Origin: Anaerolineales bacterium
GTDB lineage: Bacteria > Chloroflexota > Anaerolineae > Anaerolineales > Villigracilaceae
Assembly (NCBI GenBank): GCA_025056175.1
Contig: JANWWK010000090.1
Location: 1-64,000, forward strand
Reading direction: 5' to 3'
DNA: 64,000 nucleotides
Shown here: in pieces, positions 1 to 64,000 of the stretch
How positions within the stretch are numbered: the stretch's first letter is position 1
How the letters are laid out: every line of letters begins with the position of its first letter
Translations under genes and position numbers: made by a program
The notes under the pieces: generated by a model
Seen by the model: only the letters and a program-made list of their open reading frames with translations
What the model was told of the DNA's origin: nothing
Databases searched by the model: none

Positions 1-68
1 AACGCATTGGCTACCCCCTGCCGAAAGAGTGGATGGTCGTCTATGACAACGAGTGTAATTTGTTCCAT
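1..68 (-). CDS. NarL/FixJ-type response regulator, N-terminal fragment
   Basis: This gene is not in the ORF track because it is cut by the window edge. Reading the minus strand from an ATG at 68 gives MEQITLVVIDDHPLFRQGVAN. The DDHPLFRQG run is the hallmark acidic pair and first helix of the receiver domain in NarL/FixJ (LuxR-HTH) response regulators. The two Asp after the first beta strand bind Mg2+ for phosphorylation of a later Asp that lies outside the window. The DNA-binding half is not visible, so the family is inferred from the N-terminus alone. An extended -10 motif lies just upstream. Confidence 0.8.
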   Translation of the reverse strand, partial: MEQITLVVIDDHPLFRQGVANA

Positions 69-94
69 GTCTTAAGTCCGGTGAATTATTTTTG

Positions 95-103
95 AGTATA
101 GCA
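95..103 (-). promoter_or_regulatory. Extended -10 promoter of the response regulator gene
   Basis: On the minus strand the sequence TGCTATACT forms an extended -10 (TG-N-TATACT), about 26 nt upstream of the response regulator ATG. No good -35 hexamer is seen, which is typical for extended -10 promoters. The predicted transcript would have a leader of roughly 20 nt. Confidence 0.45.
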
Positions 104-178
104 TATCTTATGCCGATGGGGAAATTTCTGACTCATTCCAAACCAGTTCGTGGCTTACTGTCTGGATGGGAGGTTAGT

Positions 179-1732
179 TCATGGTTCGATGCGAAACAGG
201 CGCACTTCGTCAAACTCTCCCAGATACGTCAGCCCGGGTTGAGCGTATGGGTTTTGATACACCGGAATCATCGGGTCGGTGTAGTAGGTTTTTTCCAGGA
301 TGAGGAAACGCGCTCCAAACTGACGCGCCAGGCGGCGGGTGGTTGCCAGGTCTTCATCGGGGACGATGATGGCCGGGCGGCGATTGGTGGCAAAATAGCC
401 CGGTGCATTTGCGACGATGACGACATCTTCAGGGCGCGCTCCGTTTTCGCGCAGTATCTGCTCAGCACGCTGATAGACGCGCTGGAACTCGTTCCAGTCT
501 TTTTCGATGAGGCTGATATACAGCAGCGCCAGGGTGATGCAGCCCATGAAGGCTATCAGCGCAAACCGAAAGATGCCGAACGCCTGGGGGGTGAAGCGTC
601 CGCGCTGACGGGCTTTGCTCACCAGGAACTCGACTGCAATTGGCGCTGCTGTCCACCAGACGGGTTGAAGTGCCGCGGCAGCGTGGAAGAAACTGCCGCG
701 TGAACCTGCGAAGGGAAAGATGAAGGTGAGTACGAAGAATAACGCCAGCCAGGCCAGCACTGCCAGGAGAGCGCGCAGGTCGTTTCGCACCACCCACAGG
801 CCAATTGGCGCGAAGACAGCCAGCAAGACGACGCCTTGCGCGGCAATCGAGTTGATGACGTTGAGTTGGAGCGCTTCGCGCCGGGCTTCGAGCGCGGCCT
901 GCCAACCGGCGGCGCGCCAGGCTTCGTAATTTACGCGGTCGGGCGGCCAGGCAAAGGTTTCATCGTAACGCGTCATCCACAAGACGCGGTTGCCAGCCGG
1001 GGTAAGCGGCGTTCCCCAGATGGAAAGATTGCGCGCCATCCAGGGGCCCATCACCAGGGCGTAACCGAGCAGGAATAGAGACACGGGAAGAATGAAAGAG
1101 GAGAGAAAAGAGGAGGTTTTTCTCTCCTGCAACCAGCGCAGGAATAGCCCACCGCCGCCCACGGCCAGCCATAAAAGGCCATCGGAGCGCGCCAGGTTCA
1201 TCAGCCCGGCTATAACTCCCAGCAGGAACGCTGCTTTGCGTTCGGTGCGCGGAAAGAGCAGAAAGAAAAGCGCCCCCAGAAGCATGAAAATTCCGAAATT
1301 GTCGGTGGTCGGCAAAAAAGGTGCATGGTAACCGCAGAAAACGCCGAGAAAGCCCGAAGCCAGCGCCAGCGGACGTTTGTGCGTGAAGGAAAAAGCCAGT
1401 GCCGCACTGGTGGGCGGGACGAGCGCTGCAATCAACACGAAACCCAGCCGCCCGGCAGCGAAGGAGTCGCTTCCAGTCAACCACATTCCTGCTGCTGCCA
1501 CCATTGAAGCAAGCGGAAACCAGTATCCATGCGAGGGGTGCGGCAATGTTTGTGGGTTATCCAGGTAGTTCCACAGGTAAATTTCGGTGAAGCCGTGTCC
1601 CTGAAACAGGCGCACGCCGCCGGCGTAGTAGTAGTCAGCATCCATATAGCCGGGGGCGTGTTGAAACCAGGCGATGGCGCTGTTCCAGGCCAGGCCAACC
1701 AGGAAGAGAAGAAGGTAATCACGGCGTTTCAT
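179..1732 (-). CDS. Polytopic GT-C type glycosyltransferase (GT39/PMT-like)
   Basis: A 517-residue integral membrane protein with about ten or more hydrophobic segments. The first extracytoplasmic loop carries the acidic motif YMDADYYY (residues 29-36), in the position where GT-C fold enzymes (ArnT/PMT-like, using polyprenyl-phosphate sugars) keep their catalytic Asp. A soluble C-terminal part follows the last membrane segment. The enzyme probably transfers a sugar from a lipid-linked donor on the outer face of the membrane; the acceptor is unknown. It begins 3 bp after the upstream GT87-like gene ends, so the two form an operon. Family placement is by topology and motif only. Confidence 0.7.
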   Translation of the reverse strand: MKRRDYLLLFLVGLAWNSAIAWFQHAPGYMDADYYYAGGVRLFQGHGFTEIYLWNYLDNPQTLPHPSHGYWFPLASMVAAAGMWLTGSDSFAAGRLGFVLIAALVPPTSAALAFSFTHKRPLALASGFLGVFCGYHAPFLPTTDNFGIFMLLGALFFLLFPRTERKAAFLLGVIAGLMNLARSDGLLWLAVGGGGLFLRWLQERKTSSFLSSFILPVSLFLLGYALVMGPWMARNLSIWGTPLTPAGNRVLWMTRYDETFAWPPDRVNYEAWRAAGWQAALEARREALQLNVINSIAAQGVVLLAVFAPIGLWVVRNDLRALLAVLAWLALFFVLTFIFPFAGSRGSFFHAAAALQPVWWTAAPIAVEFLVSKARQRGRFTPQAFGIFRFALIAFMGCITLALLYISLIEKDWNEFQRVYQRAEQILRENGARPEDVVIVANAPGYFATNRRPAIIVPDEDLATTRRLARQFGARFLILEKTYYTDPMIPVYQNPYAQPGLTYLGEFDEVRLFRIEP

Positions 1733-1735
1733 GGT

Positions 1736-2962
1736 TCATCTTCCCTGTGTAAGCATATCGGCCCACAGGCGCGGCGGACGGGTGGCCCACCAGCGTACCC
1801 AGTAGAGCAGAAGAGTCATGCCAGGTGGATAAGCGAACAGGAAAACTGAATCGAACCCGGAGAGATAGGCCTGCCACAGGCCGACGAACAGCGCCGTACC
1901 TATCAGCAGGGCGGCCAGCCGTCCCAGCAGACCCCAGCGTTGGCCCATCACCGAAAAAACCAGAATGATGGCCGGCAGGCTGAAGGCCGTCCAGGCGGGG
2001 GCATATTTCATGCCGAACCAGGGTGTCAGCACGGCGGTTAATGAGGCCGTCCAAAACAACCAGTGAACACCTTTGCCGCGCACAGCCTGCCATTCCAAAA
2101 ACAGGATGACGATGGCAACCGCTCGCAATCCTTGGGCCAGCGGGGTGCCGAGGCCCGGGAACCAGTGTTCCAGGGAGCGGAAGGTGGAGGGCAAAACCTG
2201 TGTTCGCCATTCGATGATGCTGCTGAAGAAAAATTCGGTGAACCAGCCAGGATATACCAGAAAAGCAACGGCAATCAGCACGGTGATGGTCATCAAAAAG
2301 CCAGCCAGGATGCGGTAACGGCCTGTGGAAAACACCCAAACTGCCAGCAGCAGCAGCACCAGGCCGCTCACGCGCAGGGAAATCAATCCCAGGGCGGCCA
2401 GCGCTCCGGCCAGTTCATCCGCCTCGCTTTCGATAGCGCGCAGTGCGCCGAAAACAAGCAGCGATTGTGCCAGCACCAGGTTGCCATCCACAAGCGCGAG
2501 CGTGCCTGGCTGCCAGAAGACGGCAAATAATGAAATCAGCGGCAGAGCGAACCACGAGGCCTGCCAGCGGCTGAGGCGCAAAGAGAGTACAATTAGACCG
2601 CTCACGGCCAATTGCAACAAGGTCATCCACAGTGCGTGCGCCAGGAAAAAATCGCGGATGGAGGCCAGCGGGAAGAATAACAGGGCAAAATAGAACGGCA
2701 AAACGAATTGAAACGAACGTTCTCCTGTGCGCGCAACGCGGCCATAAACCAGCCGTTGGACTTCCAGTGTATTTTCTACATTATAGGGTGAAATACCCTG
2801 CAATGCGAAGTTTTGGGCAGGCTTCCACACGGCCAAAAATTCCACCCCCGTGTGTGTGTTACGACTGAATTGCAGGTTGCCCCAAAACAACCCGCCGCCA
2901 ATCGCAACGGCCAGGCACAGCAGAAACAGAGCCAGAGAGAGCGCGGCAAGTCGGTTACGCAT
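1736..2962 (-). CDS. GT87/DUF2029-like membrane glycosyltransferase
   Basis: A 408-residue multi-spanning membrane protein. An N-terminal membrane anchor is followed by a loop with GISPYN (residues 56-61), a phrase recurring in DUF2029/GT87 proteins (mycobacterial PimE-type polyprenol-phosphate-mannose transferases). It is the first gene of a two-gene operon with the GT39-like protein. The likely job is transfer of a sugar, often mannose, from a polyprenyl-phosphate carrier to a cell-surface glycolipid or glycan; the substrate is not determinable from sequence. The start at 2962 gives a normal first membrane segment, although the ribosome binding site is weak. Confidence 0.65.
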   Translation of the reverse strand: MRNRLAALSLALFLLCLAVAIGGGLFWGNLQFSRNTHTGVEFLAVWKPAQNFALQGISPYNVENTLEVQRLVYGRVARTGERSFQFVLPFYFALLFFPLASIRDFFLAHALWMTLLQLAVSGLIVLSLRLSRWQASWFALPLISLFAVFWQPGTLALVDGNLVLAQSLLVFGALRAIESEADELAGALAALGLISLRVSGLVLLLLAVWVFSTGRYRILAGFLMTITVLIAVAFLVYPGWFTEFFFSSIIEWRTQVLPSTFRSLEHWFPGLGTPLAQGLRAVAIVILFLEWQAVRGKGVHWLFWTASLTAVLTPWFGMKYAPAWTAFSLPAIILVFSVMGQRWGLLGRLAALLIGTALFVGLWQAYLSGFDSVFLFAYPPGMTLLLYWVRWWATRPPRLWADMLTQGR

Positions 2963-3295
2963 TGGGTGTATTTTACCAGCCGCGAGAACATCAACCGGCT
3001 GGATTTCACAAAGTGAAAAGAAGAATAGCGGTACAATACAGTACTTTTGACAAACTTATGCTGAGTACAAATCAGAATTTGCAGATTTATGGCTCGACAG
3101 GAACACGAACAGTTTACATTCAAAGCCCAACTCTCCAGTTTTGTGAGTGGTTTGATGAATTATGTCTCTACTCCTTCTGGAGAACAGGAATGACCCCCAC
3201 CAGCCTGCGCTTTTTAAACCACAGGTGGCATCTTCTTTCAGCAATCTTCTAATCCATCATTAGATTACCCCTGAAACTTCCCCTACGGAGACTGC
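2963..3295. other. 333-bp divergent intergenic region without a gene
   Basis: This spacer lies between the minus-strand glycosyltransferases and the plus-strand pseB operon and is more AT-rich than its neighbours. It should contain both promoters. I can see a perfect TTTCAC-AAA-GTGAAA inverted repeat (3004-3018), a perfect -35 hexamer TTGACA (3047-3052) without a convincing -10 at the right distance, and a small TCTAAT/ATTAGA hairpin (3248-3264). The short ORFs of the track here have no recognisable protein character. No RNA gene was recognised. Confidence 0.4.
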
Positions 3296-4303
3296 ATGGA
3301 CTGGACCAACAAATCTGTACTCGTCACCGGTGGCACCGGCTCATTCGGCAAAAAATTTACGCAACTTTTGCTGGCCGAAAAGAACCCCAAAAAAATCATC
3401 ATCTTCAGCCGCGATGAACTCAAACAACATGAAATGCGCGTGCGCGGCTTTGATGACCCGCGTCTGCGCTATTTTATCGGCGATGTGCGCGACCGCGACC
3501 GCCTGTTACGCGCCATGCATGGCGTGGATATCGTCGTCCATGCCGCTGCCCTCAAACAAGTGCCGGCCTGTGAATACAACCCAATGGAAGCCGTTAAAAC
3601 CAACATCCTCGGCACCGCCAACGTACTCGAAGCCGCGCTGGATGCCGGTGTGAGTAAAGTGTTAGCGCTCAGCACCGACAAAGCTGTCAGCCCGGCCAAC
3701 CTGTATGGCGGCACCAAACTCGTGGCCGAAAAACTTGTCATTCAATCCAACAACTATGCCGCCGGGTCAGCCACCCGCTACGCTTGCGTTCGTTACGGCA
3801 ACGTGGTCGGTTCGCGTGGCTCGGTCGTGCCGCTTTTCCTCAAGCAGCGCGCCAGCGGCAAAATTACCATCACGGATGAGCGCATGACGCGCTTCTGGCT
3901 CTCGCTCGAAGAAGGTGTCCATTTCGTCATCCGGTGCATCGAACAAATGGAAGGCGGCGAAGTCTTCATCCCCAAAATTCCCAGCACCAAAGTCATTGAC
4001 CTGGCACGCGCGATTGCTCCCGAAGCCCGCCTCGAAATCATCGGCATTCGTCCTGGCGAAAAACTGCACGAAGAGCTGCTCTCTGCCGAAGAATCTCGCA
4101 ATGCCGTAGAACGCGAGACGATGTACGTTATCAAACCGCCCGAAACGCTCTGGAACCGCAACCAGCACTACGAAGGCAAGCCCCTGCCCGAAGGCTTCAG
4201 TTACACCAGCGATACCAACACCTGGTGGCTGGATGTAGAAGGCATTCGCAAATACATTGCGCCCTTTGAGGAAGCCTTTGCGAATGGCACGCTGGAAGGA
4301 TAG
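3296..4303 (+). CDS. pseB: UDP-GlcNAc 4,6-dehydratase (inverting), PseB/FlaA1 type
   Basis: A 335-residue short-chain dehydrogenase/reductase. It has the NAD(P)-binding TGGTGSFG motif (residues 11-18), the PseB/FlaA1-type STDKA (126-130, with the Asp-Lys pair used in catalysis) and YGGTK (137-141). The enzyme converts UDP-GlcNAc to a UDP-4-keto-6-deoxy hexose with C5 inversion, the first step to pseudaminic-type nonulosonic acids and to some N-acetylated deoxyhexoses. Length is normal for the family. It starts the surface-polysaccharide operon, with a GGAG ribosome site before the ATG. The next dedicated enzymes (PseC aminotransferase, PseH, PseG) are not in this window, so the final product may differ from pseudaminic acid. 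Confidence 0.9.
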   Translation: MDWTNKSVLVTGGTGSFGKKFTQLLLAEKNPKKIIIFSRDELKQHEMRVRGFDDPRLRYFIGDVRDRDRLLRAMHGVDIVVHAAALKQVPACEYNPMEAVKTNILGTANVLEAALDAGVSKVLALSTDKAVSPANLYGGTKLVAEKLVIQSNNYAAGSATRYACVRYGNVVGSRGSVVPLFLKQRASGKITITDERMTRFWLSLEEGVHFVIRCIEQMEGGEVFIPKIPSTKVIDLARAIAPEARLEIIGIRPGEKLHEELLSAEESRNAVERETMYVIKPPETLWNRNQHYEGKPLPEGFSYTSDTNTWWLDVEGIRKYIAPFEEAFANGTLEG

Positions 4304-4311
4304 AGAGGCTC

Positions 4312-4360
4312 AGGTATCAGATGTCAGGGTTCACGTGTGCATGCCTGGCATCTGGCACCT
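4312..4360 (+). repeat. Imperfect intergenic palindrome built from heptad-like words
   Basis: The left arm AGGTATCAGATGTCAGG (4312-4328) and right arm CCTGGCATCTGGCACCT (4344-4360) pair over 17 positions with one mismatch and two G-T wobbles, around a 15-nt loop. The arms are built from seven-base words resembling AGGTRYC. No T-run follows, so it is not a standard terminator. It fills most of the pseB-reductase spacer and resembles the hairpin at 6457-6490. Confidence 0.6.
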
Positions 4361-4394
4361 GCCCCTCAACCTGTTCTCGCCTCCCACCTGACCT

Positions 4395-5324
4395 ATGGCA
4401 CGCATCCTGGTTACTGGCGCCTCTGGCTTGCTTGGTCTCAATCTCTGTTTGGGGAATTGGGACTCTCATTCTATCCTTGCGGTAGACCGCGGAAAACTGC
4501 ACCATACGCCCTTTGAGGTCGTGCGCGCCGACCTGACCAGGCTGGAGCAGGCTCGCCGTTTAATCGAAACCATCCGCCCCGATGCCGTGATTCACGCTGC
4601 CGCAAATGCTAATATCGACTCCTGTGAAAGCGACCCCGAAGGCGCACGTTTGCTGAATGGAGAGATTCCCGGCATTCTGGCCGAATCTGCTGCGCGTGCC
4701 GGCGTGCGCTTCCTGCACGTCTCCACCGATGCGGTTTTCGATGGAACCAAAGAGGGGTTTTATGTAGAAACCGACACTCCCAACCCGCTTTCGGTCTATG
4801 CCCAGACGAAGCTGCTCGGCGAACAGAACGTGCTTGCGGCCAATCCACAGGCCATTGTGGCGCGAGTCAACTTCTTTGGCTGGAGTCTTTCCGGCACGCG
4901 CTCGCTTGCTGAGTTTTTTTTCAACAAATTATCCGCCGGGCAGGCGGCAAATGGCTTCACCGATGTCTATTTTTGTCCGCTCTTTGTTGCACATGTATCG
5001 GCGCTTCTGATTCAGATGCTGGAGGCTGGTCTTTCAGGCGTGTACCATGTTGTCGGACGTGAAGCACTGAGCAAATATGAATTCGGGGTACGCCTGGCGC
5101 GTCAGTTCGGGTTCGACGAACGCCTGGTCATCCCCCAATCGGTGGAACAGTCTGGCCTGAAGGCGCGCCGGTCGCACAACTTGCGGCTTTCTACCCACAA
5201 GTTATCCACCGACCTGGGAACAGAAATCCCCGCGCTTTCCACTGGAATCGCGCAGTTTTATGCACAATATCAGCAGGGTTATCCACAGAAAATACGGAGT
5301 TATGCACAGGTTGGTCAGGCGTAA
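4395..5324 (+). CDS. RmlD-like sugar-nucleotide reductase (SDR superfamily)
   Basis: A 309-residue extended SDR protein. The dinucleotide-binding motif TGASGLLG is at residues 7-14, STDAVFDG at 110-117, and the catalytic YAQTK at 135-139. The pattern is that of RmlD/StrL dTDP-4-dehydrorhamnose reductases; Bacillus SpsK is a relative in a similar cluster. It likely reduces a 4-keto sugar nucleotide made by a dehydratase such as the adjacent PseB. No clear Shine-Dalgarno site precedes the ATG. The last 25 or so residues are Tyr/Gln-rich and are encoded by a group of DnaA-box sequences (see 5191-5308), so this tail may be shaped by DNA-level selection. Confidence 0.8.
   Translation: MARILVTGASGLLGLNLCLGNWDSHSILAVDRGKLHHTPFEVVRADLTRLEQARRLIETIRPDAVIHAAANANIDSCESDPEGARLLNGEIPGILAESAARAGVRFLHVSTDAVFDGTKEGFYVETDTPNPLSVYAQTKLLGEQNVLAANPQAIVARVNFFGWSLSGTRSLAEFFFNKLSAGQAANGFTDVYFCPLFVAHVSALLIQMLEAGLSGVYHVVGREALSKYEFGVRLARQFGFDERLVIPQSVEQSGLKARRSHNLRLSTHKLSTDLGTEIPALSTGIAQFYAQYQQGYPQKIRSYAQVGQA
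5191..5308 (+). promoter_or_regulatory. Cluster of DnaA-box sequences inside the end of the reductase gene
   Basis: Three matches to the bacterial DnaA box TTATNCACA lie on the plus strand at 5258-5266 (TTATGCACA), 5279-5287 (TTATCCACA) and 5300-5308 (TTATGCACA). Each start is exactly 21 bp from the next, i.e. two helical turns. A near match, TTATCCACC, is at 5202-5210 and a weaker CTACCCACA at 5191-5199. All face the same way. The region ends about 60 bp before the NeuB-like gene. No dnaA, dnaN or AT-rich unwinding element is nearby, so a DnaA-titration or regulatory site is more likely than an origin. Confidence 0.6.
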
Positions 5325-5370
5325 TATGCAATCATCCCCTTTTGCTTGAGAATCCCTTCAGGAGGAACCT

Positions 5371-6435
5371 ATGGAATTCAAAATCAACAACCGTCTCATC
5401 GGCCCAAACCATCCTACCTATTTCATCGCTGATATTGCCGCCAATCACGATGGCTCGTTGGAGCGCGCCAAACTGCTCATTCGCCTGGCAAAAGAAGCCG
5501 GCGCCGATGCCGCCAAATTTCAGCATTTTCAGGCGCCCAAAATCGTTTCGGAATACGGCTTCAGCCACATGAACAGCAAAGTCAGCCACCAGGCCAAATG
5601 GAAGAAATCGGTCACAGAAGTATATGCCGCGGCCTCTCTTCCGCAAGATTGGACACCAATTTTGAAGGAAGAGTGTGATAAGGTCGGGATTGACTTCTTC
5701 ACCTCACCTTACGATTTCGATTCTATCGAACATGTAGACCCCTACGTGCCGGCTTACAAGGTTGGCTCTGGCGAAATTGACTGGATTGAAACACTGGAAC
5801 ACATGGCAAGCAAGGGCAAGCCGATGATTATTGCCACCGGCGCCTCGACGATTGGGGAAGTGCAGCGCGCCGTTCACGCCATTTTGCGGCTGAACCGACA
5901 ATTGTGCGTGATGCAGTGCAACACGAACTACACCGCCAGCCCCGAAAATTACGACCACATTCACCTTAACGTCTTGAAGACCTATGCCACCATGTTCCCG
6001 GATGTGGTGCTGGGACTTTCTGACCATACGCACGGAAACGCTACCGTGCTGGGCGCCGTGGCGCTGGGGGCGCGCATGATTGAACGTCACTTTACCGATG
6101 ACAATGACCGCGAAGGACCTGACCACAAATTTGCCATGAACCCCGATGCCTGGGCGCACATGGTGGAAGAGACCCGTTTACTGGAACGTGCGCTTGGTTC
6201 TGCTGACAAATTCATCACCGGCAATGAACAAGAGACGGCCATCGTTCAGCGCCGCTGTTTGCGCGCCGCACGCGACATCCGTGCGGGCGAGGTGTTCACC
6301 CGCGAGATGATTGACGTTTTGCGCCCGGCCACCCCCGGCGCCATCAAACCCGACCAGATTCAAAACGTCATTGGCACGCGCGCGCTGACCGACCTGCCCA
6401 AAGGCAAAGAACTGCGCTGGACGGATTTGGGATAA
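5371..6435 (+). CDS. NeuB/PseI/SpsE-type nonulosonic acid synthase
   Basis: A 354-residue two-domain protein. The N-terminal TIM barrel carries FIADIAANHDGS (about 18-29), YKVGSGEIDW and GLSDHTHG, as in sialic/pseudaminic acid synthases that condense phosphoenolpyruvate with a 6-deoxy or N-acetyl hexose. The C-terminal part (about 295-354, RAARDIRAGEVFTREMIDVLRP) is the SAF antifreeze-like domain. Family length is normal. An AGGAGG site sits 6 nt before the ATG. Together with PseB and the SpsF-like transferase it implies synthesis of a CMP-activated nonulosonic acid, but which acid (pseudaminic-, legionaminic- or spore-coat-like) cannot be told. Confidence 0.85.
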   Translation: MEFKINNRLIGPNHPTYFIADIAANHDGSLERAKLLIRLAKEAGADAAKFQHFQAPKIVSEYGFSHMNSKVSHQAKWKKSVTEVYAAASLPQDWTPILKEECDKVGIDFFTSPYDFDSIEHVDPYVPAYKVGSGEIDWIETLEHMASKGKPMIIATGASTIGEVQRAVHAILRLNRQLCVMQCNTNYTASPENYDHIHLNVLKTYATMFPDVVLGLSDHTHGNATVLGAVALGARMIERHFTDDNDREGPDHKFAMNPDAWAHMVEETRLLERALGSADKFITGNEQETAIVQRRCLRAARDIRAGEVFTREMIDVLRPATPGAIKPDQIQNVIGTRALTDLPKGKELRWTDLG

Positions 6436-6456
6436 ACCGGTATCTGGTGCTTATCA

Positions 6457-6490
6457 GTGTCCGGTGTGGGAGAAACCCCATACCGGATAC
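6457..6490 (+). repeat. 14-bp hairpin in the spacer before the GT4 gene
   Basis: GTGTCCGGTGTGGG (6457-6470) pairs with CCCATACCGGATAC (6477-6490) over 14 positions with two G-T wobbles and a 6-nt loop. The words resemble those of the palindrome at 4312-4360, suggesting one family of intergenic elements. It covers the ORF-track start (GTG at 6457), which argues for translation starting at the ATG at 6499 instead. Confidence 0.6.
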
Positions 6491-6498
6491 CTGCCGCT

Positions 6499-7668
6499 AT
6501 GAAGCTCATTTATTTCAGCCTGGACTACACCCCTCACGACCACCGTTTTCTGACTGCCATTGCGGAAAGCGGACATCAGGTCTTCTATGTTCGGCTTCAA
6601 CGTGGCGCGCGGCAGGTGGAAAGCCGCCCCGTACCGCCGGAGGTGGAGATTGTCCTGTGGGCCGGCGGACAAAAGCCCTTCGCATGGCGCGACTTGCCAG
6701 AATACGTTCTCGACTTTCGGCGCATCGTCCGCAGAATTCAACCGGACTTAATTCACGCCGGCCCCATTCAAACGTGCGCGTTTATTGCCCTGTTGAGCGG
6801 CTTTCGTCCGATTCTCACCATGTCGTGGGGATTCGACCTGATGCAGGATGTTCATCGCGGCAAAGGCTGGGAATGGGTCACCCGCTACGTCCTGAAGAAC
6901 ACGCAGTACTTCACTTCCGATGCCGAAGTCACCCGGCAAAAGGCCATTGCGTATGGAATGAACCCGGCCAGGACGGTGGTTTTCCCCTGGGGGGTAGATT
7001 TGACCCACTTTACCCCCAAAGACTGGGAAACCAGCGATGCGCCAGCAGCGGAGATGACCCACTCGCAAAACTCTGATTCTGCTGGAACGACTCACGCACC
7101 TGCCGAACTATCGGACGACTGGATGACCCTGTTCTGCAACCGTGCGTGGGAGCCCATCTACGGTGTGGACGTATTGGCACGGGCTTTTGTCCGGGTAGCC
7201 GCAGAAATCCCCAACCTGCGTTTGCTCCTGGTTGGAAGCGGTTCACAAGGCAACCGCATTCGAGAAATTCTGATGCAGGGGGGCGTTCTGGAGCGAGTCA
7301 TCTTTCCTGGACAGGTGCGCAATACCGACTTACCACGCTTCTATCACATGGCCGACCTGTACATCTCCCCCTCGCACATAGATGGCTCTTCGGTCTCTCT
7401 CATGGAAGCAATGGCGTGCGGGCTGCCCTGCCTGGTTTCAGACATTCCGGCCAACCGCGAATGGGTGCAGGAGGGGTATAATGGCTGGTTGTTCCGAGAT
7501 GGCGATGACGCCGATTTGGCGGCAAAACTTCGGCAGGCCCTCCAGCAGCGTCAACACCTGCCACAAATTGGCCGCAATGCGCGTAGAATTGCAGAAGAAC
7601 GCGCCGATTGGCGCAAGAATGTCCAGGTTTTACTCGAAACCTATCAAAAAGTGAAGGAGGCGCGCTAA
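6499..7668 (+). CDS. GT4 family glycosyltransferase (group 1)
   Basis: A 389-residue GT-B fold glycosyltransferase. The N-terminal half binds the acceptor. The C-terminal half has the GT4 nucleotide-sugar site, with LLLVGSGSQ followed by SHIDGSSVSLMEAMACGLP, where the conserved EX7E-like segment binds the donor. I chose the ATG at 6499 over the GTG at 6457 because the latter lies in a strong hairpin and because MKLIYFSLDY is the typical first beta strand. Cytoplasmic; probably adds one sugar to the glycan made by this operon. The TAA overlaps the next ATG by one base. Confidence 0.85.
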   Translation: MKLIYFSLDYTPHDHRFLTAIAESGHQVFYVRLQRGARQVESRPVPPEVEIVLWAGGQKPFAWRDLPEYVLDFRRIVRRIQPDLIHAGPIQTCAFIALLSGFRPILTMSWGFDLMQDVHRGKGWEWVTRYVLKNTQYFTSDAEVTRQKAIAYGMNPARTVVFPWGVDLTHFTPKDWETSDAPAAEMTHSQNSDSAGTTHAPAELSDDWMTLFCNRAWEPIYGVDVLARAFVRVAAEIPNLRLLLVGSGSQGNRIREILMQGGVLERVIFPGQVRNTDLPRFYHMADLYISPSHIDGSSVSLMEAMACGLPCLVSDIPANREWVQEGYNGWLFRDGDDADLAAKLRQALQQRQHLPQIGRNARRIAEERADWRKNVQVLLETYQKVKEAR

Positions 7669-8048
7669 TGGCTACGGTTTATCTCATTCTTGCTTTGCTG
7701 GTTGCCATCGTTGCGGTTATCTTTGCTTTGCAAAACACGGCGGCCATCACCGTTTCGTTCTTTCTCTGGCAAATCAGCGGTTCGCTGGCGCTGGTCGTAC
7801 TGGTGACGCTGGTGGTAGGGGTATTGGTCGGCTGGCTGTTCGTGGCGCCTTCGATGCTGAAAGGCAGCCTGCAAGGCGCAAGTCAGCGCAAACGGATTGC
7901 CGCGCTCGAAAAAGAAGTGAGCGACTATAAAACCAATCTGGAGAAACTCCAGGCGCAGGTCAAAATGCTCGAAGCCGAACTTGCGGCTGCCCGCGCTACG
8001 CCTGCTCCGGCCAATCCATCCCCGGCTGCGCTGGAAAAAACCGCCTGA
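7668..8048 (+). CDS. LapA-domain (DUF1049) membrane protein with coiled coil
   Basis: A 126-residue protein with two transmembrane helices (about 4-22 and 38-60) and the pattern FALQNTAAITVSFFLWQ between them, typical of LapA/DUF1049 proteins. A charged coiled coil (about 78-110) and an Ala/Pro-rich tail follow. The true start is the ATG at 7668, preceded by GAAGGAGG, not the longer ORF at 7608. LapA proteins assist assembly of envelope polysaccharide or lipopolysaccharide in other bacteria. In this operon it may scaffold glycosyltransferases at the membrane, which is inference from location. Confidence 0.8.
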   Translation: MATVYLILALLVAIVAVIFALQNTAAITVSFFLWQISGSLALVVLVTLVVGVLVGWLFVAPSMLKGSLQGASQRKRIAALEKEVSDYKTNLEKLQAQVKMLEAELAAARATPAPANPSPAALEKTA

Positions 8049-8900
8049 ATGAGTTCCGATACGCTTGCGATTGTTCAGGCCCGCATGGGCTCTTCGCGTT
8101 TGCCTGGCAAAGTGCTGCTCGATTTGGCCGGCAAGCCGATGATTCAGCGTGTCATCGAGCGCGTTCGTTGCGCCCAACGGGTAGACCGCGTGCTGGTTGC
8201 CACCACCACCGACCCAACAGATGACCCCATTGCGGCGTTCGCTGCCGCGCAAGGGGTGGAGTGTTACCGCGGTTCGCTGCATGATGTTCTCGACCGTTAC
8301 TACCAGGCCGCAAAGACGCAACCGCCCAGATGGGTCGTTCGGATTACTGCCGATTGCCCCTTCATTGACCCGGCGCTGATTGACCAAACCGTGCAACTGT
8401 TGACCACTCACCGCGAGCCGCCTCTCGATTTCGCCTGCAACCGCCTGCCCCCGCCTTTCACACGTTCCTTTCCAATTGGGTTAGATGTGGAAGCCTGCAC
8501 TTTCGACGCGCTGGAACGCGCCTGGCGGGAAGCCTCTGCACCCTTCCACCGTGAACACGTCATGCCGTTTCTCTACGAAAACGTCATCCTGGCTGCGCCC
8601 GAAGTGATAACACAGACCTGCTCGCTCGCGGTTGGGACTTCTCCGCGTGGTTTCCGTGTTGCCCAACTTCATCATACTCCCGATTACGGACATCTGCGCT
8701 GGACGGTAGATACCCCTGAAGACCTGACCTTTGCGCGCGAACTGCTTGCTCACCTGCCCGATTCCGAATCCTTCACCTGGGATGACGTTCTGCGCGTTGT
8801 CCAGCGTCATCCTGAGCTCAACCAAATCAATGCGTCGGTAACTCATAAGACGATGATGGACGTGGATGAAAGGGCAAATACGGACTCCAGAAAATCGTGA
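8049..8900 (+). CDS. SpsF-like cytidylyltransferase-family protein
   Basis: A 283-residue protein with the nucleotidyltransferase signature AIVQARMGSSRLPGK (about 7-21) and VRITADCPFIDP further on, as in SpsF/NeuA-like (CMP-sugar activating) enzymes. It probably activates the nonulosonic acid made by the NeuB-like enzyme with CTP, paralleling spsE-spsF pairs in Bacillus. It is about 40 residues longer than short SpsF proteins. The ATG directly follows the lapA stop codon. No dedicated CMP-sialate synthetase is otherwise present in the cluster. Confidence 0.8.
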   Translation: MSSDTLAIVQARMGSSRLPGKVLLDLAGKPMIQRVIERVRCAQRVDRVLVATTTDPTDDPIAAFAAAQGVECYRGSLHDVLDRYYQAAKTQPPRWVVRITADCPFIDPALIDQTVQLLTTHREPPLDFACNRLPPPFTRSFPIGLDVEACTFDALERAWREASAPFHREHVMPFLYENVILAAPEVITQTCSLAVGTSPRGFRVAQLHHTPDYGHLRWTVDTPEDLTFARELLAHLPDSESFTWDDVLRVVQRHPELNQINASVTHKTMMDVDERANTDSRKS

Positions 8901-9781
8901 CACGCATTACTCTCTTTTCTGCCCCCAAACCGTTTACCCATCCGCATATTGCCATCCTGCAGCGCAACGCCCTGCGTTCCTGGATGGAATTGCCGGATGT
9001 GAACATCGTCCTGTTGGGTGATGAACCCGGTCTGGCCGAAACGGCTGCCGAATTCGGCCTGACCCATGTGCGTCAGGTGCCGCGCAGCGAGAGCGGCGCG
9101 CCCCTGATGGATGCGATGTTTCGACTGGCGCGCCAGGCCAGCTCCACCCCGTTGTATGCTATCGTCAATGCTGATATTCTCCTGTTGGGGGATTTTGTTC
9201 AGGCCGCCAACACCGTTTCAGCGCAGCTCCAACAATTCGTCCTGATGGGTCAACGCTGGGATTTGGACGTGACCGAATCGCTCGATTTCTCTCCCGGCTG
9301 GCAGGAGCGCCTGCGCGAGCGCGTTCGGCGGCAGGGAACGCTTCACCGTCCCGCCGGTTCGGATTATTTCCTCTTTCCCGCGCGTTGTTTTGTCGAAATT
9401 CCGCCTTTTGTGATTGGCCGCGCTGGATGGGATAACTGGATGATTTACCACGCTCGCAAGAGTGGTTTTCCAGCCATTGACGCCACACACGATGTCATGA
9501 TTATCCACCAGAATCACGATTATTCGCACCTGCCCGGCGGCAGACCGCACTATAAACATCCCGAAACCGAACTCAACATTCGCCTGGCGGGAGGCCGCCC
9601 AATGACCCGCTTCACCCTCCTGGATACGGATAAACGGCTGGTGAACGGCAAAATTTTGCCCCAAATGCTGAATGGGCCGCGCCTGTGGCGCCGTCTGGAA
9701 ACCTGGCCGTTGATTCGGTTTGGCTCAATCTCCTGGAGTGAACGTTTGAACAAACTCGGAAAAATCCTGTGGAAGCGGTAA
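8897..9781 (+). CDS. Putative GT-A fold glycosyltransferase
   Basis: A 294-residue soluble protein starting at a GTG that overlaps the SpsF-like stop (GTGA). The first strand RITLFSAPKPF and the later YAIVNADILL, a DxD-like nucleotide-binding stretch around residue 95, suggest a GT-A fold sugar-nucleotide transferase. The family is not one I can name firmly. Its place between the nucleotidyltransferase and a membrane protein supports a role in surface glycan assembly. Confidence 0.6.
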   Translation: MTRITLFSAPKPFTHPHIAILQRNALRSWMELPDVNIVLLGDEPGLAETAAEFGLTHVRQVPRSESGAPLMDAMFRLARQASSTPLYAIVNADILLLGDFVQAANTVSAQLQQFVLMGQRWDLDVTESLDFSPGWQERLRERVRRQGTLHRPAGSDYFLFPARCFVEIPPFVIGRAGWDNWMIYHARKSGFPAIDATHDVMIIHQNHDYSHLPGGRPHYKHPETELNIRLAGGRPMTRFTLLDTDKRLVNGKILPQMLNGPRLWRRLETWPLIRFGSISWSERLNKLGKILWKR

Positions 9782-9782
9782 G

Positions 9783-11264
9783 ATGCACACGATAACACGT
9801 TGGGTTCGCGGGCTGATTGCCTGGCTTGAGGAAGCTTTCTTTGCAGAGAGCGGCCATCAGCCATCTGCGGTTCAGACAGGCGGCTTGCTCGGCTTGTATG
9901 CAGTGGGAATTTTTCTGTGGGGCAAAGTGTTCGAGTGGGGCAAAGCCCCGCTCGATTTCTTCGATTGGGCGCTCATTAACATCCCGCGCCTGTCGTTCGT
10001 GCGCGATTCCATTTTGGCGGGCGTTTTGCCGTTACACATGCGCGACACGGCTTCGCTGCATGATGTCACCAACCGTTTCCTGGCTTTGCCAGACGTCATC
10101 ACAACGCCGCAAATGTTGTTGATGAGATTTTTCTCCGTTTCGGAATACGTTTTTTTCGATGTCCTGCTGCACTACAGCCTGGGTTTTTTGGGGCTTTTGT
10201 GGTTTTACCGCAAGTTTCATCTCTCGCTTTACACGTTTTCCTGGCTGTTCTTCTTGTTTGGTTTCAACGGTTACATTGTTGCTCATTACAGCGTGGGGCA
10301 TTTCACGTGGGCTGGCTATTTTCTGTTTCCCTTTTTCTTCGCGCTCGTCCTTCAACTGTTTGAAGCAGGGCCTTCGTGGCGCTGGGTTTTCCAGTTCTCA
10401 CTCCTGTTTTTCTACATGATTCTGGCTGGCTCGCAACATCATTACGTCTGGCTGGTGTTGTTCCTGTTCTTTCTGGCACTTATCTCCTGGAAACATCTGC
10501 CCTGGCTGGCGGCGGTGGTGTTCTTCTCTGGGATGATGAGCGCCATCCGCCTGTTGCCGCCGGCGTTGGAGCTGGGCGCGTTTACCACCAAAGGAAATTT
10601 TCTGGCTGTTTTTGGGTATCCCTCGCTGGGGCATCTGTTGCATGCCATGCTTTTCCTTCAGGTGCCGCTGGAATCGCCGGTGACGTATCATTCCCTGAAC
10701 CTGTATGCTGAAAACTTTTGGGACTTCAATTTCTACCTGGGCATGGCCGGTACTGGCTTTGTTCTGGTTTTTGGGGTTTATTTCTGGCTCAAAGAACGGG
10801 AGATGCCCTTCAAGCAGATGGTGTTTCCGGCTCTGATGGTGCTGGCGCTGGGAATCGACTCGACTTACTGGCTGTTTCGGCTGACGGGTGTTCCCCTGTT
10901 TGCCAGTGAACGTGCCATCATGCGGATTGTTGCTGTCCCGATGGTTTGTTTTATGCTCATGGGTGCAATCGCGTTTCAGCAATGGTGGAAAAGAGCCAAT
11001 CTCACCAGCGCGCACAAATTGGCCGCGCTGGTCTTGCTGGGGTATCTGGTTATTGATTTGTGGGCGCACCTGAAAATCTGGCGTCCGCGTGAAATTAAGG
11101 CGTACTTTCCGCCGGTTGCTTTCGAGTTGCCGCCGCATTCGATTGCGATTGTCCACGACCCTGTTTATCTGAACGTCCTGCTGGCTGGCTTGCTGCTTAC
11201 CCTGGCAACGATTGCCGTGCTGGCGGGTTTATCATTTTACGAACAGAGAAAGAAACATGCGTAA
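9783..11264 (+). CDS. Polytopic membrane protein of the glycan operon (YfhO/GT-C-like)
   Basis: A 493-residue protein with about ten to twelve hydrophobic segments rich in Phe, Trp and Leu, ending in a short basic tail (EQRKKHA). Large extracytoplasmic loops such as the one with PLHMRDTASLHD recall YfhO-like/GT-C membrane glycosyltransferases, but no catalytic motif can be named. It starts 1 bp after the upstream gene and overlaps the next by 8 bp, so it is co-translated with the glycosyltransferases. It could also be a flippase or polymerase of the repeat unit. Confidence 0.55.
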   Translation: MHTITRWVRGLIAWLEEAFFAESGHQPSAVQTGGLLGLYAVGIFLWGKVFEWGKAPLDFFDWALINIPRLSFVRDSILAGVLPLHMRDTASLHDVTNRFLALPDVITTPQMLLMRFFSVSEYVFFDVLLHYSLGFLGLLWFYRKFHLSLYTFSWLFFLFGFNGYIVAHYSVGHFTWAGYFLFPFFFALVLQLFEAGPSWRWVFQFSLLFFYMILAGSQHHYVWLVLFLFFLALISWKHLPWLAAVVFFSGMMSAIRLLPPALELGAFTTKGNFLAVFGYPSLGHLLHAMLFLQVPLESPVTYHSLNLYAENFWDFNFYLGMAGTGFVLVFGVYFWLKEREMPFKQMVFPALMVLALGIDSTYWLFRLTGVPLFASERAIMRIVAVPMVCFMLMGAIAFQQWWKRANLTSAHKLAALVLLGYLVIDLWAHLKIWRPREIKAYFPPVAFELPPHSIAIVHDPVYLNVLLAGLLLTLATIAVLAGLSFYEQRKKHA

Positions 11265-12207
11265 AGGACAAAATCCTGCCAAGTTCCTCAAAGAAGTTGC
11301 CAAACCGCAGCGAATTACCGTTGCGGTACTGAATTACATCCCCTTCTTGAGCGGTTTCTACGCAGAAGGGTTAGAGGTTCTCAAGGTCTCGCTCGAATCC
11401 ATGCGGCAGGACGCCGGCTTACCTTTCGACTTGATGGTGTTCGATAACGGCTCCTGCCCGGAAGTGCGCGATTATCTGCTCGGCGAGAAGGATGCCGGAC
11501 GCATTCAGTATCTGATTCTTTCAGAAAAAAATCTTGGCAAGGGTGGGGCGTGGAACATCATACTGGCGGGTGCGCCAGGCGAAATCATTGCCTATTCCGA
11601 TAGTGATATTCTCTATTACCCTGGCTGGTTGTCTCGTTCGGTTGAATTGCTCGAAACCTTCCCAAATGTGGGCATGGTCACGGCACGGCCTTTCCGCACC
11701 AACCCGGAATATCACAGCGCCACCCGCGCGTGGGCGCAGCAGCATGCCTTGCTGGAAGAAGGTCAGTTCCTTCGCTGGGAAACCTTTTGGGAGTTTAACC
11801 GTTCGCTGGGACAGGACGAAGCCGAAAACCGTAAAATTTACGCCGAAACGTGCGATTGGCGCATTACCTATCAGGGCAAGACGGCAATGGCTGGTGCTTC
11901 GCACTGGCAGTTCGTGGCTTATAAAGCCGTCCTGGCGCAGTTCCTGCCCTTCGATATGGATAAACCCATGGGACAGGTGAAGCAGCTCGACCAGCGTATG
12001 AATGCCGCTGGCTATTTGCGTTTGATGGTGAGCGACCCGCTGGTGATGAATCTTTCTAACACCACAGAATATGTGCGCGGCGTGTATGCCAGCCCGCAAC
12101 CTGCAGGCCGGCGGCCTGGTTTGCTCAAGCGGCTGGTGCAGTTGCCACCGCTCAAAAAGGCTTTGCTGGCGGTGTACGACCAGATTTTTCGGTGGTATTA
12201 TGCCTGA
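11257..12207 (+). CDS. GT2 family glycosyltransferase
   Basis: A 316-residue GT-A enzyme. It shows RITVAVLNYIPFL (first strand), LMVFDNGSCPEVRDYL, KNLGKGGAWN and the metal-binding IIAYSDSDILYYPGW (the DxD motif of GT2). I start it at the ATG at 11257 rather than the ORF-track position; this leaves an 8-bp overlap with the upstream membrane protein. It is the last gene of the operon and lacks a membrane segment, so it probably acts on the cytoplasmic face and adds a sugar to a lipid-linked acceptor. Confidence 0.85.
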   Translation: MRKGQNPAKFLKEVAKPQRITVAVLNYIPFLSGFYAEGLEVLKVSLESMRQDAGLPFDLMVFDNGSCPEVRDYLLGEKDAGRIQYLILSEKNLGKGGAWNIILAGAPGEIIAYSDSDILYYPGWLSRSVELLETFPNVGMVTARPFRTNPEYHSATRAWAQQHALLEEGQFLRWETFWEFNRSLGQDEAENRKIYAETCDWRITYQGKTAMAGASHWQFVAYKAVLAQFLPFDMDKPMGQVKQLDQRMNAAGYLRLMVSDPLVMNLSNTTEYVRGVYASPQPAGRRPGLLKRLVQLPPLKKALLAVYDQIFRWYYA

Positions 12208-12249
12208 AGTTTGCGGCATTCATGGTGATTTAATCGGACGATGTTATAG

Positions 12250-12258
12250 TTATCCACA
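12250..12258 (+). promoter_or_regulatory. Single DnaA-box sequence before the S41 protease gene
   Basis: TTATCCACA, the consensus DnaA box, lies 5 bp before the GGAGG ribosome site of the protease gene. About half a match of this exact 9-mer is expected by chance in 64 kb on both strands, so alone it means little. It is listed because of the cluster at 5191-5308. Confidence 0.25.
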
Positions 12259-12273
12259 AATTTGGAGGTTGTC

Positions 12274-13524
12274 GTGAACAAGTTCATCAAATACACACTG
12301 ATAACCGCTCTGGTTTTGTTTTTGGTGTTGAGCGCATTCGTCGGAGGCTTCGCCGTCGGGCAGACGGTGCCGCTTTCAGCACTTGTACCGGGGCTTTCTA
12401 TGCCTTCTATCGCTCCGCGTGCGGTCGCAACACCGCAGGCTGCTGCCGAGGCCACTCCGCAAGAACTTCAGGAACTCTTTGCGCCGTTTTGGGAAGCATG
12501 GAAGCTTGTCCATGAACAGTATGTAGACCAACCGGTGGATGATACGGCGCTGATGCGCGGCGCCATTCGCGGAATGCTTGGCGCGCTTGGGGATGACCAC
12601 ACCTCGTACATGGACCCGGAAGAATACAAAGATGCCAACGCCAGTTTAGCAGGCAATTACGAGGGGATTGGCGCGTATGTGGATACCACCGGTGATTATC
12701 TGACGATTATCAGCCCGATTAAAGGGTCGCCTGCCGAAGCCGCCGGGTTGCGCGCTGGCGATAAAATCATCGCCATTGATGGGGAAGATGTCTCTGGTAT
12801 CAACCCGGAACTGGTGCGTAAACGGGTGCTTGGCCCGGCAGGGACAACCGTTACACTCACCATTTTGCGTGAGGGCGAAGAGAAGCCCTTTGATGTTGCC
12901 ATTACCCGCGCCAAAATTGTGGTTGCCAGTGTGGAATATGAAATGAAAGGCGAAATTGCCTATGTCAAACTCAACACGTTTGGTGAGACAACCGGGCGCG
13001 AATTGCGTGATGCGCTGAAAGAGTTAATGGCGCAAAAGCCGAAAGGGCTGATTCTCGATTTGCGGAACAATGGCGGCGGTTACCTGCGTACTGCGGTGGA
13101 AGTTCTCTCCCAGTTCCTCAAACAAGGGGAAGTGGCGCTCTACGAGCAGTATGGTGATGGACGGCGCGATACGTTCAACACACTCGGCGGTGGGTTAGCG
13201 ACGGACATTCCGATGGTGGTGATTATCAATGAGGGGTCGGCTTCGGCTTCCGAAATCGTGGCCGGTGCTTTGCAGGATTATGGACGTGCCACGCTGGTGG
13301 GTGTCAAATCTTACGGCAAAGGCTCGGTGCAAAACTGGATTCCGCTCAACGGCGAGCAGGGCGCGGTGCGGATTACGGTTGCCAAATGGTTAACCCCCAA
13401 AGAGCGCACCATCCACAAGACCGGTCTGACCCCGGATGTTATCGTCGAACTGACCAAAGAAGACCGCGACGCCAAACGGGACCCGCAACTGGATAAGGCG
13501 CTGGAACTGCTCTCCAGGCCCTGA
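12274..13524 (+). CDS. S41 family C-terminal processing peptidase
   Basis: A 416-residue secreted or membrane-anchored serine protease. It has an N-terminal signal/anchor helix (about 5-25), a PDZ domain (about 130-215, with GIGAYV and GLRAGDKIIAIDG), and the S41 core with NEGSASASEI (about 319-327, catalytic Ser) and the general-base Lys in SYGKGSVQ (about 346-353). These proteases trim C-termini of exported proteins. Translation most likely starts at the GTG at 12274, with GGAGG 5 nt upstream; the TTG at 12262 would lie over this site. No terminator separates it from the polysaccharide operon, but 66 bp intervene. Confidence 0.9.
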   Translation: MNKFIKYTLITALVLFLVLSAFVGGFAVGQTVPLSALVPGLSMPSIAPRAVATPQAAAEATPQELQELFAPFWEAWKLVHEQYVDQPVDDTALMRGAIRGMLGALGDDHTSYMDPEEYKDANASLAGNYEGIGAYVDTTGDYLTIISPIKGSPAEAAGLRAGDKIIAIDGEDVSGINPELVRKRVLGPAGTTVTLTILREGEEKPFDVAITRAKIVVASVEYEMKGEIAYVKLNTFGETTGRELRDALKELMAQKPKGLILDLRNNGGGYLRTAVEVLSQFLKQGEVALYEQYGDGRRDTFNTLGGGLATDIPMVVIINEGSASASEIVAGALQDYGRATLVGVKSYGKGSVQNWIPLNGEQGAVRITVAKWLTPKERTIHKTGLTPDVIVELTKEDRDAKRDPQLDKALELLSRP

Positions 13525-13622
13525 CCGGCGCGATTAACGCAATTTCGATGAAACGCTAACGCAGTGCTTACGTAGAACAGGTATAACCATGCTGAAGAGT
13601 TGAAGAGGTACGGAGGTTGCTT

Positions 13623-14315
13623 ATGTTCTTTTTCGATATTAATTACCTGATTTTCATGATACCCGCCTTTATTCTGATGGCGATGACTTCCTGGTACGTG
13701 AAATCAGCGTATAACAAGTGGAGCCAGGTGCGCGCTCGCAGCGGCTTGACCGGTGCAGAAGCGGCCCGACGGTTGATTTCGAGTGGCGGCCTGTATGGCG
13801 TGCGATTAGAAGGCGTTGACGGCGAAATGACGGACCACTATGACCCGCAGGCAAAAGCCTTACGTCTTTCGTATGACGTTGCCAACCGCCCTTCGGTCGC
13901 TTCGCTGGCGATTGCTGCGCACGAACTCGGTCATGCTTTGCAAGATGCTGAAGGTTATTTCCCCTTGCGCTTGCGCGGCGCGCTGGTGCCGGCAGTCAAC
14001 ATCGGTTCCAACCTGGGCTGGATTTTTATCATGATTGGTCTGTTCCTGGGCTGGACTCAGCTGGCCTGGTTGGGCGTGCTGGTCTTTTCAGCCGGTGCGG
14101 TGTTCGCTCTGGCAACGTTACCGGTGGAGTTCGATGCTTCGGCGCGTGCAAAGCGTTTGCTTGCCGATTCCGGGATTATTGTGGGCGAAGAGGAACAGCG
14201 CGGCGTCAATGCCGTCCTGAACGCGGCCGCGTTGACTTACGTTGCCGCGCTCGTCACCGCCGTGATGCAGTTACTCTACTTCGTCAGCCTGGTGGGTGGC
14301 CGCTCGCGTGACTGA
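13623..14315 (+). CDS. YugP-type membrane zinc metalloprotease
   Basis: A 230-residue membrane protein with a first membrane helix at the N-terminus, the zinc-binding AAHELGHALQ motif (HELGH about 100-104), and three further hydrophobic segments. YugP proteins are M48-like integral membrane peptidases of unknown substrate. The ATG at 13623 is favoured over the TTG at 13617 since GGAGG (13612-13616) is ideally spaced for it. A strong terminator follows the gene. Confidence 0.85.
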   Translation: MFFFDINYLIFMIPAFILMAMTSWYVKSAYNKWSQVRARSGLTGAEAARRLISSGGLYGVRLEGVDGEMTDHYDPQAKALRLSYDVANRPSVASLAIAAHELGHALQDAEGYFPLRLRGALVPAVNIGSNLGWIFIMIGLFLGWTQLAWLGVLVFSAGAVFALATLPVEFDASARAKRLLADSGIIVGEEEQRGVNAVLNAAALTYVAALVTAVMQLLYFVSLVGGRSRD

Positions 14316-14350
14316 GCGAATGCAACGCCGAGGAGTGTGATAAGGACACC

Positions 14351-14381
14351 GTGGCCGTCCAGAGTGGGGCGGCCACTTTTT
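14351..14381 (+). terminator. Rho-independent terminator of the YugP-like gene
   Basis: GTGGCCG (14351-14357) and CGGCCAC (14370-14376) form a stem with a 12-nt loop, followed directly by TTTTT. It lies 35 bp after the stop codon on the plus strand and abuts the end of the convergent YjbQ gene. Confidence 0.85.
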
Positions 14382-14808
14382 ATTCATCTGAGATGTTCAA
14401 TACCCGTATCCACACTTCACGCTGGTGTGGATACGCACGATGCTCGAACAGATACACACCCTGCCAGGTACCCAGCGTCAGCTGTCCACCGTCTATTGGA
14501 ATCGCCAGACTGGAATCGGTCAGCATGGCACGGATGTGTGACGTGGCGTCATCGCGGCCTTCGATGGTATGCGTGTACCAGGTATCGTTCTCTGGCGCCA
14601 GCCGTTCCAGGGCGGTTTCCAGGTCGGCGCGGGCGCTGGGGTCGTAGTTTTCGTTAATGGTCAGGGAGGCGGAAGTGTGGGGGCAGTAGAGAAAGCACAT
14701 TCCCTCGCGTGCGCCCCAGGCGCGCAGCTGGGCATTGACTTGCCCGGTGAAGGCATACAGGCCTTTGCCGCGCGTATGGATGGTCAGTGTGGTTTTGTGC
14801 CATTTCAT
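14380..14808 (-). CDS. YjbQ/UPF0047 family protein
   Basis: A 142-residue protein of the YjbQ family. CPHTSASLTINENYDPSARADL, DDATSHIRAML and GTWQGVYLFEHR are the conserved blocks; several conserved His line the active-site pocket of this trimeric fold. Members have weak thiamine-phosphate synthase activity and an unclear main role. The ATG at 14808 (MKWHKTTL) overlaps the stop of the upstream helicase gene as ATGA, so translation is probably coupled. The longer ORF-track start is not needed. Confidence 0.9.
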   Translation of the reverse strand: MKWHKTTLTIHTRGKGLYAFTGQVNAQLRAWGAREGMCFLYCPHTSASLTINENYDPSARADLETALERLAPENDTWYTHTIEGRDDATSHIRAMLTDSSLAIPIDGGQLTLGTWQGVYLFEHRAYPHQREVWIRVLNISDE

Positions 14809-17102
14809 GCTGTTTTCCTCGTTTCCAGCCAACCGGCCAGAGCTTGTAGCGGTAGGGCGGGGAATTTATCACCGCGCCGCCCGCTGTTCCACGTGAGAAT
14901 CAGTTCGCGCCGGGCGCGGGTGATGCCGACATACAGCAGGCGGAGACGTTCGCGAACGTAATCTATGCGCGCTCGTTGTGTTTCAACACCCTCTTCGTAC
15001 CAGTGATATTCGTCTCCCATTTCGAGGGCGTTGAGTTGTCCCAGCGCCTCGGCTTCCAGGTTTAAACTGTCGCGCACAAACCATTTTTCGCTGATGTACT
15101 CATCGTACGGCTGCAGGGATGGAAAGTCGTAATTGTTGACTGACATCAGGTAGACCCGGTCCCACTCCAGGCCTTTGGCTTTGTGCATAGTGGTCACCAC
15201 CACCTGGCCGCGATAGCGCTCCGGGTCGAAGCCAGAGTCGTCGGCAGCAAAACCGAGAAAGCGGCGTTCATTGCGGGCAATGATTGCCAGTTCTTTGGTA
15301 AGTTCGGGCAGACGCCAGTCAGGATGCTGGTCTGCAGTCTGGCGCAGAACAAGCGCCAGTTTGTGTGCCAGAGCCAGTTCAGCCGGTTCGCTGAAGAGTT
15401 CCTGGGCCAGGGTGAGAATCGTCTGGTCAACGGGCAGGAGCGCCGTTCCTTGCCAGCGGCGCAGAACATCCCGAAAGGCGAGCAGTTCCTGCAGTGCGGC
15501 CACATCCAGTTCTGAATCTGTCAGTGTTGGAAAGGTTTCGTAACATTCGATATGCTCAGGCGGAAAGACATATTCTTCCACTCGTTCCAGTTTACGGAGT
15601 AGTTCGGAGGTACGTTTGTATACTTCCACCTGCACGGCAGTGGTTTCGGGGGAGGTTTCGCTTTCGTCGCGTGTGTGGCGGGGCGCTGTCTCACGGCGCC
15701 AGGCGCGCCGCCAAACCTGATAAGCAAGCGACAGTTTGGCTGCAGAGGCGGGGGCTGCCAACCAGCCTAAAACGTTTGCCAACGCCCCCGCCACATTTCG
15801 GGTGCTGAGGGTGCTGTTAATCATTTCGATAAAGGGCAGGCCGCGCCTTTTGAGTGCTTCAACGACCTCAATGCCGCGTTTGTTCTGCGGAACGAGAATG
15901 GCTACCGTCCAGTCCAGATGGTGGGGCAGCCAGCGTTCGAGCGATTGAACAACGGCTTCGATTTCTTCCTCCGGCGTGTATTTTTTGGCAATGATGTGAA
16001 TGCCTTCCGGGTTGGGCGGTGGGTTGGGCTGCGGGTCATCTGGTTCGGTGGGTTGAATGTAGGGCAGGCTGAGGGCATCGCGGCAGGGTTCGGCGGGGTG
16101 TTCGGTGTTGACCCAGTCAATCAGCCGATTGGCGAGTTCGATGATGAAGGGTTGAGAGCGCCCGGAAACGGGCAGTTCCCGCCTGAAATCGGCTTCGTAC
16201 GCGATGAATGCTTTCAGCAGGCGGGGGTCGGCCGTGGTAAAAGTCTCAAAGATGGCCTGGTTTGGGTCGCCGACTCGTACCCAGTTGCCATGACCAGCCA
16301 GCAGACGTAGAATTTCCTCTTGAATGCGGGAGGAATCCTGGGCTTCGTCTTCCAAAATGTAAGGAAAGCGATATTGCAGGCGCGCAAGGTAGTGCGGCTC
16401 GGATTCCAGGACGCGATAGGCCAGCGCAATCAAGTCGTCGAAATCCACTGCGCCGCGATAGGCCAGAGCGCGCTGGTAATCGGCGAAGATAGCCCAGCCC
16501 ATTTCGGCCAGTGGCAGACTGGGGGCAGTATCCAGTTTTTGGCGCAGGGTTTCGGGTGTCAGACGGCGATTTTTTGCCGAACGGATGAAGGCTGCAGCCA
16601 GGCTGTGAACCAGGTCGGGCAGGCTTTCGCGTTGTGCTTTGTTGCGCTGGTAATCGTCTAACTCGTTCTTGAAGTAATTTGCAATCAGCAGTTCGGTGTG
16701 GGTCGCCAGCCAGGCATCGGCCGCCTGAGCAATCAGGAATTCGGATTCGCGCTCGTCGAGTATCTGGAAACGTTCTTCCAGCCCGGCTAGAGTCGGTTTT
16801 TCGCGGACGATGTCGTGTGCTAACCCGTGCAGGGTGCGGACGCGGTAACCCAAATGGGGAATCAGTCCGCGCTGCTCGACCAGATGCCCAATACGGGCGG
16901 AGAAGTTATCTACTGCGGCGTTGACCAGCGTGACAATCAGGACCTCCTGGTCGGGTTGTAACACGCCGCTGGCGATAATTTGGGCGGCCAGTGCGCTCAG
17001 GGTAAAGGTTTTGCCTGCACCCGGCACGGCGGCAATGCCCATTTTCCCGCTGCGATAGCGCAAGATTTCGGCCTGGGAAGGACGGAGGGTGAAAATCATC
17101 AA
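14805..17102 (-). CDS. UvrD/Rep-type superfamily 1 DNA helicase
   Basis: A 765-residue SF1A helicase. It has Q-motif-like LRPSQAEILRY, Walker A AAVPGAGKTFTL (about 24-35), YILEDEAQDSSRIQEE (motif II with DEAQD), GDPNQAIF (motif III), TTMHKAKGLEWDRVYL (motif V) and LLYVGITRARREL (motif VI). These enzymes unwind DNA 3'-to-5' in repair. It lacks an obvious nuclease domain. ATG at 17102 or the second Met at 17099 could start the protein. The YjbQ gene is coupled downstream. Confidence 0.9.
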   Translation of the reverse strand: MMIFTLRPSQAEILRYRSGKMGIAAVPGAGKTFTLSALAAQIIASGVLQPDQEVLIVTLVNAAVDNFSARIGHLVEQRGLIPHLGYRVRTLHGLAHDIVREKPTLAGLEERFQILDERESEFLIAQAADAWLATHTELLIANYFKNELDDYQRNKAQRESLPDLVHSLAAAFIRSAKNRRLTPETLRQKLDTAPSLPLAEMGWAIFADYQRALAYRGAVDFDDLIALAYRVLESEPHYLARLQYRFPYILEDEAQDSSRIQEEILRLLAGHGNWVRVGDPNQAIFETFTTADPRLLKAFIAYEADFRRELPVSGRSQPFIIELANRLIDWVNTEHPAEPCRDALSLPYIQPTEPDDPQPNPPPNPEGIHIIAKKYTPEEEIEAVVQSLERWLPHHLDWTVAILVPQNKRGIEVVEALKRRGLPFIEMINSTLSTRNVAGALANVLGWLAAPASAAKLSLAYQVWRRAWRRETAPRHTRDESETSPETTAVQVEVYKRTSELLRKLERVEEYVFPPEHIECYETFPTLTDSELDVAALQELLAFRDVLRRWQGTALLPVDQTILTLAQELFSEPAELALAHKLALVLRQTADQHPDWRLPELTKELAIIARNERRFLGFAADDSGFDPERYRGQVVVTTMHKAKGLEWDRVYLMSVNNYDFPSLQPYDEYISEKWFVRDSLNLEAEALGQLNALEMGDEYHWYEEGVETQRARIDYVRERLRLLYVGITRARRELILTWNSGRRGDKFPALPLQALAGWLETRKTA

Positions 17103-17431
17103 TTCTCTCCGCGCGGTGATTTATCACCATGCTATGCTTGCGAAGCCTGCTGAAGTGGGCTATCTTTATCGCCGCACTCAATCTTCCGTCTGCGTGATGT
17201 CGGTTCTGTTGCGAATATATCGTACCACAGCTGGCAGGTTTTTCTCGCCAAACGTCAACACTTTCGTCCTGCCAGTAAAAAGCAACGTCAGGACGGATAA
17301 CGCGATTAAGAAAATGCGCGGTGTTGCGTTTGACCTCGCCAATGAAATGTGCCGGGAACAATTTTGGCGGGAGGAAACTGTCAGAGGCACGTGGCCTGGA
17401 AAGCCACGCATGGGATGAACAAAACTGTGCA
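17103..17431. other. 329-bp gap with no convincing gene
   Basis: The spacer lies between the helicase gene and the nucleosidase gene, both on the minus strand. Track ORFs here (for example a 109-aa plus-strand one and minus-strand read-throughs) have no conserved-looking segments and no good ribosome sites. It should hold the helicase promoter. A decayed gene cannot be excluded. Confidence 0.35.
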
Positions 17432-18118
17432 TTACGCCGGCTCTGTCAGCCAGCTCCAAAACAAATCTACCAGACGCCGCATGACCTGCCCGGTGCGCTG
17501 TTGAAACAGGTCGAAATTGCCGTAGGCTTCGCCGCCGTGTTTGCCTACCAGGTCGGTGACGCCACGCAGGATGAGGCAACGGACACGGTTTTTGTTTGCC
17601 ACCCAGGCAATCGCGCCCGATTCCCAATCGGCGGCGGAGGCCCCAAAGCGGCTGACCAGCATGGGGATGTCCTCGACGATGATGTCGCGGTCGCCGGAGA
17701 CCAACAGGCCGCGCCGCACGGGAGATGGGAAGGATTCTGGCAGCCACGACAGGTCAATCTCGGTTGAATAAGCGTCAATCGCGCCCTGTGGGTCGCCCAT
17801 TTGCTCGAGGATGTCGTAGACAATCGTTTTTTCGACCAGGAGGATGGTTCCGGTTTCGATATGACCCTCGAATCCGCCGCAGGTGCCGAGGTTGACGAGC
17901 AAATCGGGGTGAAAGTGGTCAATGACGTATTGGGCAGTGGCCGCCGCTGCGATTTTTCCCCAGCCGCCGTGGAAGAAAGTGACCAGTGAGCCGTTATGAG
18001 TATCAGGTGAAACGCGAAAATATTCGCCAAAAGGGGAGCGTTCAATTGCGACATTGGGAAAAAGTGGTTGAATGGCGTGCCATTCAGCGTTGGCAGAGAG
18101 AATGACAACGATGTTCAT
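17432..18118 (-). CDS. MTA/SAH nucleosidase-like phosphorylase-superfamily protein
   Basis: A 228-residue protein of the PNP/UDP phosphorylase superfamily. NLGTCGGFEGHIETGTILLVEKTIVYD, GDRDIIVED and the late SAADWESGAIAWV and LRGVTDLVG match the layout of 5'-methylthioadenosine/S-adenosylhomocysteine nucleosidases, including the Glu that contacts ribose and the Asp that protonates the purine. Futalosine hydrolase is an alternative. It overlaps the upstream pncC stop by 4 bp (ATGA), so they are translated together. Confidence 0.75.
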   Translation of the reverse strand: MNIVVILSANAEWHAIQPLFPNVAIERSPFGEYFRVSPDTHNGSLVTFFHGGWGKIAAAATAQYVIDHFHPDLLVNLGTCGGFEGHIETGTILLVEKTIVYDILEQMGDPQGAIDAYSTEIDLSWLPESFPSPVRRGLLVSGDRDIIVEDIPMLVSRFGASAADWESGAIAWVANKNRVRCLILRGVTDLVGKHGGEAYGNFDLFQQRTGQVMRRLVDLFWSWLTEPA

Positions 18119-18624
18119 GAGAAACGGTAATCCCCGTTGAGCGGATGGAAACTGGTCAGAGCATCGAGGACGAATTGCAGAGCGGCCTGGGCCGAATCGG
18201 CTTTGTTCTGCGCCCGGTCACCGGAGAAGCAATAGACGCGCGCCCATTCTCCCTCCGCCGTTGAGAGTCCAAGCCAGGTGGTACCGACCGGTTTGTTGGG
18301 GGTTGCGCCGCCCGGCCCGGCAATTCCACTGACCGAGATGGCGATGTCGGCCCCCAGCAGAGTCCGCGCACCGCGCGCCATTTCCAGCACCGTTTCGCGG
18401 CTGACCGCACCGTATTTTTGCAGGGTTTCCCACGAAACGCCCAACAGAGCGACTTTTGTCTCGTAAGCGTAAGCAACCACCCCTCCCAGATAGTACTCAG
18501 AGCAGCCAGGAACGCCGGTCAGGAGATGGCCGATAAGGCCGCCGGTGCAGGATTCGGCGGTTGCCAGCTTCCACCGGCGCGCGCGGAGTAAGTGTCCAAT
18601 TTGAATTTCGAGGGGAGTTTCCAT
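18115..18624 (-). CDS. pncC: CinA C-terminal family nicotinamide-nucleotide amidase
   Basis: A 169-residue stand-alone CinA C-terminal domain. LATAESCTGGLIGHLLTGVPGCSEYYLGGVVAYAYETKVALLGV is the family signature with its catalytic Ser, and SGIAGPGGATPNKPVGTTWLGL is the second block. PncC hydrolyses NMN to nicotinate mononucleotide and ammonia in the pyridine-nucleotide salvage cycle. No N-terminal MoCF domain is present. The start may be ATG 18624 or the GTG three bases before it. It leads a two-gene unit with the nucleosidase. Confidence 0.9.
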   Translation of the reverse strand: METPLEIQIGHLLRARRWKLATAESCTGGLIGHLLTGVPGCSEYYLGGVVAYAYETKVALLGVSWETLQKYGAVSRETVLEMARGARTLLGADIAISVSGIAGPGGATPNKPVGTTWLGLSTAEGEWARVYCFSGDRAQNKADSAQAALQFVLDALTSFHPLNGDYRFS

Positions 18625-18712
18625 CACTTCGGTCTGTTTCCAATCCTGTCAGTTTTGCCAATCAATCATAACCGATGCTATGGAAAGGAGGGAATATCTT
18701 TTGGGGGAGATG

Positions 18713-18741
18713 AAAAAAGCGGCGGGAAGCATTCCCGCCGC
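18713..18741 (-). terminator. Rho-independent terminator after the DegV gene
   Basis: A perfect GC-rich 10-bp stem GCGGCGGGAA/TTCCCGCCGC with a 3-nt loop (18719-18741) is followed on the minus strand by TTTTTT. It lies 15 bp beyond the DegV stop codon. Confidence 0.95.
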
Positions 18742-18756
18742 CTGAGACACAGTGCG

Positions 18757-19611
18757 TTACATGCCTGCCATGTAGGCGACCCCCACCGTGCCAGGACCAA
18801 TATGTGTGCCAATGACCGGGCTAACGGTGGAATGGATGCTTTCGATGGCATTGACGCGTGTACGCAGGGTTTCGAGCATGGCACGCGCTTCGGCTGCGGC
18901 GTTGGCGTGCAGGGAGGCAATGCGCATGGGAGATTGACCGGCAGTTTTCTCTGCCACAATTTCAATGAGCCGTTCAATGGCTTTGGTTTTGGTGCGTATT
19001 CGCTCAACCGCTTCCACCTTGCCATCGGCGACGGTCAAAATTGGTTTCAGATTGAGTGCCGTGCCAAGCAGCCGCTGCGCGCCGCCAATCCGCCCGCCGC
19101 GGTGCAGAAATTCGAGCGTATCTACCACGAAGTAGACGCCAGTGTGCGCCCGGGTTTTCTCGGCCAGGGCTTTACACTCAGCCAGAGAAGCCCCTTGCGC
19201 TGCCGCGCGGGCAACTGTCAGCACCTGAAAACCCATCGCCATCGCGGTTGTTTGCGAATCCACAATTTCGACATGCTCCCTGTCTTTTTCCAGCAATTCG
19301 CGTCCCTGAAGCGCCGATTGGATGGTGCCGGAAAGTTTCGAGGAGATAAAAATCCCCAGCACATCGTATCCCTTTTCCAGCAAACCAGAAAATGCCTTTT
19401 GCATGTTCGGCACAGACGCCTGCGAGGTGGTGGGCATCACTTTGGCGGTCTGAAGTTTTTGGTAAAACTCATCGGGTTTGATGTCAATGTCGTCTTCGTA
19501 GGTCTTTTCGCCCCAAATGAGAACCTGTGGCACAACCGTAACCCCGTACTGCTCCCGCAGGTCCTGGGGAATGTAGGCGGTGCTATCCGTGACAATCGCA
19601 ACTTTTCTCAT
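18757..19611 (-). CDS. DegV family fatty-acid-binding protein
   Basis: A 284-residue DegV fold protein. AIVTDSTAYIPQDLREQYGVTVVP at the N-terminus, MPTTSQASVPNM near residue 60 and the Ser/Thr-rich pocket residues are diagnostic, as is LEFLHRGGRIGGAQRLLGTALNLKPIL. DegV (FakB-type) proteins bind fatty acids and, with FakA kinase, make acyl-phosphate; no FakA gene is in the window. A strong GGGAGGA site precedes the ATG. It is isolated between two terminators, so it is a monocistronic unit. Confidence 0.92.
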   Translation of the reverse strand: MRKVAIVTDSTAYIPQDLREQYGVTVVPQVLIWGEKTYEDDIDIKPDEFYQKLQTAKVMPTTSQASVPNMQKAFSGLLEKGYDVLGIFISSKLSGTIQSALQGRELLEKDREHVEIVDSQTTAMAMGFQVLTVARAAAQGASLAECKALAEKTRAHTGVYFVVDTLEFLHRGGRIGGAQRLLGTALNLKPILTVADGKVEAVERIRTKTKAIERLIEIVAEKTAGQSPMRIASLHANAAAEARAMLETLRTRVNAIESIHSTVSPVIGTHIGPGTVGVAYMAGM

Positions 19612-19638
19612 CGCTGTTCCTCCCGAAAGAATTTACGT

Positions 19639-19666
19639 TAAAAAACCCTTCCAGAGCGGAAGGGTT
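19639..19666 (-). terminator. Rho-independent terminator after the chitinase gene
   Basis: A 9-bp stem AACCCTTCC/GGAAGGGTT with a 5-nt loop (19644-19666) is followed on the minus strand by TTTTTT. It ends transcripts from the chitinase gene before degV. Confidence 0.9.
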
Positions 19667-19680
19667 ACGGCATTCAGGCG

Positions 19681-19713
19681 GGTGAAATACGAGGGATGCG
19701 CTCGTATTTCACC
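19681..19713. repeat. Perfect 13-bp inverted repeat downstream of the chitinase
   Basis: GGTGAAATACGAG (19681-19693) and CTCGTATTTCACC (19701-19713) are exact inverted copies around a 7-nt loop, 14 bp after the chitinase stop and just before its terminator. It lacks a T-run. As RNA it would give a very stable 3' hairpin that could protect the mRNA; as DNA it could be a protein-binding site. Confidence 0.7.
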
Positions 19714-19727
19714 TTGCAGCCAGGAAA

Positions 19728-21500
19728 TCAGCGATTGTTGTGCAGCGCCTGAATGAGTTCGCCGTTGCTGGTATCGCCGGAGAGTTCCCAGAAGAACACG
19801 CCGCGCAGCCCTTGCGCTTTCAGGTAGTTCATCTTATCGGCCAGGGTGGCGGGGGTATCGTAACTCCACCAGTTGTTGCCGCAGTAAGCATAGGCCGTGC
19901 CGCCAACCGTGCCGGTGGGTGGACAGGTGTTCTTCAGCACTTTGTAGTCTTCGATGCCGGGTTCATACGTCCCCTGTGCGGGGCCGGTGGCGCTGCCGCC
20001 CGGTGCGGACTGGGTCACACCCGTCCAGCCGCGCCCGTAGAAGCCAACGCCAAGCAGCAGTTTGGAGGCCGGCACACCCTTGCTCTTGTAGAGTTGAATG
20101 GCGTAATCGGAATAGAATTGCGCGATGGGAATGCCCGGGTAACTGTAGAGCGGCGAATGCGGAGCGGTGGTTTTATCCCATGCGCCGAAGAAATCGTAAG
20201 TCATCACGTTGTACCAGTCTACATACTGCGCTGCACCGCCATAGTTGGCCGCGTTGATGTTGGCATAGCCTGCCGGAACAGCCGCCGTGACCAGTTCAGA
20301 CCCAAAGCGGGCGCGCAAGGCAGCCATCAGGTTTTTGAAGGCCTCGAAGCCGCTGTTATCGCACGTCAGGCCGCACGCGTTGGGGTATTCCCAGTCAATG
20401 TCAATGCCGTCGAACAGTCCATCCCAGCGCGGGTCGTGAAGCAGGTTGTAGCACGATTCGGCAAACGCAGTGGGGTTGGCGGCAGCCTGCGCGAATCCGC
20501 CTGACCAGGTCCAACCGCCAAAGGAGTAGAAAATTTTGATGTGGGGGTACATCTGCTTGAGTTTGCGCAGCTGATTGAAGTTGCCGCGCAATGCGCCGTT
20601 GTCCCAGGTGTCAGCGACGCCATCTACACTGTCTGCGGCGCTATAAAAACGGTCGTAGGCGGCGTAGGGGTCACCAATCACACAACGTCCGTTCTGCACG
20701 TTGCCGAAGGCGTAATTGATAAAGGTCAGTTTGGCTGCGGAGCCGCTGGTGACGATGTTTTTGACGTGGTAGTTGCGTCCGTACACACCCCACTCGGCAA
20801 AATAACCGCCGATTTGCACCCCCGAAGAAGGCGCGGTGGTTGGGGTGGCTGTGCCGGGCAGCGAAGTGGGCGTGCGCGTGGCCGTTGCCGGAATGGAAGT
20901 GGGCGTAGATGGCGCGGTCGTGGCTGTACGTGTGGCGGTTGGGGGGATGGAAGTGGGGGTGGCCGTCGCTCCACCACCTCCGCAACTTCCTTGTGGAATC
21001 CAGGGTTGACCACTGCCGGCCGGGCCGCTGTTCTGGTCAGGACGCTGGCCTTGTGTCCAGTAAGCGGCCTGATAGTTGATACCGTTGTAACTGACCTGGG
21101 CGCCGCCGGTATAGGCTGTGCTGGCGTTCCATGCCGGCCAGCATGTTCCAGAGGGGGTATTCGTTGCTCCCGGCTGCGTGGGTGTGCGGGTGGGCGTGTT
21201 GGTGGCCGGGGCAGCGGTGCTGGTGCGGGTGGGAGTGGCGCTTGGGCCGCCTTGCGTTGGCGCGCCGAGCGGCTGCCACAGCGCCGGAACGTTGGGCGGC
21301 TCCCAGCCGGTCAGCGAGGTGTGCGCCTGCAAACACTTGTAGGTCGTTCCCCCGTAAGTCACCGTATCATTGACGGCGTAAAAGGTGTTGGGTGACCATG
21401 CGCCCCGGTCTGCCCGCAGGGGGGCCGCGCAGACCGAGCCAACGACCAGAAGACTGGTCAGAAGCAGGGCAAAGAAGGTAAAGCCGAACGAACGTTTCAT
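19728..21500 (-). CDS. Secreted GH18 chitinase with two CBM5/12-type domains
   Basis: A 590-residue extracellular enzyme. It has a signal peptide (1-25), a first chitin-binding module of CBM5/12 type (about 34-79, WSPNTFYAVNDTVTYGGTTYKCLQAH), a Thr/Pro linker, a second module (about 121-172), a second linker, then a GH18 barrel (about 228-590) with YSFGGW and DGIDIDWE (364-371; Glu371 is the acid/base). It hydrolyses chitin to small N-acetylglucosamine oligomers. I start it at the ATG at 21500, which has AGGAG upstream and gives a clean signal peptide. It lies next to an amino-sugar uptake operon but is separated from it by a palindromic element. Confidence 0.93.
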   Translation of the reverse strand: MKRSFGFTFFALLLTSLLVVGSVCAAPLRADRGAWSPNTFYAVNDTVTYGGTTYKCLQAHTSLTGWEPPNVPALWQPLGAPTQGGPSATPTRTSTAAPATNTPTRTPTQPGATNTPSGTCWPAWNASTAYTGGAQVSYNGINYQAAYWTQGQRPDQNSGPAGSGQPWIPQGSCGGGGATATPTSIPPTATRTATTAPSTPTSIPATATRTPTSLPGTATPTTAPSSGVQIGGYFAEWGVYGRNYHVKNIVTSGSAAKLTFINYAFGNVQNGRCVIGDPYAAYDRFYSAADSVDGVADTWDNGALRGNFNQLRKLKQMYPHIKIFYSFGGWTWSGGFAQAAANPTAFAESCYNLLHDPRWDGLFDGIDIDWEYPNACGLTCDNSGFEAFKNLMAALRARFGSELVTAAVPAGYANINAANYGGAAQYVDWYNVMTYDFFGAWDKTTAPHSPLYSYPGIPIAQFYSDYAIQLYKSKGVPASKLLLGVGFYGRGWTGVTQSAPGGSATGPAQGTYEPGIEDYKVLKNTCPPTGTVGGTAYAYCGNNWWSYDTPATLADKMNYLKAQGLRGVFFWELSGDTSNGELIQALHNNR

Positions 21501-21638
21501 CTGTCTTCTCCTTTCTCTTTGTTTATCCCCTCTCCGAACACGAGGGGGTGGACGACAAAAGGGGACGAGAACTCCTGCGGAGGCGATGTGTGCTGCGTTC
21601 GTTTCCCTCACACCTGGAGATGAGGGGAAGGGGCAGGA

Positions 21639-21798
21639 TAACTATCTACCCTCACCCTCTCCCGCCCCCTGCGGGGGCAAGCGGGAGAAGGAAACGCCCG
21701 CCAATTGGCGATTTTGCTGCCCCAAATGGCGAAAAACTGTGCAATTTCTCCCCTCTCCCGTAGGGAGAGGGCTGGAGGTGAGGGAGGCTAGATAGTTA
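21639..21798. repeat. MITE-like palindromic element with terminal inverted repeats
   Basis: The 160-bp element begins TAACTATCTA and ends TAGATAGTTA, a perfect 10-bp inverted pair. It continues inward as CCCTCACC (21649-21656) and GGTGAGGG (21777-21784), offset by 4 nt on one side. Inside are CTCTCCC-GTA-GGGAGAG, a GCCCCC/GGGGGC hairpin and CGCCAATTGGCG. There is no ORF. The structure resembles a non-autonomous mobile element or compound REP. The flanking ~350-bp gap between the chitinase and the NagZ-like gene holds nothing else that I recognise. Confidence 0.7.
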
Positions 21799-21850
21799 CG
21801 AGGCAAGAATGCGTGTGGCAGTGGGCGAAGGACTGACCGCAGGGCGAAAA

Positions 21851-23437
21851 TCAGGCGGCAATCGCAATCGCTGGAAGCGACACCGGTAACCGACCGGCGG
21901 GCTGCAATTCTCCAAAAATGGCTTGCGCGAGCGCGTGCAGGGAGGGTTCCAGGATGCTGTAGGTGCAAACAACGGTCGCAGCGACAGGCAAACAGGCCGC
22001 GTCATACGGCAGGCGCAGGGGGGTGACGATGGATGGAAGGCCGGTTTCAAGCAGGGCGCGGACGAGTGCCAGTTGAGATTCTTCCTGAAAGGCGTTGAGC
22101 GTGCCAATGACGAGATAATCGCACTGCCGCGCCTGTTCGCGCAGGGCGGCGATGTCTTCGGCGGTGGGCGCGAAGGGGAAGAGAAATTCCTCGACGTTGG
22201 GGTGGTATTCGCGCAGGAAGCGTGCCAGCGAGGGCGTGACTGAGGCGGAAGTATCCGCCGGGGTCAGGTTGATGGGACGGGGCAGGAAAACGCCAATCCG
22301 TTGGCCGGGGCTGGGGCGCAGCGGCAACAGGCGGTCTGGGTCTCGGACGAGGGTGATGGCGCGTTTGGCGATTTCTTCGGCCACCTGGCGGTGTTCGGAT
22401 GAACCAACCGCTTCGAGCGGGGGCTGGTTCCAGCGCGCATTCAGCCAGGCGCGCAGAGAGAGAACGCGGTAGGCGGAGGCGCGCAATCCCGCGGCGCTCA
22501 TCTGCCGTTTTCGAGCCGCTTGCAAGAGCGCGGCATGAACGTTTTGCCAGCCCTCAGAGTTGGCGGTGAGCAGGAGTAAATCTACTCCTGCGCGAGCGGC
22601 GCGCACGGCTTCCACGCCCAGGCGGTCTTGCCGGATGGCGCGCATGTCCATCGCATCGGAGACGATGACGCCCTCGAAGCCCAGTTCGCGCCGCAGTAGC
22701 GTTTGCAGAATGTTTGGCGAAAGGGTGGCCGGAGGGGCGTTCTCACCATCCAGGGCAGGCAGGGCCAGGTGCGCCGACATGACCAGTTGCACCCCGGCGG
22801 CAATCGCCGCGCGGAAAGGCGGCAGTTCCACGGCGCGCAGACGCTCCAGGCTGTGCGGCAGGCTGGGCAGACCGTGATGTGAATCGCCGGTTGTATCGCC
22901 GTGGCCGGGGAAGTGCTTGGCGGTGGCTGCCACGCCCTGCGATTGGATGCCCGCGACCATTGCGGCGCCCAATTGCGCCACCAGCAGCGGGTCTTCCCCA
23001 AACGAGCGGACGCCGATGACCGGGTTGCGCGGGTTCACGTTCACGTCCACGCTGGGGGCGTAATTTACGTTGATGCCCATCGCTGCCAGTTCGCGCCCCA
23101 GCACCTGCCCGGCGCGGAAGGCCAGGTCTTCGGAACGTGCCGCGCCAAGCGCCATGTTGCCAGGCAGGGGGGTCACGCCCTCGCCAATGGCCATCAGTTG
23201 CCCGCCTTCCTGGTCGGCGGCAATCAGCAAGCGCGGCAAACCGAGCGCGCGGGCTTCCTCCTGCAGTTGGAAGGTGAGGGCGCGCACCTGTGCCGGGGTT
23301 TCGATGTTCAGATGCCGGAAGAGTGTCACCCCTGCCGGGCGGAACGCGCGCAAGGCGGCGCGAAACTCCTCCGAAGGCGCGTCTTTGCCCTCGAAGGCGA
23401 GCAGCAGGCGTTGCCCGATGGCTTCCTGAAGTTCCAT
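21851..23437 (-). CDS. GH3 beta-N-acetylhexosaminidase (NagZ-like)
   Basis: A 528-residue GH3 enzyme without signal peptide, hence cytoplasmic. AADQEGGQ (74-81), SFGEDP, and the NagZ-type loop KHFPGHGDTTGDSHHGLP (174-191), whose His/Asp act as acid/base, identify it. The nucleophile Asp is in VSDAMDM (about 260). It is longer than classical NagZ (about 340) because it keeps the C-terminal GH3 domain. It removes N-acetylglucosamine from chito- or muropeptide oligomers imported by the adjacent ABC transporter; it starts 3 bp after the MalG-like permease. Confidence 0.88.
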   Translation of the reverse strand: MELQEAIGQRLLLAFEGKDAPSEEFRAALRAFRPAGVTLFRHLNIETPAQVRALTFQLQEEARALGLPRLLIAADQEGGQLMAIGEGVTPLPGNMALGAARSEDLAFRAGQVLGRELAAMGINVNYAPSVDVNVNPRNPVIGVRSFGEDPLLVAQLGAAMVAGIQSQGVAATAKHFPGHGDTTGDSHHGLPSLPHSLERLRAVELPPFRAAIAAGVQLVMSAHLALPALDGENAPPATLSPNILQTLLRRELGFEGVIVSDAMDMRAIRQDRLGVEAVRAARAGVDLLLLTANSEGWQNVHAALLQAARKRQMSAAGLRASAYRVLSLRAWLNARWNQPPLEAVGSSEHRQVAEEIAKRAITLVRDPDRLLPLRPSPGQRIGVFLPRPINLTPADTSASVTPSLARFLREYHPNVEEFLFPFAPTAEDIAALREQARQCDYLVIGTLNAFQEESQLALVRALLETGLPSIVTPLRLPYDAACLPVAATVVCTYSILEPSLHALAQAIFGELQPAGRLPVSLPAIAIAA

Positions 23438-23440
23438 GCC

Positions 23441-24289
23441 CTACCCTTTCAGCCCGGAGATGACCACGCTATCCAGAATGTAACGCTGGGCGAAGAAGAA
23501 CAGCACAATCAGCGGCACGGTGGTCAAAACGGCGGCGGTCATGATGGTCGGCCAGGGCTGAACGGTCTGGTTGATGTTGTAGAGCGTGGCGGTGAAAATC
23601 GGCAGAGTGTACAAATCGACCGTTTGCAGGTACATGAGCGGGGTCAGCAGGTTGTTCCACTGCCCCACGAACAGGAAGGTGGCGATGGTGGCAAGCGGGG
23701 CTTTGCTGAGCGGCAGGATGACTTCCCACCAGATTTGGATGTGATTGGCCCCGTCTATGAAGGCGGCTTCATCGAGTTCTTTGGGGATTTGCGCCATTGC
23801 CTGCCGCAGCAGGAAAATCATGGCCGCGCCACCCGCAAAGTAGCCGGGAATGACGATGGGGTTGAACGTGCCGACCCAACCCAGCCGGTTAAAGAAGACG
23901 TATTGCGGCACGATGAGCGCCTGCGGCGGAATCATCATCGTGGAGAGCATCAGGAAGAAAACCAGGTTGCGCCCCGGCCAGTTGAGACGGCTGAAGGCGT
24001 AGGCCACGGCGGCAATCGAGATGAGCGTACCGGCCATCGCCAGGGTGACGACGAAGACCGAGTTGAAGTAAGCCCGCAGGAAGTTGACGTTTTGGAAGAT
24101 GCTGATGTACGCATCGAGCGTCGGCTGGCGCGGAATCCATACGATGCCGGGCGAGTTGGTCTCCTGGATGGTTTTGAAGGAGGAGGAAATCATCCAGAAG
24201 AGCGGGAAACTCATTGCAACGGTGGCGGCGGTCAGCAGCAGGTACAGCGTCACGCGCTGGAGGATGTGCAGGAGGTGTTTGACGCGCAT
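23441..24289 (-). CDS. Carbohydrate ABC permease, MalG family
   Basis: A 282-residue inner-membrane protein with six predicted helices. The cytoplasmic EAA loop (ELDEAAFIDGANHIQIWWEVILPLSKAPL, around 195-225) docks on the ATPase. It is the second permease of a CUT1-type sugar importer. No ATPase gene is in this operon, as in systems that share one MsiK/MalK-like ATPase encoded elsewhere. It sits between the MalF-like permease (16-bp gap) and the GH3 gene (3-bp gap). Confidence 0.92.
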   Translation of the reverse strand: MRVKHLLHILQRVTLYLLLTAATVAMSFPLFWMISSSFKTIQETNSPGIVWIPRQPTLDAYISIFQNVNFLRAYFNSVFVVTLAMAGTLISIAAVAYAFSRLNWPGRNLVFFLMLSTMMIPPQALIVPQYVFFNRLGWVGTFNPIVIPGYFAGGAAMIFLLRQAMAQIPKELDEAAFIDGANHIQIWWEVILPLSKAPLATIATFLFVGQWNNLLTPLMYLQTVDLYTLPIFTATLYNINQTVQPWPTIMTAAVLTTVPLIVLFFFAQRYILDSVVISGLKG

Positions 24290-24305
24290 ATCTCACCTGG
24301 TAAAT

Positions 24306-25457
24306 CTAGTAAATATCGTAGTGAACCCAACGGTTTTGCAGGGCAAACTGGACGAGGGTGACGCTGAGGATGATGACCAGGATGACCCACGAAATGGCCG
24401 CGCCGTAGCCAATCTCGAAGTGGCTGAAGCTCTTCTGCCACAGGTAATACACCATCGAAATAGCGGAGGAGAGCAGGGGCTGGTTGTCGCGGTAGAGGAC
24501 GAAAATCGGCTCGAAAATTTGCAGGGTGCTAATCATCCCCACCACCAGGTTGTAGAAGATGTAGGGGGTGAGCAGCGGCAGGGTGATTTTCCAGAACCGT
24601 TGCGCGGGTGAAGCGCCATCCACTTCGGCGGCTTCGTGCAGTTCTTTGGGGATGTTGTTCAGTCCGGCAATAAAGATGAGCATCATCGCGCCGCAGCCCC
24701 ACACCATGAGCAAGATGACCGACATCTTTGACCACAGCGGGCTTTGCACCCACAACGGCACGCGGTTCACTTCCGGGAAGCCGGCCTCGATGACTTTGTA
24801 CATCAAGTTGAATGAGCGGTTGTTCAGCCCCAAAAAGAAGGCCGCAGAGACTTCCTGAACGTAGATGATGCCGCGCAAGAGTTCGCTCACGCCCGGAATC
24901 TGGTAGGCGGCGCGCCATAACTGGTTGATGATGCCCGTGCCGGTATTGAGCATCAGCCGCCAGATGAGCAGGACGGCGGTGTTGAAACCGAGAATGACCG
25001 GCAGGTAAAAGGCCATGCGAAAGACCCGTTCGCCGCGCATTTTCTGGTTGAGCAGCACCGCCAGCAGGAGCGCCACGACCATTTGCAGGGGTAACCCCAG
25101 AACGGTCAGATACAGGGTGTTGAGCAGCGAGGCGCGAAAGCCGTCATCGGCCAGCAACAACTGGCGGTAGTTCTCCAGGCCGACCCACTGCGGCGGCGCG
25201 CTGGCAGTGACGCGGTAATCGGTGAAACTCCAGTAGAGTGAGAACCCCAGCGGCACCAGGACGAAAATCAGGAAGCCGGTAATCCAGGGCGCGGCAAAGA
25301 GATAACCGGCAAACGCGTTTTGCTGTTCGCGCGCCGTCTGGCGGAAGAGCCGGGCAAGCAACCAGGCGAGCGAAGCCAGCAGGATACTGCTGACCAGGAT
25401 GAAGACAACCGTCAGCAGGGCTGTGAGCAAAACATTCAAGTAGGGGTTTTGAGGCAT
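24306..25457 (-). CDS. Carbohydrate ABC permease, MalF family
   Basis: A 383-residue permease with an N-terminal extension of about 50 residues carrying one extra helix, then the usual six-helix domain and the EAA loop ELHEAAEVDGASPAQRFWKITLPLLTPY. An inserted segment near residues 200-250 between helices makes it larger than most MalF-type permeases of about 300 residues. It partners with the MalG-like protein to import an oligosaccharide, probably an amino-sugar oligomer given the neighbours. A GGAGAAAG site precedes the ATG. Confidence 0.9.
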   Translation of the reverse strand: MPQNPYLNVLLTALLTVVFILVSSILLASLAWLLARLFRQTAREQQNAFAGYLFAAPWITGFLIFVLVPLGFSLYWSFTDYRVTASAPPQWVGLENYRQLLLADDGFRASLLNTLYLTVLGLPLQMVVALLLAVLLNQKMRGERVFRMAFYLPVILGFNTAVLLIWRLMLNTGTGIINQLWRAAYQIPGVSELLRGIIYVQEVSAAFFLGLNNRSFNLMYKVIEAGFPEVNRVPLWVQSPLWSKMSVILLMVWGCGAMMLIFIAGLNNIPKELHEAAEVDGASPAQRFWKITLPLLTPYIFYNLVVGMISTLQIFEPIFVLYRDNQPLLSSAISMVYYLWQKSFSHFEIGYGAAISWVILVIILSVTLVQFALQNRWVHYDIY

Positions 25458-25523
25458 GAACTTTCTCCAGGCTGCGTAGCGACCTGCGGGCAGGGACAGG
25501 CGTAGCGTTACCTTCGGGCAGGG

Positions 25524-25575
25524 ACAGGCTGAAGCCTGTTCTACAGTTGCAGTTGGGGTGACAGGCTGAAGCCTG
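25524..25575. repeat. Two copies of a small palindrome
   Basis: ACAGGCT-GA-AGCCTGT at 25524-25539 and ACAGGCT-GA-AGCCTG at 25561-25575 are near-identical palindromes 37 bp apart, in the spacer between the binding-protein gene and the MalF-like permease. Related GGGCAGGGACAGG words occur at 25488-25526. They look like short REP-type units. Confidence 0.6.
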
Positions 25576-25586
25576 AAGGACAGAAC

Positions 25587-25615
25587 GGCGGGAGGGATTT
25601 GCTTTCCCTCCCGCC
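25587..25615 (-). other. Stable hairpin after the solute-binding protein gene
   Basis: GGCGGGAGGGA (25587-25597) and TCCCTCCCGCC (25605-25615) form a perfect 11-bp stem with a 7-nt loop, 15 bp after the binding-protein stop. No T-run follows on the minus strand. Such hairpins often allow partial read-through or protect the 3' end of abundant binding-protein mRNA relative to permease mRNA. Confidence 0.7.
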
Positions 25616-25630
25616 TGTGTTCCGTTCGTG

Positions 25631-27025
25631 CTATTTCTTCAAGGCCGCGCTGTATTCGGATTGGATTTTGGCATTCACCTGTTCAACCGTCAGTTCTTCG
25701 GTAATCAGTTTGCCAAGCGCATCTTGCATGATGGTAGAGAGTTTAGCGGCTTCTTTGATACCGGCAAAGCCGACGCCATACTTGGCAGCCAGTTCGGCCT
25801 CGCGCTTCAACTGCGGCGATTCGGTTACGAAGCCGTATTGCGCGTCATTGCGGGCCGGGATGAGACCCATCGTTTCATTCCACTTGTGGTTGGCTTCTTT
25901 GCTGAAGGCCAGTTTCAGCCATTCGGCGGCCAGTTCTTTGTTCGGGCTGTATTCCGGCACAGCCAGCCAGTCGTTGAAGGCCAGCACCACCGGGCGGCTG
26001 TTGGGGAAGTTGGCCGGGTCACCATAGAACGGCTCAATCGAGATGTCTTTCCAGATGGGGCGGTCGAAGGCAGGAGCAGCCCAGCCGGAGTGTGCCAGGC
26101 AGACCGCGCCGTTGTCTTTGCCGGTTGCGTCGTCACGGTCAATCACCGAACCCTGACCAGTGGGCAAAGAACCGACCGCATTGGCGGCGGGGCCGTAGGT
26201 CGCCACACGCATGTCATACAGGAATTTGGTGGTGGCGAGCGCTTCGGGCGAGTCGAAGTTCGGAGAACCATCGGCCTTGTAGAGTTGACCGCCAAGCGAG
26301 TAGAAGACGAGGAGCCACCACTGCCAGTCAGCCATGGAACCAGCATCTACCGGCACGAGTGCCTGTTGCTTGAGCGAATTGGTCGCGGGGTCAATCACGG
26401 TCAGTTTCTTGGCGAAATCCACCCATTCGGCAAAGTTCTTGGGCGTGCCGCTCGTCCAACCGGCAGCCTGCATCAGGTCGGTGCGGCAGAAGACGTAGCG
26501 CGGGGCGGTGAAGATGGGCAGACCGCGAATTTTGCCTTCGTATTTGGCGTTTTCCAAAGCCGGGCCAAAGTTCTTGATGTCAGGCCAGGCCGCTTCGCCC
26601 AGATACGGCTCCATATCGGCCAGGCTCTCACCGTAGAGAGTGTTCATTTCCGAACCAAGGTTGATGATGTCCGGTCCTTGCCCGGCGGCGAAGAAACCGC
26701 TAAAGGTGGTATCCCAGCCAGACCACGAGCCTTCGGTGATTTCCACTTTCACGCCGGGGAATTTGGCCTCGAAGGCGGGGTTGATTTCGCTCTTCAGCCA
26801 TTCGATGGTGGCGGGGGTGTAATCGAGCAGGTAGATTTTGAGAACTTTGCTCTCGCCAGCGGGTTGTTCGGGCGCTTTGGTGGGCGCAGGTTGTTCAGGC
26901 GCTTTGGTGGGCGCAGGTTGTTCGTTGGAAGCCGGCGCTGGAGTAGCCGCGCCGCCGCCACAGGCCGAAAGCACCAGGCTGGCCAGGACCAAAACCGAGA
27001 GCAGAGCAAACAGGGTCTTACGCAT
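25631..27025 (-). CDS. Sugar ABC transporter solute-binding lipoprotein (family 1)
   Basis: A 464-residue lipoprotein. The signal sequence ends in a lipobox (LVLSAC, Cys22), followed by a Pro/Ala/Thr linker with a repeated EQPAPTKAP unit, then a family 1 extracellular solute-binding fold (GWDTTFSGFFAAGQGPDIINLGSE near residue 95). Lipidation anchors it outside the membrane, where it delivers sugars to the MalF/MalG permeases encoded downstream. The location within an amino-sugar locus suggests chito-oligosaccharides, which is inference. An AGGAG site lies 8 nt before the ATG. Confidence 0.93.
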   Translation of the reverse strand: MRKTLFALLSVLVLASLVLSACGGGAATPAPASNEQPAPTKAPEQPAPTKAPEQPAGESKVLKIYLLDYTPATIEWLKSEINPAFEAKFPGVKVEITEGSWSGWDTTFSGFFAAGQGPDIINLGSEMNTLYGESLADMEPYLGEAAWPDIKNFGPALENAKYEGKIRGLPIFTAPRYVFCRTDLMQAAGWTSGTPKNFAEWVDFAKKLTVIDPATNSLKQQALVPVDAGSMADWQWWLLVFYSLGGQLYKADGSPNFDSPEALATTKFLYDMRVATYGPAANAVGSLPTGQGSVIDRDDATGKDNGAVCLAHSGWAAPAFDRPIWKDISIEPFYGDPANFPNSRPVVLAFNDWLAVPEYSPNKELAAEWLKLAFSKEANHKWNETMGLIPARNDAQYGFVTESPQLKREAELAAKYGVGFAGIKEAAKLSTIMQDALGKLITEELTVEQVNAKIQSEYSAALKK

Positions 27026-27123
27026 GGTTTCTTCTCCTTCTTCGTTCGAGAAAACAGAGATTGGGATGAAATGTGTGGTTCAAGCAAACGGATGTGGTAC
27101 GAAACAAATGGCTTGGGGGATGA

Positions 27124-27135
27124 ATCACCTCCTTT
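27124..27135 (-). promoter_or_regulatory. Full-length Shine-Dalgarno sequence without an ordinary start codon
   Basis: On the minus strand, 3 nt after the PIG-L stop codon, AAAGGAGGTGAT matches the complete complement of the 16S rRNA 3' end. No ATG, GTG or TTG follows at usual spacing; only ATT or ATC codons do. A 42-codon frame starting at an ATG at 27146 runs through it and ends over the start of the binding-protein gene. Its function is unknown; a ribosome loading site or remnant are possibilities. Confidence 0.5.
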
Positions 27136-27138
27136 TGC

Positions 27139-27990
27139 TCAGGCATTGACCCGCCGGATGCGGTTTTGCACGTCTTGGGCAAACCGTTCGATGAAGGCAG
27201 CAATGAACTCCGAAACTTCTAACTGCGGATTGGTCATCAGAACGGTCATGTCAATTCCGTAAGAGAGACCGGCGGCATCGTCCACCCCATGCGACTCGAA
27301 GTAGGTGGCATTGGCGCGGCGGCGTCCCATCGAGGCCAGGTCGTAGCGTTTACCGCCGGCAATTTGCGAATCGAAGACACCCAGCAGGGCATGTTGCAAA
27401 CTCTCATGCGCCGAAACATCCATCGCCACTTTGTCTTCGTCTTGCACCCAATCCAGGGCGCGCCACACTTCGCAGCCAATCAGCCGCGCCGGGCGCTCTT
27501 CGGGCGCGAGTTGCCGCAACGCGGCCACCACCCGCGAAGCCACCGCTACGTGTGTATCGTGCTTATCGGCAAAATTGTGGGTATAGACGACTTGCGGGCG
27601 CGTCAACCGTAAAATGTGGACTAAATCTTCCACCGGCGCGGTTTTAGAGCGGTCTTTGATAATTTTGCTGGGGTAATCGAGCAGGATTTGAGCGGCATAA
27701 TCGCCCACGAAGGCCGCCTTGCGCTGTTCCTTGAAACGCACCAGGCGCATTTCCTCGTCGGTGTAATGTTCGTACACGCCGTTGCGCGGCGAACCGCGGC
27801 CATCGGTCACCACCACGCCGGTAAACCACTTGTCGGGGTGTTGAAAACACTCCAGAATGGGCGCGGCGGCCATGATTTCGATGTCGTCCTGATGCGCCGC
27901 AATGCACAGATGCGTGGTGCGTGCCAGGGCTGGCTCAGCGGGCAGGCCATCGGGGATGTAGAGTTCGGCAGTGTCCAGGTGGAATTTCAT
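27139..27990 (-). CDS. PIG-L/LmbE family N-acetyl sugar deacetylase
   Basis: A 283-residue zinc deacetylase. The metal motif AAHQDDIEIM (31-40) is a variant of the usual AHPDD, with Gln in place of Pro. A later HDTHVAVASRVV supplies the third ligand. PIG-L enzymes remove acetyl from N-acetylglucosamine derivatives; the archaeal chitin pathway uses such an enzyme (Dac of Thermococcus) on GlcNAc dimers. No NagA is visible in this locus, so this protein may provide the deacetylation step. It follows the ROK-type kinase gene by 12 bp. Confidence 0.85.
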   Translation of the reverse strand: MKFHLDTAELYIPDGLPAEPALARTTHLCIAAHQDDIEIMAAAPILECFQHPDKWFTGVVVTDGRGSPRNGVYEHYTDEEMRLVRFKEQRKAAFVGDYAAQILLDYPSKIIKDRSKTAPVEDLVHILRLTRPQVVYTHNFADKHDTHVAVASRVVAALRQLAPEERPARLIGCEVWRALDWVQDEDKVAMDVSAHESLQHALLGVFDSQIAGGKRYDLASMGRRRANATYFESHGVDDAAGLSYGIDMTVLMTNPQLEVSEFIAAFIERFAQDVQNRIRRVNA

Positions 27991-28002
27991 GGGAATATGT
28001 TC

Positions 28003-29409
28003 CTATTGCAAAGATGGGCTTTTTTCCAGTGCTGGCAGGCTGGCCGCGGCCACGGCCTGCCCCACGCGCCGAATCTTCTCATCGGGCAGGTGCAGCGTGA
28101 TTTGGTTCAGCAATTCGGGGAACTCGGCCTGAAGGACGGCGCGCGCGCCTTCCAACAGGAGATTGCCGCCCCGTCCCGATGTGCAACGGCCCAAAATCAG
28201 CAGGTGGCGAATGTCATAGAACGCGGCAAAGTGCGCCAGGCTGTAACCCAGATACACGCCCATCGTCTGCCAGATTTTCTCGGCTCCGGCATGACCGGCT
28301 TCGAGATAGGACTGGGCCGCTTTGAGTTTTTCGGCGTCGGTCACGCCTTCGGGCAGCGTAATGCCTGCCTGTGGCGCAAGGCGGAAGACACATTGCTGGG
28401 AGAAATAGGTCGCCCCGCAGCCGAAGTCCTTCGACCATTCTTCTTCCGGCGCGCCGGGCTGGTAATCTACCGGGGCAAAGGCCAGTTCGTTCAACCAGCC
28501 GGTAATTTGTCCCTCGGGGTTTACATAGCCCGCCGCCAGGCTGGAGCCGAGCGCAATGCCCAGAATGCCGTTGTCTTCGATGGACATCGAACCGGCCAGG
28601 GCGGTCACATCGCCATCGTTGATGACTTCCAGCGGCGCGCCCATTTCCTGCTCCAGACGCAAGAACAGGGTGCGGATATGTTCGTACTGTTCTGGCGGCA
28701 CGGCGCGGAAGAGCGAAGCCACCATCGGGCGGTTGTTGACGTAAATTCCTGCCGAACTGCCGCCGATGGCATCTACGCGCGGCAGTTTGGAGGCTGCCGT
28801 CCGCAGGGCGGTCAGGATTTCGCGATAGTGGTAGGCCGGGTCGGCGTGTTTTTTGGGTTCCCAGATGACTTCTTCGCTATAGACCACTTCGCCATCTATC
28901 ACGGCGCTTACCTTGCGGTCAGAAGCGCCCAAATCGAAGCCGATGCGGCATCCATCCAGGTGGCGGCCCAGGTTTCTGCCAAATTCCAGCGCGGGCGGTA
29001 CTTCGGAAGGACGGCAGGGGATGATTTCAAAAGGACGTTGATAGACCTGCTCGCCCATGAAATGGGCATCGAATTCGCGCGTGCCGCCCATGCGATATTG
29101 CTCACGCAGGTATTCCCCAATGGCAGGCGCGCCGCCCACATAGACGCGGAACGCGCCCCGCTGCCAGAGCAGGAATTTGAGCGTGCGCTCGGCAAACGGC
29201 AGGCTGCGATGAAAGAGCGGATGCGATTCGGGCAGGATGCGCGTTTCGTAGCGCGAAATTTCGCCGTTGGCGCGTTCCAGCCCGAAAATGAGCGGCGCGC
29301 CGTCTGGTTCGGTCAGGGTGCGCATGGCGCGGCTGACCAGCGCCGGGGGCAGGAAGTCCGGGTCAAGCGGAGGCAGAATGCGGGGGCGGGGCGTTTCGAT
29401 GTGGTTCAT
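28003..29409 (-). CDS. ROK-type sugar kinase-like protein with extra N-terminal domain
   Basis: A 468-residue ASKHA-fold protein. The phosphate-binding motif GFDLGASDRKVSAVIDGE begins near residue 155, NDGDVTALAG near 270 and GIALGSSLAAGYVNPEG follows. The first 150 residues or so form an N-terminal region absent from ordinary ROK kinases (about 300 residues). It probably phosphorylates a sugar released by the GH3 or the deacetylase, but substrate residues cannot be read with confidence. The zinc-binding CXCGXXGC motif of typical ROK proteins is not seen. It lies 8 bp after the ROK repressor gene. Confidence 0.7.
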   Translation of the reverse strand: MNHIETPRPRILPPLDPDFLPPALVSRAMRTLTEPDGAPLIFGLERANGEISRYETRILPESHPLFHRSLPFAERTLKFLLWQRGAFRVYVGGAPAIGEYLREQYRMGGTREFDAHFMGEQVYQRPFEIIPCRPSEVPPALEFGRNLGRHLDGCRIGFDLGASDRKVSAVIDGEVVYSEEVIWEPKKHADPAYHYREILTALRTAASKLPRVDAIGGSSAGIYVNNRPMVASLFRAVPPEQYEHIRTLFLRLEQEMGAPLEVINDGDVTALAGSMSIEDNGILGIALGSSLAAGYVNPEGQITGWLNELAFAPVDYQPGAPEEEWSKDFGCGATYFSQQCVFRLAPQAGITLPEGVTDAEKLKAAQSYLEAGHAGAEKIWQTMGVYLGYSLAHFAAFYDIRHLLILGRCTSGRGGNLLLEGARAVLQAEFPELLNQITLHLPDEKIRRVGQAVAAASLPALEKSPSLQ

Positions 29410-29417
29410 GGCTGGGG

Positions 29418-30587
29418 TTAGGGCTGTGAGAAAAGTAGAGAGTAATCTTCCAGCAACAGGTGCGCAGCGGCGCCCAGAATGCAGGCATCGTTATCGAACT
29501 TGCCGAATTCAACACGAACGGGAGTGGTCATTGGCTCCAGCGCTGAGCGGCGCATAGCAACGCGGACGGTCTCCAGCCAGGCTTCGCCAAAGCAGGTCAT
29601 TTCGCCGATGAGCAGGATGGTTTCGATGTCAAAGGCCGCCACCAGGCCGCCGAGTGCTTCCCCCATCGCCTGACCGGCTTCCTGAACAATTTGGCGAGTC
29701 TGCGGGTCGCCGCGCTGAAAGTCGGCGCAGATTTCCGGCAGTCCCAGTGCTTCGCCGCGCGCCTCTTGCGCGCGCTGGAGGATTGCCTTCACACTGGTCA
29801 GCGTTTCGAGACATCCCGCGCGCCCGCAGCGACACAGCCGCTGATTGCCACGCACCGGCACATGGCCGATTTCGCCTGCCCCGCCGCCATCGCCCTGAAA
29901 GAGTTTGCCTTCGATGAGAATGCCGGCGCCAACGCCCTGACTGATGTTGACGACAATCAGATTGCGACGCGCGCGATGCCCGCCATAGGCGAACTCGCCA
30001 ATGGCTGCTGCCTGACTGTCATTCAGCACCGAAACGGGCAACCCATAGCGCTGCGAGAGCAGATTTCCCAGCGGCAGGTTTTTCCATTCCAGGTTAACGG
30101 CCTGGATGACCACCCCTTGCCGGGTATTAACCAGCCCCGGCGTGCCAACGCCGATGCCAATGAGCGGTTGCCAGCGGCTGTGCGTCAGGTGGTCGAGCAG
30201 TTCATACACGCGCTGCAGGGCCAATTCACCATCGCTGTTTTCGGCAGGAACTTCGCAGGTTTCTTTGATTTCGCCCCGCAGGTTGATGACTGCGCCGATG
30301 AATTTGTCTTGCGCCAGGTTCAGCCCAATCAGATAGCGCGAATCAGCCACCAGTTGCAGCAGGATGGATGGCTTGCCGCCGCTGGAGACGCTCGTGCCGA
30401 TTTCTTCAACCAGGCCGCTTTCTATTAACTCGGCCACCATATCCGAAACGGTGGTGCGGGTGAGATGCGTGCGCCGGGCAATCTCGATGCGGCTGGTCGT
30501 ACCGCTTTCGTAGATGGTGCGGAAGACCAGGTTCAGGTTGTGCAGGCGGGCTTGCTGCTGGTTGGCTTTTTGCGAGATAGGAAGCAT
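29418..30587 (-). CDS. ROK family transcriptional repressor (NagC/XylR type)
   Basis: A 389-residue regulator. A winged helix-turn-helix (about 20-75, SRIEIARRTHLTRTTVSDMVAELIESGLV) precedes a ROK domain with GIGVGTPGLV, NDSQAAAIGEF, GIGAGI-like GVGAGILIEG and the zinc motif CRCGRAGCLE. Such proteins repress sugar operons until a sugar or sugar phosphate binds. I prefer the ATG at 30587, which has GGAG upstream; the ORF-track start at 30602 sits only 6 bp from the operator and has no room for a ribosome site. It heads the amino-sugar operon and probably controls its own promoter. Confidence 0.9.
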   Translation of the reverse strand: MLPISQKANQQQARLHNLNLVFRTIYESGTTSRIEIARRTHLTRTTVSDMVAELIESGLVEEIGTSVSSGGKPSILLQLVADSRYLIGLNLAQDKFIGAVINLRGEIKETCEVPAENSDGELALQRVYELLDHLTHSRWQPLIGIGVGTPGLVNTRQGVVIQAVNLEWKNLPLGNLLSQRYGLPVSVLNDSQAAAIGEFAYGGHRARRNLIVVNISQGVGAGILIEGKLFQGDGGGAGEIGHVPVRGNQRLCRCGRAGCLETLTSVKAILQRAQEARGEALGLPEICADFQRGDPQTRQIVQEAGQAMGEALGGLVAAFDIETILLIGEMTCFGEAWLETVRVAMRRSALEPMTTPVRVEFGKFDNDACILGAAAHLLLEDYSLLFSQP

Positions 30588-30608
30588 AGTGCGGCGCTCC
30601 ATTTAGTT

Positions 30609-30621
30609 AGTCCATTGGACT
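30609..30621 (-). promoter_or_regulatory. Palindromic operator, probably for the ROK repressor
   Basis: AGTCCA-T-TGGACT is a perfect 6+1+6 palindrome lying between the -10 box and the ROK gene, covering the expected transcription start. This is the usual place for an autoregulatory operator. No second copy was noticed upstream of the binding-protein gene. Confidence 0.7.
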
Positions 30622-30630
30622 TACAAAGTC

Positions 30631-30659
30631 ATTTTAACGAACTTTTTACTGAAATGCAA
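30631..30659 (-). promoter_or_regulatory. Sigma70-type promoter of the ROK amino-sugar operon
   Basis: On the minus strand TTGCAT (30654-30659) and TAAAAT (30631-30636) are separated by 17 bp. Transcription should start near 30624, directly at the palindromic operator. Confidence 0.75.
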
Positions 30660-30707
30660 GAGGGTTGACCTTAAAAAATCGTGCTTTTGGGAAGCATCTC
30701 TCAGGGC

Positions 30708-30736
30708 TTGTCCTGCGGGCATTCTCCCCTTACAAT
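30708..30736 (+). promoter_or_regulatory. Promoter giving a near-leaderless mRNA for the GH63-like gene
   Basis: TTGTCC (30708-30713) and TACAAT (30731-30736) are spaced 17 bp. The expected transcription start, about 7 nt after the -10, falls within a few bases of the ATG at 30746, and no Shine-Dalgarno sequence is present between them. Confidence 0.6.
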
Positions 30737-30745
30737 AACAGAGAT

Positions 30746-33124
30746 ATGCGCGACTGGAATCTCGGTCCTGGTGACCCGTTGCAACTGACCATTGCCGCCG
30801 ATGCGCGGCTGACGACAACCGACTACCTCAATGACCACATCTGGGAACTGGACTTGAGCGGCGGCGACCCGGCTGCGCTTGCCCTGCGAACGACTTATGG
30901 CTTGCGCGCGCGATTGATGCGTCTGTTTCCTCGCTTTACCGAGAACGGAAAAACCATCAACGACCCGGCGGCGTTTGTGGGACCGCCGCGTGTGCGCCGG
31001 TTTTATCCCAATTTTCTCACGGTCACGTTTTCGCCACTGGCCGGACTTGAAGTCAGCGCCGATTACTGGGTGGCCGATTCGCACGTTGTGGCCGGACGGT
31101 TGACCCTGACGAATCGCAGCGTAACCCCTCGCCCGCTGCGGTTAGAATGGGTGGCACAACTCAGCCCGCTGGAGGGGCGCGGCATGGCCCCCGAGCAAAA
31201 ACAATCGGCGGTGGTGTTGCAGGGACAGGTCGAAAACCTGTTTCCGGTTTTGTTTCTCACGGGCGGCCCACAGGCCGGACCAGGTCCCTATTCTTCGCTG
31301 GCGCTCTTGCTCGATTTTCCTCCCGGTGGTACGCGACAGGTCACCTGGGTCCTGGCTGCGCTGGATGACCCGCAAGCCTCCTTCGATCTGGCGCGCCGCA
31401 CCGCCGCACGTTCTTTTGAGGCTGAGAAAACACGTATTGCGCTGCTCAACACCAGCGAGGGCGTGGACATTTTTACCGGTGACCCCGATTGGGATGCCGC
31501 CTTTGCCTTTAGCCAGAAAGCGGCTTATGGGTTGTTCCATTCTCCCACTGAGCATTTGCCTCACCCCAGTTTCGTCTTTTCTCGCCAACCCGACCAGGGT
31601 TTTTCACGGCTGGGCAACGGCAGCGATTATTCCTTTTTCTGGAGTGGACAATCGCCCTTTGAGACGTATTATCTCGCCAGCCTGCTCCCCTGCCATTCAG
31701 AATTGATGCGGGGTGTATTGAAGAATTTCCTGGCCGTGCAAGACTCACACGATGGCTCAATTGACAACAAGCCGGGTCTGGCCGGACAGCGGGCGCGCTT
31801 TCTGGCCGCTCCCTATCTCGCCAGCCTGGCCTGGAGGCTCTCCTGCCGCGGGCGCGACCGCGAGTTCATCAGCGCTGTGTATCCGGCCCTGGCAAAATTC
31901 TTCTGGAGCTGGTTTTCTCCCACCCGTGACCACGACCGCAACGGCCTGCCCGAATGGCAGCACCAGCTTCAAACCGGCTTTGAGGACAATCCGCTCTTTG
32001 AGGGCTGGCACGCCTGGGCGCAGGGAATTGACATCACCACCGTTCAAAGCCCGGCGTTGGCCGCCGCCCTCTACCGTGAAGCCCAATCGCTGATGCGCAT
32101 GGCCGAACTGTTGGGGCGCACTTCGGATACCATCACGCTCAAAGCGCAGGCGGCGCTTCTGCGTAAGGGTGTGCAGGCCTGCTGGGATGCTGATGCCGCG
32201 CTCTACCGCTACACCGACCGCGATACGCACCTGAGCCCGGCTGGAAAAGTGCTGAGTGAGCGGCAGGCCGCGCCGGTCATCGAACTGCAAAAAGATTTCA
32301 AGCACCCGGTGCGCCTGGTCATCCGCATTTTTGGACAGGGAGAAACCCTCAAGCGCCCGCGCGTGACCATTACGGGGGAACTGGACGAAAAGCCGCAATT
32401 CGAAGTGTTGGATACGCGCGACTTTGCTTTTAGTTCCAGTGGCGCTGTGGCAACCACCGAAAAAGTCTATACCTCGCTGGGAAAATTCGAGTTCGAGGGT
32501 CTTAGCCGCCGTGACCGGGTAAGCATTCAGACCGCCGACCTGACGATTGCTGACCATACTCTGCTCCTGCCGCTTTGGGCAGGTATTCCCGATGAACACG
32601 AAGCCCACGCACTGGTCTTCCGCACCCTGCTCTCGGCCGAACATTTTGACCATCCATACGGCATTCCAGCCCTGCCGCGCCTGTTTTTACGTGAAGCTGA
32701 CCCGGTTAGTTTGGGGGTGCACTTACCCTGGAACCAGCTGATTGCGGAAGGCCTGTTGCAATACGGCTACCGACGCGAGGCGGCGCGCCTGACGGCGCAT
32801 CTGATGGCAGCCGTTATTCAAAATCTCAAACGTTCACATGCCTTCTACCGCACTTACCATGCTGAAAGCGGTGCAGGACAGGGAGAACGCAACGCCCTGC
32901 ATGGTCTGGCGCCTATCGGGTTGTTTCTGCGCGTCCTGGGTGTGGAAATCCTCTCTCCTCAGCAAGTCCTTCTACGGGGCGAAAATCCGTTCCCCTGGAC
33001 GGTTACGGTAAAATATAGAGGCCTGACGGTGACGCGCCAGATGACCCAGACAGAAATCATCTTCCCGAACGGTCAACCGGTCGTCCTCAATGACCCAACC
33101 AATGCGCTCGTCACTGGTGGGTAA
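30746..33124 (+). CDS. Putative GH63/trehalase-fold (alpha/alpha6-barrel) glycoside hydrolase
   Basis: A 792-residue cytoplasmic protein. The N-terminal 250 residues are a beta-sandwich-like region. From about residue 265 an (alpha/alpha)6 barrel is suggested by WDAAFAFSQKAAYG, SYFFWSGQSPFETYYLASLL-type repeats, DRDHNGLPEWQHQ and a late LGVHLPWNQLIAEGLLQYGYRREA. These resemble GH63/MGH and glycogen-debranching-like enzymes, but the acid/base pair cannot be assigned firmly. I start at the ATG at 30746 (MRDWNLGPG) because the promoter lies just upstream. Substrate unknown. The two cyclic-di-AMP receptor genes follow after 9 bp. Confidence 0.65.
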   Translation: MRDWNLGPGDPLQLTIAADARLTTTDYLNDHIWELDLSGGDPAALALRTTYGLRARLMRLFPRFTENGKTINDPAAFVGPPRVRRFYPNFLTVTFSPLAGLEVSADYWVADSHVVAGRLTLTNRSVTPRPLRLEWVAQLSPLEGRGMAPEQKQSAVVLQGQVENLFPVLFLTGGPQAGPGPYSSLALLLDFPPGGTRQVTWVLAALDDPQASFDLARRTAARSFEAEKTRIALLNTSEGVDIFTGDPDWDAAFAFSQKAAYGLFHSPTEHLPHPSFVFSRQPDQGFSRLGNGSDYSFFWSGQSPFETYYLASLLPCHSELMRGVLKNFLAVQDSHDGSIDNKPGLAGQRARFLAAPYLASLAWRLSCRGRDREFISAVYPALAKFFWSWFSPTRDHDRNGLPEWQHQLQTGFEDNPLFEGWHAWAQGIDITTVQSPALAAALYREAQSLMRMAELLGRTSDTITLKAQAALLRKGVQACWDADAALYRYTDRDTHLSPAGKVLSERQAAPVIELQKDFKHPVRLVIRIFGQGETLKRPRVTITGELDEKPQFEVLDTRDFAFSSSGAVATTEKVYTSLGKFEFEGLSRRDRVSIQTADLTIADHTLLLPLWAGIPDEHEAHALVFRTLLSAEHFDHPYGIPALPRLFLREADPVSLGVHLPWNQLIAEGLLQYGYRREAARLTAHLMAAVIQNLKRSHAFYRTYHAESGAGQGERNALHGLAPIGLFLRVLGVEILSPQQVLLRGENPFPWTVTVKYRGLTVTRQMTQTEIIFPNGQPVVLNDPTNALVTGG

Positions 33125-33133
33125 GGAGTTGCT

Positions 33134-33475
33134 ATGCCAGAATCCAGCAAAATTCATGCGCTGATGACTGCGGTCTTACAAGAACAGGATATTGACCTGG
33201 CAATGCGCGCCTTAGGACAACTCAACATTCCCATCGTTTATCTTGCCAGCGCCGGTGGCTTTTTGGGGCGGCGCAATGCCACCGTCCTGATTGGCCTGCC
33301 CGATGGTTTGGAAACACAAGTTATCGAAACCCTGCGAACCTCCTGCCGTCAACGGGTCGAATATCTCGCCATCCCGCTGGAAGGCTCGCCTTTGCCCATG
33401 CCGACTCCTATGCCGGTTACGGTTGGCGGTGCAACGATATTCACTCTGCCGGTTGAGCGCTTTGAGGAGTTCTAG
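33134..33475 (+). CDS. P-II-like cyclic-di-AMP receptor protein, copy 1
   Basis: A 113-residue protein of the DUF970/PstA (DarA) family. The ferredoxin-like core starts KIHALMTAVLQEQDIDLAMRALGQLNIPIVYLASAGGFLGRRNATVLIG, in which the GGF and NAT stretches correspond to the c-di-AMP-binding loop (GGF...NTT in PstA). Trimeric proteins of this family sense c-di-AMP but their targets are unknown. A Pro-rich insertion (PLPMPTPMPVTV) precedes the final strand, making it longer than copy 2. The next gene begins 2 bp later. Confidence 0.85.
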   Translation: MPESSKIHALMTAVLQEQDIDLAMRALGQLNIPIVYLASAGGFLGRRNATVLIGLPDGLETQVIETLRTSCRQRVEYLAIPLEGSPLPMPTPMPVTVGGATIFTLPVERFEEF

Positions 33476-33477
33476 CC

Positions 33478-33738
33478 ATGAAACTGATGATTGCCATTCT
33501 GAAAGATGACGACGTGGAAAACGCCGTACAGGCGTTGACCTCCGAAAGTTTCCGCGTGACCCGCGTGGCCTCCACCGGCGGCTTCTTCCGCAAAGGCAGT
33601 ACTACGCTTCTGATTGGCGTAGAGGATGACCATGTGGATGCAGCCATTGCCCTGTTACGCGCCAATACCACCGCCAGCGGTGACCAGAAACGCGCTACCA
33701 TCTTCGTCGTGCCGGTCACGCGGTTTGAGCAGCTTTAG
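33478..33738 (+). CDS. P-II-like cyclic-di-AMP receptor protein, copy 2
   Basis: An 86-residue paralogue of the preceding protein with MIAILKDDDVENAVQALTSESFRVTRVASTGGFFRKGSTTLLIG. The STGGF and STT segments match the canonical ligand loop better than copy 1. The shared end (TIFxLPVxRFEx) shows that the two arose by tandem duplication. They may form mixed trimers. No diadenylate cyclase gene lies in the window. Confidence 0.88.
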   Translation: MKLMIAILKDDDVENAVQALTSESFRVTRVASTGGFFRKGSTTLLIGVEDDHVDAAIALLRANTTASGDQKRATIFVVPVTRFEQL

Positions 33739-33822
33739 CACCTATCTACTGAACCCCGGTTTCTGTTGCCCTCTCGCCTTGTTGCGGGAGCGAGCGGAGA
33801 GGAGAACGGAAGGCAACGACGG

Positions 33823-34479
33823 ATGGATACCAGCAGCCCATCCCCACCCCCCTGTGCTATCAACGTCCTGGTCGTTATCTTTAGCCTGCGTGAAGACACG
33901 TTGCGCGTATTATTGTCTGCAAACGGTAACGATTGGCAATTGCCCGGTCAACCGCTGGCAGAAGCCGAACTGCTGGAAGCCTGCGCCTTGCGTGCCTTTC
34001 AACAGCAGGTGGATAGCCCTGAAGTGTACCTGGAGCAGTTATACACCTACGGCGCAATTAACGCGCCTGGCCGACAGGCGGTCAGCGTGGTCTACTTTGC
34101 GCTCCTCCCTGCCGATTCGCGCATTGAAACGGCGGGTGGTTTGCACTGGTTTCGGATAGACGAACTGCCTCCGCTCCGCGACAATCATGCTGAAATTGTC
34201 GCCTATGCGTTACGTCGTCTGCGCTATAAACTTGAGTACAGCGCCGTTGGCTTCGAGCTTCTGCCCGAAGAATTTACTTTGACTGAGTTGCAACACACCT
34301 ACGAAGTAATTCTGGGTGAAAAACTCGATAAGCGCAACTTCCGCCGCCGTATCCTCGAGGCGGGCATCATCGAAGAGACGAACCGCCGCCGCATGCGCGG
34401 CGAAGGGCGCCCGGCACGTCTCTACCGTTACCGCCCCGATGCCGTGGCTGAAGTTAAGGCTCGCAGGTTATTTCCATGA
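33823..34479 (+). CDS. NrtR-like regulator: degenerate Nudix domain plus winged helix
   Basis: A 218-residue protein. Residues 10-135 form a Nudix fold and residues 140-218 a winged helix (LTELQHTYEVILGEKLDKRNFRRRILEAGIIEE), the NrtR architecture. The Nudix box reads GQPLAEAELLEACALRAFQQQV, so the catalytic REUXEE becomes RAFQQQ. It should bind but not hydrolyse a nucleotide-sugar such as ADP-ribose. NrtR proteins repress NAD, sugar or transport genes; the esterase gene, coupled by a 4-bp overlap, or nearby genes are candidate targets. GGAAGG precedes the ATG at 33823. Confidence 0.82.
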   Translation: MDTSSPSPPPCAINVLVVIFSLREDTLRVLLSANGNDWQLPGQPLAEAELLEACALRAFQQQVDSPEVYLEQLYTYGAINAPGRQAVSVVYFALLPADSRIETAGGLHWFRIDELPPLRDNHAEIVAYALRRLRYKLEYSAVGFELLPEEFTLTELQHTYEVILGEKLDKRNFRRRILEAGIIEETNRRRMRGEGRPARLYRYRPDAVAEVKARRLFP

Positions 34480-35249
34480 CCCAAATTATCCCCACTGCCG
34501 AACCGTTCCTCTTCCCGGGCACTTCGGAAACTGGCGTTTTGCTCGTTCACGGCTTTACCGGCACGCCCAAAGAAATGCGCTGGATGGGCGAAACCCTCAA
34601 TCGAGAGTACGGCTTCACCTGTCTGGGTGTGCGCCTGACCGGACACGCCACCCGACCTGGGGATATGATTCGCTCCAATTACACCGACTGGCTGCTTTCG
34701 GTTGAAGACGGCTATCGTCTGCTCTCTGGCGCGGCGCGGCGCATTGTTCTCGCCGGGCTTTCGATGGGCGGTGTGCTTGCGCTCACCCTGGCTGCGGAAC
34801 TGCCCCTTGCTGGCGTGGTTGCAATGGCCACCCCTTATGCCCTGCCCGCCGATTGGCGGCTGGACTATACCGAATGGTTAAGCAAACTCCAACCTTACAT
34901 GCCCAAGAGCAGCGACCCGCCCGGCACAGGCTGGTTCGACCCGGACGCCTGGAAAGAGCATGTGGCATATCCTCAAAACCCGGTGCGCTCCATCGGCGAA
35001 TTGAAAAAACTGCTCGACAGGATGCGCGCCACGTTGCCCGGGGTCACCTGCCCCACGCTGCTCATCTATTCCAGAGATGACCGATACCTTCCCTTCGGCA
35101 GTGAAGCCAGCATGAATTACATTTTCGACCATCTGGGTGCGGCGCGCAAAGAAAAACTGCTCATCGAAGGCTCCGGCCATGTCCTCACGCGCGATGCGCA
35201 ACGTGAAACGGTCTTCCGCGCTGCCGCTGAATTCATTCAAAGCCTGTAA
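34476..35249 (+). CDS. Alpha/beta-hydrolase (Est30-like carboxylesterase)
   Basis: A 257-residue esterase or monoacylglycerol lipase. LLVHGFTGTPKEM forms the oxyanion region (residues 22-34), GLSMGG holds the nucleophile Ser (about 94), Asp is in YSRDDRYLP and the catalytic His in GSGHVLTRD. The length fits thermophilic Est30-type carboxylesterases. No signal peptide, so cytosolic. It overlaps the NrtR-like gene by 4 bp (ATGA). Confidence 0.9.
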   Translation: MTQIIPTAEPFLFPGTSETGVLLVHGFTGTPKEMRWMGETLNREYGFTCLGVRLTGHATRPGDMIRSNYTDWLLSVEDGYRLLSGAARRIVLAGLSMGGVLALTLAAELPLAGVVAMATPYALPADWRLDYTEWLSKLQPYMPKSSDPPGTGWFDPDAWKEHVAYPQNPVRSIGELKKLLDRMRATLPGVTCPTLLIYSRDDRYLPFGSEASMNYIFDHLGAARKEKLLIEGSGHVLTRDAQRETVFRAAAEFIQSL

Positions 35250-35272
35250 GCCAAGAGGCTTTTGATACCGCT

Positions 35273-35295
35273 GATGTCGCGATGAACGCGACATC
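35273..35295 (+). other. Hairpin just before the MFS gene
   Basis: GATGTCGCG (35273-35281) and CGCGACATC (35287-35295) form a perfect 9-bp stem with a 5-nt loop. It ends directly before the GGGAG ribosome site of the MFS gene and has no T-run, so it may modulate translation of that TTG-started gene. Confidence 0.65.
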
Positions 35296-35307
35296 GGGAG
35301 AAACTGC

Positions 35308-36435
35308 TTGAATCGCAATTTGCTCTTCATCGCTCTCGCTTTGCTCTTGTGGGGGTTTGGAGAAGGAATGTTCATCAACTTTATCCCCATCTACCTGGAT
35401 ACCGAATTTCACCTGACCAAATCTCAGATTGGACTGGTACTGGGGATATTTGGCTTCTCGCTCATGCTCACGCACCTGCCCGCCGGCTGGCTGGCCGACC
35501 GGTTGGGGCGCCGTCCACTCTTGCTGGCTGCCTGGCTGATAGGGCTACTCGCCACTGTGCTGATGGCGCTGGGACGTGTTTTGACGCTCTATCTGGCAGG
35601 GTTGTTTCTCTACGGTCTCACCTCGTTCGTCTCCTCCCCCCTGAGCAGTTACGTCACTGCCGCACGTGGCAAGTGGTCGGTCGGAACGGCACTGGCGCTC
35701 ACCACCGCTACCTTCAGTACCGGGATGGTGTTTGGGCCACTCATGGGCGGCTGGATTGGCGAGCAGTGGGGCATGCGTGTTGGCTTCCTGACGGCTTCTG
35801 CAGTGTTTAGCGTTTCGACGTTTTTCATCTTCCTCATCGCCGCCCAGCCGCTCGACCATCACGACCCTGCCGCACCGCCACCTGGCTTGTGGAAAAACCG
35901 CCGTTTTGCACTCTTTTTGAGCATCGTGGCGTTTGCGGTCTTCTCGATGTACCTGGCCGTTCCGCTCACTCCCAACTTTCTGGAAAGTGTGCGAGGACTT
36001 TCTCTCAGTCAGAACGGCCTGGTCTTCGCTGCCGGTGCGCTCGGGAATGCGCTGGTGGCAATTCTGCTCAGTCGGTACGAACCGCGCTTTGGGTTTCTGG
36101 TAGCACAAGGTCTGGTTCTCCTCTTTGCGCTGGCAATCTGGCAGGGAAACAGCCTGCCGGTTTTTGCGCTTGGCTATTTTCTGCTGGGCGGTTTTCGCGC
36201 AGCGCGGCCGATGTACCTTGCGCAAGCGCGTGCTCTGGTGCATGATTCGCAAATGGGTCTGACCTATGGCGCTCTCGAAACCATCAGCGGGTTGGTTTTC
36301 TTTTTGACACCGCCGCTGGCCGGGTTGCTCTTCGAGTGGAAGCCAGAAGCCGTCTATCCCCTTTCAATTATTCTGCTAAGCTTTTCGATTGGTATCGGTT
36401 GGTTGTTTTTGCCTTCCAGGGAACCCCATGCTTGA
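35308..36435 (+). CDS. Major facilitator superfamily transporter
   Basis: A 375-residue MFS carrier with about twelve hydrophobic segments. The loop between helices 2 and 3 carries the family motif (LPAGWLADRLGRRPLL). The start is a TTG with GGGAG upstream; no better start exists nearby. The N-terminal EGMFINFIPIYL suggests a small-molecule or drug exporter; the substrate is unknown. It overlaps the MBL-hydrolase gene by 8 bp. Confidence 0.85.
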   Translation: MNRNLLFIALALLLWGFGEGMFINFIPIYLDTEFHLTKSQIGLVLGIFGFSLMLTHLPAGWLADRLGRRPLLLAAWLIGLLATVLMALGRVLTLYLAGLFLYGLTSFVSSPLSSYVTAARGKWSVGTALALTTATFSTGMVFGPLMGGWIGEQWGMRVGFLTASAVFSVSTFFIFLIAAQPLDHHDPAAPPPGLWKNRRFALFLSIVAFAVFSMYLAVPLTPNFLESVRGLSLSQNGLVFAAGALGNALVAILLSRYEPRFGFLVAQGLVLLFALAIWQGNSLPVFALGYFLLGGFRAARPMYLAQARALVHDSQMGLTYGALETISGLVFFLTPPLAGLLFEWKPEAVYPLSIILLSFSIGIGWLFLPSREPHA

Positions 36436-37066
36436 GATTGTCTCGTTTTGTCTTGGACCCGTCCAGACCAATGCGTATCTGATTGCCGACCCGCAGACGC
36501 GCGAAGCGGCAGTGATTGACCCTGCGTGGGATGGACACCTGCTCCTGGCAGAAGCGCAGCGGCGCGGCTGGCGAATCGGCCATCTGTGGTACACTCACGC
36601 TCACTTTGACCATATCGGCGGAGCGGCGGCGATTGCCGATGCGCTTAACCCCCTGCCGCTGGTGGCGCTCCATCCGGCAGACCATGTCTTGTGGCGGGCC
36701 GGCGGTGGCGGGCGGCTGTTCGGTCTGCCAATTGACCCCGGCCCTGAGCCTTCGATTGATTTCGTTCATGGGCAAATTTTGCGGCTGGGGTCAAATGTGT
36801 TCGAGGTGCGGCATGTCCCCGGCCATACCCCCGGCCATGTCCTGCTCTATTGTGCTGCAGAACGGGTATGCTTCTGTGGCGATTTGATTTTCGCCGGCGG
36901 CGTAGGGCGCACCGATTTGCCCGGCGGCAGTTGGGAGAGCCTGGTTTACAGCATTCGCACGCAGGTTTATACCCTGCCCGATGACACTCGCCTGCTCTCT
37001 GGTCACGGCCCAGAAACAACGGTCGGCGAAGAGAAAGTCTCCAATCCATTTGTGCAGGAGTATTGA
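36428..37066 (+). CDS. Metallo-beta-lactamase fold hydrolase (glyoxalase II-like)
   Basis: A 212-residue protein. THAHFDHIGG (about 57-66) is the HXHXDH metal site, with further ligands in HVPGHTPGH and CGDLIFAGGVGRTD. The layout matches small glyoxalase II/persulfide dioxygenase-like hydrolases. I start at the ATG at 36428 (MLEIVSFCLGPVQTNAYLI), which gives the standard first strand, not at 36389. It is probably cytosolic and co-translated with the MFS gene. Confidence 0.88.
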   Translation: MLEIVSFCLGPVQTNAYLIADPQTREAAVIDPAWDGHLLLAEAQRRGWRIGHLWYTHAHFDHIGGAAAIADALNPLPLVALHPADHVLWRAGGGGRLFGLPIDPGPEPSIDFVHGQILRLGSNVFEVRHVPGHTPGHVLLYCAAERVCFCGDLIFAGGVGRTDLPGGSWESLVYSIRTQVYTLPDDTRLLSGHGPETTVGEEKVSNPFVQEY

Positions 37067-37071
37067 GGAGA

Positions 37072-38046
37072 ATGAAAAAATTACCGATATTGTCTCTGTT
37101 ATTAGCGCTTCTGACCGCCTGTGCCAGCGACCCTGCCCCGCAGAGCAGCCGCAAAGCCACGTTTGCGGTTGTTCTGAATGATGTACAAGCCCGCCTGGTT
37201 GCCGAAGCCGATTTGAAGCCTGCCGTACCGGGCGACCAGTTGCAGGTGGGTGGCCAGGCGCGCAGTGGCGAAACCGGCCGCGCCCGGCTCGACCTGCAGC
37301 CAGATGGCACGGTCGTCCGTCTGGCGCCCAACACGTTGTTCACGCTCACAGCACTGGAGTCACAAGAGCAAACACCTTTTTCGCGCCTGAGCCTGATGTT
37401 TGGGAAACTGTGGATTATTCTGTCAGGAGGCAGCCTGGAGGTTGAAACACCCTACGGGGTGGCCGCGGTACGAGGCAGTTACATGTCGGTCGCCTTTGAC
37501 GAAACGCAGGGGATGGTGGTGACCTGTCTGGAGGGGCAGTGCAGCCTGACCAACCCGGCTGGGACGGTGGAACTGACCGATGGACAAACTGCCTCCATCC
37601 CGCAATTGAACGCTCCGCCCTCGCTGCCTCAGCCGATGTTGCCAGAAGCGTATCAGGAGTGGGAACAGGCCAGCCCCGAAGCAGTGGCGCTGCTTCACCC
37701 CGAAAAAGCACCAGAACTGCGCTATGACCAGAATGGAAACCCGCTTCCCACTCAGTCGGAAGGGGCGTTGAACACCCGCCCGTTTACTTTTGAACTGAGC
37801 AACAATTGCCCGTCTGAAATTCCCGAAGGCGGCGATTGGACATGGGAGTTTGAGCGGCTGCCCGACCAGAGGGGCGCGGGCTTCGTCGAGACGGTCATCG
37901 TCTCGAATGGTCAGACTGTAAGCGGGACGCTCCCACCCGGCCAGTATCTGGTCACTGATTGGTTTGCCACAGGCGAGCAACACGGCCCCAACCTCATCAA
38001 CTCCGATACCATGCAGACGCTGCAAGTCCAGAATTGCCGTAAATAA
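37072..38046 (+). CDS. FecR-domain lipoprotein
   Basis: A 324-residue lipoprotein with a lipobox LLTAC (Cys17). Residues 25-165 form a FecR-like domain (QLQVGGQARSGETGRARLDLQPDGTVVRLAPNT, then VETPYGVAAVRGSYMSVAF). The C-terminal part (from about 230) is a possible carbohydrate- or protein-binding beta domain. FecR domains relay surface signals or, in such lipoproteins, may bind envelope polymers. No sigma factor is adjacent. GAGGAG lies 1 nt before the ATG and CAGGAG 11 nt before it. Confidence 0.8.
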   Translation: MKKLPILSLLLALLTACASDPAPQSSRKATFAVVLNDVQARLVAEADLKPAVPGDQLQVGGQARSGETGRARLDLQPDGTVVRLAPNTLFTLTALESQEQTPFSRLSLMFGKLWIILSGGSLEVETPYGVAAVRGSYMSVAFDETQGMVVTCLEGQCSLTNPAGTVELTDGQTASIPQLNAPPSLPQPMLPEAYQEWEQASPEAVALLHPEKAPELRYDQNGNPLPTQSEGALNTRPFTFELSNNCPSEIPEGGDWTWEFERLPDQRGAGFVETVIVSNGQTVSGTLPPGQYLVTDWFATGEQHGPNLINSDTMQTLQVQNCRK

Positions 38047-38130
38047 CGGTGCGAACGGTGACTTTCTCCGCCAGCAGGTGTTTTGAAAACAATTCGATGT
38101 TTCAGGATTTGTGTGGAAGCATGGGCTTAA

Positions 38131-38742
38131 TTACCCAGGCACAACGGGTCGAAAATTTTTTAAGGCCTGGATGGCGCGTTGTAAACTGGGGGCATTCACC
38201 TTGGCGCGTTCAGCCTGCCAATCTTCAATCACAAATCTTTCGATCTGTCCCCGGTAGTTTTTGCCCACCAGCCCTGGCGAATGAGGGGCAGGGACGATGT
38301 CTTCAAGAATGATTCTGGAAGTGGAGCGCCGTGCCAGGTTGACCACCGTCTGCTTGGGATGTTGTTCTAGTTCGGGCTGTTGGGGAATATGGTGAACAGG
38401 AATGCTCAAGAATTTTGCAAATTCGTCCCGGTCAGCCAATAACCAGGCCTCTACTGTACGCACCGCAATACGGATTTGCAAATTCGGATTTTGTCCATTT
38501 GGAAACCATTTTTGTAATAATTCTGGTGGACAGGCATTTGTTTCCAGGTCAACCAATGCTACATAAGGCCAGGAACGCGCTGCGTTGTTATAGATGCCCA
38601 CGTTTTTCTCTATCCATGCACGCCCGCGTCTCCCATAGCAAACCCGCGCTTCCAGATGTGGAGACACCTGTCTGATTAGCTGACGCAAGACCAGTTCATC
38701 AAGCAGCCCTTCAGCAATCAAGTTAATCGGAATTCGGCTCAC
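38131..38742 (-). CDS. DUF4276 (TOPRIM-like) protein, copy 1
   Basis: A 203-residue protein. Signs of the DUF4276 family are IAEGLLDELVL near the start (a Glu after the first strand, as in TOPRIM folds), VALVDLETNACPPELL, and IRIAVRTVEAWLLADRDEFAKFL. DUF4276 genes usually follow AAA ATPase genes and are thought to act as their nuclease-like partner, as in OLD or PARIS-type systems; activity here is inference. The acidic pair in VDLE differs from the VDED of copy 2. The GTG start overlaps the upstream ATPase stop (GTGA). Confidence 0.75.
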   Translation of the reverse strand: MSRIPINLIAEGLLDELVLRQLIRQVSPHLEARVCYGRRGRAWIEKNVGIYNNAARSWPYVALVDLETNACPPELLQKWFPNGQNPNLQIRIAVRTVEAWLLADRDEFAKFLSIPVHHIPQQPELEQHPKQTVVNLARRSTSRIILEDIVPAPHSPGLVGKNYRGQIERFVIEDWQAERAKVNAPSLQRAIQALKNFRPVVPG

Positions 38743-39884
38743 AGTTTAAATAACTCCAACTGGTGCAAATCACGTGGTTCAGTGTATGGGATGACAACAT
38801 CTGCGGGCGATAAGCCTTCATCAAGCAACTTCTGGATTTCAGGCTGACTTGCGGCAGTTTTTACCTGGGTTCCTTCCTGGTTGGGCGTGAGCATTAAGAT
38901 TTCATCGCCAGCAATGCCTTCATCGGACAATAATTCAAAACTATGGGTGCTAATAAAAATCTGCCGTTTGCGCTCGCGCTGAATCCGATGAATTAATCCG
39001 GGCAAACGACGTATAACGCCACTGTGTAGAGAAAGTTCAGGTTCTTCAAGCAGGAGTGGACCATCACCATCCTGTAATGCCCACAGTAAGCCTAACAGTC
39101 GCAGTGTCCCGTCAGAAAATGACTCTTCATTTTGCTTAGCAGGCAACTGCCGCCAGTGCTCATAAAGGCCAACCAGGTGCGGTGTGCCAAATTCATCCTG
39201 GTCAAGGCGTAACTCTTTCAATTGAGGCACAGCAATTTTCAAGGCTTGCAAAATACGTCGTAAGCGGGCATTGCGTGTTTTCTCCTGAGTTTTTGCGACG
39301 CGCTCCAGAAAGTTATACCCAAAAGCTTCTGCCTGTTTACTCAAAGATGACCAGTCGCGTCCGCCGCGAATGATTTGTGGAACAAGGTGAAGATACGCTA
39401 TTTTCTCGAAGAATTTTGCAATTTCACGAAATGGGGCATTCAGGTTGATTTGTTCAAGCGCAGTTTGCGTAAGCCGGATAGGGTCCTTCATATCATCATC
39501 GTCTGGCCGCTTTAGGATGATTTCGTTGTTTTTATAAACAACTTCATGCCTAATCACAGGCAGACGATGACCACGTGACTGTTGATTGAATTTAATTTCA
39601 TATTTCCATGAATCATTACCGCCATTAGAGAGTACCACGGTGATACCAACGTCCGGGTCCTGGCGTGCTGCCAGACAACGAATTTTGGACACACCACCGC
39701 GTTCATCTACTGCTCGTTGCAACCCTCCACCAGGAGCAGCCAGGTCTCGTAAAAAGCGTAAGGCATCCAAAAAATTCGATTTCCCAGATGCGTTTGGTCC
39801 GACAAGAAAAACACGCTCTTTCAGATTAGCAACCACTTTGCGAAAATTTTTCCAACTATAAAGTTCGACCTGGCTGATGTACAT
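38739..39884 (-). CDS. AAA ATPase of the RecF/OLD class (AAA_21), copy 1
   Basis: A 381-residue ABC-type ATPase. ELYSWKNFRKV is the N-lobe strand, GPNASGKSNF (about 28-37) is Walker A, the signature region is EESFSDGTLRLLGLLWAL, LLLEEPELSLHSG is Walker B, and STHSFELLSDE is the H-loop. No nuclease domain is fused. With the overlapping DUF4276 gene it forms a two-component module. I start at ATG 39884, with GGAGA upstream. The module lies 86 bp downstream of rny on the same strand, with no terminator seen between them. Confidence 0.88.
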   Translation of the reverse strand: MYISQVELYSWKNFRKVVANLKERVFLVGPNASGKSNFLDALRFLRDLAAPGGGLQRAVDERGGVSKIRCLAARQDPDVGITVVLSNGGNDSWKYEIKFNQQSRGHRLPVIRHEVVYKNNEIILKRPDDDDMKDPIRLTQTALEQINLNAPFREIAKFFEKIAYLHLVPQIIRGGRDWSSLSKQAEAFGYNFLERVAKTQEKTRNARLRRILQALKIAVPQLKELRLDQDEFGTPHLVGLYEHWRQLPAKQNEESFSDGTLRLLGLLWALQDGDGPLLLEEPELSLHSGVIRRLPGLIHRIQRERKRQIFISTHSFELLSDEGIAGDEILMLTPNQEGTQVKTAASQPEIQKLLDEGLSPADVVIPYTEPRDLHQLELFKL

Positions 39885-39970
39885 ATTTCGTCTCCGAGTC
39901 ACTGCAAAAAAGGTTCAACGACAACGGACAGAAAAGAATTTTGAAGGTGAGATACGAACTTTGTAGCTAT

Positions 39971-41500
39971 CTATTTGGCGTAATCTACCGCGCGCGTTTC
40001 GCGGATGACCGTTACTTTGATTTGACCGGGGTACTGCATGGTTTCCTCAATTTTTCGGGCAATATCGCGCGCCAGGCGGGCCGAGGCCAGGTCGTCAATC
40101 TCTTCAGGGCGGACGATGATACGCACTTCGCGTCCGGCCTGGATGGCAAAGGCCTGGGAGACGCCCGCGAACGAAGTCGCCATATCTTCCAGGGTGCGAA
40201 TGCGCTTGATGTAGGCTTCCAGGTCTTCGCGCCGCGCGCCGGGCCGTGCGCCGGAGATGGCATCGGCTGCTTCAGCAATCACCGCCTCGATGGTTTCCTG
40301 TTCCACTTCGTGATGATGCGAGGCAATCGCGTTCACTACCACCGGGTGAACGCCATAGCGTTTACAAAATTCGGCGCCTAAACTGGCATGCGTCCCTTCC
40401 TGGTTGTGGTCCATGGCCTTGCCAATATCATGCAAAAAGCCGCCTTGTTTGGCCCATTCCACGTTGGCACCCAGTTCGGCGGCCAGAATGCCGGCCAGTT
40501 TTGCCACTTCCACCGCGTGGGCCAGCTGGTTCTGTCCGTAAGAGGTGCGAAATTTCAGGCGTCCCATCATGCGCAGCACTTCGGGGTGTAAGCCGGTCAC
40601 GCCGGCATCAAAAGCGGCCTGTTCGCCGGCTTCGGCGATGATTTTTTCGACCGCTTTGGTTTCATCGTTGATGATTTTTTCGATATGGGCCGGATGAATG
40701 CGCCCATCCAGGGTGAGACGGGTGAGGGCGCGGCGGGCAATTTCTCGGCGCACCGAGTCGAAGCAGGAGATGGTGACCGCTTCGGGAGTATCATCCACAA
40801 TCACATCTACCCCGGCAGCCTGCTCAAAGGCGCGGATGTTGCGCCCGTTGCGGCCTACGATGCGGCCTTTCATTTCCTCGTTGGGCAAAGGCACTACCGC
40901 CGAAGTGACCTCGGCCACATGCTCCGAAGCCACGCGCTGAATAGCATCGGCAATCAGTTTGCGGGCGCGCTTTTCGCCCTCCTCGCGCGCTTCGGTTTCG
41001 ATTTGGCGAATGATGCGCGCCATATCGCCGCGCGCTTCTTTTTCGACTTCGTCCAGCAAGAGTTTGCGTGCGTCTTCCTTGCTCATCTCGGCAATCTCTT
41101 GCAGTTTTTCCATCTGTTGGGTGTAGATTTTGTCCACCTCGTTGGCGCGCCGGTCAATACTGCTCTGACGCTTGTTGAGGTTCTGTTCGCGCTGTTCCAG
41201 CCGTTCAGCGCGGCTATCCAGCTCGGAGCGGCGGCGGTCCAGGCGTTCGATTTCGCGGTTGAGTTCGCTGCGCCGCTGATTGATTTCGCGTTCACCCTCC
41301 TGGACGATTTTCAACGCTTTGGCGCGGGCTTCCAGTTCGATTTTGTTGGCTTTATCGGTCGCCTCCTGAATGATTCCCTGGGCTTTGGCCTGCTCCTCAC
41401 GCCGTCGTTTTTCGACCTGATAACGGTTGAAGAAGTAGCCCGCAGCAAAGCCCGCAATCAAGGTCAAAATTTCAAGAATGAAAATTATCGGGCCGTTCAT
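39971..41500 (-). CDS. rny: Ribonuclease Y
   Basis: A 509-residue membrane-anchored endoribonuclease. Order: N-terminal transmembrane helix (about 4-24), long charged coiled coil (30-190), KH domain with GRIVGRNGRNIRAFEQ (about 205-220), HD domain with FLHDIGKAMDHNQEGTHASLG, and C-terminal domain ending GQIKVTVIRETRAVDYAK. RNase Y initiates mRNA decay. The ATG at 41500 gives the normal N-terminus and overlaps the recX stop (ATGA). Confidence 0.97.
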   Translation of the reverse strand: MNGPIIFILEILTLIAGFAAGYFFNRYQVEKRRREEQAKAQGIIQEATDKANKIELEARAKALKIVQEGEREINQRRSELNREIERLDRRRSELDSRAERLEQREQNLNKRQSSIDRRANEVDKIYTQQMEKLQEIAEMSKEDARKLLLDEVEKEARGDMARIIRQIETEAREEGEKRARKLIADAIQRVASEHVAEVTSAVVPLPNEEMKGRIVGRNGRNIRAFEQAAGVDVIVDDTPEAVTISCFDSVRREIARRALTRLTLDGRIHPAHIEKIINDETKAVEKIIAEAGEQAAFDAGVTGLHPEVLRMMGRLKFRTSYGQNQLAHAVEVAKLAGILAAELGANVEWAKQGGFLHDIGKAMDHNQEGTHASLGAEFCKRYGVHPVVVNAIASHHHEVEQETIEAVIAEAADAISGARPGARREDLEAYIKRIRTLEDMATSFAGVSQAFAIQAGREVRIIVRPEEIDDLASARLARDIARKIEETMQYPGQIKVTVIRETRAVDYAK

Positions 41501-42165
41501 TTCGTTTCCATGTCCTCGTTTTCGGTAAGATAGGTCTTGCTGTTCGAGCGCGTCTCTGCCCACAGGCCGCGCAACACGGCGTCAACCACTTCGTAGGAAA
41601 AACCGCGCCGCGCCAGAAAGCCGCCGAGTTTTGCGCGGAAGGTCGGCCAGTCGAATCCTTGCACCTTACGCAGATACTTTTGGGCTGCCTGGCGCGCCAG
41701 GGTTTCCTCGTCTGTATTTTGCGCCAAAATCTGATGGATGACTTCTTCCTGCAATCCTTTGCGGCGCAGTTCCAATGCCAGCAGGCGGCGCGAACGAGGA
41801 CGGAAAACATTGCGGTTTTCTACCCACGTTTCAGCAAAGTGGCGGTCATCGAGCAAGCCCGTTTCCTGAAGGCGTGCTATCGTCTGTTCGATGACCACAT
41901 CCGGCATGGCGTGCTTTTGCAAATGTTCCCGAATTTCGCTCACCGAGCGGGCGCGATAACCAAGCAGGCGCAGCGCCTGCTGTAACGCCGTTTCCCGCGC
42001 ATCGTCTTCTTTGAGAGCGGCAATCCGTTCTTCGGTCAGTTCCTGCCCCACACGCAACCAGCCAGCAGTGACACGGGAGAGACCAAAAGCGAAGTGCCCG
42101 TCCAGGTGGATGTTGACGCGCTGCGGGTTTTTCTTTTGAATCTCGATGGACGTAATTTTTGCCAT
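41497..42165 (-). CDS. recX: Regulatory protein RecX
   Basis: A 222-residue RecX protein. AKITSIEIQKKNPQRVNIHLDGHFAFGL is the typical N-terminal region; RARSVSEIREHLQKHAMPDVVIEQTIARLQETGLLDDRHFAETWVENR is the signature helical repeat. RecX binds and restrains RecA filaments. recA is not in the window. The ATG at 42165 fits the family better than the extended ORF. It is followed by rny with a 4-bp overlap, and preceded by a roughly 300-nt structured leader. Confidence 0.92.
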   Translation of the reverse strand: MAKITSIEIQKKNPQRVNIHLDGHFAFGLSRVTAGWLRVGQELTEERIAALKEDDARETALQQALRLLGYRARSVSEIREHLQKHAMPDVVIEQTIARLQETGLLDDRHFAETWVENRNVFRPRSRRLLALELRRKGLQEEVIHQILAQNTDEETLARQAAQKYLRKVQGFDWPTFRAKLGGFLARRGFSYEVVDAVLRGLWAETRSNSKTYLTENEDMETK

Positions 42166-42228
42166 TAAAGCACGCAACCGTGAGCCTGCCTGTGCAAGCC
42201 ACGGCTGCAAGAACATACCCGGAACACT

Positions 42229-42482
42229 TCCCTTTCCTATCCGGTCAGGAAAAGGTACGCAGATAGGGGTGGAACCAGCCACCCTACCGGCAGTTATGGG
42301 ATGCAGTCTATTTCTCGAATATCGTCCCGTCCTGAAAGAAAGGCTTACCAAACGGAGGGGTTGATTTCTCAAATGCCCGTATATACAAAACGGGCAGACC
42401 TATTTCGTATCCAGGTAGTACCAACAACGTGGCCGCAAATCATCAGGCGGCGCTCGAATTAACAAGTCTTAATCCAATTATA
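42229..42482 (-). other. Structured leader region of the recX-rny operon
   Basis: The 478-bp gap between recX and maeB has no gene. On the minus strand a TATAAT (42477-42482) lacks a clear -35. Three hairpins follow: TGCCCGT/ACGGGCA (42374-42396), a 10-bp GGTAGGGTGG-type stem (42262-42288) and a CCTTTTCCT/AGGAAAGG stem (42231-42255). It may be a regulatory leader or a small RNA, but it matches no RNA family I can name. The maeB promoter should lie in 42483-42640. Confidence 0.35.
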
Positions 42483-42643
42483 CCCGGAATGTTAACAAAT
42501 GAGTATCGTTTCAGTCCCCTTCAAAACGCCGAACCATTGCAAACTCCTGGCAAGAATCGCCCTGACGAATGACAAAAAGAACTAACCGCAAAGCCGAATT
42601 TGTGCCATAATGGATTTATCCCCACACCCAAAGGAGGAACTCA

Positions 42644-44914
42644 ATGGCAAAAATCAACATCACGCGCGAAGATGCCCTGGAATATCACCGCCTGAAGGGC
42701 AAACCGGGCAAAGTCGCAATCGTTCCCACCAAGCCAATGGATACCCAACGCGACCTGAGCCTGGCTTACTCGCCGGGCGTGGCGCACCCGGTGCTGGAAA
42801 TTGAAAAAGACCGCGACCTGGCGTATGAGTATACATCCAAAGGCAACCTGGTGGCTGTCATCTCGAATGGCACAGCCATCCTTGGACTGGGCGACCGCGG
42901 CGCGCTGGCAAGCAAGCCGGTGATGGAAGGCAAGGGCGTCTTGTTCAAGAAGTTTGCCGATATTGACGTGTTCGATATCGAAGTCAACGCACACGACCCC
43001 GATGAAGTCATCCGCGTTGTGGCTGCAATTGCTCCTACCTTCGGCGGAATCAACCTGGAAGACATCAAAGCGCCCGAATGTTTCTACATCGAAGAAACCC
43101 TGAAGGGAATGCTCGATATTCCCGTCTTTCACGATGACCAGCACGGCACAGCCATCATTTCCTCTGCCGGGCTGGCCAGTGCGCTGGAACTGGTTGGCAA
43201 GAAGCACGAGGAAATCCGTATGGTCATCTCCGGCGCAGGTGCTTCGGCCATCTCCTGCGCTGAGCTTGCCATTCGCTGGGGTGTGAAACGCGAGAACATC
43301 ATCCTGTGCGACAGCAAAGGCGTGGTCTATAAAGGCCGTACGGAGGGCATGAACAAATACAAAGAACGTTTTGCAGTCGAAGACACCGGACGCCGCACGC
43401 TGACCGATGCGATTCAGGGCGCCGATGTGTTCTATGGCCTGTCGGTCGCTAACGTGTTGACGCCAGAGATGGTCAAAATGATGGCCGAACGTCCCATCAT
43501 CTTTGCCATGGCAAATCCCGACCCGGAAATCCGCTATGAACTGGCAAAAGAAACCCGTCCCGATGCAATTGTTGCCACCGGGCGCTCCGATTACCCCAAC
43601 CAGGTCAACAACGTTCTGGGCTTCCCTTTCATCTTTCGCGGGGCATTGGATGTTCGTGCACGCGCCATTAACGATGAGATGAAATTTGCCGCTTCGCAGG
43701 CGCTCTATCACCTGACGAAAGAAGACGTTCCCGATTCCGTCCTGCGTGCCTACGGGGTAGATAGCCTGAAATTCGGCGATGAGTACATCATCCCCAAGCC
43801 GTTGGACCCGCGCGTCTTGCTGTGGGAAGCCCCGGCGGTTGCCAAAGCCGCAATGGAAACCGGTGTGGCGCGCCGTAAAATTGACCTGGATGAATATCGT
43901 GAGCAGCTGGCTTACCGTCAGGGGATTGGTCAGCGCGTGCGCTACTTCATCATGAACAAGGCGCGCGCCAGCAAAGGGCGCAAGCGCCTGGTCTTTGGCG
44001 AAGGCGAGGAGACCAAAATCATCCGTGCCGCCGCTCAGGTGGTCGATGAAGGCATTGCTCATCCGATTCTGATTGGCCGCCCCGAAATCATTCACGAGAA
44101 AATCAAATTGCTTAATCTGAACTTCACCCCCGAAGTGGTGGACCCCAATCGGATGGAAAAACAAGAGAAATATGCTCAGGCGTACTACGAACTGCGTCAA
44201 CGCAAAGGGATGACCCTGGCGCAGGCACGCAAGCGCGTGACCGAGCCAAATGTGCTGGGACCAATGATGGTGAAAATGGGCGATGCCGATGCTTTCATCT
44301 CCGGCCTGACCTACGAGTACCCCGAAGTCATCCGCCCGGCGTTGCAAATTCACCACACCGCCCCCGGTGTCATCTGCGCGGCGGGCGTTTACATCATGGT
44401 CGTTGGCGAGAAAACCTACCTGTTCACCGATGCCACCGTCAACATCGAACCCTCCCCCGAAGAACTGGCACAGATTGCCTGCCTGGCTGCCAATTTTGCC
44501 CGTCAGCTGGAAATTGAACCGCGCGTGGCGTTTCTCTCGTTCTCCAACTTTGGGTCTACGCCTCATCCGCTTTCGCAAAAAGTGCGAAAAGCGCTGGAGC
44601 TGACCAGAGCCCGCTGTCCTGATTTGGTGGTAGATGGTGAAATGCAGGCCGATACCGCCGTTGTGGCCGAAATCATCGAACAGCGCTTCCCGTTCAGCGC
44701 CGTCAAAGATGCCAATGTGCTGGTCTTCCCCTCGCTGGAGAGTGCCAACATCGCGTACAAACTCCTGGCCCGTTTGGGAAACGCCAAAGCCATCGGCCCA
44801 ATTCTGCTGGGGGTTGGTGCGCCGATTCACGTCCTGCAAACCGGAGACGAGGTCAACGACATCGTCCAGGTGGCGGCTGTGGCCGTGATGGACGCGATGA
44901 GCCGGGCAAAGTAG
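42644..44914 (+). CDS. maeB: NADP-dependent malic enzyme (MaeB type)
   Basis: A 756-residue two-domain protein. Residues 1-430 form the malic enzyme: [36 protein letters not shown] (metal-binding Asp pair), and [16 protein letters not shown] (NADP site). Residues 430-756 are a phosphate acetyl/butyryltransferase-like regulatory domain, as in MaeB of proteobacteria. The enzyme decarboxylates malate to pyruvate with NADP+ reduction, and the C-terminal domain usually mediates acetyl-CoA control. AAAGGAGG lies upstream. A strong terminator follows. A 768-codon minus ORF over the whole gene is a shadow. Confidence 0.95.
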
Positions 44915-44932
44915 TTTGCGCAAACTGATTCG

Positions 44933-44972
44933 ATTTCCCCTCGCCATCTTTGCGGCGAGGGGAAATGTTTTT
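44933..44972 (+). terminator. Rho-independent terminator of maeB
   Basis: A perfect 13-bp stem ATTTCCCCTCGCC/GGCGAGGGGAAAT with an 8-nt loop (44933-44966) is followed by GTTTTT. It starts 18 bp after the stop codon. Confidence 0.95.
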
Positions 44973-45104
44973 CTGTCATTTTGAGCGTTCGGGGAATTGT
45001 CTGGCCTTTCTCTCCCCGCCTTGTGGGGCTTTTCCGCCTGTCCTTCGGTGCGCTTCGCAGTCCTGATGGGAGAGACGAGAAATTGCCTGAAATTTGGCCG
45101 TAGA

Positions 45105-46073
45105 CTAGAGTTTCAACCGCCCAAACAACCAGGGCGCACCGGCACTTATCCATACCCCCACCAGGGTGTAGCGCAGATAGCGTAAAGCATACGAAATGAT
45201 TTCTTCCTGGCGTGGGAAGATTGCCCCCAGCCCATACCACAAGACCGCAATTCCCAACAAGCCCACCAAAAAGCGCAGCAGGCGCTGTTTCAGCGTGCCG
45301 CCAGCAGAAAAACCGCCGTGCATCTGAATCCACGCCAGGCCGGCCAGCAGTCCAAACACCGTAGCCGCGGGGCTGATAACGCCATTGAGCGTCACGGGGG
45401 CCGGAAGTTCCTCTGCACCGGCAGCCCGTGCATTTGCTGCCCATTCCGCAGGAAGAGGCATTTTGCGTGCTGCCCCAAAGGCAAGCGCCCCCGCTACCAG
45501 CAGGAGCGCCGAGAGCAGAAAAGCCAGCCCAACCTGCTGCCCCAGCGATTTGGTCTTCAACCAGGCTGCCGCGCGCTGCCATAGTTTCAGTGTTGCCCAC
45601 AGCGTCAGCGCGCCCAGCAACCAGCCCAGCAGAACATCATGCAGAAAGTGAACACCCAGATACAACCGCGAAAAACCAATCATCAGGACAAGAAACACTG
45701 CCGCAGCCCACGCCCAAAACCGCCCGACCTGCGAAGCCGCCATGCCCCACAACCCGGCAGCCACCTGTGCGTGTCCCGAAGGGACGCCAAACGACGTTTC
45801 AGCGGTCAGGGCTTTGATTTGTGGGTTGACCCAATAGGGACGCGGGCCAAAAAATGCCAGTTTCAACACACCGTTCAACGCGCCGTTGAACAGCAAAATC
45901 ACCCCCATCCGCAACCCCAAGCCTGCATCCACACACCAATACACAATCGGCAGAACGAACAGGAAGAACTCTTCCGAACCGAGAAATGTGAAGCCGCGCA
46001 TGGGGAGCTCCAGCCAGCCCAGACCTTGAACCCAGAGCGAAAACGCGATTCCAAATTGAATGATTGACTCCAT
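45105..46073 (-). CDS. PAP2 superfamily membrane phosphatase
   Basis: A 322-residue membrane protein. The PAP2 signature is complete: KLAFFGPRPYW (motif 1, KX6RP), PSGHAQ (motif 2, His) and SRLYLGVHFLHDVLLG (motif 3, SRX5HX3D). It has about eight helices, the last four forming an additional C-terminal domain. Such enzymes dephosphorylate lipid phosphates (undecaprenyl-PP or phosphatidate); the specificity is unknown. The ATG at 46073 is chosen since the ORF-track extension is long, hydrophilic and antisense to the transglutaminase gene. Confidence 0.85.
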   Translation of the reverse strand: MESIIQFGIAFSLWVQGLGWLELPMRGFTFLGSEEFFLFVLPIVYWCVDAGLGLRMGVILLFNGALNGVLKLAFFGPRPYWVNPQIKALTAETSFGVPSGHAQVAAGLWGMAASQVGRFWAWAAAVFLVLMIGFSRLYLGVHFLHDVLLGWLLGALTLWATLKLWQRAAAWLKTKSLGQQVGLAFLLSALLLVAGALAFGAARKMPLPAEWAANARAAGAEELPAPVTLNGVISPAATVFGLLAGLAWIQMHGGFSAGGTLKQRLLRFLVGLLGIAVLWYGLGAIFPRQEEIISYALRYLRYTLVGVWISAGAPWLFGRLKL

Positions 46074-46092
46074 TCGATGCCTCCAAAACGAA

Positions 46093-46122
46093 TTGACGAG
46101 ACCAACGCCGATATTGTACACT
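46093..46122 (+). promoter_or_regulatory. Promoter with near-leaderless spacing before the transglutaminase-like gene
   Basis: TTGACG (46093-46098) and TACACT (46117-46122) are separated by 18 bp. The expected transcription start is 0-3 nt upstream of the ATG at 46131, and no full Shine-Dalgarno site is present beyond AAGG next to the ATG. Confidence 0.5.
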
Positions 46123-46130
46123 GAACAAGG

Positions 46131-48473
46131 ATGAAAGCGAACACCGCTCGCGTATGGGATTGGGCTTCTGCTTTGCTGACGATGCTGCTGGCATACACAG
46201 CCGCCGTGCGGCTTTCCGTCACTGGCTGGGCTGCAGGCTTGTGGAGTGTAGATTTGCTGGCCGTTTTGGGAAGTTTGCTTGGCCTGGCATTGGGATTCAG
46301 CCTCTTTGAGAAAGCGCCTCTTCGCTGGCTGATGGCTGGCTACACCTTCCTGCTCCTGCCGTGGGTCTGGAGCGCATTGATTAGCGGAGAAGCCTCCGCA
46401 CTGAGCCGTTGGGCCAGCCTTGCAAACCGGTTTCACGCTGCGCTTGTCACGGCTGCGCGCGGCGAACCGGTCACCGACCCGCTCTTGTTTGTAACTCTGA
46501 TGGGGTTCCTGTTTTGGAACATTGGGCTGTTCGGCGGGTACCGCGTGGTGCGCCATTTCAGCGCAACGGCCATGCTCCTGTCTGCCATGCTTCCTCTCCT
46601 GGTCGTCCAGTATTACGATTCGAGCAACAGCAGCCGCATCTGGGCTGTCGGTTTTTTCTTCCTGCTTGCCATTCTGCTGGCCGGACGATTGAACTTTTTG
46701 CAAAATCGAGAACGATGGCAGCAAAAACGCATTTTTCTTGGCGAAGAACCGGTTTTCGACCTGACACGTGGCCTGGCAATAGCGTCGGTTCTGGTTGTCC
46801 TGGTTGCCTGGTTGACGCCAACGCCGGCGGTGGTCGTACCGGCGGCGGCGCGAACGTGGATACGCATCAATCAGTCGCTTGAAACCACCCGTCAGCGCCT
46901 GGATGACTTACTGGCTGCGTTACAGGGACGGACGGTGACCATCCCCGGTGAATTGTACGAAAACACCCTGCCGCTGGGGCGGAATGCACAGCAGGGTGAC
47001 GAAGAAATTTTCCGGGTTCGCCTTTCCACTTTCCCGATGACACGGCTTTACTGGCGCGTGCGGGTGTATGATACCTACGCAGGTGGTCAGTGGACAAGCT
47101 CCCCAGGCGAAACCCTGCTGTTTTCCCCCGAAAACGCACCGGTTTTCGATTGGGGCGTGCAGGCCGCACAGGAAATTGAATTTTTTTTCGATTGGAAATC
47201 GCGTCCTGCTACGCTGCTGGCAACCCCTGCTTACCCGTTGTGGGTCAGCCGCGCAGGGAGCGTGCAGGCCATCCGTCTGCCCGATGGCACCTACGACCTG
47301 CAAACCTGGTCGGCCGCGCCGGCAATTCGCAACGGTGACCAGTATCGGGTACGCGCGGCGCTCTCTCAGCCGACCGTGCGCCAGTTGCGCGCAGCACCGC
47401 AAACTTACCCCGCCTGGGTGACCGAGCGTTACCTGCAACTGCCAGAGAGCGCTTCCGGCGGCGTGCGACGCCTGGCCGAACGCCTTACCCGCGACCAGGA
47501 AACCGCCTATGACAAGGTCATCGTCATCACAAACTATCTGCGCTCCGAGATGGAATATAGCCTGGAAGTGCCGTCTCCTCCGCAGGGAGTGGACCCTGTG
47601 GACTGGTTCCTGTTCACCTGGAAAAGTGGTTTTTGCAATTATTATGCCAGCGCGCAGGTGCTTTTGTTGCGCGCGGCGGGCATTCCGGCGCGCCTGGCGG
47701 TGGGATACGCCCCCGGCGAATATCAACGTGAAGAGCGTGTGTATCGGGTGCGCGCCCGCGATGCCCATGCCTGGCCGGAAGTCTATTTCCCTGGCATTGG
47801 CTGGGTCGAATTCGAGCCAACTGCCAGCCTATCGCCCATCTACCGCCCGGCGGGCGAAGGGAGAAGTGAAGAAGAAGATGAAGCCTTAATGCGCGGCCCC
47901 GAGGGCAGGGAACGCTCCCTGCCCGACCTGACGGGGATGCCGCAACAGCCTGACTCTGCCCCAGACGGGGCATCTTCTCTTTCCGATGCAGCAAAAACAT
48001 CTTCCGCGCTTCGATTCCGTTGGGTGTGGGTTATAATTTTTGCATTCCTGGCCTGGGGCGCGGCAGTGGGCGCATGGCAGCTGGAGCGTCGTCTTTCTCT
48101 TGTCAGAAAAATACCCCGTGTCCTGGAACGGTTCTATCTTCGTTACCATCTCGATACGCCTTCCTGGTTGAGCAACTGGATACGATGGAGCGAAGTGTTA
48201 CCGGTCGAGCGTGCGTTTCATGCCATCAACCAGGCGCTCACCTGGTTAGGACACCCTCAACCGCCTCACGCTACCCCGCAGGAAAGAGCCGCCTTGCTCA
48301 AGGAACTGCTTCCGCAGGCAGCAGACAGCATTGACTTTTTGACTGTCGCGCATGAACAAACGCTATACGCTGGTGCGCCATCTACCCCAGACGAGGTAGG
48401 GCGCGTTGCATGGGCACTCCGCTATCAGGCATTGCGCGCATGGTTTCAGCGCCGCTTTTATCAGGGAGAATAG
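46131..48473 (+). CDS. Transglutaminase-like membrane protein (TgpA type)
   Basis: A 780-residue protein. Five or six helices occupy the first 240 residues; an extracytoplasmic part follows with the transglutaminase core: KSGFCNYYASAQVLLLRAAGIPARLAVGY (Cys about 502), DAHAWPEVYFPGIGWVEFEPT (His about 546). A final helix (about 625-645) and a cytoplasmic tail end the protein. This is the DUF3488/TgpA layout. Its substrate is unknown, probably an envelope protein or peptide. It is often found beside a DUF58 protein and MoxR ATPase; neither is here. The cyclase gene follows after 2 bp. Confidence 0.85.
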   Translation: MKANTARVWDWASALLTMLLAYTAAVRLSVTGWAAGLWSVDLLAVLGSLLGLALGFSLFEKAPLRWLMAGYTFLLLPWVWSALISGEASALSRWASLANRFHAALVTAARGEPVTDPLLFVTLMGFLFWNIGLFGGYRVVRHFSATAMLLSAMLPLLVVQYYDSSNSSRIWAVGFFFLLAILLAGRLNFLQNRERWQQKRIFLGEEPVFDLTRGLAIASVLVVLVAWLTPTPAVVVPAAARTWIRINQSLETTRQRLDDLLAALQGRTVTIPGELYENTLPLGRNAQQGDEEIFRVRLSTFPMTRLYWRVRVYDTYAGGQWTSSPGETLLFSPENAPVFDWGVQAAQEIEFFFDWKSRPATLLATPAYPLWVSRAGSVQAIRLPDGTYDLQTWSAAPAIRNGDQYRVRAALSQPTVRQLRAAPQTYPAWVTERYLQLPESASGGVRRLAERLTRDQETAYDKVIVITNYLRSEMEYSLEVPSPPQGVDPVDWFLFTWKSGFCNYYASAQVLLLRAAGIPARLAVGYAPGEYQREERVYRVRARDAHAWPEVYFPGIGWVEFEPTASLSPIYRPAGEGRSEEEDEALMRGPEGRERSLPDLTGMPQQPDSAPDGASSLSDAAKTSSALRFRWVWVIIFAFLAWGAAVGAWQLERRLSLVRKIPRVLERFYLRYHLDTPSWLSNWIRWSEVLPVERAFHAINQALTWLGHPQPPHATPQERAALLKELLPQAADSIDFLTVAHEQTLYAGAPSTPDEVGRVAWALRYQALRAWFQRRFYQGE

Positions 48474-48475
48474 AC

Positions 48476-50185
48476 ATGATGACCGACTCGACCCCCGTAA
48501 GCGTAGATTTACAAATCAAAGCTCTCAGTCAGGCTGCCGGCAAACTCCGCGCTGCCTTGCTGCCCGTGCGCGCCAGCCTGCCGCCCAACACGCTGGAGGA
48601 ACTCTCGCAACTCGAAAGCCGCCTGTACCGCGTTTCACAGGAGGTGGCTGCATTTGCCGAAGAGCGCAAAAACCTGATTGCGCTGACGGAAATCGGTCAG
48701 GTCGTCAACTCCTCGCTTGAACTCGACCAGGTCTTGCGGATTGTGATGGACAACATCATCAAACTGACCGAAGCCGAGCGGGGCTTCCTGATGTTGCGTG
48801 ATGAATCCGGCCACATGACCACCCGCATCGCCCGCAATTGGGAACAGGAATCCCTCAACGAGAGCGAATACGCCGTTAGCCGCACGGTCATTCAACGCGT
48901 CATCGAAACCGGCGAAGCCGTCCTCACCACCAACGCACAGGAAGACCCACGTTTTGGCGGTCAGGAAAGCATCATCGCTTTCAACCTGCGTTCCATTCTG
49001 TGCGTTCCGCTTAAGGTGAAAAACGACCTGATTGGCGTCATTTACACCGACAACCGCATTCGCACCGGTATTTTCACCGAATCGGAGCGTGATTTGCTGG
49101 TGGCCTTTGGCAACCAGGCTGCCATCGCCATTGACAATGCCCGTTTGTTCGCCTCGCTCAGGCGCACCCTGGCCGAAGTGACCGAACTCAAGAATATGAT
49201 GGATAACATTTTCGCTTCCATCGCCAGCGGCGTCATCACAGCCGACATCGAAGACAAAGTCATCCTGTGCAACCGCGCTGCCGAAAACATCCTGGGCCAG
49301 AGCATTCCCCAAATTTTAGGACGGAGACTGGATGAAATTGTCCCAACCGTCGCCGGAGACCTGTTGCCGCGCGTTCAGGCTGTGCGTATGACTGATATGC
49401 GGATTGCCGACCTGGAAATCACCCACACCCTGCCCGAACGCGGGACGGTGGATTGGCGCTTGAACCTTTCGCCCCTGAAAGACGCCGAACAAACCACACA
49501 GGGTGTTGCGATTGTGCTGGATGACCTGACCGAACGCAAACGGCTGGAAGCCCAGCGCAAACTGTTCGAGCGCATGGTCTCACCGGCGGTTATTCAACAG
49601 TTAGATCCCAATAGCCTGGCGCTCGGCGGTAAGCGCACCGACATTACCGTCCTGTTTGCCGATATTCGCGGTTTCACCAGTTTCAGCGAAACGCTCTCGC
49701 CAGAGCAACTGGTCTCTATTTTGAACCGTTACCTGGCCGCTGGCGCCGAAGCCGTGCTGGACGAAGAAGGCACGATAGATAAATTTCTCGGTGATGCTGT
49801 GATGGCCTGGTTCAACGCTCCTATCCCGCAACCCGACCACACCCTGCGTGCCGTGCGCGCCGCGCTCAAACTCCGCGACCGGATTCACGAACTCCATGCC
49901 AGTCTCCCGCCCGAAGCGCATCTGGCCTTTGGCGTTGGCATTCACTATGGCGATGCCGTGTTGGGCCTGATTGGCACCGAAAAACGCCTGGAATACACTG
50001 CGATTGGCGATAGCGTGAACACCACCAAGCGTTTGCAGGAGAACGCTGCCAGGAATCAAATCGTCATCAGCCAGGCAGCCTACGAGCGCGTGCAGGATTG
50101 CGTGGATGTTCGTCCCATGGAGCCGATGACCGTCAAAGGCAAACGCGAATCGATTCCGGTGTACGAAGTGTTGGGCTTGAAATAA
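48476..50185 (+). CDS. Adenylate cyclase with GAF and PAS sensor domains
   Basis: A 569-residue soluble signalling protein: a short helical N-terminus, GAF domain (about 60-215), PAS domain (about 235-360) and a class III cyclase (about 385-560). The cyclase has the metal Asp in VLFADIRGFTSF, TIDKFLGDAVMAWF with the adenine-specific Lys, a second metal Asp in FGVGIHYGDAVLG and IGDSVNTTKRLQ, so it should make cAMP from ATP. The ligand of the GAF domain is unknown. ATG 48476 has GGGAG upstream and lies 2 bp from the transglutaminase-like gene, so the two are co-transcribed. Confidence 0.9.
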   Translation: MMTDSTPVSVDLQIKALSQAAGKLRAALLPVRASLPPNTLEELSQLESRLYRVSQEVAAFAEERKNLIALTEIGQVVNSSLELDQVLRIVMDNIIKLTEAERGFLMLRDESGHMTTRIARNWEQESLNESEYAVSRTVIQRVIETGEAVLTTNAQEDPRFGGQESIIAFNLRSILCVPLKVKNDLIGVIYTDNRIRTGIFTESERDLLVAFGNQAAIAIDNARLFASLRRTLAEVTELKNMMDNIFASIASGVITADIEDKVILCNRAAENILGQSIPQILGRRLDEIVPTVAGDLLPRVQAVRMTDMRIADLEITHTLPERGTVDWRLNLSPLKDAEQTTQGVAIVLDDLTERKRLEAQRKLFERMVSPAVIQQLDPNSLALGGKRTDITVLFADIRGFTSFSETLSPEQLVSILNRYLAAGAEAVLDEEGTIDKFLGDAVMAWFNAPIPQPDHTLRAVRAALKLRDRIHELHASLPPEAHLAFGVGIHYGDAVLGLIGTEKRLEYTAIGDSVNTTKRLQENAARNQIVISQAAYERVQDCVDVRPMEPMTVKGKRESIPVYEVLGLK

Positions 50186-50192
50186 CAGCCTT

Positions 50193-50507
50193 TTAGCCCC
50201 ACATCCCCAACAACCAGAAGACCACCATCCCGACTACAATCGTCCAGACCACGTTTTTGGTGTAATAGGCTACCAGGGTTGCTACAATTGCCGCCAGCAG
50301 GCGCGGGTTTTGGAGAGAGAGAAAAAGCCTGTTATCCAGATAGCCTACTTCTGGAGCAATGATGGCACTCAGCACCGCAATTGGCACAAAGCGTAACGCG
50401 CGCTGGAGAATTGGAGGCAGGCGAAACCGCTCCAGCAAGGCAATAAACGATAACCGGGTGAGAAACGTCAGCAGGCCAATAGCGCCCATCATCAACCACA
50501 CGTTCAC
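50193..50507 (-). CDS. azlD: AzlD family branched-chain amino acid export subunit
   Basis: A 104-residue membrane protein with three to four helices. FLTRLSFIALLERFRLPPILQRALRFVPIAVLSAIIAPEV is typical of AzlD. It works with AzlC as a branched-chain amino acid exporter. The ORF-track start at 50765 is inside azlC; the real start is the GTG at 50507 (VNVWLMMGAI), overlapping the azlC stop (GTGA) with GGAGG upstream. Confidence 0.85.
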   Translation of the reverse strand: MNVWLMMGAIGLLTFLTRLSFIALLERFRLPPILQRALRFVPIAVLSAIIAPEVGYLDNRLFLSLQNPRLLAAIVATLVAYYTKNVVWTIVVGMVVFWLLGMWG

Positions 50508-51190
50508 TGGCGCACCTCCGTCCACATTCCGGCGGCGATAGCGAGCGCGGCGGCAACAATCAACCCCAGTTTGTAGGGTAACCCGAAGAATGCCAACGCT
50601 GCCACACTGGCGGTGATGGCCGTGACGAGCCCGGCTCTGTCTTTGAGTGCCGGCACAACCAGGGCAATGAACGTCAGCGGCAGAGTAAAATCCAATCCCC
50701 ATGCCTGCGGCACCTGCGCGCCGAGAAAAATTCCAACCGCTGTGCTGACCTGCCACGAAGACCACAACGCCAGGCCGGCTCCCAGAAAATACCAGTGACT
50801 GAAACGAGTAATCCCCTCGCGCTGATAGTTCAGCGACGCAACGGCAAAGGCTTCATCAGTCAATAGATACGCCAGCACCGCCTTCCAGCGGCGGGGAAGA
50901 TGTTGAAGATAAGGCGCAACTGTTGCACTGTACAGCGCGTGCCGCAGGTTAATCACGAATCCCGTGAGAACAATGACTGTCCAGGGAACAGCTTCCTGTA
51001 TCAGTTGCACGGTCATCAATTGTGATGCGCCCGCAAAGATGACCGCCGACATCGCCTGTGCCTCCAGAGCAGGCAAGCCTGCGCTCAGAGCCAGAATGCC
51101 GTAAATCATCCCAAACGGCGCTACGCCCAACAGAATCGGCAATTCGTCCTTAACGCCGCGCAAGAATTGTTGAGATGCGGTATTTTGCAT
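50504..51190 (-). CDS. azlC: AzlC family branched-chain amino acid exporter
   Basis: A 228-residue inner-membrane protein with about six helices. GVAPFGMIYGILALSAGL, IFAGASQLMTVQLI, FVINLRHALYSAT and LLTDEAFAVA are family blocks. It forms the permease with AzlD. Start at 51190 (MQNTASQQF), although a strong ribosome site is not seen. No Lrp-like regulator is adjacent. Confidence 0.9.
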   Translation of the reverse strand: MQNTASQQFLRGVKDELPILLGVAPFGMIYGILALSAGLPALEAQAMSAVIFAGASQLMTVQLIQEAVPWTVIVLTGFVINLRHALYSATVAPYLQHLPRRWKAVLAYLLTDEAFAVASLNYQREGITRFSHWYFLGAGLALWSSWQVSTAVGIFLGAQVPQAWGLDFTLPLTFIALVVPALKDRAGLVTAITASVAALAFFGLPYKLGLIVAAALAIAAGMWTEVRQ

Positions 51191-51415
51191 ACGTTGGAAT
51201 TTTGTTGGCAAACATTCGAGCGCAGACACTGACTGTTGCGCTGGCAAAAATATCGCCGATTATAATGCAATCATCGAAATTCTCTGACCACGCTCAACCC
51301 GCTGTGGGGGGCTTGCTCCGTCTTTCTTGCCTGCGATACGCTGCCTACCTCTGCAGACAGGTGGAAACAACCACCAATCGGCGTTTTCCTGTCAGATGTT
51401 CCTCAAGGAGTTATC

Positions 51416-52120
51416 ATGAATTCCTTCCTCGCGCTCGTTCTCACCTTTGTAATTGCTCTGACCTGGCTGCGAATCATGGATTTTGCTGCCCATCGCGGCT
51501 GGGTTGAAAGCCGCCTGAGCCGCAAAATCATTCATATCGGCACCGGACCGATTTTCGTTTTGTGCTGGCTCTTGTTCCCCGGCGCCTGGTATGACCGCTA
51601 TCTGGCCGCGTTCGTGCCGGGACTGATTACCATCCAGTTTGCGCTGGTTGGCCTGGGGGTCATTCGAGATGAAGCCTCTGTCAAAGCCATGTCGCGCAGC
51701 GGCGACCCGCGTGAAATCCTGCGCGGGCCGTTGTATTACGGCATCATGTTCGTCTCGATGACCATCTTCTTCTGGAAAGATTCCCCGATAGGAATTGTGG
51801 CTTTGATGATGATGTGCGGAGGCGACGGCATTGCCGACCTGGTCGGGCGCAGGGTTGCCTCGCCCAAATGGCCACACAGCCCGCAAAAATCGCTCGCTGG
51901 CTCCCTGGGCGTGTTTTTGGGTGGGTGGTTTTTGGCGGCTTTCGTCTTGTGGGTGTATGGGATGACAGGCGTCTTCTCTGAACCGTTTCCAGCGTACCTG
52001 GGGACTCTGACCGTCATTGCGGCGGCTTCAACCCTTGTCGAATCGCTTCCCCAGCGGGATATAGACAACATTACCGTTACAGTGACCGCCGCACTGATGG
52101 GGTGGTGGCTGTTGGGGTGA
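51416..52120 (+). CDS. Dolichol/phytol kinase-like membrane protein
   Basis: A 234-residue protein with about seven helices. SRKIIHIGTGPIFVLCW and MMCGGDGIADLVGRRVASPKW with ASTLVESLP are hallmarks of the Sec59/VTE5/DGK1 CTP-dependent lipid kinase family. It likely phosphorylates a polyprenol, phytol or diacylglycerol. In an organism with polyprenyl-phosphate-sugar transferases a polyprenol kinase is plausible, but the substrate is inference. AAGGAG lies 6 nt before the ATG. Confidence 0.8.
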   Translation: MNSFLALVLTFVIALTWLRIMDFAAHRGWVESRLSRKIIHIGTGPIFVLCWLLFPGAWYDRYLAAFVPGLITIQFALVGLGVIRDEASVKAMSRSGDPREILRGPLYYGIMFVSMTIFFWKDSPIGIVALMMMCGGDGIADLVGRRVASPKWPHSPQKSLAGSLGVFLGGWFLAAFVLWVYGMTGVFSEPFPAYLGTLTVIAAASTLVESLPQRDIDNITVTVTAALMGWWLLG

Positions 52121-52199
52121 AACTCCCCGGCACGCAACTTTTTCTGGCAGGGTGCGTAAGCTTAAAAACAAACCCCAACCAAACGCATGGAGGTTCAAT

Positions 52200-53045
52200 A
52201 TGCCCAAACCTATCCTGCTGGCTCTCCTGGTGTTTGTACTGGCAGCGAGCGCCTGTCGAATTGATTTTGCGCAATCGAACACCCCTGCCCCTGAAGTTAC
52301 CGAAGAAATCAACATTCCCATTCCCGACTCGGAATCAATTCACCTGACCCTTGAATTCGGCGCGGGAGACCTTTCTCTCTCGCCCGGCGCCGAAGGCTAT
52401 CTGGTTCGCGGAACAGCAACTTACAACCTGCCTGCCTTCAAACTGGAAATTGAAACCAACGCAGGAGACATCGTTTTGCGGCAGGGCGAAAGCCGCGTCA
52501 GCGGTCTCCCGAATTTTGAGAACTTGAAAAACGAATGGGCTCTGCAACTTGGCAATCGAAGCATGGCGCTGGAAATTCGCGCCGGCGCCTATCAGGGCCG
52601 CTTCGATTTGGGCGGAGTGCCGCTTACCAGCCTGGACGTGAGTGATGGGGCATCTGATGTTACCCTGGATTTCTCAGCCCTTAACCCTGAAAAAATGAGT
52701 CTGTTCACCTATAAAACGGGGGCATCCAACATCAGTCTCAAAAATCTTGCCAATGCCAATTTCGTTTCGATGGTCTTTGAGAGCGGTGCCGGCAATTACA
52801 AACTGGATTTTAACGGCGAACTGCAACGCGATGCCAGTGTGGTCATCCGTTCCGGCATGAGCAACCTGACGCTGGTCATCCCCGCAGGGTGTCCGGCGAC
52901 GGTACGGGTCAACGAAGGTATCTCGAATGTACAGTTTCCAGAAACCTGGTCAAAAAATGGAACGCTGTACACCCAAACCGGAGAGGGCCCGGCCTTGATG
53001 GTGGTCATCGAAATGGGGGCAGGGAACGTACAGATTCTTCCCTGA
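52200..53045 (+). CDS. Toast-rack/DUF4097-like lipoprotein
   Basis: A 281-residue lipoprotein with lipobox AASAC (about residue 19) and a right-handed beta-repeat body: LEFGAGDLSLSPG, IETNAGDIVLRQG, TGASNISLKNL, FESGAGNYKLDF, RSGMSNLTLVIPAG, EMGAGNVQILP. These G-A/S-G/N-hydrophobic turns are the toast-rack (DUF2154)/LiaF-LiaG beta pattern. It is probably an envelope-facing scaffold. GGAGG is just before the ATG. It lies 79 bp after the kinase-like gene, on the same strand. Confidence 0.8.
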   Translation: MPKPILLALLVFVLAASACRIDFAQSNTPAPEVTEEINIPIPDSESIHLTLEFGAGDLSLSPGAEGYLVRGTATYNLPAFKLEIETNAGDIVLRQGESRVSGLPNFENLKNEWALQLGNRSMALEIRAGAYQGRFDLGGVPLTSLDVSDGASDVTLDFSALNPEKMSLFTYKTGASNISLKNLANANFVSMVFESGAGNYKLDFNGELQRDASVVIRSGMSNLTLVIPAGCPATVRVNEGISNVQFPETWSKNGTLYTQTGEGPALMVVIEMGAGNVQILP

Positions 53046-53095
53046 CAATCTATCGCAACGTTTGCATCCTGCCTGTCTGCTCACTGCTCCTCCTG

Positions 53096-53416
53096 TCACG
53101 GCTTAATCACCAGCATCAGGAACAAAATAGCGGCAACCAGCGCCCCGCTGAACAAAATGGCCGGGGCGGGGTTGTTTTGTTCCACCGATTCGGCACGGAT
53201 GGCCTCCAGCGAGTTGAACCCCATCAACCGCATGACCGCAGCCACAATTGCACCGGCGATAAGCGCAACAATTGGCCCCCAGAACGCAATCATGCTCACA
53301 ATGCGCGGCAGCGCAGCAAAAAACGATTGCCACGACTCCGGCGAAGCCAGGTACGAAAGTCCCTGACCGACAATCACCGCAATCACGAACCAGCCTGACA
53401 GAGAAATTTTCTTCAT
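53096..53416 (-). CDS. Small three-helix membrane protein, unknown
   Basis: A 106-residue protein with hydrophobic segments at about 6-24, 38-62 and 85-104. The middle part, MGFNSLEAIRAESVEQNNPAPAI, is a cytoplasmic or exterior loop. I do not recognise the family. It follows the zinc-ribbon protein gene by 39 bp on the same strand and has a GGAGG site, so it probably belongs to that operon. Confidence 0.6.
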   Translation of the reverse strand: MKKISLSGWFVIAVIVGQGLSYLASPESWQSFFAALPRIVSMIAFWGPIVALIAGAIVAAVMRLMGFNSLEAIRAESVEQNNPAPAILFSGALVAAILFLMLVIKP

Positions 53417-53455
53417 TGCTGCCTCCTTGAAGCAACCTGTCTCGTTGACTGCGCC

Positions 53456-54388
53456 TTAGCTGCCGGGCGCATATTCAATATCACTCTCTTCAACCTGGTA
53501 TCCCATCCAGACCCTGTCCTGTGCGGCTCCACCGGCGCGATAATCTTCCACCATCAGGCGCAACTCTCCGCTTTCAGCATACAAAAAGCGTGCCTCGGCC
53601 CCGCGCTGAACGTGCAACCCCTGTCCTTCGGTAAAAATCACCTGTGAGCGGCCAATATCGGTCAGCTGCCAGCGGCGGCCTTCATACGGGAACTCCACCC
53701 GTCCCATCTGGTCGCTTTGCCCAAACGCGCGTGCGTGCGGCAAAAAATGCTGTTGAACGTACAGGTCATTCACCGTTTTGCCCTGCTCGAACAAATAGAA
53801 ACGGTTTTGCCAGTTCAGCAGATAGGCCGTCTGCACCCCGCTCAGCGCAAATCCGGCGTACAGGTTGCCCGTAAACGTCCAGGGAACATTTGGCCCGCGC
53901 GTGGCCTGCCACAACTCGGCCAGCAGCGCCCGCCCCTGCACGCGAAAATCGCGCTCTCCTTGTGCCAGCCGTACCCGAACGCCCTTGCCAATCGTCAACC
54001 CGGCCAGGTGAACCGGGTCAGGCAGGTCTATCACTGGCTGAAGAATCGAGCCGCAGTATTCACATTTGCGGGTGGTTGGACCAATGCTCGCTCCGCACGA
54101 AGGGCATTTCAAATCGGTGGGAATGTGTTCCGGGAGATTGAATTGAAACGGGCGCACCGCGGCCGTCGGTTGCGCCGAAGCCGGACGAGAAGAAAACGCA
54201 GGCGGCGTGTGTACCCATTGACGGCGAGCAGCGTTCACTTCCTCGACCCCTTCGTTTATCAACGAAATGCCCCGCCAGAGCGTCCAGATTGCTGCCGCTC
54301 CCCAGGTCCACGGCCCGATGTCTGTCGGAAAAAATGCGACCAGAAAGATACCTGCAATGACATACTGAACGAAGGTATCGAATTTCAT
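53456..54388 (-). CDS. Zinc-ribbon membrane-associated protein (DUF4178-like, tentative)
   Basis: A 310-residue protein. Two hydrophobic segments at the N-terminus (about 6-40) are followed by a Pro/Ala linker, a zinc ribbon CPSCGASIGPTTRKCEYC (about 95-112), and a beta-rich C-terminal domain (about 120-310) with WTFTGNLYAGF, YLLNWQNRFYLFEQG and RRWQLTDIGRSQVIF, which recalls DUF4178 domains. These often occur beside PspA- or SPFH-type membrane-stress genes. No function can be assigned. It starts 3 bp after the Ser/Asp/Trp-rich protein gene. Confidence 0.65.
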   Translation of the reverse strand: MKFDTFVQYVIAGIFLVAFFPTDIGPWTWGAAAIWTLWRGISLINEGVEEVNAARRQWVHTPPAFSSRPASAQPTAAVRPFQFNLPEHIPTDLKCPSCGASIGPTTRKCEYCGSILQPVIDLPDPVHLAGLTIGKGVRVRLAQGERDFRVQGRALLAELWQATRGPNVPWTFTGNLYAGFALSGVQTAYLLNWQNRFYLFEQGKTVNDLYVQQHFLPHARAFGQSDQMGRVEFPYEGRRWQLTDIGRSQVIFTEGQGLHVQRGAEARFLYAESGELRLMVEDYRAGGAAQDRVWMGYQVEESDIEYAPGS

Positions 54389-54391
54389 CGC

Positions 54392-54733
54392 TCACCAATC
54401 ACTATCCCAGCTTCCGCTGTCAGAACCGCTATCCCAGCTATCCCAACTGCCGCTATCAGAGGAACCGCTGCTCCAACCGTAATCGTCATCGTCCGAACTG
54501 CTCCAGCTGCTATCGTAACTGCCAGAGTCGCTCGACCAACTCCAATCACTTCCATCGGAAGAACTACTCCATCCGTCATCGGAGGGAGAAACATACGAAT
54601 CGCTCCAGCCGGCCGAAGGTGGATTCTGGTCGCGTGAGACGCGATTCTCGTGGAAGCTCATCAACGCCCCCGTAAGGAGCGCAATCGTCAAAAAGAAATG
54701 GAAAACACCGGCAAGCACTTTGAGCCCGGGCAT
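54392..54733 (-). CDS. Small membrane protein with Ser/Asp/Trp-rich repetitive tail
   Basis: A 113-residue protein. One hydrophobic helix (about 5-27) is followed by a tail (from about residue 40) made almost only of Ser, Asp, Gly, Trp and Tyr, such as GWSSSSDGSDWSWSSDSG. The charge is strongly negative and periodic Trp/Tyr residues appear every 4-10 positions. It resembles the acidic-aromatic low-complexity tails of surface or condensate-forming proteins; no family is recognised. The ATG at 54733 with GAGG upstream is preferred to the GTG at 54745. First gene of the three-gene operon with a consensus promoter. Confidence 0.65.
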   Translation of the reverse strand: MPGLKVLAGVFHFFLTIALLTGALMSFHENRVSRDQNPPSAGWSDSYVSPSDDGWSSSSDGSDWSWSSDSGSYDSSWSSSDDDDYGWSSGSSDSGSWDSWDSGSDSGSWDSDW

Positions 54734-54780
54734 AATGCCTCGCACGAACTGTTTTATCTGGACTGTTTTTGTCTTGTTTT

Positions 54781-54809
54781 ATTATAGGTGTGATACATGC
54801 GAATTTCAA
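54781..54809 (-). promoter_or_regulatory. Consensus sigma70 promoter of the Ser/Asp/Trp-zinc-ribbon operon
   Basis: On the minus strand TTGAAA (54804-54809) and TATAAT (54781-54786) are spaced exactly 17 bp, about 40 nt upstream of the start codon. It is the best promoter match in the window. Confidence 0.85.
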
Positions 54810-54862
54810 TATCCGGTGTCATTCTCTGGTCACGTTTTGCCACCTGAACTTTCGAAATGGAC

Positions 54863-54898
54863 TAAAACCCAATCCCCGCAGCCCGGCGAGGATTGGGT
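54863..54898 (-). terminator. Terminator after the GH30 lipoprotein gene
   Basis: ACCCAATCC (54867-54875) and GGATTGGGT (54890-54898) form a 9-bp stem with a GC-rich loop; TTTTAGT follows on the minus strand. It lies about 80 bp past the GH30 stop codon. Confidence 0.75.
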
Positions 54899-54978
54899 GG
54901 TGCGAGCCAGGAGCGGCGGGGCAGTGAAGATTAAGTTTTTTCGTTGTAGCAGATGAAGCAGAACGGCTCCTTCCTGAT

Positions 54979-57900
54979 TCACGGCCCAAACACCAGCGTC
55001 AGCACCGCATCGGCGGGGAGCAGAACCCCTTCGGGGCTGACCTGCGCCGGGTGGCTGAGCAAGCCCTCGTGCGAAAACCAGGCCTGGGACACAGCATCGG
55101 TTGAGGGGCAGGTGACCAGCCGGGCTTTGCCTTTGTTGTACAGGACGAGAACGGTCGTACCATCGGGATTCTCGAACGCCAGCGCCAGCAGGTCATCGGG
55201 GGCGGTCACCTGAATCCGTACCGCGCCGGGCTGGATGGCGCGGTAGAAATGCCGTGAGACGGCGTAGCGCGCTGTCGGCTGGTTATCGACCACCAGGCCA
55301 AATTCAGCGCCGCCGGAGGTCTCCGCCAGAGTCCACCACACCCAGGCCGAAGCGTTGCCGTAATGCAGGGCGTTGTAGAGGTTGCCGAAGAGCAGAGTCG
55401 CGCCCGACCAGGTGTTGGGGTGGCCGCTGGTTTCGGTCATCCACATCCGGCGCGGACGGGCGGCATTTGCCCAGGCGTACATGTCGGCCCATTCCTGCGC
55501 CCCGGCCCCGCCGACGTTGATTCCATCGGCGTCGTAATTGTGGATGGCGATGATGTCGGTCCCCTGGCTGGCTTCGGGAATGCGGTCGAGTTCGGCGATG
55601 TATTCGTCAATGCCCTTTTGCTGGGGCAGGGCTTCGGGCGTGAAGAGTTTCGTCCGAAGGCCTTCGGCCTGGAAACGGCGCGAGACGACCGCCAGCACCT
55701 GCGCCATTTTATCGGCAGGGAGCAGAGCCGAAGCATACGGCTCGTTGAATTGCGGCTCGTTCTGCACCGAAATCGCATACAGTTCGACGCCTGTCTCTTC
55801 CTTTACGACCTGCACGATGGCCGCCAGGAACTCGGCATATTCCTCATAGTAACGTTCTTCCACGAAATTTTCGCCCGAACCGCTGACAGCGGCGCGCGTG
55901 CGGCCTTTTTTCATCCAATCGGGCGGGCTCCAGACGGTGAGAATGTACTTGTCTATGGCGCTTTCGGCCTTCAAACGGCGAATCCAATCCAGGGGCAGGG
56001 CGCGGCGGTCGAAGGCGTCGTAGTCGGTCACGAACGGATTGGCGTTGTCGTTGCGCGGCTCAAAGTCAATATCAATCACGCCAAAGCGCGCAACGGTGAT
56101 GTTCAGGTCTTGCACGAAGGGCAGGTTCAGGTCTTGCTTATCAAGCGGCCAGACGCCCGAACCCAGAAACGCGCCGAAGCCATCTATCTCTTGATAGCGG
56201 GCCGCGCGGTCGAGGGTCAGAACATCGGCGGGGGGCAGGTCGGGGACGATGATGTCCACGAATTTTTCGGCGCGGCGGCCATCGGGGGATTGGACGGTCA
56301 CTTTCAGGCGGGTGAGACCGGTCTTGACGGGAGCCGTTTTCAGCGCGAGCAGGAAACGCCCTTCACCCTGCGGAATCAGCCGCGATTCGGCCAGCAGTCC
56401 GGGCGTGGAGTCGGTCAATTCCACCGTTTCATCCCCCAACAGGCCGGAAATTGTCACCGTTTCGGCGGTGGAACTCCCCGAAAGCAGGGTGAGACGCGGC
56501 GGAGCCTGGATGACCAGCGCGGGCGGGGCAGCGCGGACGGCGGCCTCGCTGCCCACGCGCATCTCGTCCAGCCAGATGGTGCCGCGGAACATTTGCCCGG
56601 GCGCAAAGTTGAACAAGAGCGCCTTCAGACGCGAGAAATCCACCGTGCGGCCTTCGGAATCGAGGTTCTTGCCCGAAAAATCGAGGGTGTATTCTTTCCA
56701 GTCGGTATCCACGATGACGGTGGCGGTGCCGGCGGTGTTGTAGCGGTCGTCGGCGTCCCACAGGAAGATGAGCATGGCGGTGGGGCGGTCGGCCTTCATC
56801 CGCAGGGTGATGACCGGGTTGGCGGTCAGGTCGAGCAGGCCGGGCGGGGTGTACCATAGACCAGCCCACTTGTTGTTGGTGGCGTATTTATCAATTTCTA
56901 TCCGCAGGGCATTGTCTTCAATGGTGAGGGTGTGCGCGCCTTCGCCGCTGCCCGCAAGCGAGGGGGAGACTTCGGGGCCGTCGAAGGGGTCGCGGAAGCC
57001 GGTCAGCGCCGTCTGGAGCAGGCGCACGGTCACTTCGCGGCTGAAAGCAGCATTTCCCTGATTGCGCGCGTTGCCGCCATTGTCAACGGCGGTGACGGTG
57101 AGGCGGGCTTCACCCGTCAGCGCGGGGTCGGCGCGCAGGATGAGGGTTTCGTTTTCGATGCGCGCGCTCAGGCCAGGGGTATCACTTTGCGCCGTGAAGG
57201 TCACGCGCTGGCCCGGCTCCCCGGCAGAGATGTTCGTGATGGGCTGGCGCAGTTCGCCGCCGGAGGGCAGGGAGAGCCGGGCAGGCAGGTCAAAGGACGG
57301 CGGGCGGTTGAGTTCGGGGTAAACCGTGATGGCGAAGGTCTGGGAGGTGCTCGCGCCGCGCTCGTCGGTCAGGCTGAGGGTGACTTGGGACGTTCCGGGG
57401 GCTTTCGCGCTGAGCGTGAGATTCGCCCAGCGGCTGCGGCCATCGTGTTCGAGCGTTTCGATGGCGGCGATGGCAGGGTCGGCGCTGACGGCGCGCAGGG
57501 TCAGGGCTTGCGCTGAAGCCGGGTCGCCATCATCCAGGCCGGTGAGGCGCAGGGCGAGGGATTCGCCCACTGCCAGGGTCTGAGCATCGGTTTGGGGCAG
57601 GCGGGGCGGCTGGTTTTCGGAGACGGTCAGGTCGAAGGCCAGTTCAACCGTTTTGCCGTCCCGCTCGCCAATCAGGGTGACTTTGCCGCGTCCGGGCTGG
57701 CCGGTCAGGGTGTAGGTGAATTGCCCCTCCCGAAACTCGCTCGCCGCGATGAGTTCGGCAGGGAATTCGGCGCGCCACGCAGCGGCGACATCATCGCGGC
57801 TGAGGGGGAAGGGGACGACCGGCAGGGGTTCATCGCCAAGAACGACTTCGACATCCGGCAGGGGGGCGTAGGCGAGGGAACGGATGGCATTCGCGCCGAG

Positions 57901-58479
57901 GCGGATGTCGGTGAGGCGGAATCTGGCCTGGCAGGAGGGGCCGCCGCGGTTGCAGGCAATCCGCAGATCGGTGACGCGGCTCAGGTCTATCTTTGCGCCA
58001 GAGAAGTCGAAACTGTGGGTCAGGGGGTACGTGGCGTGCGCCATCTCACGGTTGGCGTAGTTGCCGATGAGCCAGGCTTCGTTTCCGGCGGCATCCACCA
58101 GGCCAACGGTGATGTTGGCCGAACGGTCGGAGAGCGCCGTCAGGCTGGCGTAGGGCGCGGCGCGCAGGTCGAGGGGCGGGAAGGCGGCTTCCAGGTAAGC
58201 ATTTGGGCTGATTTTGTTGGCCTGCACCAGGAGCGCGCCATTTTCTACTGTGAAGGGATAATCGGCGCCGCCCTGCCAGCGCGACGGCTCGGCCAGGCCA
58301 TCCCACGAGGGGGGAGTGGCCGTCGAAACGGGAGCAAGAGTCGGCGGGGCGGAGGGGCTGGGGCTGGGAGTCGGTTCGGGCGCGGGGGAACAGGCCGGGA
58401 GCAGGAGAATGCCGAGCGTCAAAGAAAGGACGATGCACAACCAGAAAACACGAAAAAAAAAGTGTGGGGTGTAATTCAT
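54979..58479 (-). CDS. Large GH30-type glycoside hydrolase lipoprotein
   Basis: A 1166-residue exported enzyme. It has a lipobox LLPAC (about residue 30), a Pro/Ser/Thr linker, a galactose-binding-like domain (about 55-190), several Ig/cadherin-like beta domains (about 290-480), another CBM-like beta-sandwich (about 490-650), and a GH30 barrel from about 740 (DGFGAFLGSGVWPL; acid/base Glu908 in SVQNEP; nucleophile Glu1016 in MTETSG) with a beta-sandwich end. GH30 enzymes cleave beta-1,6-glucan, xylan or related beta-linkages; the substrate is unknown. The ATG overlaps the DUF4276 stop (ATGA), which is odd for an unrelated function. Confidence 0.85.
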   Translation of the reverse strand: MNYTPHFFFRVFWLCIVLSLTLGILLLPACSPAPEPTPSPSPSAPPTLAPVSTATPPSWDGLAEPSRWQGGADYPFTVENGALLVQANKISPNAYLEAAFPPLDLRAAPYASLTALSDRSANITVGLVDAAGNEAWLIGNYANREMAHATYPLTHSFDFSGAKIDLSRVTDLRIACNRGGPSCQARFRLTDIRLGANAIRSLAYAPLPDVEVVLGDEPLPVVPFPLSRDDVAAAWRAEFPAELIAASEFREGQFTYTLTGQPGRGKVTLIGERDGKTVELAFDLTVSENQPPRLPQTDAQTLAVGESLALRLTGLDDGDPASAQALTLRAVSADPAIAAIETLEHDGRSRWANLTLSAKAPGTSQVTLSLTDERGASTSQTFAITVYPELNRPPSFDLPARLSLPSGGELRQPITNISAGEPGQRVTFTAQSDTPGLSARIENETLILRADPALTGEARLTVTAVDNGGNARNQGNAAFSREVTVRLLQTALTGFRDPFDGPEVSPSLAGSGEGAHTLTIEDNALRIEIDKYATNNKWAGLWYTPPGLLDLTANPVITLRMKADRPTAMLIFLWDADDRYNTAGTATVIVDTDWKEYTLDFSGKNLDSEGRTVDFSRLKALLFNFAPGQMFRGTIWLDEMRVGSEAAVRAAPPALVIQAPPRLTLLSGSSTAETVTISGLLGDETVELTDSTPGLLAESRLIPQGEGRFLLALKTAPVKTGLTRLKVTVQSPDGRRAEKFVDIIVPDLPPADVLTLDRAARYQEIDGFGAFLGSGVWPLDKQDLNLPFVQDLNITVARFGVIDIDFEPRNDNANPFVTDYDAFDRRALPLDWIRRLKAESAIDKYILTVWSPPDWMKKGRTRAAVSGSGENFVEERYYEEYAEFLAAIVQVVKEETGVELYAISVQNEPQFNEPYASALLPADKMAQVLAVVSRRFQAEGLRTKLFTPEALPQQKGIDEYIAELDRIPEASQGTDIIAIHNYDADGINVGGAGAQEWADMYAWANAARPRRMWMTETSGHPNTWSGATLLFGNLYNALHYGNASAWVWWTLAETSGGAEFGLVVDNQPTARYAVSRHFYRAIQPGAVRIQVTAPDDLLALAFENPDGTTVLVLYNKGKARLVTCPSTDAVSQAWFSHEGLLSHPAQVSPEGVLLPADAVLTLVFGP

Positions 58480-59075
58480 GAAAGAGCTCTCAATCCTTCG
58501 AGAAAGACGTGAAAACTTCTTGAACGATTACGGTCAGGGTGCAGGTGTGGTGCAATTTGGCGTGCAGCTTCTATTTTTCGATATCCGCCCTGAAAATAGC
58601 CATATCGTTGAAGCCATCTTTCCAGCGCTTCCCACGTGCCACCTGACACGGCATCAGGGTTGCTGAACACCGCTGGCAAGCCAAGAGGCAGATTCGGATA
58701 GGCCGCACGCAGCGCTTCGGGGTCTCCTAAAAACCACGCTTCCAATTCTTCAACGATGATGCGATTCAAAACCTGAAAGCGCCCACCCTGCGTGCCGGTT
58801 TTTGTGGAAAGCCCTGCCTGCCGGGCAGCAGCCTCCAATTGCTCTTTCAGGTTGATGCAATCCTGACGGTCTTCATCTACCAGGACAACGATGCGGTAAT
58901 CGTCTGGCATCCAGCCTGCATATCCCCGCAGTAATCTGGGCAATTTTCGCAGTAAGTCGTGTTTGCCGCTGAAGGTGAGAATGTGCCAGGTCGTTTGAAG
59001 CGGCAGGAGACGCGGTAAAAGGATTTCGAGCGTTACCTGTGCGGATGGTTCTTCGACGAGAAACTCGATGTGCAT
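58476..59075 (-). CDS. DUF4276 (TOPRIM-like) protein, copy 2
   Basis: A 199-residue protein. HIEFLVEEPSAQVTLEILLPRLL (Glu after strand 1), RIVVLVDEDRQDCINLKEQL (VDED acidic motif), and RIIVEELEAWFLGDPEALRAAYP are DUF4276 landmarks and fit a TOPRIM-like metal-binding fold. It lies 14 bp after the second AAA ATPase gene. Together they mirror the pair at 38131-39884, with order and strand unchanged. I start it at the ATG at 59075, which has AGGGG upstream. Antiphage or DNA-processing function is inferred from the family context. Confidence 0.78.
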   Translation of the reverse strand: MHIEFLVEEPSAQVTLEILLPRLLPLQTTWHILTFSGKHDLLRKLPRLLRGYAGWMPDDYRIVVLVDEDRQDCINLKEQLEAAARQAGLSTKTGTQGGRFQVLNRIIVEELEAWFLGDPEALRAAYPNLPLGLPAVFSNPDAVSGGTWEALERWLQRYGYFQGGYRKIEAARQIAPHLHPDRNRSRSFHVFLEGLRALS

Positions 59076-59089
59076 ATCCCAACCCCTGG

Positions 59090-60304
59090 CTAGCGAAGCG
59101 TCTCCATGCCTGCATTTGTGAGGGGGTCGCCTGTATGGAAGTAGCCCTCCACCCACAAATCACCCAGTAAGGCACCTGCCTGAGTGAACTGCTCAATGCC
59201 AGGAAGGTCAGCAGTGCGTTTGGCCTGGGTAAAGCCTTTTTCGTCGCGGTATAAAATCCACACTTCGCTGGGGTTGAGACCATTCAAAAAGAAAGGGGAG
59301 TGGGTCGTTACCATCAGTTGTGTTCGCGCAGAGGCAGCGCGGCACTCTTCGGCTAACTCGGGTAGCAGACGAGGATGCAGGTGATTCTCTGGCTCTTCAA
59401 TGCCAACCAGTTGCGGAGGCATGGGGTCATACAGAACTGTCAGGTAAGCCAGCAATTTCAAAGTGCCATCAGAGGCAAATCTGGCAAGAATCGGCTCACT
59501 GAACGGGGCATCTTTGATGCGAAGCAAAAGCCGCCCATCGGCCAGAAATTCGGCGTCCACTTTTTCCAGGCGAGGAACGCGGCGCGAAAGCACATGCAGA
59601 ATTTTTTCCAATCGTTCGGGATGCCGCTCTTTGAGATACTGGATAACATTTGGGAGATTGTCACCGATGGCGGAGAGGCGCTCCTGGGGGCCGGCCTCTG
59701 GCACGTTGCGCGCGCTGTCAGCGGTCAGGTACGAAAGATACCAGCCTGTGATAAAACGTCTCAGCGCGCTGACGCGCGGATGACGGGCAAATTGTCCCAG
59801 GGTATTAACGGCCAGGACTTCGGGTGTATCCAGCGTTTCTTCGCGGCGTTCGTCCTTTTCATCCGGCATTTCCCCTGTGACGACCAGGCCAGAGCCGCGT
59901 TTGAAATCCAGAAATCGGAACGGTTTACCACGCTGTTGCCGTTTCCATTGCAGCCATTCTTCGGCAACAACGGGGCCGTTTCGGTCTTCTTCGATGCTCA
60001 AGTGATATGTGATAAGAGGAGCACTCCGTCTTTCGCGGTATTGTAACTCAAACGTAATAGGACCTTCTGCGCCACGCGTGCGAAGTTCCCGGAAGCGGCC
60101 TCGTTTGTCCCAGGCGCGGCGCAAACCGAAGGTAAAACTCTCCGAAAGAAACGCAAAGACATCAAAAATCGTAGATTTTCCGCTCCCGTTCGGGCCGACA
60201 AACACGGTCAGAGGGGAAATTTTTCGGATTTCCAGGTTTTGCAGGGCGCGATAGTTCTGCACCTTAAGGGATTCGATGCGCGGAATGTCCAGCGTTTCGT
60301 TCAT
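59090..60304 (-). CDS. AAA ATPase of the RecF/OLD class, copy 2
   Basis: A 404-residue ABC-type ATPase. [18 protein letters not shown], Walker [11 protein letters not shown] (about 38-47), [14 protein letters not shown] (signature region), Walker [16 protein letters not shown] and [10 protein letters not shown] are conserved. The N-terminal region resembles predicted ATPases of the AAA_15/21 groups paired with DUF4276. It is only distantly similar to copy 1, so they are not a recent duplication. ATG 60304 is preceded by GGAGA at good spacing. Confidence 0.87.
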
Positions 60305-60355
60305 GGTTTCTCCGGTCTGGGTCGGCAAGATGCTACATACACTCTACTCCTGGTT

Positions 60356-60361
60356 ATTATA
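60356..60361 (-). promoter_or_regulatory. -10 box of the AAA ATPase/DUF4276/GH30 operon
   Basis: A perfect TATAAT lies on the minus strand in the 69-bp gap between the GH2 gene and the ATPase gene, 51 bp before the ATPase start. No good -35 is seen, so the promoter may be weak or need an activator. Confidence 0.4.
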
Positions 60362-60373
60362 CAGGTAATCGTT

Positions 60374-62608
60374 TCATGGCCGGAAGTGGAAGGTATAGGT
60401 GGATTCCCATTCGGGGTGCGCCGGGTCGCGCAGGACGAGCGAAAAGCGGTCGAAGGGCAGGGCAGGCAGGGAAAACTCCAGCGCCGGGCCGGGCTGGTTT
60501 TGACCGGCGGGCGCGCCGGAGTGCGGCCAGTTGCCCAACAGAAACTCATTTTCGCCGAAGACCAGCGCCGCCTGGGCTTCTCCGGCGGGCAGGTCAGTAA
60601 GCGAATCGTTGAGCAGGAAGAGTTCGGCGCGGAAGGTTTCGCCAGGACGCCAGGAGAACTTCGGCACGCGCGCCGAGAGCAGCACCGGACGCAAAGCCGC
60701 TGCCACCGCCTGAAGCGCCGGTTTGGGACGCGCGGGCCACGAAACCAGGCTGCCGTTGACCGCCGCCGGCCAGGGTTCGTTGAAACACCAGTTGAGCGCC
60801 AGCGAGCAGACCGGCTTCTGCCGCCGGGCTTCCTCGAAAACAAAGCGCAGGCCCTCGGCGTGCAGCCATTGGCCTTGCGCCACCATCTCTTCCAGGCTGG
60901 CGGCGCGGCCAAAATAGGTTTCCTGGTTGTGGAGTTGCAGCCAGGCGTCCTCGCCCCAGGCGTCGAATCCGTGCCGCACAGCCCAGTGCGTGCCAGGACG
61001 CGGCGGGAAGAGTTCCTCCGGCGGAATCAGGCGTCGAATGGTTTCGGAATCGGCCAGGCCTGGCACGCCAAACTCGGTGTAAGCCATGTAACGCGACTCG
61101 GCGAAGTATTGAAAAACCTCGCGTCCATCGGGCAGGCGGAAGGTGTAACCGCCATGCGCCCAGCCGCACAACGGCGAGGTCGGCCAAAAGGGGCGTTCGG
61201 GGTCGAGGTCGAAGCAATTACGGTCGAGCAGCCGCAGGGCCAAATCCTGGTCGGTCATGCGTGACCAGTTGTTGAACAGTTCGTTGCCGCCGCACCACAG
61301 GGCCAGGCTGGTGCGGTGGCGCAGGCGGCGGATGATGGAACGCGATTCCTGGTCGAGAATTTGCAGGTAGTGCGGGTCGTTCTCGTAGCGGGCGCAGGCC
61401 AGCGGGAACTCCTGCCAGACCATCAGGCCGCGCTCATCGCACAGGTCGTAGAACGCATCCGGCGGCGTGACCGCCCCGCCCCAAACGCGAATCAGGTTGA
61501 AATTGGACTGTTTTGCCAGGTCGAGCAGGGGGCGGTACGCTTCGACGCTCAGCCGACCCGGGAAAATATCGGGGCTGACCAGGTTCGAGCCTTTGCCAAA
61601 GACCGCCCGCCCGTTGACTTCCAGCGTCAGCGGCGGCTTGTGGCGGCTTTTGGGGAAGACTTCCAAATCGGGGTCTTCCCACTGACCGGGGTACGTCACC
61701 AGACGGATGCGCCGGAAGCCGATGCGGGCTTCGGACTGGCCGTGAACCTGCTCCCGTTCATCGAACAGTTCCACGCGGCTGAGGTAAAGCGCCGCCGGAC
61801 CGCAGCCGTTCGGCCACCACAGTTCGGGCTGGTTGAGCGCAGCCTTCAGGGTGAGACGGGCTTCATCGCAGGGGGCTTCCTGCCGCAGGACGGGCTGACC
61901 GTGCGGGTCGAAGAGCGTCCAGCGCACCAGGCCCGGCCCCGGCTGGCTGAGTTCGACATCTACAGAAATGTCAGCGCGGCGCAGGTCGTCCGTCAAGCGA
62001 TAAAGCGTCTCGGCGGAACGCAGATGACAGGCCGGACGAATTTCAAGATACGTCTCGCGCCAGATGCCAAGCGGCACCAGGCGGGGGTGGAAGTCCCAGC
62101 CGTAACTGACCAGCGGCTTACAAAACGTGACCACCTTGACCGGTTTAGAAATTTCCCACTGCGGCGCAGGGTGGACGAGAATCTCCAACTGCGAACCCGG
62201 GCGGGCAATTTCGGTCAAATCCAGTTCGATGGGCGTGAACATGCCCTCCTGGGCGTGGAGCGCGCGCCCATCCAGGCGGATTTCGCACTGATAATCCACC
62301 CCGCCGCACACCAGGAACAGGCGTTCCTCCGGCGCAAGCGGTGGGAAGTCGAGCGCGGCGCGATAGAGCCAGAAGGAATGCTCCATCCAGGCATAATCGC
62401 GCGCCAGGACAATGCCGCCCTGGGCGGTGAAATGCGGTTCTTCGCCCGCTTCGGTGTGGAGATATTCCACCGGCAGCCAGCCCTGGGCGCGCGCCCAGTC
62501 GAGTTGCACCGCGCCCGGCACTTCGGCAGGGATGAACGTTTCGGGTGGGCGGGCGGCTTCGGGGGTTGGGCCGACCTGGAAGGAGAGTGGGAGGCGGCGA
62601 GGGGGCAT
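60374..62608 (-). CDS. GH2 family beta-mannosidase-like enzyme
   Basis: A 744-residue GH2 protein without a signal peptide. An N-terminal sugar-binding sandwich (1-190) is followed by an immunoglobulin-like domain (190-300) and a barrel with NLIRVWGGAVTPPDAFYDLCDERGLMVWQEFPLAC, the acid/base Glu443 in LWCGGNE and the nucleophile Glu512 in YTEFGVPG. The pattern GGNE and the order are those of beta-mannosidases (mannosylglycosidases). It should cleave terminal beta-mannosyl units of imported mannan oligomers. It lies 6 bp after the LacI gene, so the two are an operon. Confidence 0.88.
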   Translation of the reverse strand: MPPRRLPLSFQVGPTPEAARPPETFIPAEVPGAVQLDWARAQGWLPVEYLHTEAGEEPHFTAQGGIVLARDYAWMEHSFWLYRAALDFPPLAPEERLFLVCGGVDYQCEIRLDGRALHAQEGMFTPIELDLTEIARPGSQLEILVHPAPQWEISKPVKVVTFCKPLVSYGWDFHPRLVPLGIWRETYLEIRPACHLRSAETLYRLTDDLRRADISVDVELSQPGPGLVRWTLFDPHGQPVLRQEAPCDEARLTLKAALNQPELWWPNGCGPAALYLSRVELFDEREQVHGQSEARIGFRRIRLVTYPGQWEDPDLEVFPKSRHKPPLTLEVNGRAVFGKGSNLVSPDIFPGRLSVEAYRPLLDLAKQSNFNLIRVWGGAVTPPDAFYDLCDERGLMVWQEFPLACARYENDPHYLQILDQESRSIIRRLRHRTSLALWCGGNELFNNWSRMTDQDLALRLLDRNCFDLDPERPFWPTSPLCGWAHGGYTFRLPDGREVFQYFAESRYMAYTEFGVPGLADSETIRRLIPPEELFPPRPGTHWAVRHGFDAWGEDAWLQLHNQETYFGRAASLEEMVAQGQWLHAEGLRFVFEEARRQKPVCSLALNWCFNEPWPAAVNGSLVSWPARPKPALQAVAAALRPVLLSARVPKFSWRPGETFRAELFLLNDSLTDLPAGEAQAALVFGENEFLLGNWPHSGAPAGQNQPGPALEFSLPALPFDRFSLVLRDPAHPEWESTYTFHFRP

Positions 62609-62614
62609 GAACGC

Positions 62615-63646
62615 TCACTTTTCGGCGGGCGGGGCGGTGCTTTCGCGCGCCATCAGTTTCGGGAAGATGATGCGCTGGTGTGGGGCCGAGCGCGGATTGG
62701 CGACCAGCGAAAGCAAATGCTGGACGGCGTTCGCGCCAAGAGCCTGATAATCCTGCTGGACGGTCGTGAGCGGCGGCGTGCAGTGACGGGCGAAATCCAT
62801 ATCGTCGAAGCCGGTGACGGAAATATCCTGCGGCACGCGCAGACCGGCCTCGTGGATGGCGTGAATGGCGCCCAGGGCGGTTTCATCGTTGGCGCACACC
62901 AGCGCCGTAAAGGGAGATTTCCCACGTTCGGCCAGCATCCGGCGGGTGATTTCGTAGCCCATGTCCATCGTGAAGTTGCCACTCTCGCTCAAAACCGGTT
63001 CCAGGCCGCGCGCGCCGAGCATCTCACGCAAAGTTTCGTGGCGAATGCGGGCGTCTTCATACTTATCTATTGTTCCGCTGATTTCGGCAAACCGGCGGTG
63101 ACCCAAATCCAGCAGGTGCTGCACCACCTGCCTCATGCCGTATTCCTGGTCAATCAGGACGGAATTGGTCTCGTAGCCCATGCTGCACCCGACAATCACA
63201 ATCGGCGTTCCGGCGACGATTTTGAGCAATTCGGCATACGACATGCCACGCCAGGGCATGACGAGAAGCAGGCCATCTACCTGGCTGGCGATGATTTCGG
63301 TCAACTTCTGGCGCAGTTCGGGGATCGAATAGGTCTCGTGCAGGGTGGTCAGCCGCAGTTGGTAACCTTCGGTGTAAGCAGCCTCTTCCATCGAGGGAAT
63401 CATGCGGACGTTGTACTTATCGCACACCAGCACGTGAACCGCGTGCGAACGTCCCGTCACCAGGCTGCGCGCGGCGCGGTTGGGACGGTAGTTCAGCTCT
63501 TCAATGGCCTTCCGCACCTTTTCCAGCGTGTGGGGGGCAACATTGGGCATGTTATTGATGACGCGCGAGACGGTCTGGTACGAGACGCCAGCCAGTCTGG
63601 CAACATCTTCCAGCGTGGGGGGAGAATCGAGAGATTTTTGTGGCAT
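62615..63646 (-). CDS. LacI family transcriptional repressor
   Basis: A 343-residue repressor. The LacI helix-turn-helix is at about 11-31 (TLEDVARLAGVSYQTVSRVINN), with the hinge helix near 55, then a periplasmic-binding-like effector domain, e.g. GIHAIHEAGLRVPQDISVTGFDDMDFARHCTPPLTTV. It probably represses the GH2 gene and the divergent GH3 gene in response to a mannose- or glucose-type oligomer. Two matching 10-bp operator sequences occur in the divergent intergenic region, at 63671 and 63799. Confidence 0.93.
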   Translation of the reverse strand: MPQKSLDSPPTLEDVARLAGVSYQTVSRVINNMPNVAPHTLEKVRKAIEELNYRPNRAARSLVTGRSHAVHVLVCDKYNVRMIPSMEEAAYTEGYQLRLTTLHETYSIPELRQKLTEIIASQVDGLLLVMPWRGMSYAELLKIVAGTPIVIVGCSMGYETNSVLIDQEYGMRQVVQHLLDLGHRRFAEISGTIDKYEDARIRHETLREMLGARGLEPVLSESGNFTMDMGYEITRRMLAERGKSPFTALVCANDETALGAIHAIHEAGLRVPQDISVTGFDDMDFARHCTPPLTTVQQDYQALGANAVQHLLSLVANPRSAPHQRIIFPKLMARESTAPPAEK

Positions 63647-63670
63647 ATCTACAAACCCAACTTAAAGATA

Positions 63671-63680
63671 TGAGCGTTCA
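63671..63680. promoter_or_regulatory. LacI-type operator 1 (lacI side)
   Basis: TGAGCGTTCA, with flanking CA, is an imperfect palindrome with a central CG, typical of LacI-family operators. It lies 25 bp upstream of the lacI start codon; the words TATAGTAC follow 7 bp away. Confidence 0.75.
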
Positions 63681-63798
63681 CAAATAGTATAGTACAATTT
63701 GCATATAGAAGTGCATTAGAACTTATCAAGAGCCCAAAAAAGTAGCAATACTTCGTTTTTTGCTGGTCAATTCGCCCAAAATGATTATACCAGGCAGA

Positions 63799-63808
63799 TG
63801 AGCGTTCA
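63799..63808. promoter_or_regulatory. LacI-type operator 2 (GH3 side)
   Basis: The same TGAGCGTTCACA as operator 1 is present in the same orientation, 14 bp before TATAGTAC. TATAGT (63823-63828) may be the -10 of the GH3 gene, and the operator covers the -35 region. Spacing between the two operators is 128 bp. Confidence 0.75.
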
Positions 63809-63908
63809 CACGTTCTCTCCATTATAGTACAGCAAGCCCGGTTTCGGCTCGCACAATCCTACCACAGACCCGCGCCGGACATCATTCCATCTTTGCGAGG
63901 AAACCCAA

Positions 63909-64000
63909 ATGTCCCACTCTACTCCTTACCGCAACCCCGCCCTGCCTATCGAAGAACGCATCGCTGATTTGCTCTCGCGCATGACGCTGGCCGAAAAATG
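63909..64000 (+). CDS. GH3 beta-glucosidase-like enzyme, N-terminal fragment
   Basis: The gene is cut by the window edge and missing from the ORF track. From the ATG at 63909 it reads MSHSTPYRNPALPIEERIADLLSRMTLAEK. YRNP...IEERIADLLSRMTLAEK is the characteristic beginning of cytoplasmic or unprocessed GH3 beta-glucosidases/xylosidases. GAGGA precedes the ATG. It diverges from lacI and shares the operators, so it is likely a member of the LacI regulon. Confidence 0.85.
   Translation, partial: MSHSTPYRNPALPIEERIADLLSRMTLAEK

Follow-up and report, generated by a model that had tools for sequence, protein, structure and literature searches.

Why should the end of a sugar-nucleotide reductase gene carry a regular row of DnaA boxes? 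The gene (4395–5324, + strand) lies in a 64,000-nucleotide stretch of Anaerolineales DNA, referred to here as the window, and encodes an RmlD-like protein of 309 residues. Residues 3–293 match PF04321 (RmlD_sub_bind) and residues 294–309 form a box-encoding extension. Upstream is a conserved neighbour, given for context only, a gene for a Polysacc_synt_2 (CapD/FlaA1-type) dehydratase (3296–4303, + strand). The usual downstream neighbour encodes a NeuB-family synthase (5371–6435, + strand), and its presence does not track that of the boxes. The order dehydratase–reductase–NeuB is common to much of the taxonomic order.

The box array and its conservation

Three core boxes of the TTATNCACA type lie on the + strand in steps of exactly 21 bp, as the original prediction had stated: box 1 (TTATGCACA, 5258–5266), box 2 (TTATCCACA, 5279–5287) and box 3 (TTATGCACA, 5300–5308), at offsets −21, 0 and +21 from box 2. 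Box 2 is the most conserved, being identical in 77 of 88 loci, while box 1 reads TTATACACA in most relatives. The near matches predicted further upstream were also recovered on the + strand. The site TTATCCACC (5202–5210, offset −77) has one mismatch, is usually TTATCCACA in relatives and lies within one mismatch in 71 of 101 loci; the weak site CTACCCACA (5191–5199, offset −88) has two mismatches, is CTATCCACA in some relatives and lies within one mismatch in nine loci. A degenerate site at offset −44 (5235–5243, + strand) is TTTTCCACA or TTCTCCACA in 35 relatives and a poor match in the source genome. Since sites at −77, −44 and −88 recur in relatives, the near matches at 5202 and 5191 are part of the same architecture. 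Every box sits inside ORF 4395–5324, within its last ~45 codons, and core boxes 2 and 3 map to the C-terminal extension, outside the Pfam domain. Elsewhere in the window, an isolated exact TTATCCACA occurs on the + strand at 12250–12258, just 3′ of a glycosyltransferase ORF (11212–12207).

The low probability of such a triplet arising by chance was borne out. By whole-genome count, TTATNCACA occurs 63 times in the 3.57-Mb source genome and its reversed control 27 times. From the genome rate of TTATNCACA, we estimate that about 6e-6 same-strand triplets within about 50 bp would be expected per genome. The exact 21-bp box pair is found at two places in the source genome, the reductase tail (as two overlapping pairs) and G000:C87:72954, and the reversed-control motif forms no 21-bp pair across that genome. 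Given the genome-wide scarcity of TTATNCACA and the confinement of the pair to two places, the triplet is not reasonably a product of chance.

Of 61 related genomes, 60 carry an orthologue of the reductase (E ≤ 0.001; the weakest matches are paralogues). We compared 88 loci, comprising orthologues from the source genome's family and from named Anaerolineales genomes. All three core boxes are present at offsets −21/0/+21 with at most one mismatch each in 73 of these loci, two in 13 and one in 2, and at least two of the three are kept with exact 21-bp spacing in 86. A scan of 400 genomes of the order recovered the strict triple pattern in 39, every one from the source genome's family, with zero reversed-control matches. 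In families f6, f7 and f8 the reductase tail has boxes too, at a different spacing; those of f8 (L142, L144) lie in both orientations at 12-bp spacing, unlike the 21-bp array. Family f13 has only a degenerate remnant, in the orthologue comparison the tails of f5, f9 and f12 are without boxes, and some core boxes have decayed in genus g9. Genomes without the gene, for example G024 and G032, carry only the box cluster near spoVS described below. Hence they apparently do without the array, which would not be essential unless these assemblies are incomplete. Box 3 is consistently non-consensus, reading TTATCAACA rather than TTATNCACA in 65 of the 88 loci, with the source genome (TTATGCACA) as the exception; TTATCAACA is perhaps a weaker site.

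Selection on the DNA of the array

Taken over 30 orthologues, the final 60 codons contain 69 exact boxes, against 2.5±1.6 expected under synonymous recoding (maximum 10 in 2,000 recodings), and the remainder of the gene contains 2 against 3.1 expected, with no excess. Box codons have a mean synonymous excess of 0.91, compared with 0.09 for codons upstream of residue 255; none of 100,000 random codon sets equalled the box codons. The box codons are frozen, as exemplified by CCA (30/30), TAT (29/29) and AGT (25/25 Ser codons at residue 302). Amino acids vary at the N of the box (T/A at residue 290; Q/A/S/P/T at residue 304), while the silent sites are invariant. These sequences show selection acting on the DNA of the array. 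The original prediction had staked itself on conservation in close relatives, and in the alignment of related genomes the boxes are indeed kept while amino acids vary.

Orthologues share the tail residues FY-Q, GYPQ and SY-Q, as would be expected if Y-x-Q repeats were kept for the protein, or by chance, with the DNA motif as a by-product. This explanation is extremely improbable, however, because synonymous codons are frozen, the array continues in non-coding DNA and residue variation falls exactly at the box N. We infer the converse, that the sequence of the reductase tail is dictated by box codons, with the protein paying for the overlap. The Tyr/Gln-rich tail that had been singled out as odd can thus be explained as a by-product of the codons TAT NCA CAG.

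In genus g9 and some other genera, the array runs on past the stop codon into intergenic DNA, with orientation and helical phase unchanged. Across 90 loci, the 220 bp after the stop contain 78 exact boxes, against 0.39 in shuffled sequence, and box orientation in the extension analysis is 148:9. Helical phase was assessed after near-identical loci and the tandem-repeat locus L263 had been dropped, giving R=0.86 at 10.55 bp, a value reached in 0 of 5,000 random placements. The extension therefore supports the claim that the boxes, spaced at two helical turns (21 bp), are phased on one face of the DNA. A minisatellite origin of the array was rejected, since in most loci the inter-box spacers are not alike and the phasing is obtained without L263. 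L263 itself has 21-bp tandem repeats with DnaA-box-like units (TTATGCACAGCATACACTGCG, TTATCCACAGGATACACTTCG) in the array extension, downstream of the gene. Such repeats also occur at unrelated loci of G001 (L154, 1695–1779 and 2144–2196; L155, near 1430–1560). These box-bearing repeats may represent a minisatellite that is spreading and contains the palindrome TATCC-ACA-GGATA.

The box pair at putative origins

In the source genome's family, the pair TTATNCACA-N11-13-TTATNCACA is found in the reductase tail and typically in a single further cluster, most often ~450 bp from spoVS; its reversed control has zero matches in 61 genomes. In sampled loci of six outgroup families (f2, f3, f4, f10, f11 and f15), the 21-bp pair adjoins dnaA, a position that is the usual context of oriC. 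The putative oriC of the source genome (G000:C87:72954–73282; L035 1501–1829) is flanked by a nucleotidyltransferase gene and spoVS and is not beside dnaA, a placement shared by most of the family. The presence of the pair beside dnaA in six families and at spoVS in the source genome's family suggests that the origin moved away from dnaA in the latter. The complete genome G018 has a GC-skew switch at spoVS (504.9 kb), where values go from −0.046 to +0.046, and a reversal near 2.4–2.65 Mb; its dnaA lies about 2.5 Mb from spoVS along the map. Skew in G133 and G016 broadly agrees with this, that of G023 is noisy, and the signal is weak overall. The DnaA of the source genome retains GGRDHTTV, the canonical DNA-binding-domain motif. 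From the pair's placement at dnaA and at the spoVS skew switch, together with this motif, we infer that the 21-bp pair marks origins throughout the order and that the same arrangement is repeated in the reductase tail.

These comparisons argue that DnaA very probably binds the array. Conservation of the boxes, frozen codon choice, their continuation into non-coding DNA and the recurrence of the pair at putative origins all support the proposed identity. A different protein might instead recognize the repeated TTATNCACA sites. This is very unlikely, though, given that identical sequence and the 21-bp pair occur beside dnaA in the six outgroup families and at the GC-skew switch in the source genome's family, and that DnaA has its canonical DNA-binding motif.

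The array itself was rejected as oriC because skew switches near spoVS instead and an AT-rich block is absent. GC skew keeps its sign across the array, clearly in G016 and with a weaker signal in G018 and G133. No AT-rich unwinding element lies beside the boxes, where GC is 0.43–0.59 across 5150–5450. Cumulative skew had been proposed as a way of excluding an origin, and in the relatives' genomes the sign changes near spoVS, not at the array. The statement that no dnaA or origin features are near is correct within the window: dnaA lies on a different contig and the putative oriC on C87.

The gene lies 74–465 kb from spoVS, about 3–10% of the genome, in the 11 genomes with both on one contig: G085 (74 kb), G016 (107), G247 (156), G282 (197), G197 (228), G133 (236), G349 (329), G018 (354), G183 (375), G023 (417) and G250 (465). 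Three of these are single-contig assemblies, and so their distances are free of contig-length bias (354 kb of 4.40 Mb in G018, 236 kb of 4.13 Mb in G133 and 228 kb of 3.97 Mb in G197). The replichore side of the array varies among genomes. In array-free f9 genomes, the gene is 41 and 52 kb from a 21-bp pair. The origin-proximal position of the gene therefore probably preceded the array and is perhaps ancestral for the operon, and since box-free f9 shares it, origin proximity is weakened as independent evidence.

A candidate replication-control locus

We consider it rather probable that the array is an origin-proximal replication-control locus, acting by titration or datA-like inactivation and embedded in coding sequence. 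The titration role put forward in the original prediction is supported by the conservation, frozen codons, non-coding extension and shared 21-bp pair. Clustered consensus boxes outside oriC beyond chance (here 74–465 kb from the predicted oriC) and conservation by selection on DNA, which mark the DnaA-box cluster (DBC)/titration class, are both found at the array. In the proposed mechanism, the ~115 bp that end the reductase gene would serve as a cis-acting, one-direction DnaA-box array on one helix face. Binding of ATP-DnaA to it is probably cooperative and head-to-tail, as at its share of oriC. Being origin-proximal, the array would be duplicated soon after initiation, and the duplicated array would sequester DnaA, restraining re-initiation. 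It may also promote DnaA inactivation, as E. coli datA does. No Rfam match indicative of an RNA element was found at the array.

The original prediction had also proposed regulation of neuB, linking glycan synthesis to replication. DnaA on the array would then be a transcription factor or a roadblock that adjusts the capD–rmlD–neuB surface-glycan operon to the cell cycle. The core boxes are 63–113 bp upstream of the neuB start in the source genome, the array stays inside this operon and DnaA is known to act as a transcription factor elsewhere (PMC8203912). Yet at many array loci (for example L006, L007, L009, L012, L021–L023, L025 and L032) neuB lies >300 bp further downstream or could not be located in the next 1.5 kb, whereas f9, f5 and f13 have an adjacent neuB and no intact array. 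Moreover, no sigma-70-like promoter was found at 5150–5450, and the boxes do not go together with a conserved gene or promoter downstream, as they would at a DnaA-regulated promoter. With the array kept where neuB is displaced and not intact in certain families where it is adjacent, regulation of neuB is disfavoured, and we regard it as unlikely while allowing it some weight.

Replication control through DnaA-box clusters has precedents. E. coli datA, which has five boxes, is a cluster outside oriC, origin-proximal and conserved across strains (PMC4585315, PMC5295017); in being such a conserved cluster, the Anaerolineales array is like it. However, datA is non-coding, whereas the core boxes here lie in ORF 4395–5324 and only the extension in g9 and some other genera is non-coding. 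datA also requires IHF (PMC4585315), which has its site between the DnaA boxes; matches to the IHF-type consensus WATCAANNNNTTR (≤1 mismatch) are absent from the array, the nearest being at 4919 and 5817. The regular 21-bp phasing is a further difference. Hence, although the array would act in the manner of the DBC/datA class (PMC5295017, PMC4585315, PMC12371093), without an IHF-like site and with its coding location it is not classed as a datA. In B. subtilis, joint deletion of the DBCs causes early initiation, that is, they sequester DnaA (reviewed in PMC5295017). Those clusters are likewise outside oriC, but there are six at various loci, compared with one dominant array in one gene, across many genera and with frozen codons, in Anaerolineales. 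The concentration of boxes near E. coli oriC as a titration device (PMC12371093) is diffuse and involves many boxes, in contrast to a discrete ordered array.

E. coli DARS1 and DARS2 are chromosomal sites outside oriC with a three-box core (PMC4585315), and in these respects they resemble the array. They are non-coding, unlike the core of the array, and reactivate ADP-DnaA. DARS-like reactivation, or bridging of the locus to oriC to organize the origin region, would suit phased one-direction arrays that are origin-proximal and whose box number can exceed that of oriC. The computed features do not separate such a purpose from titration or datA-like action, but head-to-tail order is closer to datA and oriC than to the DARS core, and we consider this use of the boxes quite unlikely.

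DnaA sites within genes are also on record, as in vitro peaks in B. subtilis (PMC4447404) and as three internal boxes in E. coli ftsQA that have no role in ftsZ transcription (PMC8203912). The latter indicates that boxes in genes are not automatically functional. The Anaerolineales array shares the coding location and adds conservation across many genera and locked codon choice. The literature searched contained no account of DnaA arrays in Anaerolineae or of DnaA arrays that lock codon choice, an absence that is no proof, and nothing on control of initiation in Anaerolineae. Such control is poorly known outside E. coli and B. subtilis, and a single conserved phased array offers a concrete site for testing the titration model in a deep-branching phylum. 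The 21-bp pair is in turn a practical origin marker where oriC is often not beside dnaA. The array is also a case of a DNA-binding requirement dictating the codons, and even the amino acids, of an unrelated enzyme.

We advance more tentatively, as a serious candidate, a fuller account of titration or inactivation at a locus overprinted on a gene. Phased DnaA binding would have written the reductase C terminus, the array would have spread past the stop in some genera (up to about a dozen sites) and it would be the main DnaA-sequestering or -inactivating site in organisms where no Hda-like protein was found. A PF00308 search of 12 genomes returned DnaA and DnaC/IstB-like ATPases with no clear Hda among the frames examined (all but a short one in G013), which is compatible with reliance on DNA sites. 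A second PF00308 match in the source genome was rejected as Hda-type, its sequence being that of a tandem DnaC/IstB-like ATPase. At G000:C47:3624–4025 (L002), a 531-aa protein has two tandem AAA ATPase domains resembling DnaC/IstB-type loaders, and similar frames are present in other genomes of the order.
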